Source: Gemmatimonas groenlandica
Lineage (GTDB): Bacteria; Gemmatimonadota; Gemmatimonadetes; Gemmatimonadales; Gemmatimonadaceae
DNA: 64,000 nucleotides
Assembly (NCBI RefSeq): GCF_013004105.1
Contig: NZ_CP053085.1
Coordinates: 3,224,001-3,288,000, forward strand
Direction: 5' to 3'
Positions 1-64,000 of this stretch are shown piece after piece; position 1 is the stretch's first letter; each line of letters starts with the position of its first letter. Under the pieces are notes generated by a model. That model saw only the letters and a program-made list of their open reading frames with translations. It ran no database searches and was not told the origin of the DNA. The position numbers and the translations under genes are program-made.

Positions 1-1
1 C

Positions 2-451
2 ACCAACACCCCCAACGGCGAGCGCTTCGTCCGCAACGGCAGCTTCCGGCTCGATCCGGAACGCCAACTCGTGGATGAACGCGGCAATGCCGTCCTTGGC
101 GAAGACGGCCCGATCGTGCTCCCCGCGGGCACCGTCGAAGTCGGCAAGGATGGCACCGTCAAAGTGAACGGACGGGTGCTGCAGCGACTGCGGCTCGAGC
201 GCGTGGATGAAGGCGCGCAGCTCCTGCATGAAGGCGGCACACAGTTCGTGCCCGATGCCTCGCGTAAGGCGATTCCGCCCGGCGAGCGCACCGTGCGCCA
301 GGGATTCCTCGAGGAATCCAACGTCAACACGATGTCGGCGATGACCGACATGCTCGCCGTGCTGCACCGCTACGGTGCGGCCCAGAAGGCGCTTTCGACC
401 ATCGATGCCGCGCGCGGGACGTCCGTGAACGACCTCGCCAAGCCCGTTTAA
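2..451 (+). CDS. flgF: Flagellar basal-body rod protein FlgF, 3' part
   Basis: The 5' end lies outside the window; the frame is open from base 2. The visible 149 residues carry the FlgF/FlgG core pattern (ERFVRNGSFRLDPERQL, then LGEDGPIVLPAG) and the conserved helical C-terminus (EESNVNTMSAMTDML...YGAAQKALSTID) that packs in the rod coiled-coil layer. FlgF is a proximal-rod subunit exported by the flagellar type III apparatus. FlgG follows 12 nt downstream with an AGGAG ribosome site in between, so the two are co-transcribed. FlgF rather than FlgG is chosen because a full-length FlgG is next door and the FlgF-FlgG order is standard. Confidence 0.9.
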   Translation, partial: TNTPNGERFVRNGSFRLDPERQLVDERGNAVLGEDGPIVLPAGTVEVGKDGTVKVNGRVLQRLRLERVDEGAQLLHEGGTQFVPDASRKAIPPGERTVRQGFLEESNVNTMSAMTDMLAVLHRYGAAQKALSTIDAARGTSVNDLAKPV

Positions 452-463
452 GGAGAATAGGAC

Positions 464-1252
464 ATGGATCCGGCACTTCGCGCCGCCGCTACCGGCATGA
501 TGGCGCAGCAGACCCGCACCGAAGTCATCGCTAATAACCTCGCCAACGTGAACACGCCCGGCTTCAAGCGGAGCCGTGCGCACTTCGAGGACCTGCTGTA
601 TCAGACCGTGCAGGATCAGGCCATCCTCGGCGAGACCGCGACCAACACCACCGCCGCGATTCAGGTCGGTCGTGGTACGCGACTCTCCGGCGTGCAGCGC
701 ATGCACGAACAGGGGCCGCTCGAACAGACCAACCGCAATCTCGACGTCGCGATCGAAGGCGAAGGCTTCTTCCAGATTCAGCTGCCGAACGGCGAGACCG
801 CCTACACGCGTGACGGCAGCTTCCAGATCTCCGATCAGGGACAGCTGGTCACCAGCGCGGGCTACGGATTGCAGCCGCCGATTCAAATCCCGATCGACTC
901 GGCCGAGCTCACGATCTCGAACACCGGCATCGTCTCCGTACGTCGCGGCAACGACATCGAACCGACCGAACTCGGACGCATCGAGATCGCGCGTTTCGCC
1001 AATCCGTCGGGACTCATGTCGCTCGGACAGAACCTGCTCGCTCCGACGGCCGCCTCCGGCCAGCCGGTGGTCGGCTTCCCGAATGACGAAGGCATGGGGC
1101 GCCTGCAGCAGGGCAGCCTCGAAGGCAGCAACGTCGAAATCGTGACCGAGATGGTCGAGATGATCGCCGCCATGCGCGCCTATGAGATCAACTCGAAAGC
1201 CATCAAGACGGCCGACGAGATGGGTCAGATCGCCAACAACATCACCCGATAG
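464..1252 (+). CDS. flgG: Flagellar distal rod protein FlgG
   Basis: 262 aa, the usual FlgG length. The N-terminus has the flagellar rod motif (QQTRTEVIANNLANVNTPGFKRSR, about residues 15-38). The middle has the GEGFFQIQLPNG and YTRDGSFQIS signatures, and the C-terminus ends in the SLEGSNVEIVTEMVEMIAAMRAYE helix shared by rod and hook proteins. FlgG builds the distal rod that passes through the P and L rings, whose genes flgI and flgH are downstream in the same operon. The ATG is preceded by AAGGAGAA. Nothing is odd about this gene. Confidence 0.96.
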   Translation: MDPALRAAATGMMAQQTRTEVIANNLANVNTPGFKRSRAHFEDLLYQTVQDQAILGETATNTTAAIQVGRGTRLSGVQRMHEQGPLEQTNRNLDVAIEGEGFFQIQLPNGETAYTRDGSFQISDQGQLVTSAGYGLQPPIQIPIDSAELTISNTGIVSVRRGNDIEPTELGRIEIARFANPSGLMSLGQNLLAPTAASGQPVVGFPNDEGMGRLQQGSLEGSNVEIVTEMVEMIAAMRAYEINSKAIKTADEMGQIANNITR

Positions 1253-1260
1253 TCCGCCTC

Positions 1261-1722
1261 ATGAAACTCGTGTTCATGCGACTCCTGGTCTCGCTCTTCA
1301 TGCTCGCCGGCGCGGTCTCCGTGCTCGGCGCGCAGGAACGCACGATCACGGTCTCGGTCGCCGCGCGTGCCCTCGCTCGCGGCGAGACGCTGCAGGCCGG
1401 CGACATCGCGACCATGGACACGACGATTGTCTGGCGCTGGAACTCGATTGCTCCGGATACCACGCGCGCGCTTCCCGGCTGGGTCACGCGCCGCAACATC
1501 GCCCTCGGCGAAGTGTTGCGCGCACCGGCCGTCATGCCGCCGCCCGTGATCACCAGCGGCACGCGCGTCACGGCGATCTGGCAGGATGGCCCGCTGCGCG
1601 TGGTCGTCACCGGCATCGCGACCAACACCGCCGCCATCGGAGCACCGGTCGGCGTTCGCATCGATCCCACACGCAGGCTCGACGGCATCGCTGCCGGGCC
1701 CAATACCGTTCGCCTCCGTTGA
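1261..1722 (+). CDS. flgA: FlgA, P-ring assembly chaperone
   Basis: 153 aa with an N-terminal signal peptide (LLVSLFMLAGAVSVLGAQ) and an SAF-type domain: VAARALARGETLQAGDIA is followed by a beta-clip region ending in GPNTVRLR. FlgA is a periplasmic chaperone that helps FlgI polymerise into the P ring. It is on the short side for the family, apparently keeping mainly the C-terminal SAF part. It lies 8 nt after flgG and 26 nt before flgH. Confidence 0.85.
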   Translation: MKLVFMRLLVSLFMLAGAVSVLGAQERTITVSVAARALARGETLQAGDIATMDTTIVWRWNSIAPDTTRALPGWVTRRNIALGEVLRAPAVMPPPVITSGTRVTAIWQDGPLRVVVTGIATNTAAIGAPVGVRIDPTRRLDGIAAGPNTVRLR

Positions 1723-1748
1723 AGACCCATCAGGTGAGGACCGTCGCT

Positions 1749-2393
1749 ATGAATCCCACGCGTCTGCTCGTCACGACGAGTGTCGCTGTTGCGCTCGCGC
1801 TCTCGGCGCATCCAGTACTGGCGCAGGCCGCCGGTGCGCAAGCCGCGCCGGCCACGGCCAGCACCGTTACCGTGCCGCCCGTCGCCCCGATCAAACCGCG
1901 CGAATCGTGGACCGCCGACCGCCGCAACTTCGCAGTCGGTGACATCATCACGATTCTCATCGACGACTACACGATCTCCACTGCGGTGAAAGAGAACTCG
2001 GCCTCCGACACGCGCACGCGCGGCTTGTCGGTGAACGCGAAGCTTCCCACCAGCTCCAAGCAGATCGGCATCGACTCGCGCAACAACGCCGATCAGCAGC
2101 AGCGTGGATCGGCGCGTCGCGAGAATCGCTTCCAGAACGAAATGAGTGTGCGCATCATCGCGGTGGGGCCGAACGGCTTGCTGCAACTGAAGGGCACGAA
2201 GAAGATCGACATCGACAAGGCGCTGCAGGACATCGTCTTCACCGGCTGGGTGCGCTCGCAGGACGTCTCCACGTCCAACGTGATCGAATCGAGCCGAGTG
2301 GCTGACGCGCAGTTGGGTTACGCCTCGCCGGGACCGCTGGGCAAGCCGAAGCAGGGCATGATCACGAAGGTTCTCGGAGCGTTCTGGCCATGA
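1749..2393 (+). CDS. flgH: FlgH, L-ring protein, without a lipobox cysteine
   Basis: 214 aa from the ATG at 1749; the frame is open much further upstream, but the signal peptide fixes this start. FlgH forms the outer-membrane L ring around the rod. The family core is clear (RRNFAVGDIITILIDDYT, then AVKENSASDTRT) and the C-terminal part ends with the SSRVADAQLGYAS-type motif. The leader (LLVTTSVAVALALSAHPVLAQA) looks like a signal peptidase I site. No cysteine is present near it, although FlgH is normally a lipoprotein. The stop overlaps the flgI start by 4 nt (ATGA). Confidence 0.9.
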   Translation: MNPTRLLVTTSVAVALALSAHPVLAQAAGAQAAPATASTVTVPPVAPIKPRESWTADRRNFAVGDIITILIDDYTISTAVKENSASDTRTRGLSVNAKLPTSSKQIGIDSRNNADQQQRGSARRENRFQNEMSVRIIAVGPNGLLQLKGTKKIDIDKALQDIVFTGWVRSQDVSTSNVIESSRVADAQLGYASPGPLGKPKQGMITKVLGAFWP

Positions 2394-3463
2394 CCGCGAC
2401 TCAAGTGCGCCATCTCGGCGTGAAGATCGCTCGCACCATTCTCGTGACGGCCGGCTTGCTGCTGTTGCCGGTCATGGCCCGCGCGCAGAACGACATCAAG
2501 ATCCGCGACCTCACGAGTGCCGAAGGCGCGCTGCCGGTACGCCTGGTGGGCTACGGACTCGCAATCGGACTCGACGGCACCGGTGACCGCGCGATCGGCG
2601 GGCAGACCGCCGGCCCGACGATTCAGAGCATCATCAACATTCTGCGTCGCTTCAACGTCGAAGTACCGGCCGATCTCATTCGCATGCGCAATGTGGCCGC
2701 CGTGCTCGTGACCGCTGAGGTGTCGCCGTATCTGCGCGCTGGTGGCCGCTTCGAAGTGAACGTCGCCTCCATGGGTGATGCGCGCTCGCTGCGTGGTGGC
2801 ACGCTCTACATGACGCCGCTCGTGGCCGATGCCAGTGGCGCGCCACTCGCGTCGGCGCAGGGTTCGCTGCTGGTGAGTGATGGCGGTGCGGCCACGCGCT
2901 ACATGCCGTCGCATGAAACGTCGGCGCGCATTCCGACGGGTGGCGTGCTCGAAGCCGATCTCCCGCGCCCGGCCATCGTCGCCACCTCGCGCTTGCTGCT
3001 GCGCGAACCGGATCTCGGCACCGCCACCCGCATCGCCATCGCCATCAACGCCACGTACGGCGAGAAGACCGCCACCGTGGAAGACGAAGGCTCGGTGATC
3101 GTGACGCTCCCCGACTCCGTACAGAAGCCCACGGCGTTGGCTCGCATTCGTGACCTCGCGGTGAAGCCCGAGTCGCGTCCTCGCATCATCATCGACGGCA
3201 AGGACGGCACCGTGGTGGCCGGCGGCGAGATGATCGTCGGTTCGGCGACCGTCAGTCACGGCGCCATCACGCTGGCCATCGGTACCGAAACCGCCAACGA
3301 CACCACCGCGATTCCGGGCAGTGTCCGCCTGCCGGCTGGCATTCCCGTGCAACGCGTGGCGTCAGCACTCCACGCCGTCCGCACCCCGCCCAACGAGATC
3401 GCCGCCATCTTCGCAGCCCTTCGCGAAGTGGGCGCTATCACCGCAGAGGTCATCGTTCGATGA
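2390..3463 (+). CDS. flgI: FlgI, P-ring protein
   Basis: 357 aa, typical length. A signal peptide (TILVTAGLLLLPVMARAQ) is followed by the diagnostic IKIRDLTSAEGALPVRLVGYGLAIGLDGTGD block. The C-terminal DLVRALN-like region (PVQRVASALHAVRTPPNEIAAIFAALREVGAI) is intact. FlgI polymerises in the periplasm into the P ring, a bushing for the rod in the peptidoglycan layer. Its start overlaps the flgH stop and its stop overlaps the flgJ start, both as ATGA, so translation is coupled. Confidence 0.95.
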   Translation: MTATQVRHLGVKIARTILVTAGLLLLPVMARAQNDIKIRDLTSAEGALPVRLVGYGLAIGLDGTGDRAIGGQTAGPTIQSIINILRRFNVEVPADLIRMRNVAAVLVTAEVSPYLRAGGRFEVNVASMGDARSLRGGTLYMTPLVADASGAPLASAQGSLLVSDGGAATRYMPSHETSARIPTGGVLEADLPRPAIVATSRLLLREPDLGTATRIAIAINATYGEKTATVEDEGSVIVTLPDSVQKPTALARIRDLAVKPESRPRIIIDGKDGTVVAGGEMIVGSATVSHGAITLAIGTETANDTTAIPGSVRLPAGIPVQRVASALHAVRTPPNEIAAIFAALREVGAITAEVIVR

Positions 3464-3816
3464 TCGACCGCATCAATGCCGGCAGCATGAAGAGCGCGAG
3501 TGTGCCCCCGACTCCACTGTCCGCCAAGGACCAGCGGGACGCCACACTCATGAAGACCGCCAGTCAGCTCGAAGGCATGTTCGTCCAGCAACTTTACAAG
3601 GCGATGCGCGAGACCGTTCCACAGCAGGAAGGAATCGTTTCAGGAGGGGCCGGAGAAGACATCTTCACGGGACTCCTGGATCAGCACCTTGCTGCCGAGA
3701 CTCCCAAGCAGTGGGAGCATGGGATCGCCCAGGCGCTCTACCGACAGCTGCGTCACGGCACCCCCGCTGACGCACCCCAGGACTCCGTGACCACTCCTGA
3801 TTCAAACACCCGCTGA
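3460..3816 (+). CDS. flgJ: FlgJ-like rod-binding protein, no muramidase domain
   Basis: 118 aa matching only the N-terminal rod-capping half of FlgJ: a DATLMKTASQLEGMFVQQLYKAMRETVP helix pair, the GAGEDIFTGLLDQHLA motif and an amphipathic end. The C-terminal glucosaminidase domain found in enterobacterial FlgJ is absent. This is usual outside beta/gamma-proteobacteria and implies a separate peptidoglycan hydrolase elsewhere. It overlaps flgI by 4 nt and flgN by 1 nt. Confidence 0.82.
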   Translation: MIDRINAGSMKSASVPPTPLSAKDQRDATLMKTASQLEGMFVQQLYKAMRETVPQQEGIVSGGAGEDIFTGLLDQHLAAETPKQWEHGIAQALYRQLRHGTPADAPQDSVTTPDSNTR

Positions 3817-4361
3817 TGTCGACGATGACACTCTTCCCACAAGAACCCGCACCCCGCCTCGGCGTACCGACTGGGGCACTGCTGGATGCGCTGCACGATG
3901 CGCTGATCAGCGAGCGTAAGCTGCTCGATGATCTCATCGGGCAGATGCGGCGCCAGCGCGCGTCGGTCGCGGCGGATGACATCGAAGGCGTGGATGAAAG
4001 CACCTTTGCCACGCACCGCATTCTCGCCACGCTCGGTCAGGCGCGTACGCGTCGCCGGCAGCTCAACATCCTGCTGGGCGGGTCCGAAGACTGCACGTTG
4101 CGCGAACTCGAAGACATGCTCGGCGACCAGGTCGACACGCGACTGCGCGATGCGCGGTTGCGTCTTACGCAGGCCGCCGATCTCCTCACTCGCGAAGTGG
4201 GCATGAACCGCAAGCTGCTTCGCGAAGCGCTGACCAATACTGACCAGCATGTGCGCACCCTCGTGGGCGCCCCTGCCCAGCCCACCACGTATGCCACCGA
4301 AGGGGTGGCCACGCCCAGCAGTGGCGCGCCTCGTGGTGTGCTCGTGAACCGGACCGCCTGA
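3816..4361 (+). CDS. flgN: FlgN-like export chaperone
   Basis: 181 aa, mostly predicted helix with heptad-like spacing (LLDALHDALISERKLLDDLIGQMRRQRASVAADD...). It sits directly before flgK, where FlgN, the cytoplasmic chaperone for the hook-associated proteins FlgK and FlgL, normally lies. The low-complexity C-terminal tail (about residues 150-181, APAQPTTYATEGVATPSSG) is not part of the usual domain. Sequence similarity in FlgN is always weak, so the call rests on fold, size and position. Confidence 0.72.
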   Translation: MSTMTLFPQEPAPRLGVPTGALLDALHDALISERKLLDDLIGQMRRQRASVAADDIEGVDESTFATHRILATLGQARTRRRQLNILLGGSEDCTLRELEDMLGDQVDTRLRDARLRLTQAADLLTREVGMNRKLLREALTNTDQHVRTLVGAPAQPTTYATEGVATPSSGAPRGVLVNRTA

Positions 4362-4362
4362 C

Positions 4363-5811
4363 ATGTCTTCCGGCCTGTTGAGCATCGCGCGCACCGCGCT
4401 TCTCACGCACCAATCCGCACTCCAGACGATCTCGCAGAACATCGCGAACGCGGAGACGCCGGGCTATTCGCGCCAGGAAGCGGTACTCGCTGCCAACGTG
4501 CCGGTTCGCATGTCGTACGGCAACGTCGGCACCGGTGTTCACGTCGAAACGATCATCCGCAAGCGCGATCTGCTGCTCGACGACAGCTACCGCTCGGCGA
4601 GCAATCTCGCCGGCAGCGCGGAGATGCGGCGCGACCTCATGGGCCAGGTCGAAAGCGTCTTCGGTGAGCCGAGCGACGCGGGCATGGCCAGTGCGCTCGA
4701 CGCGTTCTGGGGCTCGTGGAGCGACCTCTCCGCCTCGCCGAGCAGTCTGTCGGCGCGGTCGGTGGTGCAGCAGCGTGGTCGCCAGGTGGCCCAGCTGTTC
4801 AACGAGTACGATACGCAGCTCACTCAGCAGCGCACGTCGACGCTGGAGCGGTTGCAGAATACCGTGAGCACGATCAACTCGATCGCCACGCAGGTGGCCG
4901 AGTTGAACACGCGCATCATCACGTCGGAAAGCAACGGCAACACGAACAACGATTTGCGCGACCTGCGCGACATGAAGCTCGACGAGCTCTCGAAGATCGC
5001 CGGCACGCGGGTCATTCCGCAGATCGACGGCGGTGTGTCGGTGCTCATCGGCAACTCCACGCTGGTGCAGGGTGATACGGCGCGTCCGCTCACCCTCAAG
5101 CTCGAGACGCCGAATCCGATGCCGGCCACGCCGCTCACCGACGTGAACGTGCGCATTCAGCTGGGCACGTCGCCCGACCGTCTCGCGCCATTGGCTGGCG
5201 AGCTCAAGTCGATGGTGGACGTGCTCAACATCGACATTCCCGATACCCGCAGCCGGCTCGATGCCATGGCCGCACAGTTCACGACGGCCGTGAACAACGT
5301 GCACACCACCGGCTACACGTTTACCGGTAACGCGGTCCCGGGCACGGCCGCCGGCAACTTCTTCGACGCGGGCTCGGTCGCCAACCCGGTCACGGCGGCG
5401 ACGATCCGGGTCGACAGCGCCATTCTGAACGATCCGCTCAAGATCGCCGCCAGCGGCAACGCGAACGGCCCGACCGACAACAGCGTAGCGCAGGGGCTGG
5501 CCGGCCTGCGGATCGTCGACGACACCGTCAGCTGGACGTCGAGCAGCGGTGCCACCGAGTCTGGCTCATTCCTGAGCTTCTTCCGCAGCATGGTCACGCG
5601 CATCGGCATCGATTCGGCCGCCGCGACCGACAATGCCACCGTGTACCGCAGTCTGGCCGATCAGGCCGACGCCCGCCGCCAGTCGGTCAGTGGCGTCAGT
5701 ACCGACGAGGAACTGGTGAACATGATGCGCGTGCAGCAGTCTTATCAGGCGGCCACGAAGATGATCAAAGTGGCCGATGATATGATGCAAACGCTTCTCT
5801 CACTGGTCTGA
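4363..5811 (+). CDS. flgK: FlgK, hook-associated protein 1
   Basis: 482 aa. The N-terminus carries the flagellar rod/hook motif (TALLTHQSALQTISQNIANAETPGYSRQEA), and the C-terminus carries the matching helix (GVSTDEELVNMMRVQQSYQAATKMI, then the DDMMQTLLSLV end). FlgK forms the junction between hook and filament. FlgL (HAP3) usually follows but is not here; csrA follows instead after 6 nt. The ATG lies one base after the flgN stop. Confidence 0.95.
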   Translation: MSSGLLSIARTALLTHQSALQTISQNIANAETPGYSRQEAVLAANVPVRMSYGNVGTGVHVETIIRKRDLLLDDSYRSASNLAGSAEMRRDLMGQVESVFGEPSDAGMASALDAFWGSWSDLSASPSSLSARSVVQQRGRQVAQLFNEYDTQLTQQRTSTLERLQNTVSTINSIATQVAELNTRIITSESNGNTNNDLRDLRDMKLDELSKIAGTRVIPQIDGGVSVLIGNSTLVQGDTARPLTLKLETPNPMPATPLTDVNVRIQLGTSPDRLAPLAGELKSMVDVLNIDIPDTRSRLDAMAAQFTTAVNNVHTTGYTFTGNAVPGTAAGNFFDAGSVANPVTAATIRVDSAILNDPLKIAASGNANGPTDNSVAQGLAGLRIVDDTVSWTSSSGATESGSFLSFFRSMVTRIGIDSAAATDNATVYRSLADQADARRQSVSGVSTDEELVNMMRVQQSYQAATKMIKVADDMMQTLLSLV

Positions 5812-5817
5812 TACGCG

Positions 5818-6069
5818 ATGCTCATCCTCGGACGTCGCGAAGGCGACTCGATCATCATTGACGGCGGGATTCGGATCGTCGTCGTGTCCTGTGACCGCGG
5901 CGGCGTCCGAATCGGCATCGACGCGCCCAGCCACGTCAAGATTCTGCGCGGCGAGATCGCCGATCAGGTCAAGTCGGAAAACGAGCGTGCCGCCGCCCCG
6001 GTGGGTACGGAATGGCTGGCCGCTCTTGGCGCGCCGACGAGTAAGCCGGCACCCGAGCCGGACGCCTGA
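5818..6069 (+). CDS. csrA: CsrA carbon storage / flagellar translational regulator
   Basis: 83 aa. The first 60 residues are canonical CsrA (MLILGRREGDSIII, then RIVVVSCDRGGVRIGIDAPSHVKILRGEI), including the strand-1 and strand-5 regions that bind GGA motifs in mRNA leaders. About 20 extra residues (PVGTEWLAALGAPTSKPAPEPDA) extend the C-terminus and are probably disordered. In many bacteria csrA is linked to late flagellar genes and represses flagellin translation, with FliW as antagonist; no fliW is visible here. It is the last gene of the flagellar operon. Confidence 0.93.
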   Translation: MLILGRREGDSIIIDGGIRIVVVSCDRGGVRIGIDAPSHVKILRGEIADQVKSENERAAAPVGTEWLAALGAPTSKPAPEPDA

Positions 6070-6080
6070 TGTCCGCCGGC

Positions 6081-6128
6081 GCGTTGGCGGGCGCGTTTGC
6101 GGGAGCGTTTGCCAGCCCGTTAGCGGGC
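6081..6128. repeat. Four 12-bp tandem repeats
   Basis: Four consecutive 12-mers of the form GCGTTTGCGGGA (6081-6092, 6093-6104, 6105-6116, 6117-6128), each differing by 1-4 bases. They fill the gap between csrA and the convergent kinase gene, and the last copy covers the kinase stop codon. Slippage here could change the C-terminus of the kinase product. Confidence 0.7.
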
Positions 6129-6788
6129 GCGGCGCGAGGCCTGCAAGGTGGGCAACTCGATGAGGCAGCCGTAGGGATAGGCGTGACCGCGTCCGTTGCT
6201 CCGCGCCAGCAGCCAGCTGATCGCACCGGCATCGAGAGAGAGGGCATCGACGTCGCCCTCACCGGTGCTGCCGTCGGTGGACACCTCGATTCGCACGGCA
6301 TCACCCTCGGTGGAGAGCGCCACGCGCACGTCGGCCCGGGTCGCGCCGTTCTGGCCAACTCCCACCCGAGCCGCGGCCACCAGCGCCACGCACAGCGCGT
6401 GCTGCAGCGACGCCGGATCGGCTCGCACCGGCTGCACGTCGTCAGCGACCACGACGGTACAGCGCACCTCCCGGTACTCCGGATGGTGCTCGAACAGGGC
6501 CAGAGCAGCGCGCACACTGTCGCCGGGCATCAGGGGTTCGAGATCGGCGTCCTCACGTCGCGTCAGCTGGCGCAATTGCTCCAGCAATCCGTCCAAACGG
6601 TCGGCATCGGTGCGCAGTCCGGTGAGCATGCGTTCGTCGGGAATACGCGACGAATCGAAGAGCGCGGCGATGGCCGCGACCGTCGCCACGCGATTGCTGA
6701 ACGCATGTGCCAACCCGCGAAGCAAATCGTCATGTACCGAGAGCCAGCGCGCCGCACCGGCGTCGCTGCTCACGTCTGATCTTTCCAC
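6120..6788 (-). CDS. Degenerate histidine-kinase-like protein (DHp plus catalytic-like domain)
   Basis: About 222 aa from a GTG at 6788, chosen because GGAG stands 5 nt upstream; the frame stays open to 6875 but would then run through motA. The N-terminal helix pair (DDLLRGLAHAFSNRVATVAAI) resembles a dimerisation/phosphotransfer domain with a central His. The C-terminal half looks like an HATPase fold (DPASLQHALCVALVAAARVG, then VRIEVSTDG), but the Asn-rich N box and the glycine lid are missing. It may therefore be a phosphotransfer protein of the ChpT type or a pseudokinase rather than an active kinase. It lies between csrA and motA and is divergent to motA, so a motility link is plausible. 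Confidence 0.55.
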   Translation of the reverse strand: MERSDVSSDAGAARWLSVHDDLLRGLAHAFSNRVATVAAIAALFDSSRIPDERMLTGLRTDADRLDGLLEQLRQLTRREDADLEPLMPGDSVRAALALFEHHPEYREVRCTVVVADDVQPVRADPASLQHALCVALVAAARVGVGQNGATRADVRVALSTEGDAVRIEVSTDGSTGEGDVDALSLDAGAISWLLARSNGRGHAYPYGCLIELPTLQASRRAR

Positions 6789-6809
6789 TCGCACTCCAGG
6801 ATCTGCCGC

Positions 6810-7667
6810 GTGTTTGTCATCATAGGCCTGGTCATCGTGATGGGCTCCGTCATCGGTGGCTATGTGATGCACCATGGCGAGCTCGCCGTGCTCATCCAGC
6901 CCAACGAGTTTCTCATTCTCGGTGGTGCGGGACTTGGCTCCATGATCGTGGCCAATCCGCCCGCGGTCCTGAAGGGTGTGGTCTCGCAGGCGCTCGGTCT
7001 GCTCAAGCCGAACCCGTTCGGCGCGACGGCCTATGCCGAACTACTGCAGGTACTCTACGAGATCTTCCAGAAGGCCCGCAAGGATGGACTGGTCGGTCTC
7101 GAGTCGCACATCGAAACTCCCGAGTCCAGCGACATCTTCCAGAAGTACCCGTCGTTCATGGGGAACCACCACGCAGTGTCGCTGTTGTGCGATACGCTCA
7201 AGGTGCTCCTCACCGGCACCGTAGAAGATCATAACCTGGCCGAAATCCTCGACGTCGACCTCGAGAAGCATCATCACGAGGCGATGCTGGTTCCCAGCGC
7301 CGTGACCGCCGTCGGCGACGCCATGCCGGGCTTCGGAATCGTGGCCGCCGTGCTCGGCGTCATCATCACGATGGGCTCGATCGGTGGCGCTGCCTCCGAA
7401 ATCGGCGAGAAGGTCGCCGCTGCGCTCGTCGGAACGTTCCTCGGCATTTTGCTCGCCTACGGCGTGTTCGGCCCGATCGCCAAGGCGATGGAGAACCGCA
7501 TCGCCGCCGAGCATGATTACATGCTCTGCGTGCGCACCGCGCTGCTGTCGTTCGCGCGTGGCGATGCCCCGATGACCGCCGTGGAGTTCGCCCGCCGCAA
7601 CGTCGAACCGCACGAGCGCCCGAGCTTCACCGAGCTCGAAGAGCTGACGCGCAAGAAGGCCGCGTAA
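6810..7667 (+). CDS. motA: MotA flagellar stator subunit
   Basis: 285 aa from a GTG (6810) with AGGA eight bases upstream. Four hydrophobic segments are visible (FVIIGLVIVMGSVIGGYVM; EFLILGGAGLGSMIVA; GFGIVAAVLGVIITMGSIG; ALVGTFLGILLAYGVFGPIA), with the large cytoplasmic loop between segments 2 and 3, as in MotA/PomA. MotA and MotB form the ion-driven torque generator in the inner membrane. The start region is shared head-to-head with the upstream kinase-like gene (22 nt apart). motB follows 4 nt later. Confidence 0.95.
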   Translation: MFVIIGLVIVMGSVIGGYVMHHGELAVLIQPNEFLILGGAGLGSMIVANPPAVLKGVVSQALGLLKPNPFGATAYAELLQVLYEIFQKARKDGLVGLESHIETPESSDIFQKYPSFMGNHHAVSLLCDTLKVLLTGTVEDHNLAEILDVDLEKHHHEAMLVPSAVTAVGDAMPGFGIVAAVLGVIITMGSIGGAASEIGEKVAAALVGTFLGILLAYGVFGPIAKAMENRIAAEHDYMLCVRTALLSFARGDAPMTAVEFARRNVEPHERPSFTELEELTRKKAA

Positions 7668-7671
7668 TACC

Positions 7672-8535
7672 ATGGCTCCGCGCGGTGGCAAGAAGATCAT
7701 CATCGTCAAGAAGAAGGTCGCCGGACACGGCGGCCATCACGGCGGCTCATGGAAGGTGGCGTACGCCGACTTCGTGACCGCCATGATGGCATTCTTCATG
7801 GTGATGTGGATTCTTGGCATGGACGACAAGACGAAGCAGGCCATCGAGGGCTACTTCGCCAATCCGGTCGGTTACAAGAAGGGCTACGGCGCCGGTTCGA
7901 GTCCGCTCTCCACCGGCACCGCGCCGACCAACGTCCAGAAGACGCCGTTGCGGATGATCGTGCGCAGCACCGAGCAGCGCACCTTCGAGCAGCTCAAGAA
8001 CGCGATTCTCGAAAAGGTCGCCGCCAACGATTCGCTGAAGTCGCTCAAAGCCTTGGTGGATGTGCAAGTCACCAACGATGGCCTGCGCATCGAGCTCGTG
8101 GAAACGGGTTCCGGCGACGTGTATTTCCCGACCGGCTCGGCCAAGATGAAGTCGCCGACGATGCTCGCGCTGCAGCTGATCGGCACGGAGCTCGCTACGC
8201 TGCATCACCCGGTGATTCTCGAAGGCCATACCGACGCCGCGCAATTCAGCGCTGCCGGTGGCGCCTACGGTAATTGGGAACTCTCCGCCGATCGCGCCAA
8301 CGCGGCGCGTCGCGTGCTCGAGGGCGTGGGACTGGGCGACGGCCGCATCGTGGAAGTGCGCGGCTACGCCGCCACCAAGCCGCGCATCCTGGACGATCCG
8401 CTGTCGGCTGCCAATCGGCGCATCTCGATCCTGCTGCCATTCAGCGTGACGCCGGATGGTGCGGCCGATGCGGCGAGTATGGCGCAGTACAAGACGGATT
8501 CGATGCACGCGAGTCTCGCCAAGCGAGTCCCGTAG
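7672..8535 (+). CDS. motB: MotB flagellar stator subunit
   Basis: 287 aa. A basic, His/Gly-rich N-terminus precedes one membrane helix (YADFVTAMMAFFMVMWILG), in which D33 is the expected ion-binding aspartate. The C-terminal half is an OmpA-like peptidoglycan-binding domain (ILEGHTDAAQF, then NWELSADRANAARRVLEG, then NRRISILL). It anchors the stator to the cell wall. The sequence alone does not decide whether the ion is H+ or Na+. The gene pairs with motA and ends before a repeat-rich convergent junction. Confidence 0.95.
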   Translation: MAPRGGKKIIIVKKKVAGHGGHHGGSWKVAYADFVTAMMAFFMVMWILGMDDKTKQAIEGYFANPVGYKKGYGAGSSPLSTGTAPTNVQKTPLRMIVRSTEQRTFEQLKNAILEKVAANDSLKSLKALVDVQVTNDGLRIELVETGSGDVYFPTGSAKMKSPTMLALQLIGTELATLHHPVILEGHTDAAQFSAAGGAYGNWELSADRANAARRVLEGVGLGDGRIVEVRGYAATKPRILDDPLSAANRRISILLPFSVTPDGAADAASMAQYKTDSMHASLAKRVP

Positions 8536-8536
8536 G

Positions 8537-8618
8537 ACTCATGACTCCGAACTTTGGACTCAACACTCACCACTCACGTGAGTCTTGAGTTGTGAGTCGA
8601 AGTTGGGAGTTGTGAGTA
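8537..8618. repeat. Large imperfect inverted repeat of ACTCA units between convergent genes
   Basis: The 12-bp perfect palindrome ACTCACGTGAGT (8572-8583) is the centre of a roughly 80-bp imperfect inverted repeat built from ACTCA/TGAGT units (arms about 8537-8577 and 8578-8618). It fills most of the gap between motB (+) and the EAL-HDOD gene (-). It may act as a bidirectional terminator or RNA stability element, but there is no T-run. A tail of CCCCACTCC units (8620-8640) follows. Confidence 0.7.
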
Positions 8619-8639
8619 CTCCCCACTCCCCACTCCCTC

Positions 8640-9902
8640 CTAGCCCGTTATCCGCAACCGCTCCGTCGCCCACAGCGCCGCATCCGCGTACAGCCCCGCG
8701 AGCTCGGCGCGCAGCGCGATCGCCACGTTGTCGTCGGCGTCGACCTCGGCCCACTCACCGCGCTCGTACGCATCGGCCAAGCGCAGCACCGGCGCATGCG
8801 GTCCGGTCCCCAAGAGCAGCGCGTCGCGCACATCGGCGCTCACCGGTAGCCGCTCCAGCACGGATTCCATCGGCAAGCCGAGCAGCGCGTCCATGCGCGA
8901 GAGCAGTCCGACCAGGAAGCGCGCGGAGGGATCGCCGGACAGACCGTGCGCGGTCACGGTTTCGCAGAAGCGGCCGCGCACGAGCGCGTTCACCACGGCC
9001 TCGTGGGCCACGGGACTCTGGGCGCCGACGGTGGCGATCAGCATGATCAGCATCCAGCGCGACAACGCTTCCCGGCCGATCAGACGGATCGCATAGGAAA
9101 TCGAGTCGACCGAACGGGCGCCGAATGAGGCCGAGTTCACGATGCGCAGCAGGGAGAGCGAGAGCGACGGATGGCTGCGGAACGCTTCCTCGAGCGCCGA
9201 GTCCGTGACATCGGGCTCGTTGAGGAGGGCCATGATGTTGAACACCGTGGCGTGCTGCACGTTGACCGCACGTCCGTCCAACGTTTCGGGTCGGCTGAAC
9301 ACGTAGCCCTGAAAAAGCACGCACCCGAGCGTCTCACAAACGTGCAGCATCTCGGCCGTTTCCACCCGCTCGGCGAGCACGGTGAGCCCAAGCCCCTTCA
9401 GGCGTGTCACGGCCGGTGCAAGTTCGTCGGCGGTTTTCCCGAGCACGTCCAGCTTCACGATACTGGCAAACGGCAGTAGCGGGTCGAGCGACGGGCGCGA
9501 GTCGTAGTCGTCGAGCGCCAGACGATACCCTTCGGCCACGGCGCGCTCGCAGGCATCGACTACCGCGGGGTCGCCGTCGATCGTTTCGAGCAGTTCCAGC
9601 ACCACCGCCGTCGGGTCGAAGATCTTATAGAGCTCGCCCAGCAGGTGTTCACGGGTAATGTTCACGAACGCCGTGGTGCCTGCGGTCAGCCGGTCGAGGC
9701 CGATCGATAGCAGGGCGTGCAAGGCCGTATCACCGCACATGTGCGATTCCGACAGGCCGATGGCCTGCGTGGCATCCCGGTGCGCCCGATACAACAGCTC
9801 GTACGCCACCCGTCGTCGATTGGTATCGAAGATCGGCTGGCGCGCAATGAACACGTGTTGCGCCGTTGGTGGCGGCGTCACGTCGACTTCGGTGTAACTC
9901 AT
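8640..9902 (-). CDS. EAL-HDOD (YuxH-like) signalling protein
   Basis: 420 aa. Residues about 15-210 form an EAL-like domain (FIARQPIFDTNRRRVAYELLYR, VVLELLET, LALDDYDS, VKLDVLGK, LAERVET). Residues about 215-400 form an HDOD domain (VFNIMALLNEPDVTDSALEEAFRSHPSLSLSLLRIVNSA). The EAL signature is changed at several c-di-GMP phosphodiesterase positions (ELL for EAL, DDYDS for DDFGTG), so it is probably a non-enzymatic adaptor, as in most YuxH/CdgJ family members. Relatives influence motility and c-di-GMP signalling, which fits its place beside motAB. Confidence 0.85.
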   Translation of the reverse strand: MSYTEVDVTPPPTAQHVFIARQPIFDTNRRRVAYELLYRAHRDATQAIGLSESHMCGDTALHALLSIGLDRLTAGTTAFVNITREHLLGELYKIFDPTAVVLELLETIDGDPAVVDACERAVAEGYRLALDDYDSRPSLDPLLPFASIVKLDVLGKTADELAPAVTRLKGLGLTVLAERVETAEMLHVCETLGCVLFQGYVFSRPETLDGRAVNVQHATVFNIMALLNEPDVTDSALEEAFRSHPSLSLSLLRIVNSASFGARSVDSISYAIRLIGREALSRWMLIMLIATVGAQSPVAHEAVVNALVRGRFCETVTAHGLSGDPSARFLVGLLSRMDALLGLPMESVLERLPVSADVRDALLLGTGPHAPVLRLADAYERGEWAEVDADDNVAIALRAELAGLYADAALWATERLRITG

Positions 9903-9980
9903 ACGGGACCCGGGTTCGTCATCTTACCATCGACTATCGTCGTCACCATGCGGCAACTTCAATCCGAACGGCCAACAGGG

Positions 9981-10866
9981 ATGAAGCGTTTCGACGTGCG
10001 GCACATTATCGCACTCTGTCTGCCTTTATCAATGTTCGTGATGGCCGGATGTCGCGATCGTAATGCGCAGACGTCGGCCGTCGACTCGCTGCTGGCCCGC
10101 GATCTCACGCTGGCCGCCGGCGACGCGCCCATCCGGCCCCTTCCCGCCCAGATCGGCGACACAGCTCTTGCTACCCCAAGTGCTCCCGCTCGGGCCACGC
10201 CTCGCCCCGCCGCACCCGTTACCCAGGCCGTTCGCCCCTCTTCGCCCCCTTCGCGCGCTTCGCGTCAAGCCGTAGAGCCCGCCCCCCCCACCGGCTCCCG
10301 TCGCCGAGGCACCAGCCGCAGCACCAGCCGCTACGCCAACAACAACCCCCGGACCGACCCGCGGCCTCTCCTCCGGCACCTCGCTGTCCGGAAGAACGAA
10401 CGCCGCCATCTGTTCGCTGGCCAACCGTCCCGGCGACCGCATTGTGGCTGAGCTCGCCGAACCGGTGAACGGACCCGACGGTGCCACGCTGCCGGTGGGC
10501 ACGCCGATCCTCGTCGAGATGGCGCCCCCGACCTCCGACGGCGGGTTCGTGTTTCGCGTGCGCAGCGTGCAGGTAAACGGCGAACTCGTGCCCGTGCAGG
10601 GCACCGTGCGCGTGGGTGACAACGTGGCCATCACCGAGCGCCAGGTCTCGAAAGGCGGCGACAAGGGCAAAGTCATCACCGGCGCGATCATCGGCGCGAT
10701 CGCCGGACGCGTGCTTGGCGGCGGCACCCGTGGTACTGTCATCGGAGCCGCCGGCGGTGCCGCGGCGGGAACCATCGCCGCCGCCCGCAATTCACAGACG
10801 GAGCGCTGTCTTCCCGCTGGCGCGTCTCTCACCGTCACGCTCTCCGCCCCACTCGTTTTTCCGTAG
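9981..10866 (+). pseudogene. Frameshifted lipoprotein with glycine-zipper domain
   Basis: The start ATG at 9981 opens a lipoprotein leader (LCLPLSMFVMAGC). The frame runs through a Pro/Ala linker to about 10281, where it goes out of phase; shifting by one base at the C8 tract (10282-10289) restores a continuous linker (PAPVAEAPAAAPAATPTTTP) and a C-terminal domain ending at 10866. That domain contains a glycine zipper (GAIIGAIAGRVLGGGTRGTVIGAAGGAAAG) typical of outer-membrane-associated proteins. Removing one C gives an intact protein of about 294 residues. The alternatives are a sequencing error, a phase-variable tract or a true pseudogene. The linker also contains a TTCGCG repeat seen elsewhere in the window. 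Confidence 0.75.
10231..10273. repeat. TTCGCG-family repeat inside a coding linker
   Basis: A run of TTCGCC/TTCGCG units ends in CTTCGCGTCAAGCCGT. The same ending occurs at 61105-61120, and related units form the arms of the 14.27-14.46 kb inverted repeat. Here it lies inside the linker of the frameshifted lipoprotein gene, just upstream of the C8 tract. Confidence 0.6.
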
Positions 10867-10875
10867 AAGTCTCAA

Positions 10876-10909
10876 GAGTACGCCGTACTCCTTACCCCGT
10901 ACTCCTTAC
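10876..10909. repeat. CGTACTCC repeats upstream of the ABC operon
   Basis: The 12-mer CGTACTCCTTAC occurs twice (10884-10895 and 10898-10909). A short hairpin GAGTAC-GCC-GTACTC (10876-10890) overlaps the first copy. The same CGTACTCC unit recurs at 38896-38910 next to a terminator. These appear to be one dispersed intergenic repeat family. Confidence 0.6.
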
Positions 10910-10918
10910 TGTCTGTTC

Positions 10919-11650
<732 letters not shown>

Positions 11651-11652
11651 GT

Positions 11653-13407
11653 ATGACGCCCACGGTTGTGCAACAGCCGGCGCCGGCGCCGGCCATGCTG
11701 TTCCTGTATCAGCGCACCGTCGCGAATCGACTGCGCCAGCAGATGGCACGGGCCAAGAGTCCGCGCTATCTCGCGGCCGTCGTGATGGGCATGCTGTACA
11801 TCTGGTGGGCGCTGTTCCGCAATTCACGGTTGGGCGGCGGACCACTCGCCAAGCTGGTGGAAACCGACGTGGCCGTGCCGATCGCCAGCGCGCTCCTGTT
11901 GTTGTCGGCCGCGCGCTGGTGGGTGTTCGGTGGTGAACGCAGCGCCCTCGCCTTCACGCCGGCCGAAGTGCAGTTCCTCTTTCCCGCGCCCGTGAGCCGA
12001 CGACAGCTCGTGCATGCGAAGCTCGTGCGCATGCAGCTCGCGATTCTGCTCAACACGGTCATTTTCAGCGTGTTGCTGCGCGGCAGTGGCGGCAGTGTGG
12101 AAGGATGGCAACGCGGACTCTCGCTGTGGATGCTCTTCTCCTCACTCGCCCTCCATCGCCTGGGCGCATCGATCGTGCACGCCAACGCCATGGAGCACGT
12201 GGGCAAAGCACGTCGTCGGCTCATTCTGCCGCTCATCGTCTTCGGCGCAGTATTGGTGGCCGTGATCTACGGCATCGTGACGGCGTGGCCGCTGCTTAAA
12301 GTGGCGAGCCTGTCGGGCACCAAGGCCGTGTTGCTCGTCGTCACCGATGCGCTCCGCACACCCGCTCCCTCGGCCGCGCTCTGGCCGGTGCGCGCCGTGC
12401 TCGAACCCGTCTTTCTTGGCAGTGGAGCCAAGTGGCTCGCCGCCATGCCGTTCGCCGCGGCGATACTCCTGCTGCACTACTTCTGGGTCGTTCGGCTCGA
12501 CAAGGCGTTCGAAGAAGCCGCACTCGAAGCCACGCAACATCGCGCCGAACGCCTGCAGCGCTTCCGTTCGTCGCAGATGGGCAACTCGCGCTCGCGGAAG
12601 GGCAAGCTGGCCAAGGTGCCGTCGTTGGCGCTCACCGGTCGTCCGGAAATGGCGATCGCGTGGAAGAACGTGGTGGCCGCGATGCGCGGCGGCGCGTGGC
12701 GCACGCAGCTGCTCACGTTCACCGTCGGTCTGGCGGTACTCGCCGCGGTCACACGCTCGGCTTCCGACCGTGCCGGCGATGTCTTCATGGGTGTCACCTT
12801 CGGTTGGGGCGCGATGCTGCTGTTCATCGGCCCGCTCTGGATGCGCTTCGACCTGCGGCTCGACTTGCCGCGCCTGGCGATGCTGAAAACGATGCCGCTG
12901 CCCGGATGGCGTATCGTGGCGGCGGAGATCGCCGCCGTGACCGCGCTGCATTCGATCACGGTGTGGTCACTGATGGTCGTACCGCTGGTGATGTTCCTGC
13001 AGGAGCCCGCTATGCTGGCCGAAAGCGGCGCCACCATTCCCATCATCGTGTCGGTGATCGTGGGCGTGCCGATCTTCAACGCGCTCATGTTCACGATCCA
13101 GAACGGCACCGCGCTGCTCTTTCCCGCGTGGGTGCGACTGGGCACCGAGGCCCGCGGGTTCGAAACGATGGGGCAGAACCTGCTCACCACCGGCGCCACC
13201 ACGCTGGTAGCCGCGATCGCCCTCGTATTCCCGGTCGGACTGGGCGGCCTGATCCTGTGGTTCACCAACGACTGGGGTGGCTGGTCGGTGCTGGTCGCCA
13301 CCCTGCTGGCCTGTGCCGTGGTGGTGGCCGAGCTCTGGCCGATCCTGTTCTGGCTGGGCGGCGTATTCGAGAAGATCGATGTGAGCGAAGTCGCCGCCAC
13401 GACCTGA
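11653..13407 (+). CDS. Putative ABC exporter permease
   Basis: 584 aa from the ATG at 11653; a GTG at 11647 overlapping the upstream stop (GTGA) is an equally possible start. At least ten hydrophobic segments are seen, among them YLAAVVMGMLYIWWALF, LPLIVFGAVLVAVIYGI and VLVATLLACAVVVAELWPILFWLGGVF. A cytoplasmic insert lies around residues 290-330 (FEEAALEATQHRAERLQRFRS). Size and layout fit the putative ABC exporter family of one-piece permeases coupled to a single ATPase. The preceding gene supplies the ATPase. Confidence 0.8.
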   Translation: MTPTVVQQPAPAPAMLFLYQRTVANRLRQQMARAKSPRYLAAVVMGMLYIWWALFRNSRLGGGPLAKLVETDVAVPIASALLLLSAARWWVFGGERSALAFTPAEVQFLFPAPVSRRQLVHAKLVRMQLAILLNTVIFSVLLRGSGGSVEGWQRGLSLWMLFSSLALHRLGASIVHANAMEHVGKARRRLILPLIVFGAVLVAVIYGIVTAWPLLKVASLSGTKAVLLVVTDALRTPAPSAALWPVRAVLEPVFLGSGAKWLAAMPFAAAILLLHYFWVVRLDKAFEEAALEATQHRAERLQRFRSSQMGNSRSRKGKLAKVPSLALTGRPEMAIAWKNVVAAMRGGAWRTQLLTFTVGLAVLAAVTRSASDRAGDVFMGVTFGWGAMLLFIGPLWMRFDLRLDLPRLAMLKTMPLPGWRIVAAEIAAVTALHSITVWSLMVVPLVMFLQEPAMLAESGATIPIIVSVIVGVPIFNALMFTIQNGTALLFPAWVRLGTEARGFETMGQNLLTTGATTLVAAIALVFPVGLGGLILWFTNDWGGWSVLVATLLACAVVVAELWPILFWLGGVFEKIDVSEVAATT

Positions 13408-13515
13408 TCGCCGCCCTCACTCCGCCATCGCCCTTCCCGTGCGATGGTTTGGTGCCTAACCTGCCATGCCGGGGTATCACCCCGATGCAGGATTCACGAA
13501 CCGTGTAGATGAGCC

Positions 13516-14259
13516 ATGCCGGCTGACGAATTCAAAGCGCCCGACGACGAAACACCCGACGAGACGCCGGACGACGACGACACGCCTGACTCCTCCGACG
13601 ACGACGAAGGGGCCGAGGGCGATGACGACGAAGACGACGACAGCGACTACGGCATCACCGACAGCATCGGCACGGGTGATGTCGATGGTGAGGCGAAGCC
13701 TGCCGTTTTCGTAACCACGCGCGAGCCGATCGCGCTGGTCGTGTCTCGCCTGGACGACCCGCGCGCGCCGGAATCATCGGCGCTGGCCGCTTACATCGAC
13801 GGCCGCATGGTGGCCCGCAGTGCCATGCCGCCGGAAGCCATCGAGCGGCTCGTCGATCTCAAGCTGTTCGAAGAGCCGGTCGCCCTTGGCCTGTTCGCCT
13901 ACGAAGAGGCGCCGGGTCTGCAGTGCCGCCTGTTCGCGTTGGTTCCGCGCACCTCACTCGAGGCCGACGCCCACTCGTCGGAACCGTGGAAGGCGAGCGT
14001 GCCGAGCTACGAATCGATGCGCGACGCGGAAGACGAGATGGATGACGACATGGACGATGACGACGATGAAGATGGCGACGACGAATCGCCGTTCGAGACG
14101 ATCCTCCTCGGCCACATCGTGCGCTTCGCCAAGGACCGCAAGTATCCGGACAACCTGGCCGAAGAAGCGGTCGACATTCTGACGCGCATCATTCACGGGG
14201 CGGAGCCGCTGGAAGACGCCGACCGGAAGGCGATCGACGACTTGCTGGGATCGCTTTAG
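13516..14259 (+). CDS. Hypothetical highly acidic protein
   Basis: 247 aa. The first 55 residues are almost entirely Asp/Glu with Thr/Pro/Ser, and a second acid run (DEMDDDMDDDDDEDGDDE) occurs near residue 180. Between them is a folded-looking segment (PIALVVSRLDDPRAPESSALAAYIDGRMV). A helical C-terminus (FAKDRKYPDNLAEEAVDILTRIIHGAE) follows. There is no signal peptide or membrane segment. I do not recognise a family. It is a stand-alone gene ending just before the 14.27-14.46 kb repeat/terminator. Confidence 0.7.
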   Translation: MPADEFKAPDDETPDETPDDDDTPDSSDDDEGAEGDDDEDDDSDYGITDSIGTGDVDGEAKPAVFVTTREPIALVVSRLDDPRAPESSALAAYIDGRMVARSAMPPEAIERLVDLKLFEEPVALGLFAYEEAPGLQCRLFALVPRTSLEADAHSSEPWKASVPSYESMRDAEDEMDDDMDDDDDEDGDDESPFETILLGHIVRFAKDRKYPDNLAEEAVDILTRIIHGAEPLEDADRKAIDDLLGSL

Positions 14260-14268
14260 GAGTCAGTA

Positions 14269-14461
14269 AACAGCTGGTTCACGCGAAGATCGCGAAGGGC
14301 CGCGAAGAGACGCGAAGAACTGCAATGAGGTTTCTTGAATGCCCCTCCGTCGGATCGCCTCGACGGTGGGGCATTTTTTTGTCTGAACAGCGCAACAGCG
14401 TTGCTCGCTTTCCTTCGCGTGGCTTCGCGGCCCTTCGCGAGCTTCGCGTGAACGAGCTGTT
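14269..14461. repeat. 49-bp inverted repeat arms of GCGAAG units flanking a terminator
   Basis: The left arm (14269-14317) and the right arm (14413-14461) are reverse complements at about 45 of 49 positions. Each arm contains four spaced GCGAAG units. The 95 bp between them contain an intrinsic terminator. The whole 193-bp element fills most of the gap between the acidic-protein gene and the GlcG gene. Otherwise the 307-bp gap holds only a short pre-gene stretch without a recognisable gene. It looks like a small dispersed repeat element rather than a coding region. Confidence 0.8.
14338..14380 (+). terminator. Intrinsic terminator
   Basis: The stem AATGCCCCTCCGTCG (14338-14352) pairs with CGACGGTGGGGCATT (14361-14375) with one T-T mismatch and an 8-nt loop. 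Seven T's follow on the + strand (14374-14380). It lies 79 nt after the acidic-protein stop codon and would end that transcript. A-richness is low on the other side, so it is directional. Confidence 0.9.
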
Positions 14462-14566
14462 ACCGAGCCCATCCAATCACCCAATGCTGGCGCAACGCCA
14501 CGAATCCAGCTTAATGTTGCCAAAGGACTGCCCCCAAAGCACCCTCACACCAGCTCCCACCAAGCC

Positions 14567-15055
14567 ATGCGCCTCACTCGCCTCTTCGCTGCCGCCGTCA
14601 CCGTCGTCACGCTGGCCGTGGCCACGCCCCGAGTCTCAGCGGCGCAGCTGGCCGACACCAAGATGCTCACCGCCGATGCGGTCAAGAGCCTGCTGGCGAG
14701 CGCCGAAGCCACCGCGAAGCAGAACAAGTGGAACGTCTCGATTGCGGTGACCGATGCCGCCGGCGACCTGCTCGGCTTCCTCAAGCTCGACAACGCCAGC
14801 ACCGGCACCGTGCAGATCGCACAAGGGAAAGCCCGCACGGCTGCCCGCTTCGGCCGGCCCACGAAAGTGTACGCCGACCGGATTTTGGCCGACACGCTTA
14901 CGTTTCTTTCTGTGGACGGGCTCGTCGCGTTACAGGGCGGCTTGCCCATTCTCGTCGGCGGCAAGGTGATCGGCGCCGTCGGCGTGAGCGGAGCCACCAG
15001 CGCGCAGGACGAACAAGTGGCCGCGACCGCGATTGCGGCAGTCATCAAATTGTGA
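14567..15055 (+). CDS. GlcG/HbpS family heme-binding-like protein
   Basis: 162 aa with a signal peptide (AAAVTVVTLAVATPRVSAAQ). The GlcG/HbpS fold motifs follow: a helix AVKSLLASAEATAKQNKW, the VSIAVTDAAGDLLGFLKLDNA strand pair, KARTAARFGRPTK, and the glycine loop ALQGGLPILVGGKVIGAVGVSGATSAQDEQVA. Extracellular HbpS binds heme and senses redox stress in Streptomyces; GlcG is of unclear role. Export suggests a periplasmic or extracellular function here. A histidine kinase gene starts 18 nt downstream, echoing the HbpS-SenS pairing, but this link is only inference. Confidence 0.85.
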   Translation: MRLTRLFAAAVTVVTLAVATPRVSAAQLADTKMLTADAVKSLLASAEATAKQNKWNVSIAVTDAAGDLLGFLKLDNASTGTVQIAQGKARTAARFGRPTKVYADRILADTLTFLSVDGLVALQGGLPILVGGKVIGAVGVSGATSAQDEQVAATAIAAVIKL

Positions 15056-15073
15056 GCACGTTGTGCATGCCCG

Positions 15074-16645
15074 TTGGCCCTCATTAGCGGCTCCCAACTG
15101 AATACCCTGACGTCCGACGGTATCGACACGCCCGACCTGCCGCATGCGCTCGCGGCACTTCGCGACAGCAACGCGCGCTATCGGGTGCTGGCCGACACCA
15201 TGTTGCATGGTGTCGTTCATCAGACCGCGGACGGGCGGATCATCGCGATGAATCCGGCCGCCGAGCGCATCCTCGGAAAGTCACGCGCTGAGATGCTCGG
15301 CAGCACCTCGGAGCATGCCGAGCAGCACACGGTGCGCGAAGACGGCTCCGTTTTCCCGGCGGCAGAGCATCCCTCGATGATCACGCTGGCCACTGGCGTC
15401 GCTACCCGGGGCGTGATCATGGGTGTGTACAATCCGCGCGAACGACAGCGTCGCTGGATCTGTATCGACGCCGTGCCACTCATGCATGCTGATGCGCCGA
15501 AGCCGGTGGAGGTCTACACCGTCTTCGAAGACATCACGGAGCGACGCGCCACGGAGCTCGCGCTGAAAGCACGCGACGCACACTTCCGCCTACTCGTCGA
15601 GCACATGCCCGACTTGTATCTGCGGACCAACGTACACACCGGGCACTACGAGTACGTGAGTCCGGCCAGCATGAGAATGTTTGGCGTTTCGGCCGAGCAA
15701 ATGATGGAGAAGGACTTCGGACGTTTGCTCGAGATGGTGTACGAAGACGACCGGACCGTCGTCATGGCCGCCTTCGAGCAGCTCGCGCGCGATGGTCGCG
15801 CCGAGTCGGAGTTTCGCACCGTCTCGAGTTCGGGCGAGCTGCGCTGGTTCTGGTCGATCATGACCATCGTGCCCGACGAGCAGGGATCGCCGATGTATCG
15901 CGATACGTTCGTCCGTGAGATCACCGATCGGAAGCGCGCCGAATTGGAGCTCAGTGGCGCGGTGGAGCAGAAGAACCGCTTCATCGCCACCCTCGCCCAC
16001 GAGCTGCGCAATCCACTCGCGCCGCTCGGCAACGTGGTCGCGCTGCTGCAGGATCCGATCGCCCCCGCCCGATTGCACTGGTGTCGCGACATCATCGAGC
16101 GTCAAGTCATGCAGATGGGGCGCCTGCTCGACGATCTGCTCGACTTATCACGCATCACGCACGGCAAGATCACGCTGCAGCGAGAGCAGGTCACGCTCAC
16201 GGCGATGCTCGAGCGTGGGATTGAAATGGCCCGCCCTGCCATCGAGGCCCGACGTCACGAACTCGTGGTCGATGTACCAAGTGAACGCATGCATGTGTAT
16301 GGCGACATCGTGCGGCTGGCGCAGGTCTGCTGCAACCTGCTCACGAATGCCGCGAAGTACACTGACGCTGGCGGTCTCGTCACATTGCGAATTCGGCGCG
16401 ACGGACTGCACGCCGTGATCGAGATTGAAGACACCGGTGTCGGCATCGCCGAGGCAGACCTCGAGCGCGTGTTCGGCATGTTCAGCCAAGTCGACACCAC
16501 CCGCACGCGCTCCGGCGACGGACTCGGCATCGGTCTCGCACTGGTGAAAGGCATCGTGGAGTTGCACGGCGGCCAGGTCGAAGCGCGCAGCGCCGGACTC
16601 GGGCACGGCAGCACCTTCAGCGTACGGCTGCCGCTGGCGATGTAG
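15074..16645 (+). CDS. PAS-domain sensor histidine kinase
   Basis: 523 aa from a TTG start (MALISGS; start uncertain). Two PAS domains are visible: about 35-155 (YRVLADTMLHGVVHQTADGRIIAMNPAAERILG) and about 170-290 (FRLLVEHMPDLYLRTNVHTGHYEYVSP). The HisKA H box is FIATLAHELRNPLAPL. The HATPase has an N box (CCNLLTNAAKYT), G1 (IEIEDTGVGIAE) and G2 (GDGLGIGLALVKGIVELHGG). There is no membrane segment, so it is a soluble sensor kinase. No response regulator is adjacent. Confidence 0.92.
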   Translation: MALISGSQLNTLTSDGIDTPDLPHALAALRDSNARYRVLADTMLHGVVHQTADGRIIAMNPAAERILGKSRAEMLGSTSEHAEQHTVREDGSVFPAAEHPSMITLATGVATRGVIMGVYNPRERQRRWICIDAVPLMHADAPKPVEVYTVFEDITERRATELALKARDAHFRLLVEHMPDLYLRTNVHTGHYEYVSPASMRMFGVSAEQMMEKDFGRLLEMVYEDDRTVVMAAFEQLARDGRAESEFRTVSSSGELRWFWSIMTIVPDEQGSPMYRDTFVREITDRKRAELELSGAVEQKNRFIATLAHELRNPLAPLGNVVALLQDPIAPARLHWCRDIIERQVMQMGRLLDDLLDLSRITHGKITLQREQVTLTAMLERGIEMARPAIEARRHELVVDVPSERMHVYGDIVRLAQVCCNLLTNAAKYTDAGGLVTLRIRRDGLHAVIEIEDTGVGIAEADLERVFGMFSQVDTTRTRSGDGLGIGLALVKGIVELHGGQVEARSAGLGHGSTFSVRLPLAM

Positions 16646-16670
16646 TGGCGATTCGCCGATGCGCGCTCGA

Positions 16671-16880
16671 CTAGCGCTTCTCGTCGTGTCCGCGAAAACC
16701 GATCCGCTGATTCACCGCACGTCGTTCATCGAGCGTCATCCGCGACCAGTTGCCGATTTCGACGATCGTGCGACGACAGCCTCGACATTCCGCGCCCATG
16801 TCCAGCACGCACACCTTGAGACATGGCGACGTGGCCGGGTAGGCCGACAGCGCCGCTGACGAATTCGCTGTGTCGCTCAC
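16671..16880 (-). CDS. DUF1289 small cysteine protein
   Basis: 69 aa from a GTG at 16880 that overlaps the stop of the upstream isomerase gene (GTGA). The core SPCLKVCVLDMGAECRGCRRTIVEIGNWSRM has the four conserved Cys of DUF1289 (C..C...C..C), probably a metal or Fe-S site, followed by the TLDERRAVNQRI helix. The family is widespread in Gram-negative bacteria and its function is unknown. The tight overlap predicts coupled translation with the FKBP gene. Confidence 0.85.
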   Translation of the reverse strand: MSDTANSSAALSAYPATSPCLKVCVLDMGAECRGCRRTIVEIGNWSRMTLDERRAVNQRIGFRGHDEKR

Positions 16881-17416
16881 GGTGCGGTCTTCACGGCGCT
16901 CCACGCCGGACACGACGGTGCCTGCCCCGCCGGCCGCGGCGCCCCGTCAGCGCGCGGAACGGTATCTGCCACCTGCATCAGTTCGACGTCGAAGATCAGC
17001 GTCGCCCGCTCGGGGATCACCGGCGGCCGCCCCTTCTCGCCGTACGCCAACTGCCACGGAATGATGAGCCGGCGCGACCCGCCCACGTTCATGCCCTGGA
17101 AGCCGAGATCCCATCCCGCAATCACGCGACGGAATCCCTGCGGAAAGCTGATCGGATCCTTCACCCGTCCCGCATTGGTCGTGTCACGCGACGAATCGAA
17201 CTTCTTGCCGTCGGTCGTCCACCCCGTGTAGTGCACATACACACAGCGCCCCGCCGAAAGCGGCGTACCCGCGCCAACCGAAAGGTCGATCGCCCTGAGG
17301 GAGAACAGTGCCATCTCCCTCCCCTCCACCGCCGGAATCGGCGGCGCATACCGAGGCGCCCCAGCACACCCCACGATCATCGTCGCCATCGCAACGCCAA
17401 GCAGTCGTGAACTCAT
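16877..17416 (-). CDS. FKBP-type peptidyl-prolyl isomerase, lipoprotein
   Basis: 179 aa from the ATG at 17416; an upstream GTG at 17452 would add 12 Gly-rich residues before the signal peptide. The leader LGVAMATMIVGCAG is a lipobox. The FKBP core is clear: VYVHYTGWTTDGKKFDSSRD, FPQGFRRVIAGWDLGFQGMNVGGSRRLIIPWQLAYGEKG and the ATLIFDVELMQV strand. Active-site aromatics (Y, F, W, Y) are kept. It is expected at the envelope as a folding catalyst. The C-terminal tail is Pro/Ala-rich. Confidence 0.9.
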   Translation of the reverse strand: MSSRLLGVAMATMIVGCAGAPRYAPPIPAVEGREMALFSLRAIDLSVGAGTPLSAGRCVYVHYTGWTTDGKKFDSSRDTTNAGRVKDPISFPQGFRRVIAGWDLGFQGMNVGGSRRLIIPWQLAYGEKGRPPVIPERATLIFDVELMQVADTVPRADGAPRPAGQAPSCPAWSAVKTAP

Positions 17417-17458
17417 ATCCTGAACACTACCTCCTCCCCCACTGCTTTTCACCCACTA

Positions 17459-17502
17459 CCCAAAACCCAAAACCCCAAGCCCCCAGCCCAAAGCCCAAAG
17501 CT
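17459..17502. repeat. CCCAAAACCC / CCCAAAGCCC degenerate repeat
   Basis: A low-complexity run of CCCAAAACCC, CCCCAAGC and CCCAAAGC units reaches the stop codon of the aldo/keto reductase gene. Related units (CAGCCCACAGCCCAAAGCCGAAAG) occur inside the 3' end of that gene near 17600-17625, which suggests that a repeat has grown into the coding sequence. Confidence 0.55.
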
Positions 17503-18532
17503 ACCGCTCACTATCCAGCATCCCCATCGCATGCGCGTCATACCGCGCCCCCGTAATCTCCCCCGCAATCTCCTCCAACCTCCTCCCTTCCTCCTCCCTC
17601 AGCCCACAGCCCAAAGCCGAAAGCGCCTCCTCCAGCTGCACCACCGTCCGCGCCCCCATCACCGGCACAATGTCCTGTCCCTGCGCCAGCACCCACGCAA
17701 TCGCCAGTTGCGACGGCGACACTCCTCTCGCCTCCGCCACCGCGCGCATCCGTTCCACCAGCGCCCGATTGCGCTCTCCAGCTTCCCCCGCAAACCGCGG
17801 CAACCGCGCACGGAAATCCGACGCGCCGGTCGTCGCCGAGCCGCTGAGCAGTCCGCGCGACAGCACGCCATACGCCGTCACCGCGATCCCCAACTCGCGC
17901 AGCACCGGCAGAATCTTCGCTTCGAGGCCGCGCGTGATCAGCGAGTATTCGATCTGCACGTCCACGATCGGGTGCACCGCGTGCGCGCGGCGAATGGTGT
18001 CGACGCCCATTTCGCTCAAGCCGATGTGGCGCACGTAGCCTGCCTTCACCAAGTCGGCGATCGCCCCGATCGTGTCTTCGATCGGCACCTGCGGATCGAG
18101 TCGCGCCGGGCGGTAGATGTCGACATGGTCCACGCCGAGTCGCGTGAGCGTATGGGCCAGCGCGTTCTTCACCGCCATCGGGCGGTTATCCATCCCGAGC
18201 CAGCTGCCGTCGGGCCCGCGCAGCGCCCCGAACTTCACCGAGATCAGCGCGCCGTGCCGGCGCCCGTCGAGCGCACGCTTGACCAGCAACTCGTTGCGCC
18301 CCATGCCGTAGAAGTCACCGGTGTCGAGCACCGTAACCCCGCGCTCCAGGGCTTCGTGAATGGTGCGGATGCTTTCTGCGTCATCGCTGGCGCCGTACAT
18401 CCCCGACATGCCCATGCACCCGAGGGCGATCGGAAACACCTGAGGTCCAGTGGCGCCGAGCTGGCGGAGGGCGCCGCCCGTGGTCGAGGTGGCGATGTCG
18501 TTCATGGCAGAACTGCTGGCAGTGTGTGTCAT
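17501..18532 (-). CDS. Aldo/keto reductase
   Basis: 343 aa; an internal ATG at 18505 is an alternative start. It is an (alpha/beta)8 NADPH-dependent oxidoreductase with FPIALGCMGMSGMYG, the catalytic GVTVLDTGDFYGMGRNE (Asp, Tyr), VKNALAHTLTRLGVDHVDIYRP, YVRHIGLSEMG and the cofactor-binding C-terminal region VPVMGARTVVQLEEALSALG. It resembles the AKR13/YakC branch. The usual K of the tetrad is seen as SVKFGALR. It is divergent from an hxlR-type regulator with overlapping promoters, so it is probably controlled by electrophile or aldehyde stress. The last 45 codons lie in repeat-like, purine-rich sequence. Confidence 0.92.
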   Translation of the reverse strand: MTHTASSSAMNDIATSTTGGALRQLGATGPQVFPIALGCMGMSGMYGASDDAESIRTIHEALERGVTVLDTGDFYGMGRNELLVKRALDGRRHGALISVKFGALRGPDGSWLGMDNRPMAVKNALAHTLTRLGVDHVDIYRPARLDPQVPIEDTIGAIADLVKAGYVRHIGLSEMGVDTIRRAHAVHPIVDVQIEYSLITRGLEAKILPVLRELGIAVTAYGVLSRGLLSGSATTGASDFRARLPRFAGEAGERNRALVERMRAVAEARGVSPSQLAIAWVLAQGQDIVPVMGARTVVQLEEALSALGCGLREEEGRRLEEIAGEITGARYDAHAMGMLDSER

Positions 18533-18538
18533 GTCCGA

Positions 18539-18604
18539 ACAGTACCGTTACAGTATCCATTGGCAACAAGGCGCCTGAAAGTGCTATACTTACCCAATGG
18601 ATAC
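18539..18604. promoter_or_regulatory. Divergent promoter and HxlR operator
   Basis: An inverted repeat GTATCCATTGG (18553-18563) / CCAATGGATAC (18594-18604) is perfect over 11 bp and 13 of 14 when extended. The right half covers the hxlR start codon. For hxlR: TTGGCA (18560-18565), 19 bp, TATACT (18585-18590), then 6 nt to the ATG. For the reductase (minus strand): TTGCCA (18561-18566), 16 bp, TACTGT (18539-18544), then 6 nt to its ATG. The two -35 boxes overlap, so a regulator bound here can block both genes. Confidence 0.75.
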
Positions 18605-18965
18605 TATCGACAGCCTGGCGGTTGCCACCGACAACGCCGAACTCGTGCGGGAGTTGCTGGCCCGCGTCGCCGACAAGTGGACGCTGCTCGTGATCGAAGC
18701 GCTGGAGCACGGCGATCCCGTGCGCTTCTCGCGGTTGCAGGAGTCGGTGGGTGGCGTGAGTCAGAAGATGCTCACCAAAACGCTGCGCCAACTCGAGCGA
18801 GACGGCCTGGTCACACGACGGGTGCATCCCGTGATCCCGCCGCACGTGGACTATCAGCTCACCGAGCTGGGCCGGTCACTGGGCGAAGCGGTGTGCGGCA
18901 TCTGGATCTGGGTGGAAGCCAACGCTGCCGCAGTCGACAAAGCGCGACGGGCGTTCGTGGGGTAG
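18597..18965 (+). CDS. HxlR family transcriptional regulator
   Basis: 122 aa winged-helix regulator: DKWTLLVIEALEHGDPVRFSRLQESVGGVSQKMLTKTLRQLERDGLVTRRV...VDYQLTELGRSL is the HxlR signature. The family usually senses aldehydes, quinones or disulfide stress. This one has a single Cys (VCGIW) near the C-terminus and none in the N-terminal arm, so the HypR-type Cys switch is not obvious. It probably represses itself and the divergent reductase through the palindrome that spans its start codon. Confidence 0.93.
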   Translation: MDTIDSLAVATDNAELVRELLARVADKWTLLVIEALEHGDPVRFSRLQESVGGVSQKMLTKTLRQLERDGLVTRRVHPVIPPHVDYQLTELGRSLGEAVCGIWIWVEANAAAVDKARRAFVG

Positions 18966-18969
18966 TCGC

Positions 18970-18997
18970 GGCAGGGATCTGACCTGCCTGTAACGTT
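18970..18997 (+). promoter_or_regulatory. Hairpin and possible ECF promoter element upstream of the sigma gene
   Basis: The hairpin GGCAGG-GATCTGA-CCTGCC (18970-18988) is followed at once by TGTAACGTT (18989-18997), which resembles the AAC-containing -35 element of many ECF sigma factors. It lies 40 nt before the ECF sigma start. The hairpin may end the hxlR transcript and the AAC box may serve autoregulation. Both are weak calls from pattern alone. Confidence 0.3.
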
Positions 18998-19036
18998 CGA
19001 CCCGCCCACGGCATTCATGAGAAAATCCCCTCCATC

Positions 19037-19582
19037 ATGACTGCCCCTATCGCCTCCCGCCGAGTGACTGACCAACCGACGCACCTGATCGATCAGGTGC
19101 GGGCCGGTGATCCGCACGCGCTCGGCCAACTCTACGACGAGTTCGCACCGCGCCTGCTGCGCGTGGCCCAGCAGCTGCTGGGTTCACGCGAAGACGCCGA
19201 AGACGCCGTGCACGACATGTTCGTGGGGCTACCCGAAGCGCTGCGGCGCTACGAAGAACGCGGTGCACTACGGGCGTGGCTGACCACCCGCACGGTGCGC
19301 GTGGCGCTCATGCGACTCCGTAGCGTGAAGCGACGTCGCGAGGACGCGCTCACGGACACCGAGCACGCTTCGCGGCACAACGCGGGCGACCTCGCCGACG
19401 CCAGCGAACTCGAACGCGCCATCGCCATGCTCCCCGACACGCTGCGCGCCGTGTTCGTGTTGCGACAGGTCGAAGGCTTCACCCACCCCGAGATCGCCAC
19501 GCTACTCGGCATCTCCGAAGGCAACTCGCGTGTGCGCCACACCCGCGCCCTCGAACAGCTTCGCGCCAGGATCACCCGATGA
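19037..19582 (+). CDS. ECF-type RNA polymerase sigma factor
   Basis: 181 aa. Region 2 is LIDQVRAGDPHALGQLYDEFAPRLLRVAQQLLGSREDAEDAVHDMFVGL. Region 4 is AIAMLPDTLRAVFVLRQVEGFTHPEIATLLGISEGNSRVRHTRALEQLR. There is no C-terminal extension. The stop overlaps the next start by 4 nt (ATGA), and the next gene encodes a protein with an anti-sigma zinc motif, the standard sigma/anti-sigma pair. The inducing signal is unknown. Confidence 0.95.
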   Translation: MTAPIASRRVTDQPTHLIDQVRAGDPHALGQLYDEFAPRLLRVAQQLLGSREDAEDAVHDMFVGLPEALRRYEERGALRAWLTTRTVRVALMRLRSVKRRREDALTDTEHASRHNAGDLADASELERAIAMLPDTLRAVFVLRQVEGFTHPEIATLLGISEGNSRVRHTRALEQLRARITR

Positions 19583-21816
19583 CTACGCCTTCGAATCTGC
19601 ACGTTGCGCATCCCTCGATGGCGACGTGGCAGGACTACCTGAGCGCACCCGTTGCCCAACGTGATCGTGCACTGACCGATCATCGGCAGCGGTGCGCCGA
19701 GTGTAAGCATACGGTGCAATTCCTGACGACGCTCGACGAGCGCGCGCGGCGACTGCCGCTCGAGGCCGCACCAACGGCGCTGCGCGCACGCATACTGGCG
19801 TCGCGCGCGGCGGGCGTTCGTGTGCTGGTGCCAGAGCATGTGGATGCATTTGGCGATGACGATGTATCCAGCGACGTGCCGACCGTTGCGGCACAGGTGA
19901 CCCGACGGTCGCGCTGGCGCATTCCCACCACCATCGCCGCCGGCGTTGCCGCGTGGTCAGCCATCGCGTTGTTCCGCGGCACACCGGTGGTCGAAGCGGG
20001 CATGATCTCCGGCACGATGACGTTGTCCACCACGCTCCCGAAGGCAGGCGAGGTGGTGACGGTGCGCTACAACGCCGGCGCGTTGTTAGGACGACCGGCC
20101 GAACTGCGATTGCGCGCGCGCATCCGCACCGTGCACGGCGAGAGCTACAATGTGAGCGTGCCGGTGGTGGAGATCGCCACGTTGCACCGCACCACCGGCA
20201 AGGAATACGTGGGTCGCTTCACGCTGCCCGACTCGGTGGTCTTTGCGGCGCTTGCCGTAGAAGACACGGCCGCGCTGGCGGTCGATGATTTGGGTGGTCG
20301 CGCCTGGGAGGTGATGCGCGCCGGGGCCAACGGTGCGCCATTGCTGTCGGCGCTGGACCAGCGCAATCACGATCTCATGGGACGCGGCTGGGAAGAAGGA
20401 CTCGCCACCACGCGGCGCATGATGCAGCTGTATCCCGACTCCATCGGGGCATGGACGTGGCTGCAAAGCTTCGAGTCATGGATGTCGCTCGAAACCGACA
20501 GCACACGGGCGGCGCACAAGCGTGCCTCGGCCAGGTTCGATGCGCGCCATCGCGCGATGCGGGATATCTCGCCAGCGTTGATCGGCACCACCTTTTGGTA
20601 CACACGGCGCACCGACAGCGTGGCCAACGCCTATTGGCACGAGCGACTGCTGCGTGAAGCACCGACCCAGTCGTTTGCGGCACAGGATCGCATGCTCACG
20701 ATTGCGGCGCGCGAACTACCTACGCGTCGCGACACCACCACCGCGCTCGCCGGTCTCGAAGCGTTGTGGCCCGATGTACCCGCCGATCGCGCACCGCAGA
20801 TCGTGTCGGCCGCGCTGCGCCTGTTGCCGCCAGCCACCGCCAACGCCGACGACCTGCTGCGGTGGAGCGACCGACTTGTTGCGGCCGATTCATCGCCGGC
20901 CACCGCGCGCTACGTCGCGGTGCGACTGCTTGCCGCTCCTGCATGGCGCGACGAAGGCAAGCGCCGCTTGCGCGCGGAGATTACGCGACTCGCTAGCGCC
21001 CGTGCGCAGCTGCGTGCGCTCGACGAATCGCGCACCGAGCAGGTGGAGCGACTGGCCCGCTCGCAGCGACTGGCACTGGCGCAACTCGGTCGTGCCTTGG
21101 CCGACGACGGCGCGCATCGCGCCGCGCTCGACACGCTGGCGCTGGCAACGGCGGCCGGCTGGGATCTGTCGGTGTTCAACACCGTGCGCGAGACCAGTCT
21201 GAAAGTCGGCGACAGTACGACCGCGCGTATCATGGCTGCACGCGTGTCGGTCGACCCGAGCACCGCACCATCGCGGCGCGCGGCCTTGCAGTCAGCGGGC
21301 GTGACACAGATCGGCGCTGCGGCATGGGCCGAGCTCGTGCGCAGTGCCCAGCGTGACCTGTCCACGCGTGTGATGGCCGGTGCCAAACGTCGCGTACTGC
21401 CTGATGTCACGCTGCGTGCGCTCGACGGCAGCAGCGCGACCCTGCGTTCGCTCTTGGCACCGCAGGTGACCGTCGTCGTGTTCTGGAGTACCGACTGTGG
21501 CCCCGCAGTGGATGCGCTGGGCGAGATTCAACGCACCGCAACCGCATTGGCCAAGCGTGGCATTCGCGCGATGACGGTGGTCGAACAGGCGCAGTCCACG
21601 CCGGCGCTGCAAAGCGTGCTGCGCACGAAATCCTTCACGTTGCCGGTGTATCTCGATGTTGGCGGCAGCGCCGGCAAGGCGTTCAACAACTGGGGCACAC
21701 CGCAGGCGTATCTGCTCGACGCCAAGGGAAATGTGATGTTCAGTGCGACATCGGATTTCGAGAGCGTCGCGTTGCGGGCGGAGGCTATGGTGCTGGCGGC
21801 GGAGGCCGGGCGGTGA
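19579..21816 (+). CDS. Anti-sigma factor fused to a thioredoxin-like domain
   Basis: 745 aa. Residues 1-60 contain HRQRCAEC (H-x3-C-x2-C), the ZAS motif of zinc anti-sigma factors, within the helical cytoplasmic part. One membrane helix follows (WRIPTTIAAGVAAWSAIALFRG, near residue 125). A long helical, TPR-like periplasmic region of about 450 residues comes next. The C-terminus (about 610-745) is a TlpA/redoxin-like fold: VTLRALDGSSATLRSLL, VVVFWSTDCGP, LPVYLDVGGSAGKAFNNWGTPQAYLLDAKGNV. Only one Cys of the usual CxxC is present. It probably holds the ECF sigma factor inactive and reads an envelope signal. Confidence 0.75.
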   Translation: MTTPSNLHVAHPSMATWQDYLSAPVAQRDRALTDHRQRCAECKHTVQFLTTLDERARRLPLEAAPTALRARILASRAAGVRVLVPEHVDAFGDDDVSSDVPTVAAQVTRRSRWRIPTTIAAGVAAWSAIALFRGTPVVEAGMISGTMTLSTTLPKAGEVVTVRYNAGALLGRPAELRLRARIRTVHGESYNVSVPVVEIATLHRTTGKEYVGRFTLPDSVVFAALAVEDTAALAVDDLGGRAWEVMRAGANGAPLLSALDQRNHDLMGRGWEEGLATTRRMMQLYPDSIGAWTWLQSFESWMSLETDSTRAAHKRASARFDARHRAMRDISPALIGTTFWYTRRTDSVANAYWHERLLREAPTQSFAAQDRMLTIAARELPTRRDTTTALAGLEALWPDVPADRAPQIVSAALRLLPPATANADDLLRWSDRLVAADSSPATARYVAVRLLAAPAWRDEGKRRLRAEITRLASARAQLRALDESRTEQVERLARSQRLALAQLGRALADDGAHRAALDTLALATAAGWDLSVFNTVRETSLKVGDSTTARIMAARVSVDPSTAPSRRAALQSAGVTQIGAAAWAELVRSAQRDLSTRVMAGAKRRVLPDVTLRALDGSSATLRSLLAPQVTVVVFWSTDCGPAVDALGEIQRTATALAKRGIRAMTVVEQAQSTPALQSVLRTKSFTLPVYLDVGGSAGKAFNNWGTPQAYLLDAKGNVMFSATSDFESVALRAEAMVLAAEAGR

Positions 21817-21985
21817 GCGCCTGCTGAGTTTGTCGGGACGGCCCTCGGTTTTCAGGTGTAAGCGAACCGAACGGGTGCCCCTCGTGGCGCGATCATTGCT
21901 CCCGCAGTGATGCAGTAATGCGCCTGCCGACTCGTCGTGTCGACATGCGCCCGTCACGGAACGCCGCGCCCCGGGAGCACGCGAC

Positions 21986-22639
21986 ATGTCACCACACGAC
22001 GAGTACGATCTCAGCCGCCGACATTTTCTGGTGGTTGGTGCCAGCGCAGCAGCGGCATCGCAGCTCATGCCGTATGCGACCGCAGAGGCCGCAACGAATG
22101 CGCCGGCAGCAGCGCCAATGGCGAACGCGCTGATGAATGTGTCGTTTAAAGTGAATGGCCAAACGCACCAGCTCGCACTCGATACGCGCACGACATTGCT
22201 CGATGCGCTCCGTGAGCAGCTGAAGCTCACGGGCACCAAGAAAGGGTGCGACCATGGCCAGTGCGGAGCCTGCACCGTGATCGTGAACGGCGCGCGCATC
22301 AACTCGTGCCTCACGTTGGCCGTCATGCATGAGCGGGACACGATCACCACCATCGAAGGCCTCGGCACGCCCGACGCCATGCACCCGATGCAGTCGGCGT
22401 TCGTCAAGCACGATGGCTATCAATGCGGATACTGCACACCGGGGCAGATCTGCTCAGCCGTTGCCGTACTCGACGAAATCAAGCAAGGCATTCCGAGCCA
22501 TGTCACGGCGAATCTCATGGTCAAGCCCGCCGTCACGGCCGCTGAGCTGCGCGAACGCATGAGCGGCAACATCTGTCGCTGCGCCGCCTACTCCAACATC
22601 GTCGACGCGATCAGCGACGTGGCAGGGGCCACCACATGA
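21986..22639 (+). CDS. paoA: Aldehyde oxidoreductase 2Fe-2S subunit (PaoA/YagT-like)
   Basis: 217 aa. The N-terminal Tat signal ([25 protein letters not shown]) predicts periplasmic export. The plant-type [2Fe-2S] motif is [21 protein letters not shown] and the second cluster motif is [12 protein letters not shown]...[12 protein letters not shown]. This is the small subunit of a xanthine-oxidase-family molybdenum enzyme. It overlaps the FAD subunit gene by 4 nt. The 169 bp upstream show no gene. Confidence 0.92.
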
Positions 22640-23595
22640 AGCCCTTCACCTATGAGCGCGCGCTGACACCCGCCGCTGCCGCGGCCGCTGCGGCACAGAA
22701 CCCCAAAGCCAAGTTCATCGCCGGCGGCACTAATCTGCTCGATCTCATGAAGCACGAGATCGAGACACCGGCGCACTTGATCGATGTGAATGGCATCGGT
22801 CTCGATACCATCGAACCCACCGCCAGCGGCGGGCTGCGCATCGGCGCACTGGTACGCAATACCGCCTTGGCCGCCAACGAGCTCGTGCGGCGCGATTACA
22901 GCCTGCTGTCGCGTGCGCTGTTAGCCGGCGCTTCGGGACAGCTACGCAACAAGGCGACGACAGCCGGCAATCTGCTGCAACGCACGCGCTGCTCGTACTT
23001 CTATGACACGAACCAGCCCTGCAACAAGCGGCAGCCGGGCACTGGATGCAGCGCCATCGGCGGCTACAGCCGGCTGCTCGGCGTCGTTGGCGTGAGCCGC
23101 GCCTGTATCGCCACGCATCCGAGTGATATGGCGATCGCACTGCGCGCACTCGACGCCACCGTCGATACCGTGCTACCGAGCGGACGCACCCGTCAACTGC
23201 CGATCGCCGACTTCCACACGCCGCCGGGCAGCACGCCCAACATCGAGACGGTGCTGCAACCGGGCGAGTTCATCACCAGCGTCACGCTCCCCAAGCCCGT
23301 CGGCGGCGCCCACGTGTACCTGAAAGTGCGCGACCGTGCCTCGTATGCCTTCGCGCTGATATCCGTTGGCGTGATCCTGCAACCCGACGGCACCGGCCGC
23401 GTGACTGTTGGCGGCGTAGCACCCAAGCCGTGGCGCATGGGCAGTGCGGACGCGGCGCTGCCGAGTGGTGCGAAAGCGGCCACGAAGAAGCTGCTCGCCA
23501 GCGCCACCCCCACCAAGGAGAACGCCTTCAAGCTCAAGCTGGTCGAGCGCGCGCTGGGGGCGGCCATCGCGCAAGCCAAGGGAGCACGCGCATGA
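22636..23595 (+). CDS. paoB: Aldehyde oxidoreductase FAD subunit (PaoB/YagS-like)
   Basis: 319 aa. It has the FAD site [25 protein letters not shown] and the second FAD motif in the [19 protein letters not shown] region. The extra Cys-rich insert ([26 protein letters not shown]) matches the [4Fe-4S] insertion known for PaoB-type medium subunits. It has a normal CO-dehydrogenase flavoprotein C-terminal domain ([34 protein letters not shown]). It overlaps both neighbours by 4 nt. Confidence 0.93.
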
Positions 23596-25805
23596 AGCAC
23601 GACAAGCCCGCGACCACCAATCCGATCGATCAGCTCAAGGTGGTCGGCAAGGCGACCGAGCGTATTGATGGCAAGTTGAAGACGACCGGCACGGCACCGT
23701 ATGCCTACGAACGACATGACGCCGCGCCCAACGCCGCGTACGGCGTGATGGTGGGTGCGTCGATCGCGAAAGGCAAGATCTCCTCAATCGATGCGATCGC
23801 CGCGAAGGCTTCACCAGGTGTGATCGCGATTGTCACCGCGTTGGATGCGGGACCGCTTGGCCTCGCCAAGCGCAACACCGCCAAGCTGCTGGCTGGTCCG
23901 GACGTGCAGCACTATCACCAGGCCGTGGCGCTGGTCGTCGCGGAAACCTTCGAGCAGGCGACCGCCGCGGCCCAGCTCGTACGTGTGCAATACCTGAAGG
24001 CGTTGGGTTCGTTCGACCTCGCCGCGGCCAAAGCCACCGCCATCAAGCCCCCACCCAGCAACGGCGCGGCGCCCGATACCGCAGTCGGCAACTTTGCCGC
24101 TGCGTTCGCGGGCGCCGCGGTAAAGCTGGATGCCACCTACACCACACCGGATCACGCGCACGCGATGATGGAGCCCCACGCTACCATCGCCTCCTGGAGT
24201 GGTGAGAAGCTCACGGTGTGGACCTCCAATCAGATGGTCGACTGGGCGGTGACCGACTTGGCGGAGACGCTGAAGATCCCGAAGGCGAACGTGCGGGTCG
24301 TGTCGCCGTACATCGGCGGTGGCTTCGGCGGCAAACTCTTCCTGCGCGCCGACGCGCTCCTCGCCGCACTCGGCGCGCGCGCCGCCGGCAGAGCCGTGAA
24401 GGTCACGTTGCCACGGCCGTTGATGTTTAATAACACCGTGCACCGCCCCGCCACGATTCAGCGTATTCGCCTTGGCGCCTCGCGTAGCGGCGTGATCAGC
24501 GCCATCGGCCACGAAAGCTGGTCGGGCGACTTGAAGGGCGGCGGGTCCGACGCCTCGGTCAGTCAGACGCGACTGCTCTACAGCGGCGCCCATCGCATGA
24601 CGGCCACCCGTCTCGCCGTGCTCGACCTCACGGAGTCGAACGCCATGCGTGCGCCGGGCGAAGCAACCGGACTCATGGCGCTCGAGATTGCCATCGACGA
24701 GCTGGCCGAGAAGCTGAAGATGGATCCCATCGAACTGCGCGTACGCAACGACACGCAGGTCGATCCAGAAAAGCCCTCACGTCCGTTCTCCCAGCGTTCG
24801 TTGATCGAGTGCCTACGCACCGGGGCCGAACAGTTCGGCTGGAGCAAGCGCAACGCGCAGCCCGGCTCCACGCGCGACGGTCGCTGGCTGGTGGGAATGG
24901 GCGTGGCCGCCGCGATACGAGGCAATCCGGTCATGAAGTCGGCGGCGCGCGTACGACTCGACAAGGCGGGTGTGATTACGGTCGAGACAGACATGACCGA
25001 CATCGGCACCGGTAGCTACACGATCATCGCACAAACCGCCGCCGAAACGATGGGTGTGTCGCTCGACAACGTCGTTGTGAAGCTGGGCGACTCTACGTTC
25101 CCCGTGTCTTCCGGCTCGGGTGGGCAGTGGGGCGGCAACAGCTCGACGTCGGGCGTATACGCCGCGTGCATGAAGCTGCGCGAAGCCATCGTGCAGAAGC
25201 TTGGGTTCGGCGCCGACGCCGTGTTCGCGAACGGCGAGGTGCAGTCGGGCACGAAGCGCACATCGCTGGCGAGTGTTGCCGGCGACAGCGGCATGGTCGC
25301 CGAAGACTTCATCGAGTTCGGCGATCTCGACAAGACGTACGAGCAGTCGACGTTCGGCGCGCACTTCGTCGAGGTCGGCGTCGATGCCGCCACGGGCGAG
25401 ATACGCGTGCGGCGGATGCTGGCGGTCTGTTCGTGTGGACGCATCCTCAATCCGAAAACGGCGCGCAGCCAGGTAATCGGCGGCATGACGATGGGCGTCG
25501 GTGCGGCGTTGATGGAAGAGATGGTGGTCGATACGCGTCGCGGCTTTTTCGTGAATCACGACCTCGCCGGATACGAAGTACCCGTGCACGCCGACATCCC
25601 GCATCAGGACGTGATCTTCCTGCAGCAAACCGACCCGGTGTCGTCGCCCATGAAGGCCAAAGGTGTCGGTGAGCTCGGCATTTGCGGCGTGGCGGCGGCG
25701 GTGGCGAATGCCGTGTACAACGCCACCGGCGTGCGGGTGCGTGACTATCCGATAACACTCGACAAGTTGCTCAGCGGTTTGCCGGACAACATCTCAGCGG
25801 AATAG
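23592..25805 (+). CDS. paoC: Aldehyde oxidoreductase molybdenum subunit (PaoC/YagR-like)
   Basis: 737 aa from the ATG at 23592 (ATGA overlap with paoB; the frame is open upstream but this start fits the family). An N-terminal ald/xan dehydrogenase a/b hammerhead domain ([21 protein letters not shown]) is followed by the Moco-binding domain: [63 protein letters not shown] and [21 protein letters not shown]. The last carries the catalytic Glu. It oxidises aldehydes with a molybdopterin cytosine dinucleotide cofactor. No PaoD/XdhC maturation gene is nearby. Confidence 0.94.
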
Positions 25806-25886
25806 GAAGGGGCGCGATTCTTGAATGATCGAGACGCACGCGAACGTGATGCGGCTAGCCGCGCCCCTCCTACGCTGGAGTCCGTG

Positions 25887-26570
25887 ATGGTACCAACCTG
25901 CTCTCGATTGACCCGTGTGCTGACGATCTTCTCGCTCGGTATCGCCAGTATCGCGTGGCCCGCACACACGCTACACGCCCAACCCGCCACCGTCACATTC
26001 GATGCACTCACCGAAAGCTCGCCTGGCTCGGGCATTCGGTTCGTACAAAACTGCTATGTGGAAAGCGGATTTCAGTTCACGGCTGTTGGCGTGCCCTGCA
26101 CTGGAGCGCCGTCCATCGACGCATTCGTTGCCGGCAGTGCGAACAGTCCGATTTTTGATGGGTCGACCACGCCCTCATTCCTGCTCAACACAAGCTTGGG
26201 ATCGCTCATCGATATCACGCGCGTGGGCGGTGGCCAGTTCTCGTTTCTGTCGATCGCGCTGGCACCGTACTTCGAAGCGAATACGACCGTGCTGTTCACC
26301 GGAACGCGAGCAGGCGGGAACGTGACCCAGTCGTTCGACTTGCTCGGCATGCAATCGGGATTCATGACGGTCATGCTGAACGCGACGTTCAACAACCTCA
26401 CGAGCCTCCGACTTACCGCCAACAATCAGTTTTCCGAACCACTGGTCAAGTTCGACAACGTCGCGCTGGTAGGCACGCAGGTCGTGCCGGAGCCCTCGAC
26501 TGTACTGCTTTCTGCGGCTGGGCTGGCGGGCATCGCGTTGCTACGACTCCGCCGGAGGACACGCGCATGA
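25887..26570 (+). CDS. PEP-CTERM sorting-domain protein
   Basis: 227 aa from the ATG at 25887, which has GGAG six bases upstream; the frame continues to a TTG at 25821. A signal peptide (LTRVLTIFSLGIASIAWPAHTLHAQ) leads into a beta-rich domain beginning VTFDALTESSPGSGIRFVQ. The C-terminus is a classical PEP-CTERM: VVPEPSTVLLSAAGLAGIALL followed by RLRRRTRA. Such proteins are cleaved and sorted by an exosortase, so an EpsH/XrtA-type system should exist elsewhere. The gene overlaps the ferritin-like gene by 4 nt. Confidence 0.88.
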   Translation: MVPTCSRLTRVLTIFSLGIASIAWPAHTLHAQPATVTFDALTESSPGSGIRFVQNCYVESGFQFTAVGVPCTGAPSIDAFVAGSANSPIFDGSTTPSFLLNTSLGSLIDITRVGGGQFSFLSIALAPYFEANTTVLFTGTRAGGNVTQSFDLLGMQSGFMTVMLNATFNNLTSLRLTANNQFSEPLVKFDNVALVGTQVVPEPSTVLLSAAGLAGIALLRLRRRTRA

Positions 26571-27250
26571 ATATCGGAGAGACATTGGGTCGGAGAAACT
26601 TTCTGCGCAACGCAGGCCTCTCGGGCGCTGCACTGGCGCTCGCGGGCTGCTCCCTCGATGGAGCGGAGCTGTTTGCACCGAAGTTGGAGCCGTCCCGCGC
26701 CGTTGTCGGGGCCGACGGCAGCATCACACTCGACTTCTCCAGCGATATCGACGTGCTCAACTACGCGTACGCGCTCGAGCAGCTCGAGGCCGCGTTCTAC
26801 GTCACTGTCGTGACCAACGCGCAGTTCACCACGATCTTCGCGGCGAATGAACAACGTGTGCTTCGGGATGTGCGCGATCACGAGGTCGTTCACAAGGACT
26901 TCCTGGCCGCTGCGCTCGGTAGCGCACGCATCCCCAACCTCACACCGAACTTCAGCGGAATCAATTTCTCTGATCGGCTGAGCGTGCTGCAAACGGCGCG
27001 TACGTTCGAGGATCTCGGTGTGAGCGCGTACAACGGTGCGGCCCGCTATCTGTCGAGTACCGCGTATCTCGGTGTTGCCGGGAAGATCGTGTCAGTCGAA
27101 GCGCGCCACGCATCGGCTATTCGTGACCTGCTGAATCCCCGAAGCGGCGACTTCGCACCGTCTGCCTTCGACGCGGCGAACACGCCGCAAACCGTTCTTG
27201 CCGCCGCCGATCCGTTCATCGTCGAGAGCATCACCGCCACGAACACCTAG
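26567..27250 (+). CDS. Exported ferritin-like domain protein (1)
   Basis: 227 aa. A twin-arginine leader (GRRNFLRNAGLSGAALALAGCSL) also ends in a lipobox Cys. The four-helix ferritin-like domain has carboxylate/His residues in helix pairs: LNYAYALEQLEAAFYVTVV, NEQRVLRDVRDHEVVHKDFLAAAL, and VSVEARHASAIRDLLNP. This is the Tat-exported ferritin_2 family, of uncertain function (metal or stress). A paralogue of similar layout follows after 12 nt, and the PEP-CTERM gene precedes it. Confidence 0.85.
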   Translation: MNIGETLGRRNFLRNAGLSGAALALAGCSLDGAELFAPKLEPSRAVVGADGSITLDFSSDIDVLNYAYALEQLEAAFYVTVVTNAQFTTIFAANEQRVLRDVRDHEVVHKDFLAAALGSARIPNLTPNFSGINFSDRLSVLQTARTFEDLGVSAYNGAARYLSSTAYLGVAGKIVSVEARHASAIRDLLNPRSGDFAPSAFDAANTPQTVLAAADPFIVESITATNT

Positions 27251-27262
27251 GAGCGACGACAT

Positions 27263-28102
27263 ATGTCCAAGCAGTCAGACGCAGTGTCAGCGCTCACCGT
27301 CATCGATGCGGACGTGGCGGCTCATCTCGTATCCCGCCGTCATGCCATTACCAAGGGGGTGACGACCTCCGGGCTCGTCATGGCCGGTCTTCGTATCGGC
27401 ACCGTACCCGCCGCGCTGGCGGCCCTCGCTACCGATGCGTATGGACAGGGCCGACTTCCCACGGTGGTGAGCGGCGTGCTCAACTTCGCGCTCCGACTCG
27501 AGTATCTCGAAGCGGAGTTCTACAACCTTGGAGTGGCCGCACCCAATCTCATACCGCAAGCCGATCGGCAGATTTTCACTACGATCCAGGCGCACGAGAA
27601 TGCGCATGTGCAGTATCTGCGTGACACGTTAGGCACCGCGGCGCGCCCGAAGCCGGTGTTCGACTTTACCGCCGGCAACGGTGCGGGTAACGGACCATTT
27701 GCCGACGTGTTCACCAACTACAACACATTCAAAGCGGTCGCGCAGGCCTTCGAGGACACCGGTGTACGCGCGTACAAAGGACAGGCGCCCGCGCTTCAAC
27801 CGTACAAAGACGTGTTGCAGGCGGCGCTCACGATCCATTCGGTCGAAGCGCGTCACGCGGCAGAGATTCGCCGACTTCGGGGCAACTTCGCCGACAACGA
27901 GCCGAACGAAGGGTGGATCACCAACGCTGACACCGATATCACCGGTACAGCAGCCGTGTACGCCGGCGAGGCGAACACCACTCAGCTCGGTCTCAATGTC
28001 ACGACGGTCACCAGCGTGTCCGCCAAAGAAGTGACGGAGGCATTCGATGAACCGCTGACGATGGCCGCCGTACTCGCCATCATCGATCCGTTCATCGTGT
28101 AA
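27263..28102 (+). CDS. Exported ferritin-like domain protein (2)
   Basis: 279 aa, a paralogue of the previous product. An RR-containing N-terminus (VSRRHAITKGVTTSGLVMAGLRIGTVPAALAALA) looks like a long Tat signal. Ferritin_2 helices are present: LNFALRLEYLEAEFYNLGV, IFTTIQAHENAHVQYLRDTL, KAVAQAFEDTGVRAYKGQAPAL and LTIHSVEARHAAEIRRLRG. The C-terminal 70 residues (TQLGLNVTTVTSVSAKEVTEAFDEPL...DPFIV) are extra. AGGAGCG lies just upstream of its ATG. Confidence 0.86.
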   Translation: MSKQSDAVSALTVIDADVAAHLVSRRHAITKGVTTSGLVMAGLRIGTVPAALAALATDAYGQGRLPTVVSGVLNFALRLEYLEAEFYNLGVAAPNLIPQADRQIFTTIQAHENAHVQYLRDTLGTAARPKPVFDFTAGNGAGNGPFADVFTNYNTFKAVAQAFEDTGVRAYKGQAPALQPYKDVLQAALTIHSVEARHAAEIRRLRGNFADNEPNEGWITNADTDITGTAAVYAGEANTTQLGLNVTTVTSVSAKEVTEAFDEPLTMAAVLAIIDPFIV

Positions 28103-28112
28103 GCACAACGTG

Positions 28113-28139
28113 CAGCGCGCGCTCCTCTCAGGCGCGCTG
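28113..28139 (+). terminator. Hairpin after the ferritin-like genes
   Basis: CAGCGCGC (28113-28120) pairs with GCGCGCTG (28132-28139) around an 11-nt loop, starting 11 nt after the stop codon. No T-run follows, so it may protect the mRNA end or aid factor-dependent termination rather than act as a full intrinsic terminator. Confidence 0.45.
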
Positions 28140-28183
28140 TACAGGCATTCCCTGTCGTGTCCTTTCTTCCAAGAGTGAGTCAC

Positions 28184-29311
28184 ATGTTCAATAGTCCACC
28201 AACTCGCGCCCTTGTCGTGGTAACGCTGGCCGGTGCCGCTGGCCTCGCCGGATGTGCCACCAAGGATTCAGCACGCGCCGACTCCATGACCGCCGCCGGC
28301 ACGCTCTCCGACTCGGGCGAGATGTCGCTCCCGCGTACCCGCGCCTCGGCCGCGAACGTCGAGATGCAAAGCGTCCTCGACCAACTCGGCAGCATGGGCG
28401 GCAAGCCCATCGAGTCACTCACACCCGCCGAGGCGCGCAAGCAGCCCACACCGGCGGCGGCCGTGGCGATGGTGATGACGAAAGCGGGCCGGGACACGAC
28501 GCCGACGGCCATGGTACCTGGCATCTCCAGCATGGATCGCACGATTCCCGGTCCTGGCGGTGCGATGCCGACGCGCATCTACACGCCGAGCGGCCCCGGA
28601 CCCTTTGCGGTGGTGGTGTACTATCACGGCGGCGGTTGGGTGATCGCCGACAAGAATGTGTACGACGGCGGTGCACGCAGCATATCGAAGGAAGCCAACG
28701 CGATCGTGGTGTCGGTCGACTACCGCTTGGCGCCCGAGCACAAGTTTCCGGCGCAGCACGACGATGCGTTGGCCGCCTACGCGTGGGTCGTGAAGAATGC
28801 GGCGAGCATCAAGGGTGATCCGAACCGTATCGCCATTGCCGGTGAGAGTGCGGGCGGCAATCTCGCCGTGGCGACAGCGATCGCGGCGCGTGACGCGAAG
28901 ATGCCCATCCCCAAGGCGGTGATCGCGGTGTATCCCATCGCGCAGCCGGAGAACACGACGGCGTCGTACATCGAACACGCCAACGCCAAGCCCCTCAATC
29001 GCGCCATGATGGGGTGGTTCGCGGGTCACGTGTCGCGCACGCCGGCCGATCTGCAGGATCCGCGCATCAATCTCGTGAAGGCGAATCTGGCCGGACTGCC
29101 TCCGGTCACGATCATCAACGCGCAGATCGATCCGCTGCGAGAAGACGGCGCCATGCTGGAGCAGGCACTCAAGGCGGCGAACGTTTCGGTGGAGCGTCGC
29201 GTGTACGACGGCGTGGCGCACGAGTTCTTCGGAATGGGCGCGGTCGTCGCCAAGGCGATGGACGCCACGCAGTACGCCGGCGCGCGACTCAAGGCGGCCT
29301 TCGGGAATTGA
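28184..29311 (+). CDS. Alpha/beta hydrolase lipoprotein (hormone-sensitive-lipase-like)
   Basis: 375 aa from the ATG at 28184, which fits the signal LVVVTLAGAAGLAGCATKD (lipobox LAGC). The oxyanion motif is YYHGGGWVIADK, the nucleophile elbow is IAGESAGGNLA (Ser), and the acid and His are in QIDPLREDG and VAHEFFGMG. These mark the HSL/esterase IV family. It probably hydrolyses small esters at the cell envelope. The N-terminal 90 residues after the lipid anchor are low-complexity linker. Confidence 0.9.
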   Translation: MFNSPPTRALVVVTLAGAAGLAGCATKDSARADSMTAAGTLSDSGEMSLPRTRASAANVEMQSVLDQLGSMGGKPIESLTPAEARKQPTPAAAVAMVMTKAGRDTTPTAMVPGISSMDRTIPGPGGAMPTRIYTPSGPGPFAVVVYYHGGGWVIADKNVYDGGARSISKEANAIVVSVDYRLAPEHKFPAQHDDALAAYAWVVKNAASIKGDPNRIAIAGESAGGNLAVATAIAARDAKMPIPKAVIAVYPIAQPENTTASYIEHANAKPLNRAMMGWFAGHVSRTPADLQDPRINLVKANLAGLPPVTIINAQIDPLREDGAMLEQALKAANVSVERRVYDGVAHEFFGMGAVVAKAMDATQYAGARLKAAFGN

Positions 29312-29317
29312 TCACGG

Positions 29318-29352
29318 GGACGGTGCGGCCTGATTGATCCGCCGCACTGTCC
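29318..29352. terminator. Hairpin between hydrolase and peptidase genes
   Basis: GGACGGTGCGG (29318-29328) pairs with CCGCACTGTCC (29342-29352) with one mismatch and a 13-nt loop, 6 nt after the hydrolase stop. There is no T-run. A TACAAT box at 29380-29385, 32 nt before the next ATG, could be the -10 of a promoter for the S9 peptidase. Confidence 0.4.
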
Positions 29353-29417
29353 GCCATTCCACCCACGCGAATTACCGTCTACAATAGGGAGTTCCCGCCA
29401 CCCCTACTGAGGACGGT

Positions 29418-30587
29418 ATGACCCGTTTCGTCGTTCGCCCGCTTCTTACGCTGGCACTGCTCGCTGCGCTGCCCGCGCTCTCGCCGGCTCAGGCGCAGGA
29501 CGCCCCACCGCCTCGCCGCGGTGTCGTGATCACCGACACTGCCCGCGCCCGCTCGCTGTTCGTGAGCAAGGACCCCGCCGACCTCGCCGGCTGCGGCGCC
29601 AACTGCGACCGCGACATCAAGGCGCGCATCGCCACCGACAGCGCGTACGAAGCGCGCGCGAAAGGCGTGATGGAATTCAAGAAGGTCACGTACAAGAGCC
29701 GCGTCGATGGCCTCGAGATTCCGGCGTACGTGTTCGCGCCGCTCACCAAGAATCCGGCCGGTCATGCCGCGCTGGTGTGGGTGCACGGTGGCGTGCACTC
29801 CAACTGGGGACTGAGCATGTGGCCGTTCGTGCGCGAAGCGGTGCAGAAGGGCTACGTGGTCATCACGCCCAACTACCGTGGTAGCACCGGCTACGGCAAC
29901 GACTTCCATCGCAAGATCGATTACGGCGGTAAGGAAGTGGACGACGTGCTGTCGTCGGCGGACTACCTCAAGACGCAGTCGTTCGTCGACATGGACCGAC
30001 TCGGCATGATGGGCTGGAGCCACGGCGCGTTCATCACCGCGCTCAATCTCACGCGCGACACGCATCCGTTCCGCGCCGGCGCAGCGATGGTACCGGTCAC
30101 CAATCTGATTTTCCGTTTGTCCGATCACGGCCCCGGCTATCAGCGCGACTACGCCGCGGAAGAAGGCATTCAGGGCTTGCCGTTCGAGAACGTGCCAGAG
30201 TACATCCGCCGCTCACCGGTGTTTCAGCTCGAGAAGCTAACCGTGCCGCTCATTGCGCACGTGGCCACGAACGACTGCGACGTCTACTTCCGCGAGAACC
30301 AGCAGTTCATCTACACGCTGCGCGCGCTCAAGCCTGATCTGGCCGAAACGAAGATCTACGTGAACCCGCCGCAGGGTGGTGGCGGATGTGGCCACACCTT
30401 CAATCGGCGTGTGAACGCGTCGAGCACACAGCGCGACGATACGCCCGAACAGATCGATTCGTGGAACCGCGTATGGACGTTCTTCGAGTGGAACCTGCGC
30501 CCGAAGAGCGTGATGCGCGTGGACAATGAAGAGTGGAAGAAGGATCCGCGCGTGGCGAGCCCGCGTGGGCCGGTACCGCCGCAGTAA
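29418..30587 (+). CDS. S9-family prolyl oligopeptidase-like hydrolase
   Basis: 389 aa with a signal peptide (LLTLALLAALPALSPAQAQ). The catalytic domain alone is present: VHGGVHSNWG, PNYRGSTGYGNDFH, nucleophile elbow MGWSHGAF, then a late Asp (THVATNDCDV region) and His (GGGGCGHTF). The N-terminal propeller of classical S9 enzymes is missing, so it resembles the short secreted dipeptidyl/acylaminoacyl peptidase-like forms. Cys pairs (GCGANC, near residue 60) suggest a disulfide, which fits export. Confidence 0.85.
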   Translation: MTRFVVRPLLTLALLAALPALSPAQAQDAPPPRRGVVITDTARARSLFVSKDPADLAGCGANCDRDIKARIATDSAYEARAKGVMEFKKVTYKSRVDGLEIPAYVFAPLTKNPAGHAALVWVHGGVHSNWGLSMWPFVREAVQKGYVVITPNYRGSTGYGNDFHRKIDYGGKEVDDVLSSADYLKTQSFVDMDRLGMMGWSHGAFITALNLTRDTHPFRAGAAMVPVTNLIFRLSDHGPGYQRDYAAEEGIQGLPFENVPEYIRRSPVFQLEKLTVPLIAHVATNDCDVYFRENQQFIYTLRALKPDLAETKIYVNPPQGGGGCGHTFNRRVNASSTQRDDTPEQIDSWNRVWTFFEWNLRPKSVMRVDNEEWKKDPRVASPRGPVPPQ

Positions 30588-30594
30588 GCAGCGC

Positions 30595-31821
30595 TTACGT
30601 CACCCGGAACGCGACCCCTCTGGTCCGCAACGCGCGCAGGATCGCGTACCAGAGGGCGACGAACGCCAGCGCCCAGACCAATGACGCCACGCGCGACTCC
30701 ACGCCGACGGACTCCAAAAGGCGCGTCACCGCCAGGCCGGTGCCGACGCGATGTCCGTCGAATTTCCATTTGATGCTCGACCGAAAAATGGTCGCCACCA
30801 ATTCACTGCCCGCGTACGCAATCATGGGATTGAGCCCGAAGGCAAGCGCCGGCCTGAGCCACCGCGCCTGCTCACGCCCCTGCACGAGTGCGGTGATCCC
30901 GGCCAACAACACGCCCGCGATACCGGCGGTGAACACCACGTAGGAGCCAGTCCACAGCGGCTTGTTGATGGGCAGCACCTGACCCCACACCAAGCCCACC
31001 ACGATCAGGCCAACACTCACGCCGGCCAGCCCACGCACACGCTCAGCCAATGGCCGCGTAGACGTGAGCCAGCGACCAGCGAGTACGCCGATCAGTACCG
31101 TCGCGGTCGCCGAGAGTGTGGAGAGCAATCCTTCCGGCTCATACGGCACCGCGCGATCCCAGAGATGCCAGCCGAGTCCGAATCGTGTCCAATCGAGCGC
31201 GATACGATCGACCCACGCCGCCAGCGTGCGACCCGGCTCATCGAGCAGCTGCGCGCCGATGGCCCCTTCGCCGGGAACGGGCACGAGGGTGAGTGCGGCC
31301 CAGTAGCTCAGCAGAATCCCTACAACGAGCAGCAGCACGGTGCGCGTCGAGGCCCGCCGACTCAGGAACGCCGCCAGCCCGTAGGTCACGGCAATGCGCT
31401 GCAGCACGCCCATCACGCGCAGGTCGGCGGCACGCGCCACGATGTGCCCGAGTACGGTCGGGAGCCACTCCGGCCCGGCCACACTCGACTTCTCGAAGAA
31501 GGGCCAGGCATTGAGCAGCAGACCGATGCCCAACAACATCGCCACGCGGCGCAAGATCGTTCGGCCAGGCTGCGCGTCGCGCGTCGTAGCGCGCGGCACC
31601 GAGGCGACATGCGTCGTGCTATGCGTCGTGATATGGGTCGTGATGCCCACCACGAACAAGAAGAACGGAAACACCAAATCGGTGAACGTGCATCCATGCC
31701 ACGCACTGTGTCGCAACGGCGAGAACACCGCCATCGGATTACCGGCATTGTTGACCAACAGCATCGCCGCGACGGTGATGCCGCGGAACACATCGACGGC
31801 GACGACCCGGTCAGCCGCCAC
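30595..31821 (-). CDS. DUF5009 / NagX-like membrane acyltransferase
   Basis: 408 aa with about ten to eleven membrane segments. It starts VVAVDVFRGITVAAMLLVNNAGNP and then HSAWHGCTFTDLVFPFFLFVVGI, the pattern of the heparan-alpha-glucosaminide N-acetyltransferase-like family. The conserved His (SAWHGC) and Asp sit where the family's catalytic residues are. In bacteria such proteins acylate sugars of cell-wall or glycan recycling. It overlaps the end of the glycosyltransferase gene by 11 nt, so the two are probably co-expressed and act on glycans. Confidence 0.82.
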   Translation of the reverse strand: MAADRVVAVDVFRGITVAAMLLVNNAGNPMAVFSPLRHSAWHGCTFTDLVFPFFLFVVGITTHITTHSTTHVASVPRATTRDAQPGRTILRRVAMLLGIGLLLNAWPFFEKSSVAGPEWLPTVLGHIVARAADLRVMGVLQRIAVTYGLAAFLSRRASTRTVLLLVVGILLSYWAALTLVPVPGEGAIGAQLLDEPGRTLAAWVDRIALDWTRFGLGWHLWDRAVPYEPEGLLSTLSATATVLIGVLAGRWLTSTRPLAERVRGLAGVSVGLIVVGLVWGQVLPINKPLWTGSYVVFTAGIAGVLLAGITALVQGREQARWLRPALAFGLNPMIAYAGSELVATIFRSSIKWKFDGHRVGTGLAVTRLLESVGVESRVASLVWALAFVALWYAILRALRTRGVAFRVT

Positions 31822-32923
31822 GGTGGCTCGCGCGCCACGACGAGAACCAGGACTCGAACTGCGCGCCGACCGTCACGTTGTCGAAGTGTTCACGCACAAA
31901 CGCGATGCCGGCTTCGCCCATGCTGGTGCGCAACGCGCCATCGGACGAGAGCTCGCCGAGCGCACGGCCCCACGCGTTGATATCACCCGCGGCCACCAAA
32001 CGTCCGGAACGTCCCACGTCCATCGTTTCCGGAATACCGCCGATGTCACTCCCCAGCACGGGGATACCGCAGGCCTGCGCCTCGATCAGCACCCGGCCGA
32101 ATGACTCGCGTTTGGTCGACGGCAGCGCGAGGAGATCGAGCGCAGCGTAATACGGGTGCACGTCATCGGCCCACGGATGCCGCACGTGGCGCTCCGGTGC
32201 GCCCGAAGCGCCGATGATGTCGTCGACCTCGCGTTCGCAGCGGCCGCTGCCAAGCCACAACGCATGCAGCCGTGGATCGCGCGCCATCGCCTGCGCAAGC
32301 GCATGCGCGAAGGGAATCACGCCCTTGTTCTGTTCCAATCGACCGATGAATCCAACGACGATCGCATCGTGCGGCAAGCCAAGCGTGGTCCGCACGGTGG
32401 CACGCGACGCCACGTCGGGATGAAATGCGCTCGTGTCGACCGAGTTGTACAGCACATGACTGCGCGAGGGCGCCACCCCGCGGTCGGTAATCCAGGCCCG
32501 CAGATCGTGCGACGGTACGATGAAGTCCCAGCGCAGCCTGGTCAGGATGAGCCGATTGACACGCTTGAGCCCCGCATGGTGCAGGAAGAACGCCGCTGGC
32601 ACACCGCACTGCGAGGCCACCACACCGGTGCCCCAGTAATCGCGCTCAAAGGTGGCGAACACCGCGTCGGCTCCACGCTGCTGGATGGCGCGACGCACGG
32701 TGCGCATGGCACTCGCGCGATACGTGCTGGTAAACGACGCGTTGTGAAGGGTGATACGCGGGTCGGCCTGCAGCGAACACCAGAGCGCGCTCCCCTCTTG
32801 CGCGACGACGCTGACCTGATGGCCGGCGCCGGCAAGCGCACTGGTCAAGCTCAGCAGATGTGCAGCGGCACCACCCACTTCGGGGAGTGTCGCCACAAAC
32901 ACCAGTCGCAACGCGTCGCGCAT
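31811..32923 (-). CDS. GT4-family glycosyltransferase
   Basis: 370 aa from the ATG at 32923; the frame stays open far upstream through the next gene, which is a GC-rich artefact. GT-B fold: LVFVATLPEVGGAAAHLLSLTSALAGAGH at the N-terminus, then VVGFIGRLEQNKGV, LWLGSGRCER, and the nucleotide-sugar site LDLLALPSTKRESFGRVLIEAQACGIPVLGSDIGGIPE with the EX7E motif. It is a retaining glycosyltransferase of unknown acceptor. It precedes a DUF5009 acyltransferase gene (overlap 11 nt). Confidence 0.92.
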   Translation of the reverse strand: MRDALRLVFVATLPEVGGAAAHLLSLTSALAGAGHQVSVVAQEGSALWCSLQADPRITLHNASFTSTYRASAMRTVRRAIQQRGADAVFATFERDYWGTGVVASQCGVPAAFFLHHAGLKRVNRLILTRLRWDFIVPSHDLRAWITDRGVAPSRSHVLYNSVDTSAFHPDVASRATVRTTLGLPHDAIVVGFIGRLEQNKGVIPFAHALAQAMARDPRLHALWLGSGRCEREVDDIIGASGAPERHVRHPWADDVHPYYAALDLLALPSTKRESFGRVLIEAQACGIPVLGSDIGGIPETMDVGRSGRLVAAGDINAWGRALGELSSDGALRTSMGEAGIAFVREHFDNVTVGAQFESWFSSWRASHRGG

Positions 32924-32928
32924 GGCGG

Positions 32929-34131
32929 CTACGGCGCGCTCTTCGAGAACGAGCCGTCCAATCCGGCGAGTGCGGCGTTGCCGAGTTGGGTGCGGGTCTT
33001 CGAGCGCACGCGGGCGAACAGCGAGTCTACGCGCATCGGCGAAATCGCCGCGCTCCACGCGAAGACCGCCGGCGTCTTCCCACGCTTCGGCGTGGCCACC
33101 CGCGCCCCACTGTACCAGATCGTCACACTGTCGGGCGACGTGACCGCAAACGTCGAGCGGTATACGGCCGCCGAAAACGGTGCGAACTCGCCCGGTGCGA
33201 GCACCGGCGATGGATACGTGGTCCACGTGAGCCCATCGCGACTCGTGGCCAGGAACAGGCTGCTCGTCATGCAACCGCGGCCGCTCTTGTAGGCGGCGGT
33301 GAGTGCCCAATACTCGCCACGCGATTCGACGTACTGCACATCGAGATGCCACGGCACGTAGCCGGGCTGACCCAAGCCACTCGCTTTTCGCGACGACCAC
33401 GTGACGCCGTCGGTGGAACGACGCACCGTCACGCGCGACGACTTGGTCGAGCAGCCGCCCGTGCCCGCGTCCACCTGATACATGCGCCAGTCGTCGTCGG
33501 CGGTGTGCACCACACTTGGCGACACCACGTACCGACCGGAATCCGCCGCGACGCGCGTCGGCACCGACCAGCGCATACCGTCTTCGCTCGTCATCAACCA
33601 CACGTTGTCGGCCACGTGCGTCGTCTTGCCGTTGGACCCGCGCGCATTCTCCACTTCGCGGTAGTACATCCACAAGGCGCGCGTGTGCGGCTCGAACACC
33701 AGGTCCGGGTCGGACAAGTAGCCACGCGTGGTGCGCACGAGGGGATTCGTCACGCTCGGCGGCACTTCCCACGAATCGCCGTTGTGACTTGCGAACACCG
33801 ACGGATTCTCCAACAACGTCGAGCTGCGCGCGTACGGTGTGAGCGTACTCCACCACTGATAGCCGTTCCAGCGCTCCGTGAAGCGCACGACGTCGGGGTG
33901 TACCACTTCGCCCGATCCGTCGTAGGTCTGAAAGGCGAGCGCTTGCGGCCCGGCACTGAACGCTGCCGACGCGGACAGAGACGCCGACGCGCTCGATGGC
34001 GTGGCCAGTGCCGTTACGGCGGGAGAAACAACGGGCTCGATAGGCGTGGGCGCGTCACACGCCGTGAATCCGCCGATCAACACGATGGCGACGAGCGGCA
34101 ACGAGAACGATGGACGTACGACGACTTTCAA
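32929..34131 (-). CDS. Beta-propeller lipoprotein (glycosyl-hydrolase-like)
   Basis: 400 aa. A signal and lipobox (VAIVLIGGFTACDAP) are followed by a low-complexity linker. The body has repeated blades of the form NPSVFASHNGDSWEVP, LSDPDLVFEPHTRALWMYYRE, VWLMTSEDGMRWSVP and LFLATSRDGLTWTTY. These blades resemble five-bladed GH43/GH62-type propellers, but I cannot identify a full catalytic set. It lies 5 nt upstream of the GT4 gene and is likely the first gene of this minus-strand operon. Confidence 0.65.
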   Translation of the reverse strand: MKVVVRPSFSLPLVAIVLIGGFTACDAPTPIEPVVSPAVTALATPSSASASLSASAAFSAGPQALAFQTYDGSGEVVHPDVVRFTERWNGYQWWSTLTPYARSSTLLENPSVFASHNGDSWEVPPSVTNPLVRTTRGYLSDPDLVFEPHTRALWMYYREVENARGSNGKTTHVADNVWLMTSEDGMRWSVPTRVAADSGRYVVSPSVVHTADDDWRMYQVDAGTGGCSTKSSRVTVRRSTDGVTWSSRKASGLGQPGYVPWHLDVQYVESRGEYWALTAAYKSGRGCMTSSLFLATSRDGLTWTTYPSPVLAPGEFAPFSAAVYRSTFAVTSPDSVTIWYSGARVATPKRGKTPAVFAWSAAISPMRVDSLFARVRSKTRTQLGNAALAGLDGSFSKSAP

Positions 34132-34339
34132 AGCGGCGTCGGTGGAAAAGAGGAGCGAGACGGGGGGTGTACATGGAGGTTAGTCGCCTTGGAATCGCGG
34201 ACCTAGCCCTCCGCATGAGGACAGCACGCTAAGATTGTGTGGTCATCGGTGCGTGCCGGTGGTGAAACGGCGAAACATCCGCCTGGCGTCTGCGTACCGA
34301 CCTGTTCGGGAATTCCGACACCGCTTCCGCCCCGGGAGA

Positions 34340-35197
34340 ATGCCGAGCCTACGAGAGCAGTATCACACGATGGTCCGCTGGTCGCCGGTGATGATGCGGA
34401 TGGCGATGGTCTCCGCCGCGCTGCTCTGCGTCGCGCTGATTGGGCTCGTGGTCGATGACCGCCTGATCACCGGCGCCCCGGCATGGCTCAAGCCCGCCAA
34501 GTTCGGGGCGTCGGGGGCGATCTATCTGGTCACGATGACGTGGATGATGCGCGACCTGCCGCGCACCCGCACCGTGCGGACCGCCACCTGGCTCACGGCG
34601 TGGATTCTGGCGCTTGAAACGTCGGTGATCGCCCTGCAAGCCGCCCGCGGCACCACCAGTCATTTCAACATCGATACGCCACTCGATACGGCGATCTACA
34701 GCGGCATGGGGATCGGCATTGCCACGGTGTGGATCATGTCGGTCGTGCTGCTTTGGAAGCATCTGCGCACACCGGCCGCCGACCGCACCTTGGCGCTGGC
34801 GCTTCGCGTGGGACTGGCGCTCAACATTCTGGGCGCCGGTGTCGGCTGGACCATGACACAGCCGCGCGCGGAGCAGTTTGCGGCCATGCAGCGGAATGAA
34901 CGACCGTTTGTGGCGGGATCGCACACCGTTGGCGCGCCGGATGGCGGAGCCGGCCTGCCACTCACGCAGTGGAGCCGAGAGCACGGCGATCTGCGGATTC
35001 CCCACTTCATCGGTATGCACGCCTGGCAGTTGCTGCCATTGCTCCTGCTCGGCCTTCGACGCCTGCGCACCGCCACCAACGATGGGGCAGAGCGCACCAT
35101 CATGCTCGTCGCCTCGTCGGCCTGTGCCGCACTCTTCATCGCCGCGTTCGTGCAAGCGCTCGCCGGCCATCCCCTGATACCGCCGCCAACGAGTTGA
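34340..35197 (+). CDS. Hypothetical multi-pass membrane protein
   Basis: About 285 aa from the ATG at 34340; an ATG at 34370 and an open frame to 34235 are alternatives. Seven or so hydrophobic segments are visible (MAMVSAALLCVALIGLVV; FGASGAIYLVTMTWMM; GIATVWIMSVVLLW; LALNILGAGVGWTMT; WQLLPLLLLGLRRL; ASSACAALFIAAFVQAL). A conserved-looking loop HFIGMHAWQ contains two His. I do not know the family. The downstream ABA4-like gene begins 2 nt after the stop, so the two are probably partners. Confidence 0.75.
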   Translation: MPSLREQYHTMVRWSPVMMRMAMVSAALLCVALIGLVVDDRLITGAPAWLKPAKFGASGAIYLVTMTWMMRDLPRTRTVRTATWLTAWILALETSVIALQAARGTTSHFNIDTPLDTAIYSGMGIGIATVWIMSVVLLWKHLRTPAADRTLALALRVGLALNILGAGVGWTMTQPRAEQFAAMQRNERPFVAGSHTVGAPDGGAGLPLTQWSREHGDLRIPHFIGMHAWQLLPLLLLGLRRLRTATNDGAERTIMLVASSACAALFIAAFVQALAGHPLIPPPTS

Positions 35198-35199
35198 CC

Positions 35200-35622
35200 A
35201 TGTCCGACGCCCAGCTGTTTCAATACGCCAACACCACCGCGCTCGTGAGTTGGATCGTGCTGGTGGTTCAGCCCAAACGCACCGCACCGACGCTGCGCTT
35301 CGTCGTGCCGCTCGCGATGGCCGTGCTGTACATCTGGGCTCTGTCCACCGCGCCAGCCAACCCCGATGGGGGATTTGGATCACTCGCGCAGGTGAAGGCA
35401 CTCTTCACGCAGGACCGCGCGGTCCTCGCGGGGTGGGTGCACTATCTCGCCTTCGACTTCTTCATCGGCTGCTGGATGGTGATGGACGCGGCCGAGCGTG
35501 GCATCAAGCACCTGCTGGTGGTGCCGTGCATGCTGTTGACGTTCATGTTCGGGCCGGTGGGGCTGCTGCTGTACGTCGGCCTGCGGACGGCCATGAGTGG
35601 GCGCGCCGTGAAGACCGCGTAG
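35200..35622 (+). CDS. ABA4-like (DUF4281) membrane protein
   Basis: 140 aa with four hydrophobic helices. The signatures AGWVHYLAFDFFIGCWMVMDAAERGI and LTFMFGPVGLLLYVGLR are those of the ABA4-like family. In plants ABA4 is needed for neoxanthin synthesis; bacterial members are of unknown role and sit near carotenoid or lipid genes. No carotenoid genes are seen here. It starts 2 nt after the preceding membrane protein. Confidence 0.85.
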   Translation: MSDAQLFQYANTTALVSWIVLVVQPKRTAPTLRFVVPLAMAVLYIWALSTAPANPDGGFGSLAQVKALFTQDRAVLAGWVHYLAFDFFIGCWMVMDAAERGIKHLLVVPCMLLTFMFGPVGLLLYVGLRTAMSGRAVKTA

Positions 35623-35629
35623 GCCTGCG

Positions 35630-36061
35630 TTAGCGACCGATGCGCTCCACCCACGGGAGCGCGTCGAAGCCGGCATCGAGACTCATGAGACGGCGCACGC
35701 CGCGCCGTTTCATGATCGCCGCATGCACCGCATCACGGGCCGATAAGGACGTCACGCTGAGCATGAGTGTCTTCGCGTGCTCCACGTCCGGCAGCTCGAC
35801 CGGAAAGATCTCGTCCACTACACCGTGGAGCGCATCGAACGCCGCTTGAATCGCATCTGGTCGACGAATGGCGAAATAGCGGTGCAGAATTTCCTGAAAG
35901 ACCTCGGCGTCCGTCACGAGCCGATCGCCACGCGTGATCGAGACCTCCAGCATGCGCCGCACGGTCTCCTTGTGTGGATGCGGCGCCCCGATGAGATACA
36001 TCGGCACGTTCGAATCGATGAAGACCGTGTTCTCCGGCTCGAGCAATTCCCGGCTGATCAT
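35630..36061 (-). CDS. vapC: PIN-domain ribonuclease toxin (VapC-like)
   Basis: 143 aa. The PIN acidic residues are visible: FIDSNVPMYLIG (first Asp), TDAEVFQEILHRY (Glu) and SARDAVHAAIMKRRGVRRLMSLDAGFDALP (two later Asp). The family cleaves RNA, often initiator tRNA or rRNA. Its start overlaps the antitoxin stop by 4 nt (ATGA), so they are translated together. It follows the ribbon-helix-helix gene in the vapBC order. Confidence 0.88.
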   Translation of the reverse strand: MISRELLEPENTVFIDSNVPMYLIGAPHPHKETVRRMLEVSITRGDRLVTDAEVFQEILHRYFAIRRPDAIQAAFDALHGVVDEIFPVELPDVEHAKTLMLSVTSLSARDAVHAAIMKRRGVRRLMSLDAGFDALPWVERIGR

Positions 36062-36336
36062 GCGCCGGAGCCCGGAGACTCGTCCACGCCGTCCAGCAGA
36101 TATCCGGACTCGATTTCCGTGAGCATACTCGGCAGCGAGCCCACCGGATACGCGCCCTGCGCCGCCTCGCGAACCACCGACAGTTTCCGACGCGGATCAG
36201 CCGCCGGAGCATCCTGGCGTGCCGCCCGCAGCGCCTGGCGCACCCATTCGGCCACCGTCATCCGCTCGCGCTGGGCGACCCGGCGAATCTCGGCGAACTC
36301 GTCATCCTCGAGGAGGACCTGCAGGCGTTGAGTCAT
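36058..36336 (-). CDS. vapB: Ribbon-helix-helix antitoxin (VapB-like)
   Basis: 92 aa. The N-terminal 45 residues (QRLQVLLEDDEFAEIRRVAQRERMTVAEWVRQALRAAR) are a ribbon-helix-helix DNA-binding domain: a short strand followed by two helices. The C-terminal half should wrap the PIN toxin. Palindromic ATGAGT/ACTCAT sites in the promoter immediately upstream are the expected operator for autorepression. Confidence 0.85.
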   Translation of the reverse strand: MTQRLQVLLEDDEFAEIRRVAQRERMTVAEWVRQALRAARQDAPAADPRRKLSVVREAAQGAYPVGSLPSMLTEIESGYLLDGVDESPGSGA

Positions 36337-36371
36337 ACGATGAGTCTATGCTACTCATAGCGATGAGTCAA
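36337..36371 (-). promoter_or_regulatory. vapBC promoter with operator sites, leaderless-type
   Basis: On the minus strand TTGACT (36371-36366), 17 bp, TAGACT (36348-36343), then only 6 nt to the vapB ATG (36336). No ribosome-binding site fits in between, so the mRNA is probably leaderless. ATGAGT / ACTCAT / ATGAGT copies overlap the -10 and spacer, forming inverted pairs that a ribbon-helix-helix antitoxin could bind. Confidence 0.72.
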
Positions 36372-36410
36372 ATGCAAGTGCGAGCCTAACGTGCCGGAGG
36401 CGGCAAATTG

Positions 36411-36581
36411 ATGACACAACATTCGGGAGTGTCGTGCGTGGTGCGGAATGCACGACGAATTCGGCGCTATTGATTCTGGGGAAGCGTTGTCGATCTGGAC
36501 GGTCGTTATCTCCGGGTAGTAGTGCTGAAGGATTGCCAAACCATCCACAACGCGTTCCCCGATCGCGGATTCGTTCCATGA
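36411..36581 (+). pseudogene. Decayed DUF4258-like toxin
   Basis: Upstream of the DUF2283 gene a frame reads RRY, then an in-frame TGA (36471-36473), then FWGSVVDLDGRYLRVVV and LKDCQTIHNAFPDRGFVP, ending in TGA (36579-36581). That last stop overlaps the DUF2283 ATG in the ATGA manner of toxin-antitoxin pairs. The GRYLRVVxLxDxxTIHNAFxDRxF ending looks like the C-terminus of DUF4258-type toxins, which pair with DUF2283. The N-terminal part is short and unrecognisable. It is read as an inactivated toxin gene; the assignment is from memory of the family. Confidence 0.5.
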
Positions 36582-36796
36582 AGCTCAACTACTATCCCAA
36601 GACGGACTCGCTCTATATCGACTTGATCGACCGGGCGAGCGTGGAAAGCCGAGAGGTCTCGGCCGGAGTCGTGGTCGACTACGACGCCGAGGGGCGTGTC
36701 GTCGGCATCGATATCGATCAGGCCAGCAACACCGTCGATCTGGCAAAGCTTGAACTGCACGCCCCGCAGATGGCGATCGAGCGACCTGTCGCGTAG
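36578..36796 (+). CDS. DUF2283 protein (antitoxin-like)
   Basis: 72 aa from the ATG at 36578. The pattern MKLNYYPKTDSLYIDLIDRASVESREVSAGVVVDYDAEGRVVGIDI is the DUF2283 signature (YDxexDaLYI...vvvdyDeeGrvvGIEI). These small proteins are predicted antitoxins of DUF4258 toxins. The overlapping upstream toxin frame is broken, so this antitoxin is likely an orphan survivor. Confidence 0.9.
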   Translation: MKLNYYPKTDSLYIDLIDRASVESREVSAGVVVDYDAEGRVVGIDIDQASNTVDLAKLELHAPQMAIERPVA

Positions 36797-36825
36797 TCGC
36801 AGCGGACGAGGCGCGACGCGTCAGC

Positions 36826-37128
36826 CTACGCGGCGCTTCCCGTCCACGGCTTGATCCGTTTGAGCTCGGCTGCGATCGCCTTGGCGGCGATCTCGGTGTC
36901 ATGTGCCGCCTGCGCACGGAGCCAATAGCCGTTCGAGAGCCCGAAGAAGCGACAGAGACGAAGATCCGTGTCGGCCGTAATAGCGCGTCGCCCCGCCACG
37001 ATCTCACCGATGCGTTGCGCGGGCACGCCTATCTCCTTGGCCACGCGATACTTGGTGATTCCGAGCGGTAGGAGGAACTCCTCCCACAGGAGCTCGCCCG
37101 GCGTGACCGGCTTGAGTTTACGCGTCAT
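36826..37128 (-). CDS. higA: HigA-family antitoxin
   Basis: 100 aa XRE-type helix-turn-helix: KLKPVTPGELLWEEFLLPLGITKYRVAKEIGVPAQRIGEIVAGRRAITADTDLRLCRFFGLSNGYWLRAQAAHD is the HigA addiction-module pattern. It lies 12 nt after higB, the reversed toxin-first order typical of this type. It should bind the toxin and repress the operon through the palindromes upstream of higB. Confidence 0.92.
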   Translation of the reverse strand: MTRKLKPVTPGELLWEEFLLPLGITKYRVAKEIGVPAQRIGEIVAGRRAITADTDLRLCRFFGLSNGYWLRAQAAHDTEIAAKAIAAELKRIKPWTGSAA

Positions 37129-37140
37129 GGCGCGAGCCTC

Positions 37141-37419
37141 TCAGTGATAGTCTACGATCTCGACATCCTCCGCCCCGGCGGACGTCCACCGGAAGCACAG
37201 TCGATACTGGTCGTTGATCCTGATGCTGTGCTGACCGACCCGATCGCCTTTCAACGCCTCCAACCGATTCCCCGGAGGCACGCGCAAGTCGGATAGACGC
37301 ATGGCGACGTCAAGTTGTCGGAGTTTGCGAAGCGCGACGCGCTCGACGAACATCCACCGATGAACGCGCTGCCCGCTGGCCAAGGCAGCCGTCTCCGTGT
37401 CGCGGAACGACCGGATCAT
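37141..37419 (-). CDS. higB: HigB-family (RelE-like) mRNA interferase toxin
   Basis: 92 aa. The core SFRDTETAALASGQRV, then RKLRQLDVAMRLSDLRVPPGNRLEALKGDRVGQHSIRINDQYRLCFRW and VEIVDYH, is the HigB/plasmid-maintenance toxin family. It cuts ribosome-bound mRNA. It is transcribed first, with higA behind. Confidence 0.93.
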   Translation of the reverse strand: MIRSFRDTETAALASGQRVHRWMFVERVALRKLRQLDVAMRLSDLRVPPGNRLEALKGDRVGQHSIRINDQYRLCFRWTSAGAEDVEIVDYH

Positions 37420-37457
37420 TGTGAATAATAACGCGATGCGTTAATCACGCAATGCGT
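37420..37457 (-). promoter_or_regulatory. higBA promoter with two palindromic operators
   Basis: TAACGCGATGCGTTA (37429-37443, 6-3-6) and ACGCAATGCGT (37447-37457, 5-1-5) are centred 16 bp apart. They cover TTGCGT-16-TATTAT on the minus strand (-10 at 37430-37425), with only 5 nt to the higB ATG, again a leaderless arrangement. HigA is the likely binder. The remaining 270 bp up to the next gene hold no credible gene; a small GGGAGC-CCGGA-GCTCCC hairpin (37633-37649) is the only other structure. Confidence 0.7.
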
Positions 37458-37731
37458 TACTACGTGGAAGATATTCAGTGGCATTCCGCACGATGGGTCC
37501 TCTCACGGCCAAGGGCGTCATCAAATGAATGCCGACGACGTCCGGCCTACGCACGTGCCGCGCGCTTGGGCTTAGCGACGATTGGTTCCGTGGCCCGGAA
37601 CATCCTGGTGCTACTGGGGTGATGCCTCAAGAGGGAGCCCGGAGCTCCCGTCGCGGTGACGCCGTCGCGGTTCCGCCCGTCTGTCAGATCCCAATACCAG
37701 TATTCAGTATTCCCCAATCAGGAGACGTGCT

Positions 37732-38127
37732 GTGAAGCAATTGCTGCTCGTGGTCCTCGCGTCGACCACCATAGCCTGTGTATCCACCAACGCCACGCTG
37801 CTCAATCCCACGCCGTCCGGCCGCGCGCCCATCGCTGAGAATCAGGTCCGCATTTTCCGCACGGCGGCGCAGGTCACTGGTAAGTACGAAGAAGTCGCCC
37901 TGCTCAACTCGACCGGTGAATCCAACTGGACAAACGAGCAGAAGATGATGGAGTCGATGCGCAAGAAGGCCGCGAGCCTCGGCGCCAACGGGGTCATTCT
38001 CGACGACATCAAGGAGGCCGGCGCCGGGGCCAAGGTCGCCGCCGCCGTATTCGGCACCGGCACGCAGCGAAAGGGACGGGCTATCGCGATCTTCGTGTTC
38101 CCGGACTCGGCCGCGAAGGCCCCGTAG
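37732..38127 (+). CDS. Small lipoprotein of unknown function
   Basis: 131 aa from a GTG at 37732 preceded by AGGAGACG. A lipobox (VVLASTTIACVS) is followed by a folded-looking domain: VRIFRTAAQVTGKYEEVALLNSTGES, MMESMRKKAASLGANGVILDDIKEAG and KGRAIAIFVFP. This alternation of a helix with an LGANGVI strand resembles the YbjQ/DUF4156-like envelope proteins, but I would not assign it. It sits alone amid toxin-antitoxin genes. Confidence 0.75.
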   Translation: MKQLLLVVLASTTIACVSTNATLLNPTPSGRAPIAENQVRIFRTAAQVTGKYEEVALLNSTGESNWTNEQKMMESMRKKAASLGANGVILDDIKEAGAGAKVAAAVFGTGTQRKGRAIAIFVFPDSAAKAP

Positions 38128-38155
38128 ATCGCCGTTTTCTATACACGATGGCGGG

Positions 38156-38189
38156 ATATGCATAGAAAGGGCTGATCTTCTATGCATAT
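38156..38189. repeat. 12-bp perfect inverted repeat
   Basis: ATATGCATAGAA (38156-38167) and TTCTATGCATAT (38178-38189) are exact reverse complements with a 10-nt loop. It is AT-rich compared with its surroundings. It lies just upstream of a gene remnant, so it may be the end of a vanished mobile element or a regulatory site. Confidence 0.7.
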
Positions 38190-38191
38190 CG

Positions 38192-38320
38192 TGCGGCTGG
38201 GCGCATCACGACATCGTCGTCGCCCTGCTCAAAGACATGGGGTTGCGACGCCCGCTGCCGGGCATGGGCGCTGGCATGGGGATGGACATCGCGGCGATCC
38301 GGCGGGAGCTGGGGCTGTGA
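38192..38320 (+). pseudogene. Possible 3' remnant of a lost gene
   Basis: An open frame without a start codon reads HHDIVVALLKDMGL, RRPLPGMGAGMG and MDIAAIRRELGL, then stops at 38318-38320. The composition is protein-like (helical, amphipathic) but I do not recognise the family. It follows the inverted repeat at 38156-38189 and precedes the DUF433 gene. Confidence 0.25.
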
Positions 38321-38381
38321 GGCGTGGCCGCAGGATAAACTGATGCTGCTACATTTCTGGTAACCCGAACGGAGCTTGGCG

Positions 38382-38621
38382 ATGACCTGGCAAGACTTCA
38401 TCACGACAGACACCAGCGTTCTGGCGGGCAAGCCGGTTGTCCGCGGAACGCGGCTTGCTGCCGATTTCCTGCTTGGTCTTTTTGCCGCCGGCTGGACTCA
38501 GGAGCAAGTGTTGTCGAGCTACCCGCAGCTCACACCCGAGGCGCTCCGAGCCGTGTTCGCCTACGCGGCCGAAGTCACGCACGACGAGGCTATCCATCTG
38601 GTGAATCGCGGCGCAGCCTAA
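38382..38621 (+). CDS. DUF433 antitoxin
   Basis: 79 aa from the ATG at 38382 (GGAG seven bases before it). The DUF433 pattern is clear: ITTDTSVLAGKPVVRGTRLAADFLLGLFAAGWTQEQVLSSYPQLTPEALRAVFAYAAE. DUF433 proteins are winged-helix antitoxins that pair with DUF5615 PIN-like toxins, and such a gene starts 5 nt downstream. Confidence 0.93.
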   Translation: MTWQDFITTDTSVLAGKPVVRGTRLAADFLLGLFAAGWTQEQVLSSYPQLTPEALRAVFAYAAEVTHDEAIHLVNRGAA

Positions 38622-38626
38622 CAGTC

Positions 38627-38830
38627 ATGCGCCTCCTCGCCGACGAAAATGTGCCACTCCCTTCCATCTTCGCCCTCCGAACGGCAGGAATGGACGTGGC
38701 TGCTGCGACGGAGGACGCACCGGGGGCGAGCGACCGAGAGGTGCTGGCTCGCGCGCGGCGTGAAGGCCGAGTCCTCCTGACCTTCGATCAAGTGCGGCGA
38801 CGGCGCCTGCCCGGGCACCCGCTTCGATGA
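38627..38830 (+). CDS. DUF5615 PIN-like toxin, truncated
   Basis: 67 aa. The first 50 residues match DUF5615 (MRLLADENVPLPSIFALRTAGMDVAAATEDAPGASDREVLARARREGRVLLTFD). The family then normally continues with a DFGELV...RRGLP stretch to about 110 residues. Here FD is followed at once by QVRRRRLPGHPLR and a stop, as if an internal deletion joined two parts of the gene. The toxin is therefore probably inactive. Confidence 0.75.
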   Translation: MRLLADENVPLPSIFALRTAGMDVAAATEDAPGASDREVLARARREGRVLLTFDQVRRRRLPGHPLR

Positions 38831-38857
38831 GCCAGATAACGAAGTCAATGACGCAAA

Positions 38858-38892
38858 ACGGCCCGCGAGATCACATCGATCTCGCGGGCCGT
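38858..38892 (-). terminator. Terminator hairpin of the M28 peptidase gene
   Basis: ACGGCCCGCGAGATC (38858-38872) and GATCTCGCGGGCCGT (38878-38892) pair perfectly over 15 bp with a 5-nt loop. On the minus strand the stem runs into TTTTGCG, a short U-tract. The structure begins 44 nt after the peptidase stop and would also separate it from the convergent DUF5615 gene. Confidence 0.85.
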
Positions 38893-38895
38893 CTC

Positions 38896-38921
38896 CGTAC
38901 TCCGTACTCCCTACCCCTTAC
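38896..38921. repeat. CGTACTCC repeat
   Basis: CGTACTCCGTACTCCCTAC followed by CCCTTAC matches the repeat found at 10884-10909. It lies between the terminator hairpin and the peptidase stop codon. Confidence 0.55.
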
Positions 38922-38936
38922 TCAGCAGTTATCCCT

Positions 38937-40772
38937 TTAGTAGCGCGGCCGCGTCTTCCGCGGCACCTTCCCACAATTCGCCGGCCAGTTCGCCGGCCAC
39001 GTGCCCGGTGAGCGATCGCGCTTGATGAACTCCGGGTCTTCACTCGCCAGGTACACCATCAGCGCGGCCAGCGTCGCGTTGTGCTTCACATCGTCGAACA
39101 CGATTTTGTCGTACGTGTCGCGGTTCGTGTGCCACGTGTACGTGCCGTAGTTCCAGCCTACCGCACCCATGCCGAAGCTTGGCGTGCCGAAGCAGGCGAA
39201 CACGGCGCCGTCGGTGCCGCCAGGGTTGCCCGTTGGTACGTCGTTGAAGCTCCACGACACCACGTTCGCGCTCAGGCTGTCGGTGAAGAAGCCCGGCAAC
39301 TGCGTGTACCACTGCTTCAGGTGACGGCCGATGTCGGTGAGCCCTGAGCTCGACAGCGACTGCACGCGTCCCGTGCCGTTGTCCTGATTGAAGAGCCCCT
39401 GCAGCCCCTTCATCACTTCCGGATGATCTTCCGTGAACGCGGTGGAGCCGTTCAGACCCTGCTCTTCGCTGGCCCAGTGACCCACCATGATCGTGCGCTT
39501 CGGATTCGGATACGCCTTCTTCAAGATGCGCATCGCTTCCATGGCCATCAGCGTGCCCGTGCCGTTGTCGGTGGCGCCGCTGGAGCCGTCCCACGAATCG
39601 AAGTGCGCCGACAGCATCACGTATTCATCGGGCTTCTCGCTGCCCTTGATCATCGCGATCGTGTTGAACGCCGGCTGCTCGCCGAGCAGTGCCGCGTCGA
39701 GATCGAGCGTCACCATCGGCTTCTGATTGTTCTCGGCCAGGCGATACACCAGCGAATAATCCTCGCAGGTCAAACCCACCGCCGGCGCCGTCGTGTTGTA
39801 CGTCTCGAAGACTTCGATCACGCCCCAGCCACCGGCGCCGCCTGCACCACCGCCGCCGAAACCACCGCGTCCCGCTGCGGCCGCGGCGAGGCTCGACGCC
39901 GGTCCACCACCACGATCACTCGCGCCCACACTCGGCCGACCACCAGGGCCACCGGGGCCACCAGGGCCACGACCACCGCCCGCGTTCTGCGCGGCGAACG
40001 GATTCGCGAATCCCGAGAGCTTGTTGCGTGACGTGATCATGCCCACCACGCCCGCCTTCTCGAGACGCATGCCGAGCGTGCCCGTGCCGAGCCCCATGCC
40101 ATAGCCCGTGCCGCGATAGAGCTTCGTGCTGTCGGGTTGGCCATTGGCGCCCGTCATCACCGACCAATCCTGCTGCGTGCGCGACACCAGCGTGTCCATG
40201 CGCGCCTTCGACTCCGGCGTCGCGAAGCGCACCCAATCTTCACTGGGGCGGCAGGTCGGGAACGACGGCGACAGCATCACGATCTTTCCACGCGCCTTCG
40301 GCAACCACGCCACGAATTCCGTGCTGTCCTTGAACTTGGGGAGGATGATGGCCTCCGCCTTCACCGGCTTGCCCTTCGTGCCCGGGCTCCAGGCCAGCAT
40401 CGTGCCTTCCAGCGAGCGCGTGCGCGGTGCCACGAGATCGATGTGCGACACGCCGCGCCGCCATCCCCGCCAGGTGCCGTAGTTCTCACGCTTGGCGTCG
40501 ATGCCCCACGACTTGTACTGGGCGATGGCCCAGTCGCTGGCTGCTAGCATCCCCGGACTTCCCGTTAAGCGCGGACCGATGGAGTCGAGGAGTGCCTGGC
40601 CGAGGGCCTCGACGCGGGACGAGTCCATGCCGATCTGCCAGATGCGCTTGATGGCCGCGTCGTCGGTGGGGAAGGTCGTTGGGCGCTGGGCCTGCGCTGG
40701 TGTGCTTGCGGCGAGGCCGAGGGCGGTGACGACGGCGGCGAGGGCTGCCGAGCGCCGGATGGTGGAGGGCAT
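38937..40772 (-). CDS. Secreted M28-family metallopeptidase
   Basis: 611 aa from the ATG at 40772, chosen for its signal peptide (LAAVVTALGLAASTPAQAQ); the frame is open to 41681 but would pass through mmpA. The M28 zinc ligands are visible: MLSAHFDSWDGSSGATDNGTG (His, Asp), GHWASEEQGLNGS (Glu-Glu) and a late His in YTWHTNRDTYDKI. A PA-like insert around residues 160-330 contains a Gly/Pro-rich stretch of about 60 residues (NAGGGRGPGGPGG ... GRGGFGGGGAGG), which is unusual. It is expected to cleave peptides in the periplasm or outside. Its own terminator follows. Confidence 0.92.
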   Translation of the reverse strand: MPSTIRRSAALAAVVTALGLAASTPAQAQRPTTFPTDDAAIKRIWQIGMDSSRVEALGQALLDSIGPRLTGSPGMLAASDWAIAQYKSWGIDAKRENYGTWRGWRRGVSHIDLVAPRTRSLEGTMLAWSPGTKGKPVKAEAIILPKFKDSTEFVAWLPKARGKIVMLSPSFPTCRPSEDWVRFATPESKARMDTLVSRTQQDWSVMTGANGQPDSTKLYRGTGYGMGLGTGTLGMRLEKAGVVGMITSRNKLSGFANPFAAQNAGGGRGPGGPGGPGGRPSVGASDRGGGPASSLAAAAAGRGGFGGGGAGGAGGWGVIEVFETYNTTAPAVGLTCEDYSLVYRLAENNQKPMVTLDLDAALLGEQPAFNTIAMIKGSEKPDEYVMLSAHFDSWDGSSGATDNGTGTLMAMEAMRILKKAYPNPKRTIMVGHWASEEQGLNGSTAFTEDHPEVMKGLQGLFNQDNGTGRVQSLSSSGLTDIGRHLKQWYTQLPGFFTDSLSANVVSWSFNDVPTGNPGGTDGAVFACFGTPSFGMGAVGWNYGTYTWHTNRDTYDKIVFDDVKHNATLAALMVYLASEDPEFIKRDRSPGTWPANWPANCGKVPRKTRPRY

Positions 40773-40932
40773 GGGTGGGGACGAGTGGGTCGTGGTGGGA
40801 GCGGGGATCCCGCATAGTGCGCGCGGCGACGGGGGAACGCGAGTGGTGGGGGTGGGATTTCGTGCCGCGCGGCGTACTGCTCCAACGCGTGATACCGGCG
40901 CGGGCCGGACGGCTTGCCGGTGACATTCTGTA

Positions 40933-40978
40933 ACCCTATAGGGTGTCATTCGTGTTGTATTTGCAGTACTATACTGCA
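40933..40978 (+). promoter_or_regulatory. Palindromic sites and -10 box upstream of mmpA
   Basis: ACCCTATAGGGT (40933-40944) is a perfect 12-bp palindrome. TGCAGTA-CTA-TACTGCA (40962-40978) is a 7-3-7 palindrome that contains a TATACT -10 box (40970-40975), 22 nt before the mmpA start. The second site is the natural operator for the helix-turn-helix protein encoded downstream. Confidence 0.65.
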
Positions 40979-40997
40979 TCACAATTCGAGGTAGACG

Positions 40998-41513
40998 ATG
41001 TCCGCACGCGCCGACACCCAGTGGCTCCAACTCCGCCAGACCGAGGCTCAACTCGCTCGCTGGCGCAGAGTGGCGCAGGAACGGCCGCCCGCGGGTGGGT
41101 GGATCAGTGCCGTGCGTCAGGCGATCGGGATGAGCGTGGCGCAGTTGGCCGACCGGCTCGGCATCAATCGAACCTCCCTCGCGAAGATAGAGCAGCGAGA
41201 GGTCGACGGTGGGATCACCCTCGATGCGTTGCGTCGTGCCGCGCACGCGCTGGACTGCGATGTCGTGTACGCGATCGTGCCGAGGGCAGGCTCGCTCGAG
41301 CGCGCCGTGAAGGCGCGGGCCGAGCTGATTGCGGGCGCGTTGGTCGGCCGCGCGGGGCACTCCATGTCGCTCGAGGCGCAGACCGTAGCACACGAAGAGA
41401 CGACGGCGCAACAGAAGGTAGTCGCGCGGCGGTTGCTGGCAGAATGGCCGCGCGACCTGTGGGATAGCTCGTGGGATCGGCGTACGGAAAGCGGGCGGAC
41501 GAGCGGTGGCTGA
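40998..41513 (+). CDS. Mobile mystery protein A (HTH regulator)
   Basis: 171 aa. The helix-turn-helix core (PPAGGWISAVRQAIGMSVAQLADRLGINRTSLAKIEQREVDGGITLDALRRAAHALDCDVVYAIVP) is the hallmark of mobile mystery protein A, found on mobile elements and normally paired with protein B, a Fic-domain protein. The C-terminal SMSLEAQTVAHEETTAQQKVVARRLLAEWPRDLWD is also typical. AGGTAGACG precedes the ATG. Protein B is broken here (next feature), so A is an orphan regulator. Confidence 0.85.
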   Translation: MSARADTQWLQLRQTEAQLARWRRVAQERPPAGGWISAVRQAIGMSVAQLADRLGINRTSLAKIEQREVDGGITLDALRRAAHALDCDVVYAIVPRAGSLERAVKARAELIAGALVGRAGHSMSLEAQTVAHEETTAQQKVVARRLLAEWPRDLWDSSWDRRTESGRTSGG

Positions 41514-41990
41514 CAATACAAACCGCTTGCCGACCGCATCCGCACAGGGAGCGCATGCGCCAGGCGCCACGCGCTTCGAACGCAGCTTGAGCGTGTACTG
41601 ACCAGCAATTTTCCTGCTTGGCCTCCATCGTCGTATGTTCGGCCAGGGGTGGCGATTGACCGGGGAGCTACGCCGCACCAAAAGAACATCGGTGTACAGT
41701 GGCCCAGCATTCGGGTCGAACTCCGCGAACGACTCGACGACCCACAGCTACGGATCGCACCTGACGTCTACGCTCCCGACGAGATCGCGGCGCGCTTTCA
41801 TCACGCCATCGTAAACGTCATCCGTTACGCGAGACCAACGGCACGAGTGCCCGGACTGCGTTGGCATTCGCATCGAGACCTCGCGCAAAAGCCGTCGAGT
41901 CCCGTCACCGATTCCGGCGGAATCCGGCCCGAGCCCGGGCAATGTGGTTGCAACCGGCAAGAACGTGTGCAGGCAGGCGCTGCCTTAAAG
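41506..41990 (+). pseudogene. Mobile mystery protein B (Fic domain), frameshifted remnant
   Basis: A GTG at 41506 overlaps the mmpA stop, where protein B should begin, but the frame ends after 31 codons. Downstream, LHRRMFGQGWRLTGELRRT is readable from 41623 in one frame. KNIGVQWPSIRVELRERLDD followed by YAPDEIAARFHHAIV is readable near 41675-41815 in another. NVVATGKNVCRQAL occurs near 41940-41980 in a third. In order, these match the middle of mobile mystery protein B (HRRMFGxxWRWAGxFRxTEKNIGV, then PPDEIAxRFHHxLVxIHPF). The HPFxxGNGR catalytic loop is not recoverable. At least two frameshifts are needed. Confidence 0.75.
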
Positions 41991-42028
41991 TCGACGACAC
42001 GCACCGCAACCGTAGAAAGCAGCGCGGT

Positions 42029-42916
42029 CTAGTGGACGGCCACCTTTGGCGGGCCCGCGTTGAGCGCTCCCCCGATATGCTGGTGCGCTTGCACAGTGAG
42101 CTCACTAATCGCTGCGCAAAGCGCGCCAGATACCTGGACCGTGACTTCGACAGCGCGACGAACCGCGTTATCGAAGGGCTCCTCGAAATCATCAGGCTGC
42201 AATCTTCGAATCTGAGATTTGACAGTTGAGCAGAATGAAGTGATCTCGTCGTCGCTCGGAAGGTCGTCGCCCAAGATGTGCAGATATGCGAGGAGATCTG
42301 CCGTAGGATAATAGGTGTTCAGCGTGTTCCAGCCGCTCACATGCTCGAGAATCGCCATGGGGAGGTTGAGACCCGCGAGCGCCGTTTTCATTACTGCCTT
42401 GTCTGCGTGAAACGCGGTTTTATCTCGCGCCCGAGCGAAATAGCCCGACTTGACGCTGGCTGTTAGCGGATGTTCAAGAATGGCCTGGAGCGCCATGCTG
42501 TACTTCGCGAACTGCTCGTGCTTTACCACATCCGCTGCCACCTTCAGCGTCTCACACGTCATTGCGCCGATGAGCAGTCCACCGGTAATGCGACGTCGTA
42601 CAGATACGCTGTCATCATCTCCGATAGGATCGATCACCGCGTTCACAAGGAAGAGAAGGCTGTTGGTAAGCTTTGTGAGACGAAGCAGATCGACGAAAGC
42701 GGGCTCGGCGAGCTCCCGCCGGGCGATGTCGATCGGCAGCGCAATATGGCATTCCTTTCGAAGACTCTGACGGCGCCGAAAAGCGTGAGCATGCTGCTCA
42801 TCCGATACCTGCTCTTTGGCTTTCTGGTTCGACGCTTGACGCCGCTCCGCCGCCCTTTGCTTCTGTCGCCGTCTCTTTTCGTTCGGCTTCCCGTTCATCG
42901 GCGCCCTCCGGATCAT
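42029..42916 (-). CDS. Unknown protein at the end of the restriction operon
   Basis: 295 aa; an ATG at 42898 is an alternative start. The first 50 residues are Lys/Arg/Gln-rich and helical (KRRRQKQRAAERRQASNQKAKEQ). The rest looks alpha-helical: FVDLLRLTKLTNSLLFLVNAVID, RITGGLLIGAMTCETLKVAADVV and NTYYPTADLLAYLHILGDDLPSDDE. There is no signal peptide and no motif I know. It starts 5 nt after the hsdR stop on the same strand, so it is likely the last gene of the island transcript. Confidence 0.7.
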   Translation of the reverse strand: MIRRAPMNGKPNEKRRRQKQRAAERRQASNQKAKEQVSDEQHAHAFRRRQSLRKECHIALPIDIARRELAEPAFVDLLRLTKLTNSLLFLVNAVIDPIGDDDSVSVRRRITGGLLIGAMTCETLKVAADVVKHEQFAKYSMALQAILEHPLTASVKSGYFARARDKTAFHADKAVMKTALAGLNLPMAILEHVSGWNTLNTYYPTADLLAYLHILGDDLPSDDEITSFCSTVKSQIRRLQPDDFEEPFDNAVRRAVEVTVQVSGALCAAISELTVQAHQHIGGALNAGPPKVAVH

Positions 42917-42920
42917 GGCC

Positions 42921-45900
42921 CTACAGCGGACTCGTCATCTCATACACCATATCACCCACGAACCGCTTGAACGACTCGTTTTCCACGTACAGCTTGTAGA
43001 CCAGCGTGTCATCCTTCAGCAGGTGCTGCATGACGCGCCCGAGTGCCTGATCATGCGCCATGCGTGCGGTATGTGGAGTGTTCTCGCGCGCGTTCTGGTA
43101 GGCCGCATCGGCGGCAACCTTCGGAGCGATGTCTTCACGGATGCGCTTCGCCACGCGATCGGTATCGGTGAACAACGTTGAGAATTGCTCGTTGAACGAC
43201 TTCAGAATGATGCTGAGTCTATCCAACTCGGGCTCTGGGATAAAGCCGCCCGCCGTAGCGGGAACGGGAGCGATTTCCGCGTTCTTGTCCTCTAGGGCGA
43301 TCTTCATTACCGCCTTCTTCTCGACGCGGTAGCTGTCCATGTCGATTGCCTCGAGAATTCCTTTGGCAAGGTCCTCTTCCCTCGGCGCTGGCAATTTGGG
43401 CGTGAGAAGATCGAGGAAGATCGACAGCTTCTCCCACTCGACGTTGCTGTAAGGAATCACCGACGAGAGAAACGCGTAGGTGCGACAGAGCACCTTGGCC
43501 TTTCCCTTGAACGCCACCTGCGCCTCTTCATCAAGCTGCCCAACATAGACGGCCACGCACGCATCAAGAATCGGGTCGAGCTTGTCACGGTCCGCGCCAG
43601 CGAGGAACAGCTCAGCGAGCTTCTGCACCTGATCGGGCGCATACACTTGCGACGCATCCAGTGCCGTCTTGAGGTCGTGTAGCTTGTTCGGGTCTGTCTC
43701 GTCGGCCAACAGCGTCGTGCGATAATAGTCCTGAAAAGCGAACGTGATCGCTTCGCTATTGTTCTGGAAGTCGAGGACGAAGCAGTCGTGCTTCTGAGGG
43801 TGCGCGCGATTGAGACGGGACAGTGTCTGCACAGCCTTGATCCCCGAGAGCGGCTTATCCACGTACATCGTGTGCAAGAGTGGCTCATCGTATCCAGTTT
43901 GGAACTTGTCGGCGCAGATGAGGAAGCGATACGGGTCGACCTGGATCCTCGCAGCAATATCGCCGCTTGCGAATCCATTGAGCGACGATTCGCTCACCTT
44001 GCCGCTGCCGAAGTCGTGCTCTCCCGAGAAGGCAACGATGGCTTTGTACGGGCTCTTGCGCTCTGCAAGGTACGCGTTGAAAGCATCGAAGTACTGGATG
44101 GCCCGCTCGATACTGCTGCAGATCACCATCGCCCGAGCCTGCCCGCCGATCTTGCCAGCAGTAATCACCTGCTCGTGGAAGTGGTCTACCATGATCTCGG
44201 CTTTCAGCCGAATTGCGTGATCGTGGCTCTCCACGTACTTGCGCAATTTCTTCTTCGCCCGCTTGGTGTCGAATTCCGGATCGTTCTCGGTCTTCGCCAC
44301 CAGCTTGTAGTAGCTGGCCACCGGCGTGTACGCCTTGAGCACGTCAAGGATGAAGCCCTCCTCGACCGCCTGCTTCATCGTGTAAATGTGGAAGGGACGG
44401 TGCTTGACCTTGCCTTCACCGTCGGCGGGCAGCGCCTCGCCGAACATTTCCAACGTTTTGTTCTTGGGTGTAGCCGTGAACGCGAAGTAGCTGGCGTTCG
44501 TCAGCATTTTTCGCGCGGCCATACGCTTCTCGAGCGCGGCGTTGACCGTGTCCTCCGGGTCAGATGCTTCTTCCTCGTTCTCATCTGCATCGTGACCAGC
44601 ACGACCAAGCGTCTGGCTCATCGCCGCGGAGGTCTTCCCTCCCTGACTTGAATGCGCTTCGTCGATGACAATCGCGAACGCCTTTTCGCTCTCTGTCTCG
44701 ACTTCGTTCATGATGACCGGGAACTTCTGCACCGTCGAAACGATGATCTTCTTCCCCTGTTCGATGAACTTGCGCAGGTCACCTGAGCGCTCGGCATGAC
44801 CAACGGTGGCACCCACCTGCATGAATTGCTTGATGGTCGCCTGAATCTGGCTGTCGAGGATGCGCCGGTCAGTAACTACGATGACCGAGTCGAACACCGC
44901 TTTGTCATCGCGCTTGAGCCCAATGAGCTGGTGCGCCAGCCACGCGATGGAATTCGACTTGCCGCTCCCCGCCGAGTGCTGAATCAAGTAGCGCTTGCCG
45001 GCGCCATGTTCGCGCACGTCTGCCAGCGCCTCCCGTACGAGCCGGAGCTGGTGGAATCGCGGCCACACCTGGCTGCGCTTCTTCTTGCCAGTCTTGGGGT
45101 TCTTCTCCTCGACGATCTGCGCATAGTTCTCGAGAATGTTTGTCAGCCCCGCCGGCGTGAGGACCTCTTTCCACAGGTACTCGGTCTTGAGGCCGTACGG
45201 ATTTGGCGGGTTGCCTCCGCCATCGTTGTGTCCCGTGTTGAAGGGCAGGAACCAGGAGCCCTTCCCTCGTAACTCGGTGCACATGCGCACCTCGGCGTCG
45301 TCCACCGCGAAGTGCACCACGCAGCGCCCGAACTCGAAAATCCGTTCACGAGGGTCACGGTCGCGCTTATACTGTTCCACCGCGTCGGCGACGGTCTGCT
45401 TGGTGAGGCTGTTCTTCAGCTCGAAGGTGGCGATGGGCAAGCCGTTGATGAATAGCCCCAAATCGAGTGCGCGACGTGTTTCGTGGATGCTATAGGCAAG
45501 CTGGCGCGTGATCGAGAAGCGATTCGCCGAGTGCAACGCTTCGGCCTTGTCGTTACCCGCCGAAGGCGTGCCGTAGAACAACTCAAAGTGCAGCGGGCCG
45601 TGGTCAACGCCCTTCCGCAGCACATCGATCACGCCGCGTTTGCCAATCTCGCTCGAGAGGCGAGCGAGGAACTTGAGGCGGTTGATGTCCTTCGCGCCGT
45701 TGGCGCTGACTATCTCGAGCTTGGCGAACCTATCGGGCTGAGTGGCGCTCAGGAATGCGAAGAGCTGGGCCACGTCGAGCGCGTGCGCGCGGTCGAAGTC
45801 CTGCGGGCTGCCGGCGGTGTAACCGGTGCCACCGTATGCCGGCGGGCGTTCAGCCACGCGGTTCGGCGCTACGGCGAGGCCGGTGGTGCCGGTCATATGC

Positions 45901-45947
45901 CGGACGATGATGGACTCGAGTCCCCTTTCGCTGATGTCGGTGGTCAT
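42921..45947 (-). CDS. hsdR: Type I restriction enzyme, R subunit
   Basis: 1008 aa. The N-terminal nuclease region has LFINGLPIATFELKNSLT (E-x-K of the PD-D/ExK fold). The SF2 translocase follows with Walker A (HSAGSGKSNSIAW, about residue 325), DEAHSSQGG, the FAFTATPKNKTLE motif and SRLNRAHPQKHDCFVLDFQN. The C-terminal helical region binds the M/S core. HsdR cleaves DNA at a distance after ATP-driven translocation. Unlike the other subunits it is separated from the upstream genes by 357 bp holding a tandem repeat. GGGGA stands seven bases before its ATG. Confidence 0.95.
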   Translation of the reverse strand: MTTDISERGLESIIVRHMTGTTGLAVAPNRVAERPPAYGGTGYTAGSPQDFDRAHALDVAQLFAFLSATQPDRFAKLEIVSANGAKDINRLKFLARLSSEIGKRGVIDVLRKGVDHGPLHFELFYGTPSAGNDKAEALHSANRFSITRQLAYSIHETRRALDLGLFINGLPIATFELKNSLTKQTVADAVEQYKRDRDPRERIFEFGRCVVHFAVDDAEVRMCTELRGKGSWFLPFNTGHNDGGGNPPNPYGLKTEYLWKEVLTPAGLTNILENYAQIVEEKNPKTGKKKRSQVWPRFHQLRLVREALADVREHGAGKRYLIQHSAGSGKSNSIAWLAHQLIGLKRDDKAVFDSVIVVTDRRILDSQIQATIKQFMQVGATVGHAERSGDLRKFIEQGKKIIVSTVQKFPVIMNEVETESEKAFAIVIDEAHSSQGGKTSAAMSQTLGRAGHDADENEEEASDPEDTVNAALEKRMAARKMLTNASYFAFTATPKNKTLEMFGEALPADGEGKVKHRPFHIYTMKQAVEEGFILDVLKAYTPVASYYKLVAKTENDPEFDTKRAKKKLRKYVESHDHAIRLKAEIMVDHFHEQVITAGKIGGQARAMVICSSIERAIQYFDAFNAYLAERKSPYKAIVAFSGEHDFGSGKVSESSLNGFASGDIAARIQVDPYRFLICADKFQTGYDEPLLHTMYVDKPLSGIKAVQTLSRLNRAHPQKHDCFVLDFQNNSEAITFAFQDYYRTTLLADETDPNKLHDLKTALDASQVYAPDQVQKLAELFLAGADRDKLDPILDACVAVYVGQLDEEAQVAFKGKAKVLCRTYAFLSSVIPYSNVEWEKLSIFLDLLTPKLPAPREEDLAKGILEAIDMDSYRVEKKAVMKIALEDKNAEIAPVPATAGGFIPEPELDRLSIILKSFNEQFSTLFTDTDRVAKRIREDIAPKVAADAAYQNARENTPHTARMAHDQALGRVMQHLLKDDTLVYKLYVENESFKRFVGDMVYEMTSPL

Positions 45948-46160
45948 GTGTCATCCCCAAAGGCGCCCTGAGGTTTAGCCATCAAGCAACCATCAATCAA
46001 AGCAGAAATCGGTAAAACATTACCAGTGAATGACTTAGTTATGGCGCGCTCATCAATGAGACGCACGGCGATCAAGTACCCATCAAGTAAATTTCGTATC
46101 AGCACGTCGACGGCCGGTTTGGCGGAGTCGACCGACGGTCAGAGCAGTGACCGTCACCCC

Positions 46161-46196
46161 CTTTGCTAAACCCTTTGCTAAAACCTTTGCTAAACC
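46161..46196. repeat. Three 12-bp tandem repeats upstream of hsdR
   Basis: CTTTGCTAAACC is repeated three times (46161-46172, 46173-46184 with one or two changes, 46185-46196). A looser fourth half (AGCAAAGCGCTAAACCG) follows near 46217-46233. They sit in the 357-bp gap (45948-46304) between the AlbA-type gene and hsdR. Several CATCAAG motifs (45977, 46073, 46082) also occur there. No intact gene is seen in this gap, so it is probably the hsdR promoter region. Confidence 0.75.
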
Positions 46197-46304
46197 GCCG
46201 GCAACTATCCAAAGCTAGCAAAGCGCTAAACCGTTGATTGACATCCGCTTGCGCTTTAGCTCGATCATGAACTACCACGCTGGATAGACACTCGCTTTGC
46301 TTGA

Positions 46305-47993
46305 TCATGCACGCTTCGGTGCTGTCGAGATGGGCTTCTTGCTCACCCATTTCGACTTTGTTCGGGTGCCTTGGTTGACAATCTTTTCGGCATTCCGCAG
46401 CTCCTGCAGCAGGTTGTGGACCTTGCGCCGTTTCTGCACGTCGGACATCCGGTCTGGCAGTTTGGGCAGCAAGAGCTCGTCGACGTGCTGGCGCGCGACC
46501 GGACCGTGCTCCTGGATGAGGGCCAGGATCATGTCCAGATACCACTGCTTGTCGAAGCCGCGCTCACGGATATGCCGCGCCACGTCGCCGGTGGCCTTGG
46601 CCATGGTGCCGGACACCATGACGCTCGGATAGCGGCCCTCCACCAAGCCCGCCGACTTGAGTCGCTTGTGATCTTCGCGCGTGATCCGCCGGCCCTTCTG
46701 AATCCGATCAAGCAGCAGCACCTGCGGCAGCGACAAACTAGACTGCTCCATGAGCAGGCGTGTGTAGCGCTCGTCGAGAATCTGACCAGGAATGCTCACG
46801 CTGACCTGCCCAGGCTGATCGAGATCATAGTCGGGCAGCGGAAACGAGCGCCGACGTTGCGTCTCGAACATGCGCTTGATGCCACCGCCCTGCGTGTCGA
46901 TCAGGTTGAGCTCCACCATCGCATCGGCAAGGAACGGATTGCGATACAACAACTGCGGCGCATCCTGCTCGATCACCGTCTGCACGCTCCCTGGCAGAAA
47001 CTCTCCGATGTTGGTGATCAGCACGCGATCGGGGAACTCGACCACCGCGATCCGCGCATGACGTCGATAGTCCTGATGCGCGATGCTGTTGTGCAAGGCC
47101 TCACGGATCACCCATGGGTCGTACTGGGTGAGCTCCTGCGGAAAGAGTGTACCGCTCGGCAGTGCACGCACGGTGAGATTGCGCAAACGTTTCAGAAGCC
47201 GGTCACCCACCAGCAGGAATGGCGGCGCGAAATGCTCGTAATCCAGTTCGCGATTCTCCGCGTCCTTGAGCAGCCACGAGACCTTTGCGACGGCCGGTGT
47301 AAGCAGCGTGGCTGACTCGGCGCGGCCGAGCAGAACTAGCGCCGCGTTGGTCACCTCGCCCTGCTTCAGCAATCGCGCCTTGTTCAGAAACGTCAGGTCA
47401 TCCCACTGCGCCAGTTCGCCGGACTGCGACGGATGCTTGACGAGGAACTGCTCCCGCGCCTTGGCAATCGCTTCGGGATTAAGATCGGCCAGCGTGGCAC
47501 GGTGACACGTTTCAGCAGACCAATCGCTGCCGCGTGTCCACAGGGCACGCTCCTTGGCCGGGTGTTTGACCAGTTCCGTCTTGCTGTTCCCAACACGGCA
47601 GTAGGCAACACCCGCAAACGTGCAGGGCCGGTCCCGTGCGGGGCCAACGGCGAGCATCACGACCCGACCGTCCGGATGATCAACGAGATGTACGTCGATT
47701 CCAGGATTCGGCTCAAGTAGTGCACCGAGCCAAGGCAGAAGGCCTTGGTTGCCTTTGGCCTTCGCTGCATACGGATCGAACGACGTACCCACGACGTCGT
47801 GCGTTGCATCGTCGATACCGAACACCAGATAGCCACGCGGCTGATTGCACAATCCTGCCTCATTCGCCAACGCCGAGAGGTACTCGCCGATCTGTTGCGG
47901 GTCGGTGTTGTTGCGCTTGAACTCCAGCCACTCGGTTTCAGTGGGGAGCGCACGCAACCGGTCGACGAGGGTGCTGAGATCGTTGGGGTTCAT
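46305..47993 (-). CDS. AlbA-domain (Schlafen-like) ATP-binding protein
   Basis: 562 aa. The N-terminal AlbA_2 domain has ETEWLEFKRNNTDPQQIGEYLSALANEAGL and GYLVFGIDDATHDVVG, the Schlafen/AlbA_2 core. A GHKL-like ATP-binding part follows: WVIREALHNSIAHQDYRRHARIAVVEF with ITNIGEFLPGS, then IDTQGGGIKRMFE. C-terminal winged-helix segments are suggested by LLLDRIQKGRRITREDHKRLKSAGLVEGR. Such proteins are frequent companions of type I restriction loci and are sometimes labelled RecG-like, which is misleading. It overlaps hsdS by 4 nt (ATGA). Confidence 0.82.
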   Translation of the reverse strand: MNPNDLSTLVDRLRALPTETEWLEFKRNNTDPQQIGEYLSALANEAGLCNQPRGYLVFGIDDATHDVVGTSFDPYAAKAKGNQGLLPWLGALLEPNPGIDVHLVDHPDGRVVMLAVGPARDRPCTFAGVAYCRVGNSKTELVKHPAKERALWTRGSDWSAETCHRATLADLNPEAIAKAREQFLVKHPSQSGELAQWDDLTFLNKARLLKQGEVTNAALVLLGRAESATLLTPAVAKVSWLLKDAENRELDYEHFAPPFLLVGDRLLKRLRNLTVRALPSGTLFPQELTQYDPWVIREALHNSIAHQDYRRHARIAVVEFPDRVLITNIGEFLPGSVQTVIEQDAPQLLYRNPFLADAMVELNLIDTQGGGIKRMFETQRRRSFPLPDYDLDQPGQVSVSIPGQILDERYTRLLMEQSSLSLPQVLLLDRIQKGRRITREDHKRLKSAGLVEGRYPSVMVSGTMAKATGDVARHIRERGFDKQWYLDMILALIQEHGPVARQHVDELLLPKLPDRMSDVQKRRKVHNLLQELRNAEKIVNQGTRTKSKWVSKKPISTAPKRA

Positions 47994-49405
47994 GCGACGA
48001 TCATCTCTTCATCGGTGATGTCGGCGGCGTCGACCGGATCGTTATCGTGCTCGATGATGTCGAGTGAAGCTTCGAAGGGCAGACGCGCTGCGGCCTCACG
48101 CACGTCGAGCTTGCCGGTCACGACGTCCGCGACGAGGCGAGTGCGGTATTCGCGGAGGAGGTCGATCTCGCGCTCTAGACGGGAGGTAGCGTACTCAAGT
48201 GGCTGCGATTGCGATTCGATATAGTTAACAATGCGTTCCTGCTCCTCAAGGGGACACCACAGCAACGGAAGCCCCGTAACCTGGCCGAGCCGTAAGTGTC
48301 CGACTGTGCTTCCATTAGCCTCAATATCGATGTAACGCCGAACAAGAGGTCCATAGATGCTGTGCAGCAGGAACGAAGCGTTGAGTTCCGACGTGTTCGG
48401 CCTGAAGAACATCATTCGTTGGCCCATGCATAGGTTATGCGCAGCAGGGACATGACAAGCTTCTCCTACTGGGGCTTCACGAGTAAAGAAGACATCGCCC
48501 CGTCGCGGTGCGCCACGTTGCGTCCAAAGCAAGAAATTTGCGCGGTTTGTAGCGTACGACCCCTTTGGGTTAAATCGACCATTCCGAATGTTCGTTGTAC
48601 GAACGACGATGTACTCGCCGTCGTCGATAAGCTCTGGTGTTCTGTTCTTGCAGTCGATGATCTCTGCGCACAATTGCTTGGCTCGCCGCACCTCCCAATG
48701 CGCCGGGATCTCCCCGAGCCACGGGATGCCGGAGGGCTTTAGCGGCACGGCGGGATCGAGGCCGCGGGTAACGGCGCGGTGAATGATGGCCTGCTTCTGC
48801 TCGCCCAGCAGAGCGATCACGATCCGCTTCGCCCGGATCGCCCGCTCCAGCCGCCCGTTCACCCAGTCCAGGAACCGCACGATTGCGGCTTGTTCGGCGG
48901 GGGGAGGCACCAACGCTTCGATACGTCCGAGGTCGTCGGAGTAGAGCCTGAGGCGACTTTCCACAACTCCGGTCGAAGACGCCTTTATCCGTGCCTTGTA
49001 CGCGGGCGAGCGCAGGAGATGGTGGTAGTACCAAGGCTGTGCGTCAGGATTTAAGCGGTATACGCAGTAAGCCGGACTGGATATTCCCGCGTATCTCGAG
49101 ACACCCATGCTTCCGTTCCACGCCAGCATGATGTTGATGACTAGGTCATCGGGTTCAACACACTTGTAGCCGACGAGGGAATCAGCGCGCGTGCCTATCC
49201 CTTCGGGTCCATATGCGCTGTTGCGCTGAGTGACGCCGGTGTACTGCGAAACGCGAAGAAGCTGCTCTTCGCCGGTAGTTGATCGACGGTCTGTTTCTCG
49301 CAACAAGTACTTTGTGCGGCGAACGCCCCAGTGTGCTGGCACATCACCAAGCCATCCTCCTTCGGCTGCGCGGTACTCAGGATACGGCTTGAGGTCCGCG
49401 ATCAC
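47990..49405 (-). CDS. hsdS: Type I restriction enzyme, specificity subunit
   Basis: 471 aa from a GTG at 49405 (VIADLKPYPEYR), chosen because HsdS proteins of this class start MIxDLKPYP and because it gives a GTGA overlap with herA; the frame is open to 49456. Two target-recognition halves are each introduced by a WLG(D/E)(V/I)PAHW motif (near residues 20 and 235). Each is closed by a conserved helix (EQAAIVRFLDWVNGRLERAI; EEQERIVNYIESQSQPLEYATSRLEREIDLLREYRTRLVADVVTGKLDVR). It sets the DNA site for both modification and cleavage. The target site cannot be read from the sequence. Confidence 0.95.
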   Translation of the reverse strand: MIADLKPYPEYRAAEGGWLGDVPAHWGVRRTKYLLRETDRRSTTGEEQLLRVSQYTGVTQRNSAYGPEGIGTRADSLVGYKCVEPDDLVINIMLAWNGSMGVSRYAGISSPAYCVYRLNPDAQPWYYHHLLRSPAYKARIKASSTGVVESRLRLYSDDLGRIEALVPPPAEQAAIVRFLDWVNGRLERAIRAKRIVIALLGEQKQAIIHRAVTRGLDPAVPLKPSGIPWLGEIPAHWEVRRAKQLCAEIIDCKNRTPELIDDGEYIVVRTTNIRNGRFNPKGSYATNRANFLLWTQRGAPRRGDVFFTREAPVGEACHVPAAHNLCMGQRMMFFRPNTSELNASFLLHSIYGPLVRRYIDIEANGSTVGHLRLGQVTGLPLLWCPLEEQERIVNYIESQSQPLEYATSRLEREIDLLREYRTRLVADVVTGKLDVREAAARLPFEASLDIIEHDNDPVDAADITDEEMIVA

Positions 49406-51516
49406 GACTCGAACTCCACGGAGCTTATACTTTGGGCGGACGGACCCACCTGCCAATCAGTAGCGATCTTCTCCCAGCCTGTTGCCCGTGAGATAGCGTT
49501 GCCGTGCTCATCCTGACCAATCCACACACCCCAAAACTCTGGGTCGTCGGAGCGAGGCTGTTGCGACTTGGGCAACTCGTTCATTTTGACCAGCACCGGC
49601 AGCTCTGACGCCCAGCCGAGTAGAATCGCGTTTTGCGAGGGAAGCGAGGGCAATTCGCGGAGCAGTCCGCGAAGATTGTCAGGGACGAGCCGTTGCACTA
49701 GCTCTTGGTCGCGGTCGTTGCTAATTCGGTGAAGCAGAAACGTGTTGCACTGAGACAGCACCGTGGGCGAAAGCTCAGAGGGGCGCTGCGACGATAGGAC
49801 CAAGCCGAGTCCGAATTTACGCCCCTCACGGGCAATGCGTTCGAAGACCTGACAGCAGATGCCGGCAGCGTCCTGATTCTCGACATCTTCCTTGTAGCGC
49901 TTGATGAAGGTATGCGCCTCTTCCATCACTAGCACGGTGGGTAGCGCGACACCATTCAGCTTTACGTACCGTTGCGATGCTTCGAACACCATTCGGGCGA
50001 TGACGGCGGTAACGACGTGCACGACTTCTGTGGGTACAAGCGACAGGTCTATCACTGATACGCATCCGCCATCGGCGTTGTCGTCGCCAATGTAGCCATT
50101 CAACCATTGCTGAAGCGTCATCGCCCCCACATCACCCATAATTGGCTTCATCCGGGTGTCGGTGAGAAGCGCACGGATTCTGACCAGGAGGGTCTCGATG
50201 TGTTCGGAGACGTTTAGCATTTCACCTGCCGCCTCGACGCCACGGAGCAACGATGCGCCTTCGAAGGGTCTGGGCGCGTCCACGTCCGCCGGAATCACAT
50301 CCTTGGCTGTCCCACCGAATGCGGCATGAGCTTCGCTCGTAGCCGTGAGAAGTTCTTGGACTTCGGGCTTGGTGAAATCCTGATGTGCGTACTGAATCCG
50401 ACGAGGCACGCACAGACCTTCAAGCTTGTCGATCAGCGCATTTAGCCGTGCGTGCTGGTCACCCGTGAAGGAGCTCAGTTCCGGCTCCAAACCCTTCTTC
50501 CACTTTTCCAGCTTCTCGAAGAAGCCTTTGGGTTTCGGGAACGATCCCCACGGCGCACCGGAGTTCTGCTCGATGCGTATCGTCGTTACCAGCGTACGGA
50601 GAAACCGGCGCATGTCGTGACTTGCATCCGCAGTTGGTTCGGTCTGGCCGTCACGAACAACTCGAAGGGCGTGCATTAGCGCCGGCCGCTGGGTTTTCGA
50701 ACTCGCCTGAGTGAACGAGCACCACTCCGCGCTGTTCCAGAACCACAAGGGCACCTTCAATGCGTTTTCACCTTCGCTCGGGTTCACCTTGAAGATCCGT
50801 GCCTTGATTGCATCGTCACCACCGAACGCACGCGAATACTCGCCGTTCGGGTCGAGCACGATGAACCGGGCGTTCGGTCGCCCTTCCGCACCTGCTTGCG
50901 CACGCTCCTGCGCTGCTTGCTCCAGGCTCCAGCGGATAAGTCCAGCAACCGAGCAGGACTTGCCGCTTCCAGTGTTCCCCAGCACGGCGAGGTGCCGCCC
51001 AAATAGACGATTGGGGTCAATGGACACCACGGCATCACCAGCGAGCGGGCTGGTACCGATCTTCACCCGGCGTCGTTCTCCGGACTCGACGATCGAGCGA
51101 AGCTGGTTGTCAGTAGGCAGAAGGACGGCGGCGCCAATCGAGGGCAAACCGTCCGCGCCGCGGCGGAAGGCGTACCCTACGTTTTGTGTGTGCCGGCGGA
51201 GCGTACCGAGTGGGTTGAGCCGCAACCTGCGCAGCGGAAAGGGCAGATCCACCAAACCGAAGTCCTGCATTCCGCGCCGCTTCGGAAACGCCGAGCGTTC
51301 GACGGTCAGCCACTCAACCTGTCCAACGAGGAAGGCGTCATCGACCGGAACCAAGAGGTAACCGTTGACCCTAGGAAACGGTCGTGGACCTCCAGCATTT
51401 AACGCGACCGACTCAGGCGCCTCAATATCCAAGGCGACCTTGATTTCGTCCGGCGAGACGAAGTCCACCGCACCAACACGAAGGCTGCCAGCTTGCTCGA
51501 ACGGCGCTTGGCTCAT
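49402..51516 (-). CDS. herA: HerA-type ATPase, partner of SIR2
   Basis: 704 aa. A beta-barrel N-terminus (residues 1-150) resembles the HAS-barrel of HerA. Walker A is AVLGNTGSGKSCSVAGL (about 177-193), and a Walker B-like segment is VLVMEEAHTFIKRYKED. An arginine-finger region is GLGLVLSSQRPSELSPTVLSQCNTFLLHRI. HerA forms a hexameric ATPase ring. Its gene follows the SIR2 gene with a 1-nt overlap (TAATG) and precedes hsdS with a 4-nt overlap. SIR2-HerA pairs are known anti-phage systems, here lodged inside the restriction operon. Confidence 0.92.
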   Translation of the reverse strand: MSQAPFEQAGSLRVGAVDFVSPDEIKVALDIEAPESVALNAGGPRPFPRVNGYLLVPVDDAFLVGQVEWLTVERSAFPKRRGMQDFGLVDLPFPLRRLRLNPLGTLRRHTQNVGYAFRRGADGLPSIGAAVLLPTDNQLRSIVESGERRRVKIGTSPLAGDAVVSIDPNRLFGRHLAVLGNTGSGKSCSVAGLIRWSLEQAAQERAQAGAEGRPNARFIVLDPNGEYSRAFGGDDAIKARIFKVNPSEGENALKVPLWFWNSAEWCSFTQASSKTQRPALMHALRVVRDGQTEPTADASHDMRRFLRTLVTTIRIEQNSGAPWGSFPKPKGFFEKLEKWKKGLEPELSSFTGDQHARLNALIDKLEGLCVPRRIQYAHQDFTKPEVQELLTATSEAHAAFGGTAKDVIPADVDAPRPFEGASLLRGVEAAGEMLNVSEHIETLLVRIRALLTDTRMKPIMGDVGAMTLQQWLNGYIGDDNADGGCVSVIDLSLVPTEVVHVVTAVIARMVFEASQRYVKLNGVALPTVLVMEEAHTFIKRYKEDVENQDAAGICCQVFERIAREGRKFGLGLVLSSQRPSELSPTVLSQCNTFLLHRISNDRDQELVQRLVPDNLRGLLRELPSLPSQNAILLGWASELPVLVKMNELPKSQQPRSDDPEFWGVWIGQDEHGNAISRATGWEKIATDWQVGPSAQSISSVEFES

Positions 51517-52946
51517 TATGTCGAGCCCTCACCGCTGGCGGGCGGGACTTCAGATTCGGTGGCAGGCCGCGGTTCTGTGCCCCAGCGCGCCTTGAGCAGC
51601 TCCGCCATCCGAAAGGTCGTGCGATCAATCGCAGGCTTCGGTAGGTAGTGATCAACAAGCGCCTGCAAGTCACCCAAATGGTTACCGATAAGTAGCGTGA
51701 CCTGAGCGTGCCTGCCCAATCGCTCGTACGTGCGCATGATGCGGCCTAGCGGATCACCGTGGGCGATGACAACCAGGTGCGCTGACGGGATCGTCAACAT
51801 GTCCTCAATTACGCGATTGATGTGCTCGTCGCCAAAGCTGTAGCCGTAGCAGACTACGGTGCTATTCGGACGGCAGATTGAAGCAGCAAAGTCCCTAAAC
51901 AATTCGACGTAGGGGAACGCCGTCGTCTCGCGGTCCTTGGCGGCGTTGGGGTAAATCATCAGCGCTGAGGCATCGACGCCGGTGAGGCCAGGTGCCGCCA
52001 CGAAGGGCCTGATGTCCTCAGCGCCAAAGGGCAGGCCGATCCGACGGATGGCGCCATCGCTCGCGAGCCAGTCGACCGAACCGTGGAGCTTGGTGAACCT
52101 CGCGACGCCTTCTAGGTAGCGGGGCTCCCCGCGGATGCCGGGCGGGTTGTAGTGTAGGTCCACGTCGAGGCGCGACGCGCGGAACACGGGGGCCAGGGTG
52201 CCTACGAAGCGGTCGATGAGACGTAGGCCCGCCACGTCCGCACCGGCCTCGATAAACCGATCGTAGTTGGTGGTGAATAGCTGCAATCGCTCGCGGGTGC
52301 CAGCACGACTCGCAAAGCTCAACAAGAAGCTGGTGAGGTAGTTGAATGCGTCTTCACGCTTTGTTGCCTCGGCTTCCGCTAGGCTTCGTTCGCCCTGAAG
52401 GATTGACATGGCGAACGACTTGAGGATGCCCTCCAGGTCACTTCGCAGAGCTGAAGCTTGATTCTTCTGCTCAGAGTCATTCTCCTTCGGCGCCGCCAGT
52501 ATCTCTAGGCCACGAAGCAATTCGTTCGCGACCCGAATCTGATCCTCGAAGTTCCCATTTTCGCGCCCTGCGGCGCTAGCGGCACGGGTCACTTCGCCTG
52601 CTATCTCATCGTCCAGCGTCTGGAAAGTGACGCCGCTCATTCCCGGAAGACCCGCGCCAGTCCCGAGCCAGTGGACCGCGTGCGTGAGACCAGAGCCAAC
52701 AAGCAACGATAGGTGCTCGGATTGCACCAGGGCCGTCAGCCAAGGCTCGATTCGCGGACGCAGCCTCTCGGGTCCGAATGTCTCCGCGGACTTTGCCCAA
52801 GAACACTGCGCGCCTGCGGGCAAGGTGAACAAATCGGGTCCAGTGGATTCCACAGTGCGATTCAGGAAGACCGGCCCGTGATCGTCTCGAGTCTTCAGTA
52901 CCTGCCCGCCGGATTTCAGGTGCTCCTTGAGTTCCCCAACAGTCAT
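51516..52946 (-). CDS. SIR2-domain NADase-like defence effector
   Basis: 476 aa. SIR2 motifs: LLVGSGLTHA (83-86, NAD loop), LFTTNYDRFIE (225-229, TxNxD), TKLHGSVDW (catalytic His, 288) and CYGYSFGDEHINRVIEDML (368-377, a usual SIR2_2 feature). Residues 1-70 form a separate N-terminal part with little similarity I know. In SIR2-HerA systems SIR2 depletes NAD+ on phage attack. The start overlaps the hsdM stop (ATGA) and the stop overlaps the herA start, so it is translated in a fixed ratio with both. Confidence 0.9.
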   Translation of the reverse strand: MTVGELKEHLKSGGQVLKTRDDHGPVFLNRTVESTGPDLFTLPAGAQCSWAKSAETFGPERLRPRIEPWLTALVQSEHLSLLVGSGLTHAVHWLGTGAGLPGMSGVTFQTLDDEIAGEVTRAASAAGRENGNFEDQIRVANELLRGLEILAAPKENDSEQKNQASALRSDLEGILKSFAMSILQGERSLAEAEATKREDAFNYLTSFLLSFASRAGTRERLQLFTTNYDRFIEAGADVAGLRLIDRFVGTLAPVFRASRLDVDLHYNPPGIRGEPRYLEGVARFTKLHGSVDWLASDGAIRRIGLPFGAEDIRPFVAAPGLTGVDASALMIYPNAAKDRETTAFPYVELFRDFAASICRPNSTVVCYGYSFGDEHINRVIEDMLTIPSAHLVVIAHGDPLGRIMRTYERLGRHAQVTLLIGNHLGDLQALVDHYLPKPAIDRTTFRMAELLKARWGTEPRPATESEVPPASGEGST

Positions 52947-55300
52947 ATCTTTACTCCCGCAGTGATTCCTGCCAGCAGACCTTCTGCCTCCTTCTCAATT
53001 GCCATGATGTCCGCGCTGATCTCCTCGAGCGTCCGCAGCGGCTGCGGCTTGTAGAAGTGCCGAGTAAAGCTCACCTCGTAGCCAATCTTGGTGGCGTCCT
53101 CCTTGATCCACGCATCAGCTGTGTACGGAAGCACCTCGCGGCGAACGAACACCTCGATGCCGCCCTCCTCCAGCAGTGGCACTTGCTCGGTGTCGCGCAG
53201 ATCGGCGTCGGGCTCAAACTCCACCACCGCCGCTTTGTTGTTTACGGTGACTTCGTAAAATCCGCGCAGTGGATGGGGTTTCACCTTGCCCAGCTTGTGC
53301 ACCTTGGCGATCACCGGCGGGGCGCTTTCCTCACGCCAGCTCACGGCTTTGAGAATCAGTTTGAGTTCTGGGGCCGACAGCTTGATCTTCGCCTTGGTCA
53401 GCGCCACGTTCACGCGATCGCGAAAGACGTTGTGGTCTTCGTACAGCGCATCGCCAAGGGCGTCACGTAGCATCGTCGCGACTTCCACCAACCGCGCGTC
53501 GCGCTCCCACGACTTGGCGTCGAGCAGCTTCTTGCGCTTCTTCTCGGGCAGACCCTTCTTGCTGCCGCCGCCCTCCTCGTCATCCGCGTCGTCTTCATCG
53601 GATCCCCACTCAGCCAGCCGCTGTTCAAGCGCCGTCGAGAGCCGCGCGAAGTCGGTCACCAGCGCGTTACCGAACTCTTCGTACAGCACCGAGCGAATCT
53701 CCTCGTCGCCTGACGCAACGCGCAGCGACTCGATCGCGCCGGGGGTGAGGCGACTGTGCAGCCGCAGCGGACGCTCCACGGTGACCTTCCAGTAGCCGAA
53801 CGCTTCATTGGGGAAGATCTTTGATTCGGGTGTCTCGTTGAATTCAAGAAACGTCTGGTTGATGCGCGCGACATCGTCTGGCGAAAGCTCGCAGTTCTTC
53901 TTGCCGAGGTTCTTGCGCAGCGGCTTGAACCACTGCGAGGCATCGATGAGCTGCACCTGTCCCTTGCGGTGCGCCGGCTTGCGGTTGCTCAGCACCCAGA
54001 TGTACGTCGCGATGCCAGTGTTGTAGAAGAGATTGAGCGGCAACGCAACAATGGCCTCGAGCCAATCGTTCTCTATCAGCCAGCGGCGGATGTTACTTTC
54101 GCCCTGGCCCGCGTCGCCGGTGAAGAGCGACGAGCCATTGTGCACTTCGGCGATGCGGCTGCCGAGTGCCGACGTGTCGTTCATCTTCGACGCCATGTTG
54201 GCGAGGAAGAGCATCTGCCCGTCGCTGGACCGGGTGACCAGAGACAGCTCCTCACCCCGATGCATCACCTTGAAGCGCGGATCGCGCATGCCGTCTTTGC
54301 CGCCCATGGCCTCGAGGTCCTTCTTCCAGCTCTTCCCGTAGGGCGGGTTGGCGAGCATGAAGTCGAACTCCTGCGCGGGGAATGCATCGTGCGCGAGCGT
54401 GGACCACTCCGCTCCGCCTACGATGTGATCCGCGTTCTCGCCCTCGCCCTTGAGGAGCATGTCGGCCTTGCAGACTGCGTACGTCTCGGGATTGATCTCC
54501 TGACCGTACAGGAGGCTCTTGACCTGTTGGCCGTGCTTAGCGGCAATTGACCTCAGCGTCTCCTCGGCGACTGTGAGCATGCCACCGGTGCCGCAGGCGC
54601 AATCGTACAGCAGGTAGGTGCCCGACTTGATCTCGTGCTCGATCGGCAGGAACACGAGGTTCGCCATGAGCCGGACCGCATCACGCGGGGTCCAGTGCTC
54701 ACCGGCTTCCTCGTTGTTCTCTTCGTTGAACTTGCGAACCAGCTCCTCAAAGACCGTACCCATGGCATGATTGTCGATGCCAGCAGGGGATAGGTCGATT
54801 AATGGATCGAGGAACTTGGAAATCAGCGTGCCAAGCGAGTCTGAGCGAGAGAGTGTCTGAAGCTGGTTACGGAACTTGAAGTTCTCGAGAATGTCCTGAA
54901 CGTTCGACGAGAAGCCGTTCAGGTAGTCCTCGAAGTCCGACAAGAGCTGCTGTTGGCTTCCTCGTGAGGTCAGGTCACGCAGGGTGAACTTGGACGTGTT
55001 GTAGAAGGCCTGTCCCGCTGCATCCGCGAGCGCCGCGCGCTGCTCAGTGATGCCCGCTTCGTCCAACATGTTCCGTGTGGCAAGCACGCGCGCCTTGGTC
55101 GGCTCGAGCACGGCGTCCATGCGCCGAATGACACACATCGGCAGAATGACATCCGGGTACTTTCCGCGCTTGAACAAGTCGCGCAGGACATCGTCCGCGA
55201 TACCCCAGATGAACGAGACGATCTTGTTGTGGGTGGCCTGGTCCACTGGTCTATTCGCTCCAAGTTCATTTAAGGAGAAGCTCGGCGGATACTCGAGCAT
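52943..55300 (-). CDS. hsdM: Type I restriction enzyme, methyltransferase subunit
   Basis: 785 aa from the ATG at 55300; a longer frame to 55495 exists but reads as non-coding Arg/Ser-rich sequence. The N-terminal helical domain (FIWGIADDVLRDLFKRGKYPDVILPMCVIRRMD) is typical. SAM motif I is DCACGTGGMLTVAEE (about 233), and the catalytic motif is LANPPYGKSWKKD (about 318), for N6-adenine methylation. After about residue 560 comes an acidic then basic linker (DEDDADDEEGGGSKKGLPEKKRKK) and an extra C-terminal domain of about 200 residues. HsdM of common families is about 500-550 aa, so this is a long form. Confidence 0.95.
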   Translation of the reverse strand: MLEYPPSFSLNELGANRPVDQATHNKIVSFIWGIADDVLRDLFKRGKYPDVILPMCVIRRMDAVLEPTKARVLATRNMLDEAGITEQRAALADAAGQAFYNTSKFTLRDLTSRGSQQQLLSDFEDYLNGFSSNVQDILENFKFRNQLQTLSRSDSLGTLISKFLDPLIDLSPAGIDNHAMGTVFEELVRKFNEENNEEAGEHWTPRDAVRLMANLVFLPIEHEIKSGTYLLYDCACGTGGMLTVAEETLRSIAAKHGQQVKSLLYGQEINPETYAVCKADMLLKGEGENADHIVGGAEWSTLAHDAFPAQEFDFMLANPPYGKSWKKDLEAMGGKDGMRDPRFKVMHRGEELSLVTRSSDGQMLFLANMASKMNDTSALGSRIAEVHNGSSLFTGDAGQGESNIRRWLIENDWLEAIVALPLNLFYNTGIATYIWVLSNRKPAHRKGQVQLIDASQWFKPLRKNLGKKNCELSPDDVARINQTFLEFNETPESKIFPNEAFGYWKVTVERPLRLHSRLTPGAIESLRVASGDEEIRSVLYEEFGNALVTDFARLSTALEQRLAEWGSDEDDADDEEGGGSKKGLPEKKRKKLLDAKSWERDARLVEVATMLRDALGDALYEDHNVFRDRVNVALTKAKIKLSAPELKLILKAVSWREESAPPVIAKVHKLGKVKPHPLRGFYEVTVNNKAAVVEFEPDADLRDTEQVPLLEEGGIEVFVRREVLPYTADAWIKEDATKIGYEVSFTRHFYKPQPLRTLEEISADIMAIEKEAEGLLAGITAGVKI

Positions 55301-55509
55301 CAAGTTGGCTAAACTCGCTCGCGTTCGCGAGAGGTGGATTGGGCGCACTCGAGTGCAATCCTCGACGTCGGCAGCAACGAAGGTCTTGGACTTCGAAGGG
55401 TTCCTGCGCCTTCTACATCGCCAGCCAAGGCGGATGCCCGATATGTTCACGTGGGGCGAGTCGCATCCCCACGGAGTTGGGCATCCGGAGGTCACCTGTG
55501 ACGCGTCGA

Positions 55510-58347
55510 CTATTCCTTGCCGACAATCGCCAGCGCATCCCAGTGAAAGATGGCAGCGAACGGGACTTCCGTGACCTCTTCGGTCTTCTGGCCGATTTGC
55601 ACCCGTATATCGGCGACCTTACGTCGTGGGTCCACACGAACGAGTTTGGCCGCCAAGGGCTCATTGGGAAAGCCGCGGATCGTGGGCGCATATACCGCGA
55701 CTGCGCTCCTAGGCTTCAAGTCACGCGACTTGAGCGGACGCATGTCAGGGAGTGCGTTCGGCTCGAACCTGTATTCCGCGCGCCCGAACTCATCATCGCC
55801 AGATGCCATAACGGCGAGGCGCTGAATTTGGGCAGCCCGATCGCCGTTCTGGGCCGACCGTATCTGTGCAAATAGCGCTGAGGCGTGCCCCTCAAGCCAC
55901 TCTCGCGGATTCCCCGACCGAAGATGGATGCGCCACTCCCGGCGCCTTGGCCCCCGAGCTCCCGTTTCGATGTGGTCGACGGCAGCGCACTGAAAGAACA
56001 TGTTGATCGTTCGACGGAGATCGCGTTCCAGCTGATCCGGATTTGACGACGCAAATCCGCTGGGGAACTCAAGCGGCGGTACGGCACGAAGTAGTGTTGC
56101 CGTTCGTCGAAAATGCATCTCCCGAATGCTCTTGTCCCGGTTACAGGTAGAGCAGAGCGTTTGAAGGTTATTGGGCTCATTGGTGCCCCCATGATATCGC
56201 GCTACAATGTGGTCAACCTGCAGTGTGCGCGAGTTTGACGAGCCGCAACAGAGGCATCGATTGCCGTCTCTCCGAAACACCTCCCTTTTCGCGGACTCGC
56301 TCGGCTCTGAGTCCGGCAGCACAGCGGGCGGAGCAATCACCGGTGATGTAGGGCCAATGATCCCCACGCCGGTGGTTCGCTGCAGTTGTCCCTCAACGAG
56401 GTGACGAAACTGGTGGCGAAACAGATCGAATGTTGGAAAGAGGGCACGCCAGAATCGCTGCTCATCCTCGTACACGGTGCTGAGATACTTCCACGTTTGG
56501 CTAGGACCCCAGTCCTCGACCGTCGCTTGCCGAGCGGCCAGCGTGAGATCGTGCGCTTCCCGATGTTCAAACGGAAAGAAGGGCGGCGCCTCACCGGCCC
56601 GCTGCCCGACGTGTCGAGCGAGATGGAAAAGACTCATACCAATACCGCTGGCGTTCTGCTCCTTGTTCGCGAAGAAGAATGCAGTCCATTCATCGATCTG
56701 TGCCGAGACCGCGTTGTAACGCAAACCGGGGTCGGCGAAGGGACGAATGTCTGATGAACACAGATGCTTGAGGAAGGCGTCATAGCTTGCCTTCTCATCT
56801 TCGTGCACTAAGACCATCGGGCGAACGTGCGCTGTATCGTCAGTTTCAGCCACCTCGACATCAAAGTCAGAGACGAACCAACCAAGCGGCAGAAGCTCCA
56901 AGAAGGACGCTGGCGCGAGTTGTCCGGTCTCCATCTGTCGCGCGAGTCGCCGAACGAGCTCAATCGAGACCAGCTGCAGGGGCAGCTCACGGCGCGCCGG
57001 CCGCGCCTCTTGGCTTTCCGCACCGGTCCACAGGTCGTCGAACTCGGCCCACTGGATGGCCTCACGCCATTGGTCCATGAATAGCACGATGTTCGCCGTC
57101 GTCGTGCCACCGAATTTCGGCCCCCGAAGCGCGCGCCCAACCATCTGCCGCAGCAATATCGGACTTGTCGTCTGCCTCGTGAGGAAGACGGTCTGCACGT
57201 TGGGAACGTCCGTGCCCTCTGTGAGCATGCGGACGTTGATCAGTACATCAAGCTCGCCGTCGTGAAATGCCTTCAAAACGAGCGCATTGGCATCTCGGGA
57301 TCTGCGGTTTCGCTCCTCAACGGTACCCGGACCGCGGTCTACATGTGAATACACGGCGTTCGCCCGTACGCCGTTCTCTCGCAACTTCTCGCAAAGATAT
57401 TCACACTGGTGCCATCGGTCAGCAAAGATGATTGTCTTGCCGAAGTCGGCGCGCCGCTCCACGTAGGTGCGCCAGATCGTATCATTCCGCTCTTGGTTCT
57501 CAGCGAGTTGTGTAATGATGTCGTCCGGAACGTCTTGGTACATGGCGCGCCATCGCTGAAACTTCGCCGCGTCAAATCGCGGCTCGAACTTTGTGCGGCA
57601 CGGAATGGGAATGGGCTTCGCGAGAATACCCTGGGCAATTAGCCGAGACGCACTCACCTGATAGAGGATCTTCTGGGGAAAGAGCTTCGCGAGCCAACCT
57701 TCACGCTTCGTGTCGTTGTACATGGGCGTTGCCGTAAGGCCCATCAGCTTCATTCCCGGGATCTGTCGACGGAGCGACAGCAGGAATTCCGTGTACGAGG
57801 GGGCTGGCGCATGATGCGCCTCGTCAAACACAACAACAAGCTTCCCCTTCGCTGACTCGAGGAATGCTTGTAGCTGCGCATGACCCTCACGATAGGCCCG
57901 CGCCGCCGTCTGCAACGTAGCAATTACGACGTCATCGTTCTGAGAGACCGCAGCGATTCGGCTGTGGCCGTGCGTGCCGGACACCACGCGAGCACGCAGC
58001 CGCTCACGCGGCTCACGGATGTGGCCAACCTCGAGTCGTGCACCGTCACTTCGCTTCCCAAAGCTATCGAGCGCCTGCTCAAGCAAATGGTGCGTGTGCG
58101 CGAGCCAGAGCACCTTATAGCCTTCACTGAGCGGGTTGCGGCAGAGGAACCGAACGGCCGTGAACGTCTTTCCCGCCCCCGTTGGCAAGACCAACAATCC
58201 ACCAGAGTCAACGGTCGACTGCGCTGAATACCACTTGCTGAGCTCTGAGAGCGCTTCCGTTTGGTGCGCCGCCTCCTCACGACCGGACGGCTGCTTGCGC
58301 GCCTCGTCCAGGTTGTACTCTCGCTCCCACTCACTCAACGCACCCAT
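55510..58347 (-). CDS. SF2 helicase fused to an HNH endonuclease
   Basis: About 945 aa from the ATG at 58347 (GGGAG six bases upstream). Helicase motifs: LPTGAGKTFTAVRF (about residue 55), LWLAHTHHLLEQ, VVFDEAHHAPAPSY, GLTATPMYNDT, FADRWHQCEYL, and QMVGRALRGPKFGGT. Around residues 680-735 is an HNH domain (REVFRRDGNRCLCCGSSNSR, VDHIVARYHGGTNEPNNLQTLCSTCNRDKS) with two CxxC-type zinc pairs. About 200 further C-terminal residues are unknown. It is the first large gene of the minus-strand island, 210 bp before hsdM. A role as a nuclease in defence is inference. Confidence 0.88.
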   Translation of the reverse strand: MGALSEWEREYNLDEARKQPSGREEAAHQTEALSELSKWYSAQSTVDSGGLLVLPTGAGKTFTAVRFLCRNPLSEGYKVLWLAHTHHLLEQALDSFGKRSDGARLEVGHIREPRERLRARVVSGTHGHSRIAAVSQNDDVVIATLQTAARAYREGHAQLQAFLESAKGKLVVVFDEAHHAPAPSYTEFLLSLRRQIPGMKLMGLTATPMYNDTKREGWLAKLFPQKILYQVSASRLIAQGILAKPIPIPCRTKFEPRFDAAKFQRWRAMYQDVPDDIITQLAENQERNDTIWRTYVERRADFGKTIIFADRWHQCEYLCEKLRENGVRANAVYSHVDRGPGTVEERNRRSRDANALVLKAFHDGELDVLINVRMLTEGTDVPNVQTVFLTRQTTSPILLRQMVGRALRGPKFGGTTTANIVLFMDQWREAIQWAEFDDLWTGAESQEARPARRELPLQLVSIELVRRLARQMETGQLAPASFLELLPLGWFVSDFDVEVAETDDTAHVRPMVLVHEDEKASYDAFLKHLCSSDIRPFADPGLRYNAVSAQIDEWTAFFFANKEQNASGIGMSLFHLARHVGQRAGEAPPFFPFEHREAHDLTLAARQATVEDWGPSQTWKYLSTVYEDEQRFWRALFPTFDLFRHQFRHLVEGQLQRTTGVGIIGPTSPVIAPPAVLPDSEPSESAKREVFRRDGNRCLCCGSSNSRTLQVDHIVARYHGGTNEPNNLQTLCSTCNRDKSIREMHFRRTATLLRAVPPLEFPSGFASSNPDQLERDLRRTINMFFQCAAVDHIETGARGPRRREWRIHLRSGNPREWLEGHASALFAQIRSAQNGDRAAQIQRLAVMASGDDEFGRAEYRFEPNALPDMRPLKSRDLKPRSAVAVYAPTIRGFPNEPLAAKLVRVDPRRKVADIRVQIGQKTEEVTEVPFAAIFHWDALAIVGKE

Positions 58348-58416
58348 TGAATACTCCCGTTGGTTTGATCCAGCATCGCGCGCAACCCGCACTTGCCCCT
58401 TGCCACAAACGGTCAG

Positions 58417-58614
58417 CTATTTCTTCTGCCGCTTTCCGTTCTCCTTCATATATGCGGCGAATGCTTCAAGACTGAGCCCATACCAGTCTCGTGAGTTTGA
58501 TGGAGCCCAGAGCACGCCGCTGGGTTTGACGCGAATATGTCCGACCACCTTTCCGTCCTCGTCGACGATCTCGTGGTCCTCGAATTTGCGCGGCTTGAAA
58601 TTGTTCTTAGACAT
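58417..58614 (-). CDS. Small unknown protein upstream of the helicase-HNH gene
   Basis: 65 aa from the ATG at 58614 (AGAG five bases before it). The sequence SKNNFKPRKFEDHEIVDEDGKVVGHIRVKPSGVLWAPSNSRDWYGLSLEAFAAYMKENG suggests a beta-strand pair followed by a helix, like a small nucleic-acid or modification-linked protein. I know no family. It lies 69 nt before the helicase-HNH start on the same strand, so it may be the first gene of the island operon. Confidence 0.6.
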   Translation of the reverse strand: MSKNNFKPRKFEDHEIVDEDGKVVGHIRVKPSGVLWAPSNSRDWYGLSLEAFAAYMKENGKRQKK

Positions 58615-58730
58615 AGACACTCTTGATTGATGGCTGATTGGAAATGCGAATTTCCATTGTCCGGCTTCACCCTTTGAATGTCAAGCGATCGACTCTCAAG
58701 TTCGCTAGACGTCGCAGGCGCGTCTGACAA

Positions 58731-59276
58731 TCACTTGAAGCCCAGATCCACGTCACCGTCGAGGTCCAGCTCAAAGTCGCAGTGCTCCTGCCCAATGCCC
58801 CGTGGCGACGGATCCGGCACCCTCCGCTTGATCAACAGCGTCGGAAAGCGGATCGACGTGCCCTCGCAGTGGAAGGCCTCGTAGTGCAGCATACCCGGGT
58901 GCTCCACGCCGTACACCGTCCGGAACGTGCGCGTGGTGCGCCGCGCCAGCTCACGCAGGCCGGCCTCCGTCGCGACGACGTCGGCGTAGAAGTTGGGCGA
59001 CCCTAGCGCGCATGGGTCGTCAGGAAGCGCCGTGGGCCGACTCCAGCCGAGTCGCTGCATCCGTGCATACTGCCGTTCATCCAGCAGCAACTCCGGCGGC
59101 TCGATGTAGCCGTTACCCGCCGCCTCGGCCCGGATGCCGTAGGCACCCTGTCCGGCAAACTGCACGTACTGATTCGCCCGCTTTCGCGCGATGATCAGGA
59201 ACTCGTCTTCCGCCAACGCTCCGATGCAGGCGGCGAGGTTCTTCGTGAAATCGCGCCAGTGTCTGTTCACAGCCAT
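58731..59276 (-). CDS. TY-Chap-like domain protein
   Basis: 181 aa from the ATG at 59276 (GGAGGGTCCC upstream). WRDFTKNLAACIGALAEDEFLIIARKRANQYVQFAGQGAYGIRAEAAGNGYIEPPELLLDERQYARMQRLGWSRPT resembles the small TY-Chap fold found in actinobacterial and other hypothetical proteins. A second part ends in an acidic tail (DFELDLDGDVDLGF). The function is unknown. It lies outside the restriction island, with the island ending near 58.6 kb. Confidence 0.5.
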   Translation of the reverse strand: MAVNRHWRDFTKNLAACIGALAEDEFLIIARKRANQYVQFAGQGAYGIRAEAAGNGYIEPPELLLDERQYARMQRLGWSRPTALPDDPCALGSPNFYADVVATEAGLRELARRTTRTFRTVYGVEHPGMLHYEAFHCEGTSIRFPTLLIKRRVPDPSPRGIGQEHCDFELDLDGDVDLGFK

Positions 59277-59378
59277 GGGACCCTCCTCAGGTGAGGTGCG
59301 GTGAGCACTCGGCTCACACCGCAACATGCGTGGGGGGTCTGACAGTGACCGCGACGCGCTCTACCAACCATGCGCCGC

Positions 59379-59413
59379 GCAGCACGACACCCGTTGGTCG
59401 AATGTCGTGCTGC
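59379..59413 (-). terminator. Hairpin after the Ig-like lipoprotein gene
   Basis: GCAGCACGACA (59379-59389) and TGTCGTGCTGC (59403-59413) are perfect 11-bp arms with a 13-nt loop. It starts 23 nt past the stop codon of the minus-strand Ig-like gene, but there is no T-run. Confidence 0.5.
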
Positions 59414-59436
59414 CCGTATTGCCTGCGCCGTCCGAC

Positions 59437-60939
59437 CTACCGAACCCGCTTCGCCTGCCTCGTCTCCACCGTGCTGGCCGTCCACACCGGCCACGCCCGC
59501 AGCAACACCGAGCCATCCGCCGCACTCGACGCCGCCACCGCACGCGCCGCCGCGTCGACCGACACACGCGCCGCTCTCGGCACACCACGCGCCGTCTCAT
59601 ACGCCGCCATCACCCGCGCTCCTTCCGCGAGCGGCATCGCAACTTTACCACCCGCCCCCGGCGCACCCGCCACGATCGCGTTGCTCGGGCACATCGTATA
59701 CAGCGGCGCCACCAAGGGAGCCAACCCGGTTACACGAAAGATCGTAGCCTTCGTTGCACCCATGAACTCGCCGAAGCCGAAGCCGAACTGACGTGAAGCC
59801 GCGATCTGTGCGGCGAAGGTCTTGGTGCTGCCGTTCGTCCCCGGATGCCACAACGTGCGATAGTCGGGCGACAGCTCGCGCCAGGTGGCGCCCTGGGCGG
59901 CGCCGCCGTCAAAGAGATAGGCGACGGAACCGTTCTGCGTCACGATGTGCGGTGTGCGTACCCACAGAGAGAAGTAGCCGTCCGTTCCGCACGACACGAC
60001 GAGTTCGGGCCGGTCGTTGACGCCAGAGCGATTGGCCACCGCGATGTCCGCCTCGATCGAGACGAACGCGCTCCCACCTGACGTGAAGGCGCGCCAATCG
60101 TACGCCGTGATGCTTGTGGTCCACAGCCCGCCATCGATGAGCAGCTGTATCGTGAACGTCCCCGCCTGTAGCGGCATCAGCATGCCGTTCGAGTTCACGA
60201 CCGCACGGCCTGCCTCGGTGACGCCCCAGATCGCCGGCGGCGTGACCACCGTGCCATCGGCCAGGCGCGCCGTGATGGTGTACGGGTAGCTGTCTCCCAC
60301 CTTCACTCGCGTTGCGCCGTTGAACACGACGGTCGCGATGTTGTACCGCACCGTGAGCACGACACTGCCCGTGCGTCCTTCACTGGTGGCCGAGATGGTC
60401 GTGGTACCCGGTGCAATCGCGAGCACGTTGCCCGCGGCCGATACCTGTGCCACGCTCACGTCGCTGCTGCTCCAGCTCACCGCGCGATTGGCGAGCGTCG
60501 CGCCCGCGGCGTCACGCAACAGGGCCGTAAATCCCGACGCCGAACCCGGCGTGAGCGTGGTCACCCCCGTCACGCTCACCGACGCCACCGGAATCGGGAT
60601 CACCGTGATCGTCGCCGTGCCCGTCTTCCCCTCACTCGTAGCCGAGATCGTGGCCGTACCCACCGCCACACTCGTGATCACGCCGTTCGCGTCCACCGAG
60701 GCCACCGACGGCGTCGCCGAGCTCCACGACACCGCGCGTCCCGTGAGCACCGCGCCCGCTGACGTGCGCAACTCCGCCGTCGCACTGGCACTCTGCCCCA
60801 ACTGAACTGTGCTCGGCGCGATCGCGACCGTCACCGTGGACAATACCGGTGCCGGCGGCGCGACCGGTCCATCGGTTCCCCCGCCGCCGCACGCGGTCAT
60901 CACAACCATCATCACCACTGCATACGCAACACGTTGCAT
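59437..60939 (-). CDS. Bacterial Ig-like (BIG2) lipoprotein
   Basis: 500 aa. A lipobox (YAVVMMVVMTACGGGG) is followed by tandem BIG2 domains: about 30-110 (VSWSSATPSVASVDANGVITSVAVGTATISATSEGKTGTATITV) and about 115-200 (VSWSSSDVSVAQVSAAGNVLAIAPGTTTISATSEGRTGSVVLTV). A third related segment follows to about 285. The last 200 residues form a separate domain (ADIAVANRSGVNDRPELVVSCGTDGYFSLWVRTPH). It is a surface-exposed adhesive or structural protein of unknown ligand. The very similar BIG2 units suggest recent internal duplication. Confidence 0.85.
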   Translation of the reverse strand: MQRVAYAVVMMVVMTACGGGGTDGPVAPPAPVLSTVTVAIAPSTVQLGQSASATAELRTSAGAVLTGRAVSWSSATPSVASVDANGVITSVAVGTATISATSEGKTGTATITVIPIPVASVSVTGVTTLTPGSASGFTALLRDAAGATLANRAVSWSSSDVSVAQVSAAGNVLAIAPGTTTISATSEGRTGSVVLTVRYNIATVVFNGATRVKVGDSYPYTITARLADGTVVTPPAIWGVTEAGRAVVNSNGMLMPLQAGTFTIQLLIDGGLWTTSITAYDWRAFTSGGSAFVSIEADIAVANRSGVNDRPELVVSCGTDGYFSLWVRTPHIVTQNGSVAYLFDGGAAQGATWRELSPDYRTLWHPGTNGSTKTFAAQIAASRQFGFGFGEFMGATKATIFRVTGLAPLVAPLYTMCPSNAIVAGAPGAGGKVAMPLAEGARVMAAYETARGVPRAARVSVDAAARAVAASSAADGSVLLRAWPVWTASTVETRQAKRVR

Positions 60940-61076
60940 CAGACTCTCCGTTGATTGTCATCACGGCATCGTCATTGGCCATGTGATCAAGCTCGGAGAG
61001 GGGTCTGACAACACCTGTGCCGCACCCAGAACCAGGCGGCGTCAAAACTCCTCAAATATTCCTTTGCAGTTGCAGT

Positions 61077-61148
61077 TCTTCGCGCCCTTCGCGAACGTCG
61101 CGCCCTTCGCGTCAAGCCGTTGCCGTTGCAGTTCCCGTTGCCGTTCGG
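61077..61148. repeat. TTCGCG and GTTGCC repeats
   Basis: TTCTTCGCGCCCTTCGCG, then GTCGCGCCCTTCGCG and GTCAAGCCGT, belongs to the same family as 10231-10273 and the arms at 14.27-14.46 kb. It is followed by CGTTGCCGTTGCAG and CGTTGCCGTT units. The 215-bp gap upstream of the Ig-like gene start (60940-61154) otherwise contains no gene. Confidence 0.6.
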
Positions 61149-61154
61149 GCCCGC

Positions 61155-61547
61155 CTACGGATGCGCCGCACTCACCCCGTACGCCGCGTGCAGGTACGCC
61201 GTGATGTCATCGGCGCCCGTGCAATACGGCCGCCCCGTGTCCGGACTCTCACGAAGCAACGCCGCGTGCTCTGGCCGCGCGTTCAGTACCACCAACACCG
61301 GACAGTTCTGATACGCCTGCCCAAGCAACTCCACGATCGGCGCGCGCGGCCGCGGCAGGTCGACATAGGTCACGTCGAGCTGGGTCCGGAGACGCGGGAA
61401 GTAGCTCAACAACCCTTCAATGCGCGCGCAGTCGGTGCAGTGGTACGCGCCCGGGCCGAGTGCGGGGTCGGCAAAGTCGGCGCGTAGGAGAAACAGGTGG
61501 TCGTGAATCATGGCCATGTTTGAAACTTCATCATCGCATTCACTCAT
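61155..61547 (-). CDS. DUF3088 protein
   Basis: 130 aa from the ATG at 61547 (GGGAG six bases upstream; internal ATGs at 61517 and 61511 are less likely). DUF3088 pattern: HLFLLRADFADPALGPGAYHCTDCARIEGLLSYFPRLRTQLDVTYVDLPRPRAPIVELLG. The CTDC pair could form a redox or metal site, as in thioredoxin-like proteins. It is divergent from the kinase gene 51 bp away. Confidence 0.85.
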   Translation of the reverse strand: MSECDDEVSNMAMIHDHLFLLRADFADPALGPGAYHCTDCARIEGLLSYFPRLRTQLDVTYVDLPRPRAPIVELLGQAYQNCPVLVVLNARPEHAALLRESPDTGRPYCTGADDITAYLHAAYGVSAAHP

Positions 61548-61598
61548 GTCCACTCCCAAAAGTCGCGCTTCGCCCCAGCGTGTCGTATCGTTGCGCAC

Positions 61599-63014
61599 GT
61601 GAGCTCTCCCCACGCCCGTCTCGCCGACGCCATCGCCGACCGCTACACCATTCTCCGCGAAGTGGGCGAGGGTGGCATGGCCACCGTGTTCCTGGCCGAA
61701 GACCGCAAGCACGATCGCAAGGTCGCGCTCAAGGTGCTCAAGCCGGAGCTGGCGGCGGCGCTCGGCGCCGATCGCTTTCCGCGCGAAATCAAGACCGTCG
61801 CCCAGTTCAACCACCCGCACATTCTCTCGCTCTACGACTCGGGCGAGGTGCAGGGGTTTTTGTTCTACGTCATGCCGTACGTCGAGGGCGAGTCGCTGCG
61901 CGAACGGCTCGATCGCGACAAGCAGCTGCCCGTCAACGACGTCGTCCGCATCATGCACGAAGTGGCCGACGCGCTTGCCTACTCTCATGCGCGTGGCGTG
62001 GTACATCGCGACATCAAGCCGGGCAACGTGTTGCTGTCGGGGCGTCATGCCGTGGTCACCGACTTCGGCGTCGCCAAGGCGGTGAGTGCGTCGGGTAACG
62101 ACAAGGCCACCACCACCGGCATGGCGGTGGGCACGCCGCAGTACATGGCGCCCGAGCAGGCGATGGGCGAAGTGGATGTCGATCATCGCGCCGACATCTA
62201 TGCGCTGGGGCTACTCGGCTACGAAATGCTGGCCGGTCGCCCCACCTTCGACGCGCCGTCGGCGCAGGGGCTGCTGGCGGCGCACGTGATGGCCGTGCCC
62301 GCCGACATTCAGACGCTGCGCCCTGACACCCCACCGCTCTTGGCCGCCGCGATCATGCGCTGTCTCGCCAAGCAACGTGACGATCGCTGGGCCAGCGCCG
62401 ACGAACTGCTCGCGCAACTCGAGCAGATTCCGAGTGCGCCGACTGGCGGTATGACGCCGGCGCAGACGGCGCCGCACAAGGCCACGGCGGTTCGGCCGGC
62501 GTCGCGACGCGGCGCACTGATCGGCATCGCGACCGCGGTGCTCGTACTCGGCGGCGCCGCCGGCGCGCTGTACGTGAATCGCAACAGCACCAGCGACAGC
62601 GCGCGCATCGAAAAGATGGGCGTCATGCCGATCGAAGACATCTCCGGAAAGGACTCCCTGTTCGTGGCCGCCATGCACGATGCGCTCACCAGCGCCCTCA
62701 CCCGCGCCAACGTTGGCGCGGTGGCGTCGCGCTCGGCCATGATGCGCTACAACAAGAGCAGCAAGACCACTGAAGAAATCGCCGGAGAACTCGCACTCGG
62801 CGCCATCGTGGAAACCACCGTGTTCCGCGCGGGCGACATCATGCGTATCAACGTGCAGCTCAGTGACCCGGTCACCACCCGCGTGATCTGGTCGGATACC
62901 TACGAACGGAACGTCAGCAACGTGCTCGCGGCGCAGAGTGAAGTCGTAGCCCTCGTGGCCACCGGCATCGGCGGCGCGTTGAGCGGAACGAAGACCTTGG
63001 GAGAACGGAAATGA
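61599..63014 (+). CDS. PknB-type Ser/Thr protein kinase
   Basis: 471 aa from a GTG start. The kinase domain has the glycine loop LREVGEGGMATVFLAED, VALKVLKPE (catalytic Lys), HRDIKPGNVLL (HRD), TDFGVAKAV (DFG) and GTPQYMAPEQ. One membrane helix (GALIGIATAVLVLGGAAGALYV, near 305-325) leads to an outer domain of about 145 residues. That domain resembles the FlgO/TolB-N-like substrate-sensing part (MGVMPIEDISGKDSLFVAAMHDALTSALTRANV). This kinase/TolB arrangement is very common in Gemmatimonadota. It overlaps the next gene by 4 nt. Confidence 0.93.
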   Translation: MSSPHARLADAIADRYTILREVGEGGMATVFLAEDRKHDRKVALKVLKPELAAALGADRFPREIKTVAQFNHPHILSLYDSGEVQGFLFYVMPYVEGESLRERLDRDKQLPVNDVVRIMHEVADALAYSHARGVVHRDIKPGNVLLSGRHAVVTDFGVAKAVSASGNDKATTTGMAVGTPQYMAPEQAMGEVDVDHRADIYALGLLGYEMLAGRPTFDAPSAQGLLAAHVMAVPADIQTLRPDTPPLLAAAIMRCLAKQRDDRWASADELLAQLEQIPSAPTGGMTPAQTAPHKATAVRPASRRGALIGIATAVLVLGGAAGALYVNRNSTSDSARIEKMGVMPIEDISGKDSLFVAAMHDALTSALTRANVGAVASRSAMMRYNKSSKTTEEIAGELALGAIVETTVFRAGDIMRINVQLSDPVTTRVIWSDTYERNVSNVLAAQSEVVALVATGIGGALSGTKTLGERK

Positions 63015-64000
63015 AGCGCTGGCCCTTCGTCTTGACGCTGGCACTGCTCGCCGCCTGTGGCGGAGCTGACACGATCACTGCCAATGCGGTACCGACGGCC
63101 GTCGCGCTATCACCTGACGGCGTGCGTCACGCCTCCGCATCGTTCTCGCCGGATGGGAAGCACATCGCCTATTGGACGCCGGCCGCCGATTCCACCAAGG
63201 ACTGGGTCCTTACGGTGGCGAACGCGGATCTGAGCGCACCCACCACGATGCCTGTGCGCGCGAATCAGCCCGATATGCCGGTGTGGCATCCCGATGGCAC
63301 CAGGCTCGCCACCGTGTCGTCGCAGTATTCGGCCACGTGGGACATCGTACAGGTCACACTCTCCACCGGTGACGTGAAACGGCTGACCTCAGATCCCGGG
63401 ATTGAAGACCCGAACGCGTGGAGTGGGGACGGCCGTACGATCGCCTTCGTGCGCTCATCACCCGAGGGTTCCATCCGCTCCGACATCCTCACGGTGGCCG
63501 ACGGCAGCAGTCGGCCATTGGTGCCCGGAGAATTGCGTCCGCACATCGGCCTGCCCTCGCCCGATGGTGCGCACGTCGCGTACATGCTGGGCAACGGGTC
63601 GGCATTCACGATCTGGATGGCGGACAGCGTGGGCGGTAACCGACGGCCGCTCACCACCGAGGGGCTGGAAGTCGACGTGCCAAACGGCTGGTCTCCCGAT
63701 GGCAAACACTTTCTGTACATCTCCAACCGCACCGGCACGTCCGACTTGTGGATCGCGTCGGTTGACGGGAGCCCGCCGCGACAGCTCACGCGTAACGTGC
63801 GCAATGATTACGACGGAGCATGGTCTCCCGATGGTCAATCGATCGCCTTCCTTTCGGATCGCGGTAAGCAGACCGACATTTGGGTGATTGCGGCGGCGGG
63901 CGGAGAGGAACGTCGAGTCACCAACACGCCTGCCGAGGAGCATGGGCCGCTGACGTGGCGCGGGGGAACGAACGAGGTGGTGTTCAACGCCGGGATCACG
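63011..64000 (+). CDS. TolB/PD40 propeller lipoprotein, 5' part
   Basis: The ATG (63011) overlaps the kinase stop as ATGA, and no stop codon occurs before the window ends, so the gene continues to the right. The signal is a lipobox (VLTLALLAACGGAD). Repeated PD40 blades are plain: FSPDGKHIAYWTP, WHPDGTRLATVSS, WSGDGRTIAFVRS, PSPDGAHVAYMLG, WSPDGKHFLYISN and WSPDGQSIAFLSD. It is probably a periplasmic sensor or secreted substrate-binding partner of the adjacent kinase. Confidence 0.9.
   Translation, partial: MKRWPFVLTLALLAACGGADTITANAVPTAVALSPDGVRHASASFSPDGKHIAYWTPAADSTKDWVLTVANADLSAPTTMPVRANQPDMPVWHPDGTRLATVSSQYSATWDIVQVTLSTGDVKRLTSDPGIEDPNAWSGDGRTIAFVRSSPEGSIRSDILTVADGSSRPLVPGELRPHIGLPSPDGAHVAYMLGNGSAFTIWMADSVGGNRRPLTTEGLEVDVPNGWSPDGKHFLYISNRTGTSDLWIASVDGSPPRQLTRNVRNDYDGAWSPDGQSIAFLSDRGKQTDIWVIAAAGGEERRVTNTPAEEHGPLTWRGGTNEVVFNAGIT

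Follow-up and report, generated by a model that had tools for sequence, protein, structure and literature searches.

In the eukaryotic SNF2-HNH protein ZRANB3 a single chain carries both an SF2 motor and an HNH domain of the zinc type; the enzyme cuts only while it hydrolyses ATP and is the precedent for ATP-dependent cutting by a helicase-HNH protein (PMC5481773). Fusions of an HKD nuclease and an SF2 helicase of the PbeA type, known from Dnd/CxC-ATPase loci, are likewise single-chain nuclease-helicases encoded near DNA-modification genes (PMC10853773). A similar helicase core is found in the DNA repair helicase RadD (YejH) and in the SauUSI-type type IV enzymes, single chains of ~950 residues (PDB 7clg; PADLOC mREase_IV). 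We take 7clg to be SauUSI itself, the nuclease of which is of the PLD type, and RadD has no HNH domain.

The gene analysed here lies in a 64,000-nucleotide window (the whole stretch of DNA that was studied) of the Gemmatimonas groenlandica genome and differs from all of these. Like ZRANB3 its product bears a zinc-type HNH domain on the motor chain, but the motor is ResIII/RadD-like and not SNF2-like (ResIII E 2e-22 versus SNF2-rel_dom E 0.018), ~200 residues follow the HNH domain and the cellular role is probably different. The best PADLOC match of the helicase part is PbeA-type; here, however, an HNH domain stands behind the helicase, no HKD match was obtained, phosphorothioation genes are missing and no Dnd or CxC genes were seen among the neighbours searched. 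The matches to SauUSI are limited to the helicase part and the nuclease type differs, and assignment as RadD was rejected with 61.6 bits against an NCBIfam equivalog cut-off of 720. The type I subunit HsdR (no HSDR_N match; the real hsdR is located at 42921–45947) and the GmrSD type IV enzymes (no GmrSD_N or GmrSD_C match in the protein) were also rejected. No PADLOC model covers the protein in full length, no curated family spans it, and nothing direct was found in the literature on helicase-HNH defence proteins.

Anatomy of the helicase-HNH protein

55510–58347, minus strand: SF2 helicase-HNH fusion, 945 residues from the ATG
Domain map (ATG numbering): RecA1 ~27–225; RecA2 ~291–425; middle region 426–680; HNH 681–745; tail 746–945
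56100–56305, minus strand: zinc-type HNH domain, intact, residues ~698–740, from Pfam PF01844 and PDB matches
55510–56109, minus strand: C-terminal ~200 residues without a recognised domain

The open frame on the minus strand extends from 58392 to 55510 and would have 960 codons if begun at GTG; a start at the ATG (58347), which has GGGAG a little upstream, gives the 945-residue product. The first-pass annotation had described a helicase core joined to an HNH nuclease with zinc-binding cysteine pairs, and Pfam agrees with this (ResIII E 2e-22, Helicase_C E 3e-12, HNH E 8e-12). The SF2 core motifs are intact, with the Walker A motif GAGKT at residue 57, DEAHH at 175, TATP at 205 and QMVGRALRGP in the motif VI region at 404, and profile and PDB matches show a core similar to those of RadD, XPB and Hef-like helicases. 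In the HNH domain the motifs CLCCG (698), DHI (712, within VDHI), NNLQ (726) and CSTCN (732) provide the two CxxC zinc pairs C698/C701 and C732/C735 together with DH 712–713, N727 and N736; its PDB matches are the HNH domains of IscB, Cas9-type proteins and ZRANB3. The C-terminal ~200 residues, already noted as unrecognised, indeed gave no match in Pfam or PDB. Two structure predictions reached pLDDT values of 32 and 59, which are too low for a reliable fold.

All helicase and HNH motifs recur in two relatives with 43–45% identity, and a chance reading frame is therefore excluded. Compared with these relatives, the RecA domains (56–66% identity) and the HNH domain (52%) are the best conserved parts, whereas the middle region (about 30%) and the tail (about 25%) are poorly conserved; within the tail ~85 residues are weakly shared, and most of the final ~115 have no counterpart in the relatives. 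The comparison is one of three full-length sequences, and the poorly conserved middle and tail are candidates for recognition regions.

Relatives and distribution

The two relatives (WP_027479745.1 and AWT37349.1, without a named function) are located on two Deinococcus plasmids and were the only full-length relatives found. They show the same domain order, are without most of the C-terminal ~115 residues and are encoded by solitary genes, with neither type I genes nor a homologue of the 65-residue protein described below nearby, and no stable partner was found at these loci. The D. actinosclerus copy has a Snf2 fragment, a NERD-UvrD helicase and a BrxH/DrmD-like helicase within ~15 kb, and the D. 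radiodurans copy stands among metabolic genes without a defence neighbour. Relatives that are chromosomal housekeeping genes unlinked to defence had been named in advance as the finding that would speak against a defence role; the relatives found are on plasmids and not housekeeping genes, although one of them has the non-defence surroundings.

The gene is rare. It occurs in one of 298 genomes of the phylum and one of 179 genomes of the family, both times in the genome of the window itself, and nearly all genomes searched at genus, family and phylum level lack it. Phages and viral contigs gave ordinary helicase-domain or HNH-domain matches only and no full-length relative. This picture is drawn from the phylum of the window's genome, from plasmids and from phages and viral contigs; all-bacteria coverage comes from one weak scan (one sequence together with six peptides specific to the window), which returned one irrelevant match. 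A search of the phylum of L013, run without a positive control, was empty.

A DNA-repair or recombination enzyme would be one explanation for these data, namely a structure-specific nuclease comparable to ZRANB3 and RadD that acts on stalled forks or breaks and is carried by plasmids and islands because it is useful in repair. The likeness of the core to RadD, XPB and Hef-like helicases, an HNH domain similar to that of ZRANB3 among others and the occurrence in Deinococcus, once in a non-defence setting, agree with this idea. We nevertheless regard it as unlikely, as the gene is missing from nearly all genomes of its genus, family and phylum, sits in a defence island of foreign composition (see below) and falls far below the RadD equivalog cut-off.

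The upstream gene and the type I island

58656–58684, minus strand: promoter-like TTGACA-17-GACAAT upstream of the small gene, a consensus match only (one found, 0.9 expected)
58640–58655, strand not assigned: perfect palindrome GGAAAT-N4-ATTTCC, situated downstream of the promoter-like site and ahead of the small gene, a candidate operator
58417–58614, minus strand: 65-residue protein of a phage-borne family under strong purifying selection

The first-pass annotation had also proposed a small partner protein 69 nt ahead of the helicase. The small gene is real (ATG at 58614, stop at 58417, 69 nt before the helicase ATG), and among the copies compared synonymous sites are saturated with nonsynonymous differences of only ~0.18, which shows that it is functional. 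The partnership itself did not hold up. Proteins with 68–77% identity come from six contigs of viral or prophage origin. In L015 the gene neighbours a serine recombinase, in L016–L019 it lies on the opposite strand, flanked by the terminase and portal genes, and L174 is a prophage that also has terminase and integrase genes; the helicase-HNH gene was not seen on any of the six (for L174, not among the listed frames). Together with the two Deinococcus loci, which lack the small gene, these few loci show no co-occurrence of the two genes. The small gene thus looks like an unrelated phage-borne passenger. The family as such is highly conserved and carried by unrelated phages, and might represent a moron gene.

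A two-gene unit, in which the 65-residue protein regulates, inhibits or targets the helicase-nuclease like an antitoxin or an RptR-like regulator at the head of the island, is accordingly quite improbable. Features that would fit such a unit are the shared strand with 69 nt between the genes, and the promoter-like site and palindrome ahead of the small gene, both observed at consensus level; an E. coli type I island is opened by a 9-kDa regulator (PMC12255303). Against it stand the six contigs with their three different settings and the Deinococcus loci; moreover, no similarity of the small protein to a known regulator was found and the palindrome was not found near the phage copies. Six of 100 shuffles of the whole window contain a palindrome of this type.

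Both genes are part of a ~17-kb low-GC island which holds, downstream of the helicase and on the same strand, the following genes in this order:

52943–55300, minus strand: hsdM, probable start between 55300 and 55246
51516–52946, minus strand: SIR2 protein of a SIR2-HerA pair
49402–51516, minus strand: HerA ATPase of the same pair
47990–49456, minus strand: hsdS
46305–47993, minus strand: AlbA_2/HATPase_c_4 protein, with a 78% identical copy in L165
42921–45947, minus strand: hsdR, the real type I motor-nuclease
42029–42916, minus strand: 295-residue protein without a family match, last gene of the island

From ~41.5 to ~58.8 kb the GC content is 57–62%, compared with 61–68% (mostly 64–67%) outside. 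GC3 is ~0.66–0.71 for the small gene, helicase (0.68), SIR2 (0.71), HerA (0.68) and hsdS and 0.75 for AlbA_2, while hsdM and hsdR (0.79–0.80) are close to the flanks (0.81–0.84). By composition the helicase-HNH gene is foreign cargo. In a comparison for an empty site the matches of the two flanks fell on different contigs.

HsdM and HsdR are 80–84% identical in other genomes of the family, where the helicase and SIR2-HerA are missing. In those or slightly more distant operons the interval between hsdM and hsdS is occupied by GmrSD-type enzymes or AAA_13 (RloC-like) proteins, and such type I loci therefore gather defence genes (L165 10974–12773, L166 9128–11230, L168 2110–4704, L169 8459–13052 and L170 8966–10762). 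In the window the same interval holds the SIR2-HerA pair (49402–52946), and such pairs stand alone on many plasmids. Defence systems embedded in type I operons have been shown experimentally for TgvAB of V. cholerae (PMC11411939) and DarTG2 of E. coli (PMC12255303). Since type I loci carry such varied cargo, the helicase-HNH gene looks like a further piece of it.

Its position immediately upstream of hsdM had suggested a defence nuclease, either separate or an accessory to the restriction complex. hsdM is indeed the next gene on the same strand, yet a loose neighbour: 209–263 nt separate the helicase stop from the probable hsdM start, whereas the genes from hsdM through AlbA_2 overlap or abut. 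That it acts as an accessory or back-up nuclease of the type I complex, for example by cutting DNA stalled or displaced by HsdR, is quite improbable despite its place next to hsdM in the same island and the back-up nucleases described beside BREX and Dnd modification loci (PMC12839542, PMC10853773), given this gap, the closest type I operons without the gene and relatives without type I neighbours. Of the two options raised at first, a separate system or an accessory, the same evidence favours the former and leaves the latter unsupported.

Some further observations concern the surroundings. The AlbA_2/HATPase_c_4 gene between hsdS and hsdR accompanies the type I operon more steadily than the helicase does. 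In the 357-nt gap ahead of hsdR the exact sequence TTTAGCAAAGG is repeated three times at a 12-nt period (46160–46194; 0.14 matches expected), and the element is also present in a relative, L165 (15975–15985), in the same gap; the repeats are possibly sites for a regulator. The 295-residue gene starts 4 nt after hsdR at the far end of the island. At 38380–38830 a small gene precedes a short or truncated one, and by eye the two resemble a DUF433/DUF5615 toxin-antitoxin pair.

A proposed role

With moderate confidence we favour a self-contained ATP-dependent DNA endonuclease, a mobile, stand-alone, restriction-like factor against invaders that sits as foreign cargo upstream of a type I locus and is neither a subunit of the type I complex nor a partner of the 65-residue protein. 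Nuclease activity, coupling of motor and nuclease and a defence role are what we infer for it; the early suggestion of a defence nuclease that unwinds or translocates on DNA fits the motor-nuclease anatomy and the island setting to this extent. The SF2 core of the RadD/ResIII type would load on duplex DNA and move along or open it, substrate choice would rest with the middle and C-terminal regions, and the fused HNH domain would cut the invading DNA while the motor runs, in an ATP-dependent manner as in ZRANB3. More tentatively, the gene could be a single-gene restriction system, with a RadD-like motor, an HNH nuclease and a variable middle and tail choosing the target, that plasmids and islands have carried into distant phyla. 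Among the points against a stand-alone defence factor are that the D. radiodurans copy lies among metabolic genes, as a repair enzyme might, that no PADLOC model spans the whole protein and that transcription of the window copy may read through into hsdM on the same strand.

On the best reading, the protein is a variation on the theme of helicase-nuclease effectors, encoded next to a type I locus in which defence cargo accumulates. If it is true that phage DNA is restricted, an HNH version would be added to the single-chain helicase-nuclease effectors, whose members known to date have HKD/PLD or PD-(D/E)XK nucleases, and the protein would be a prokaryotic counterpart in design to ZRANB3. Neighbours of type I operons can be independent cargo, and position alone should not imply partnership.
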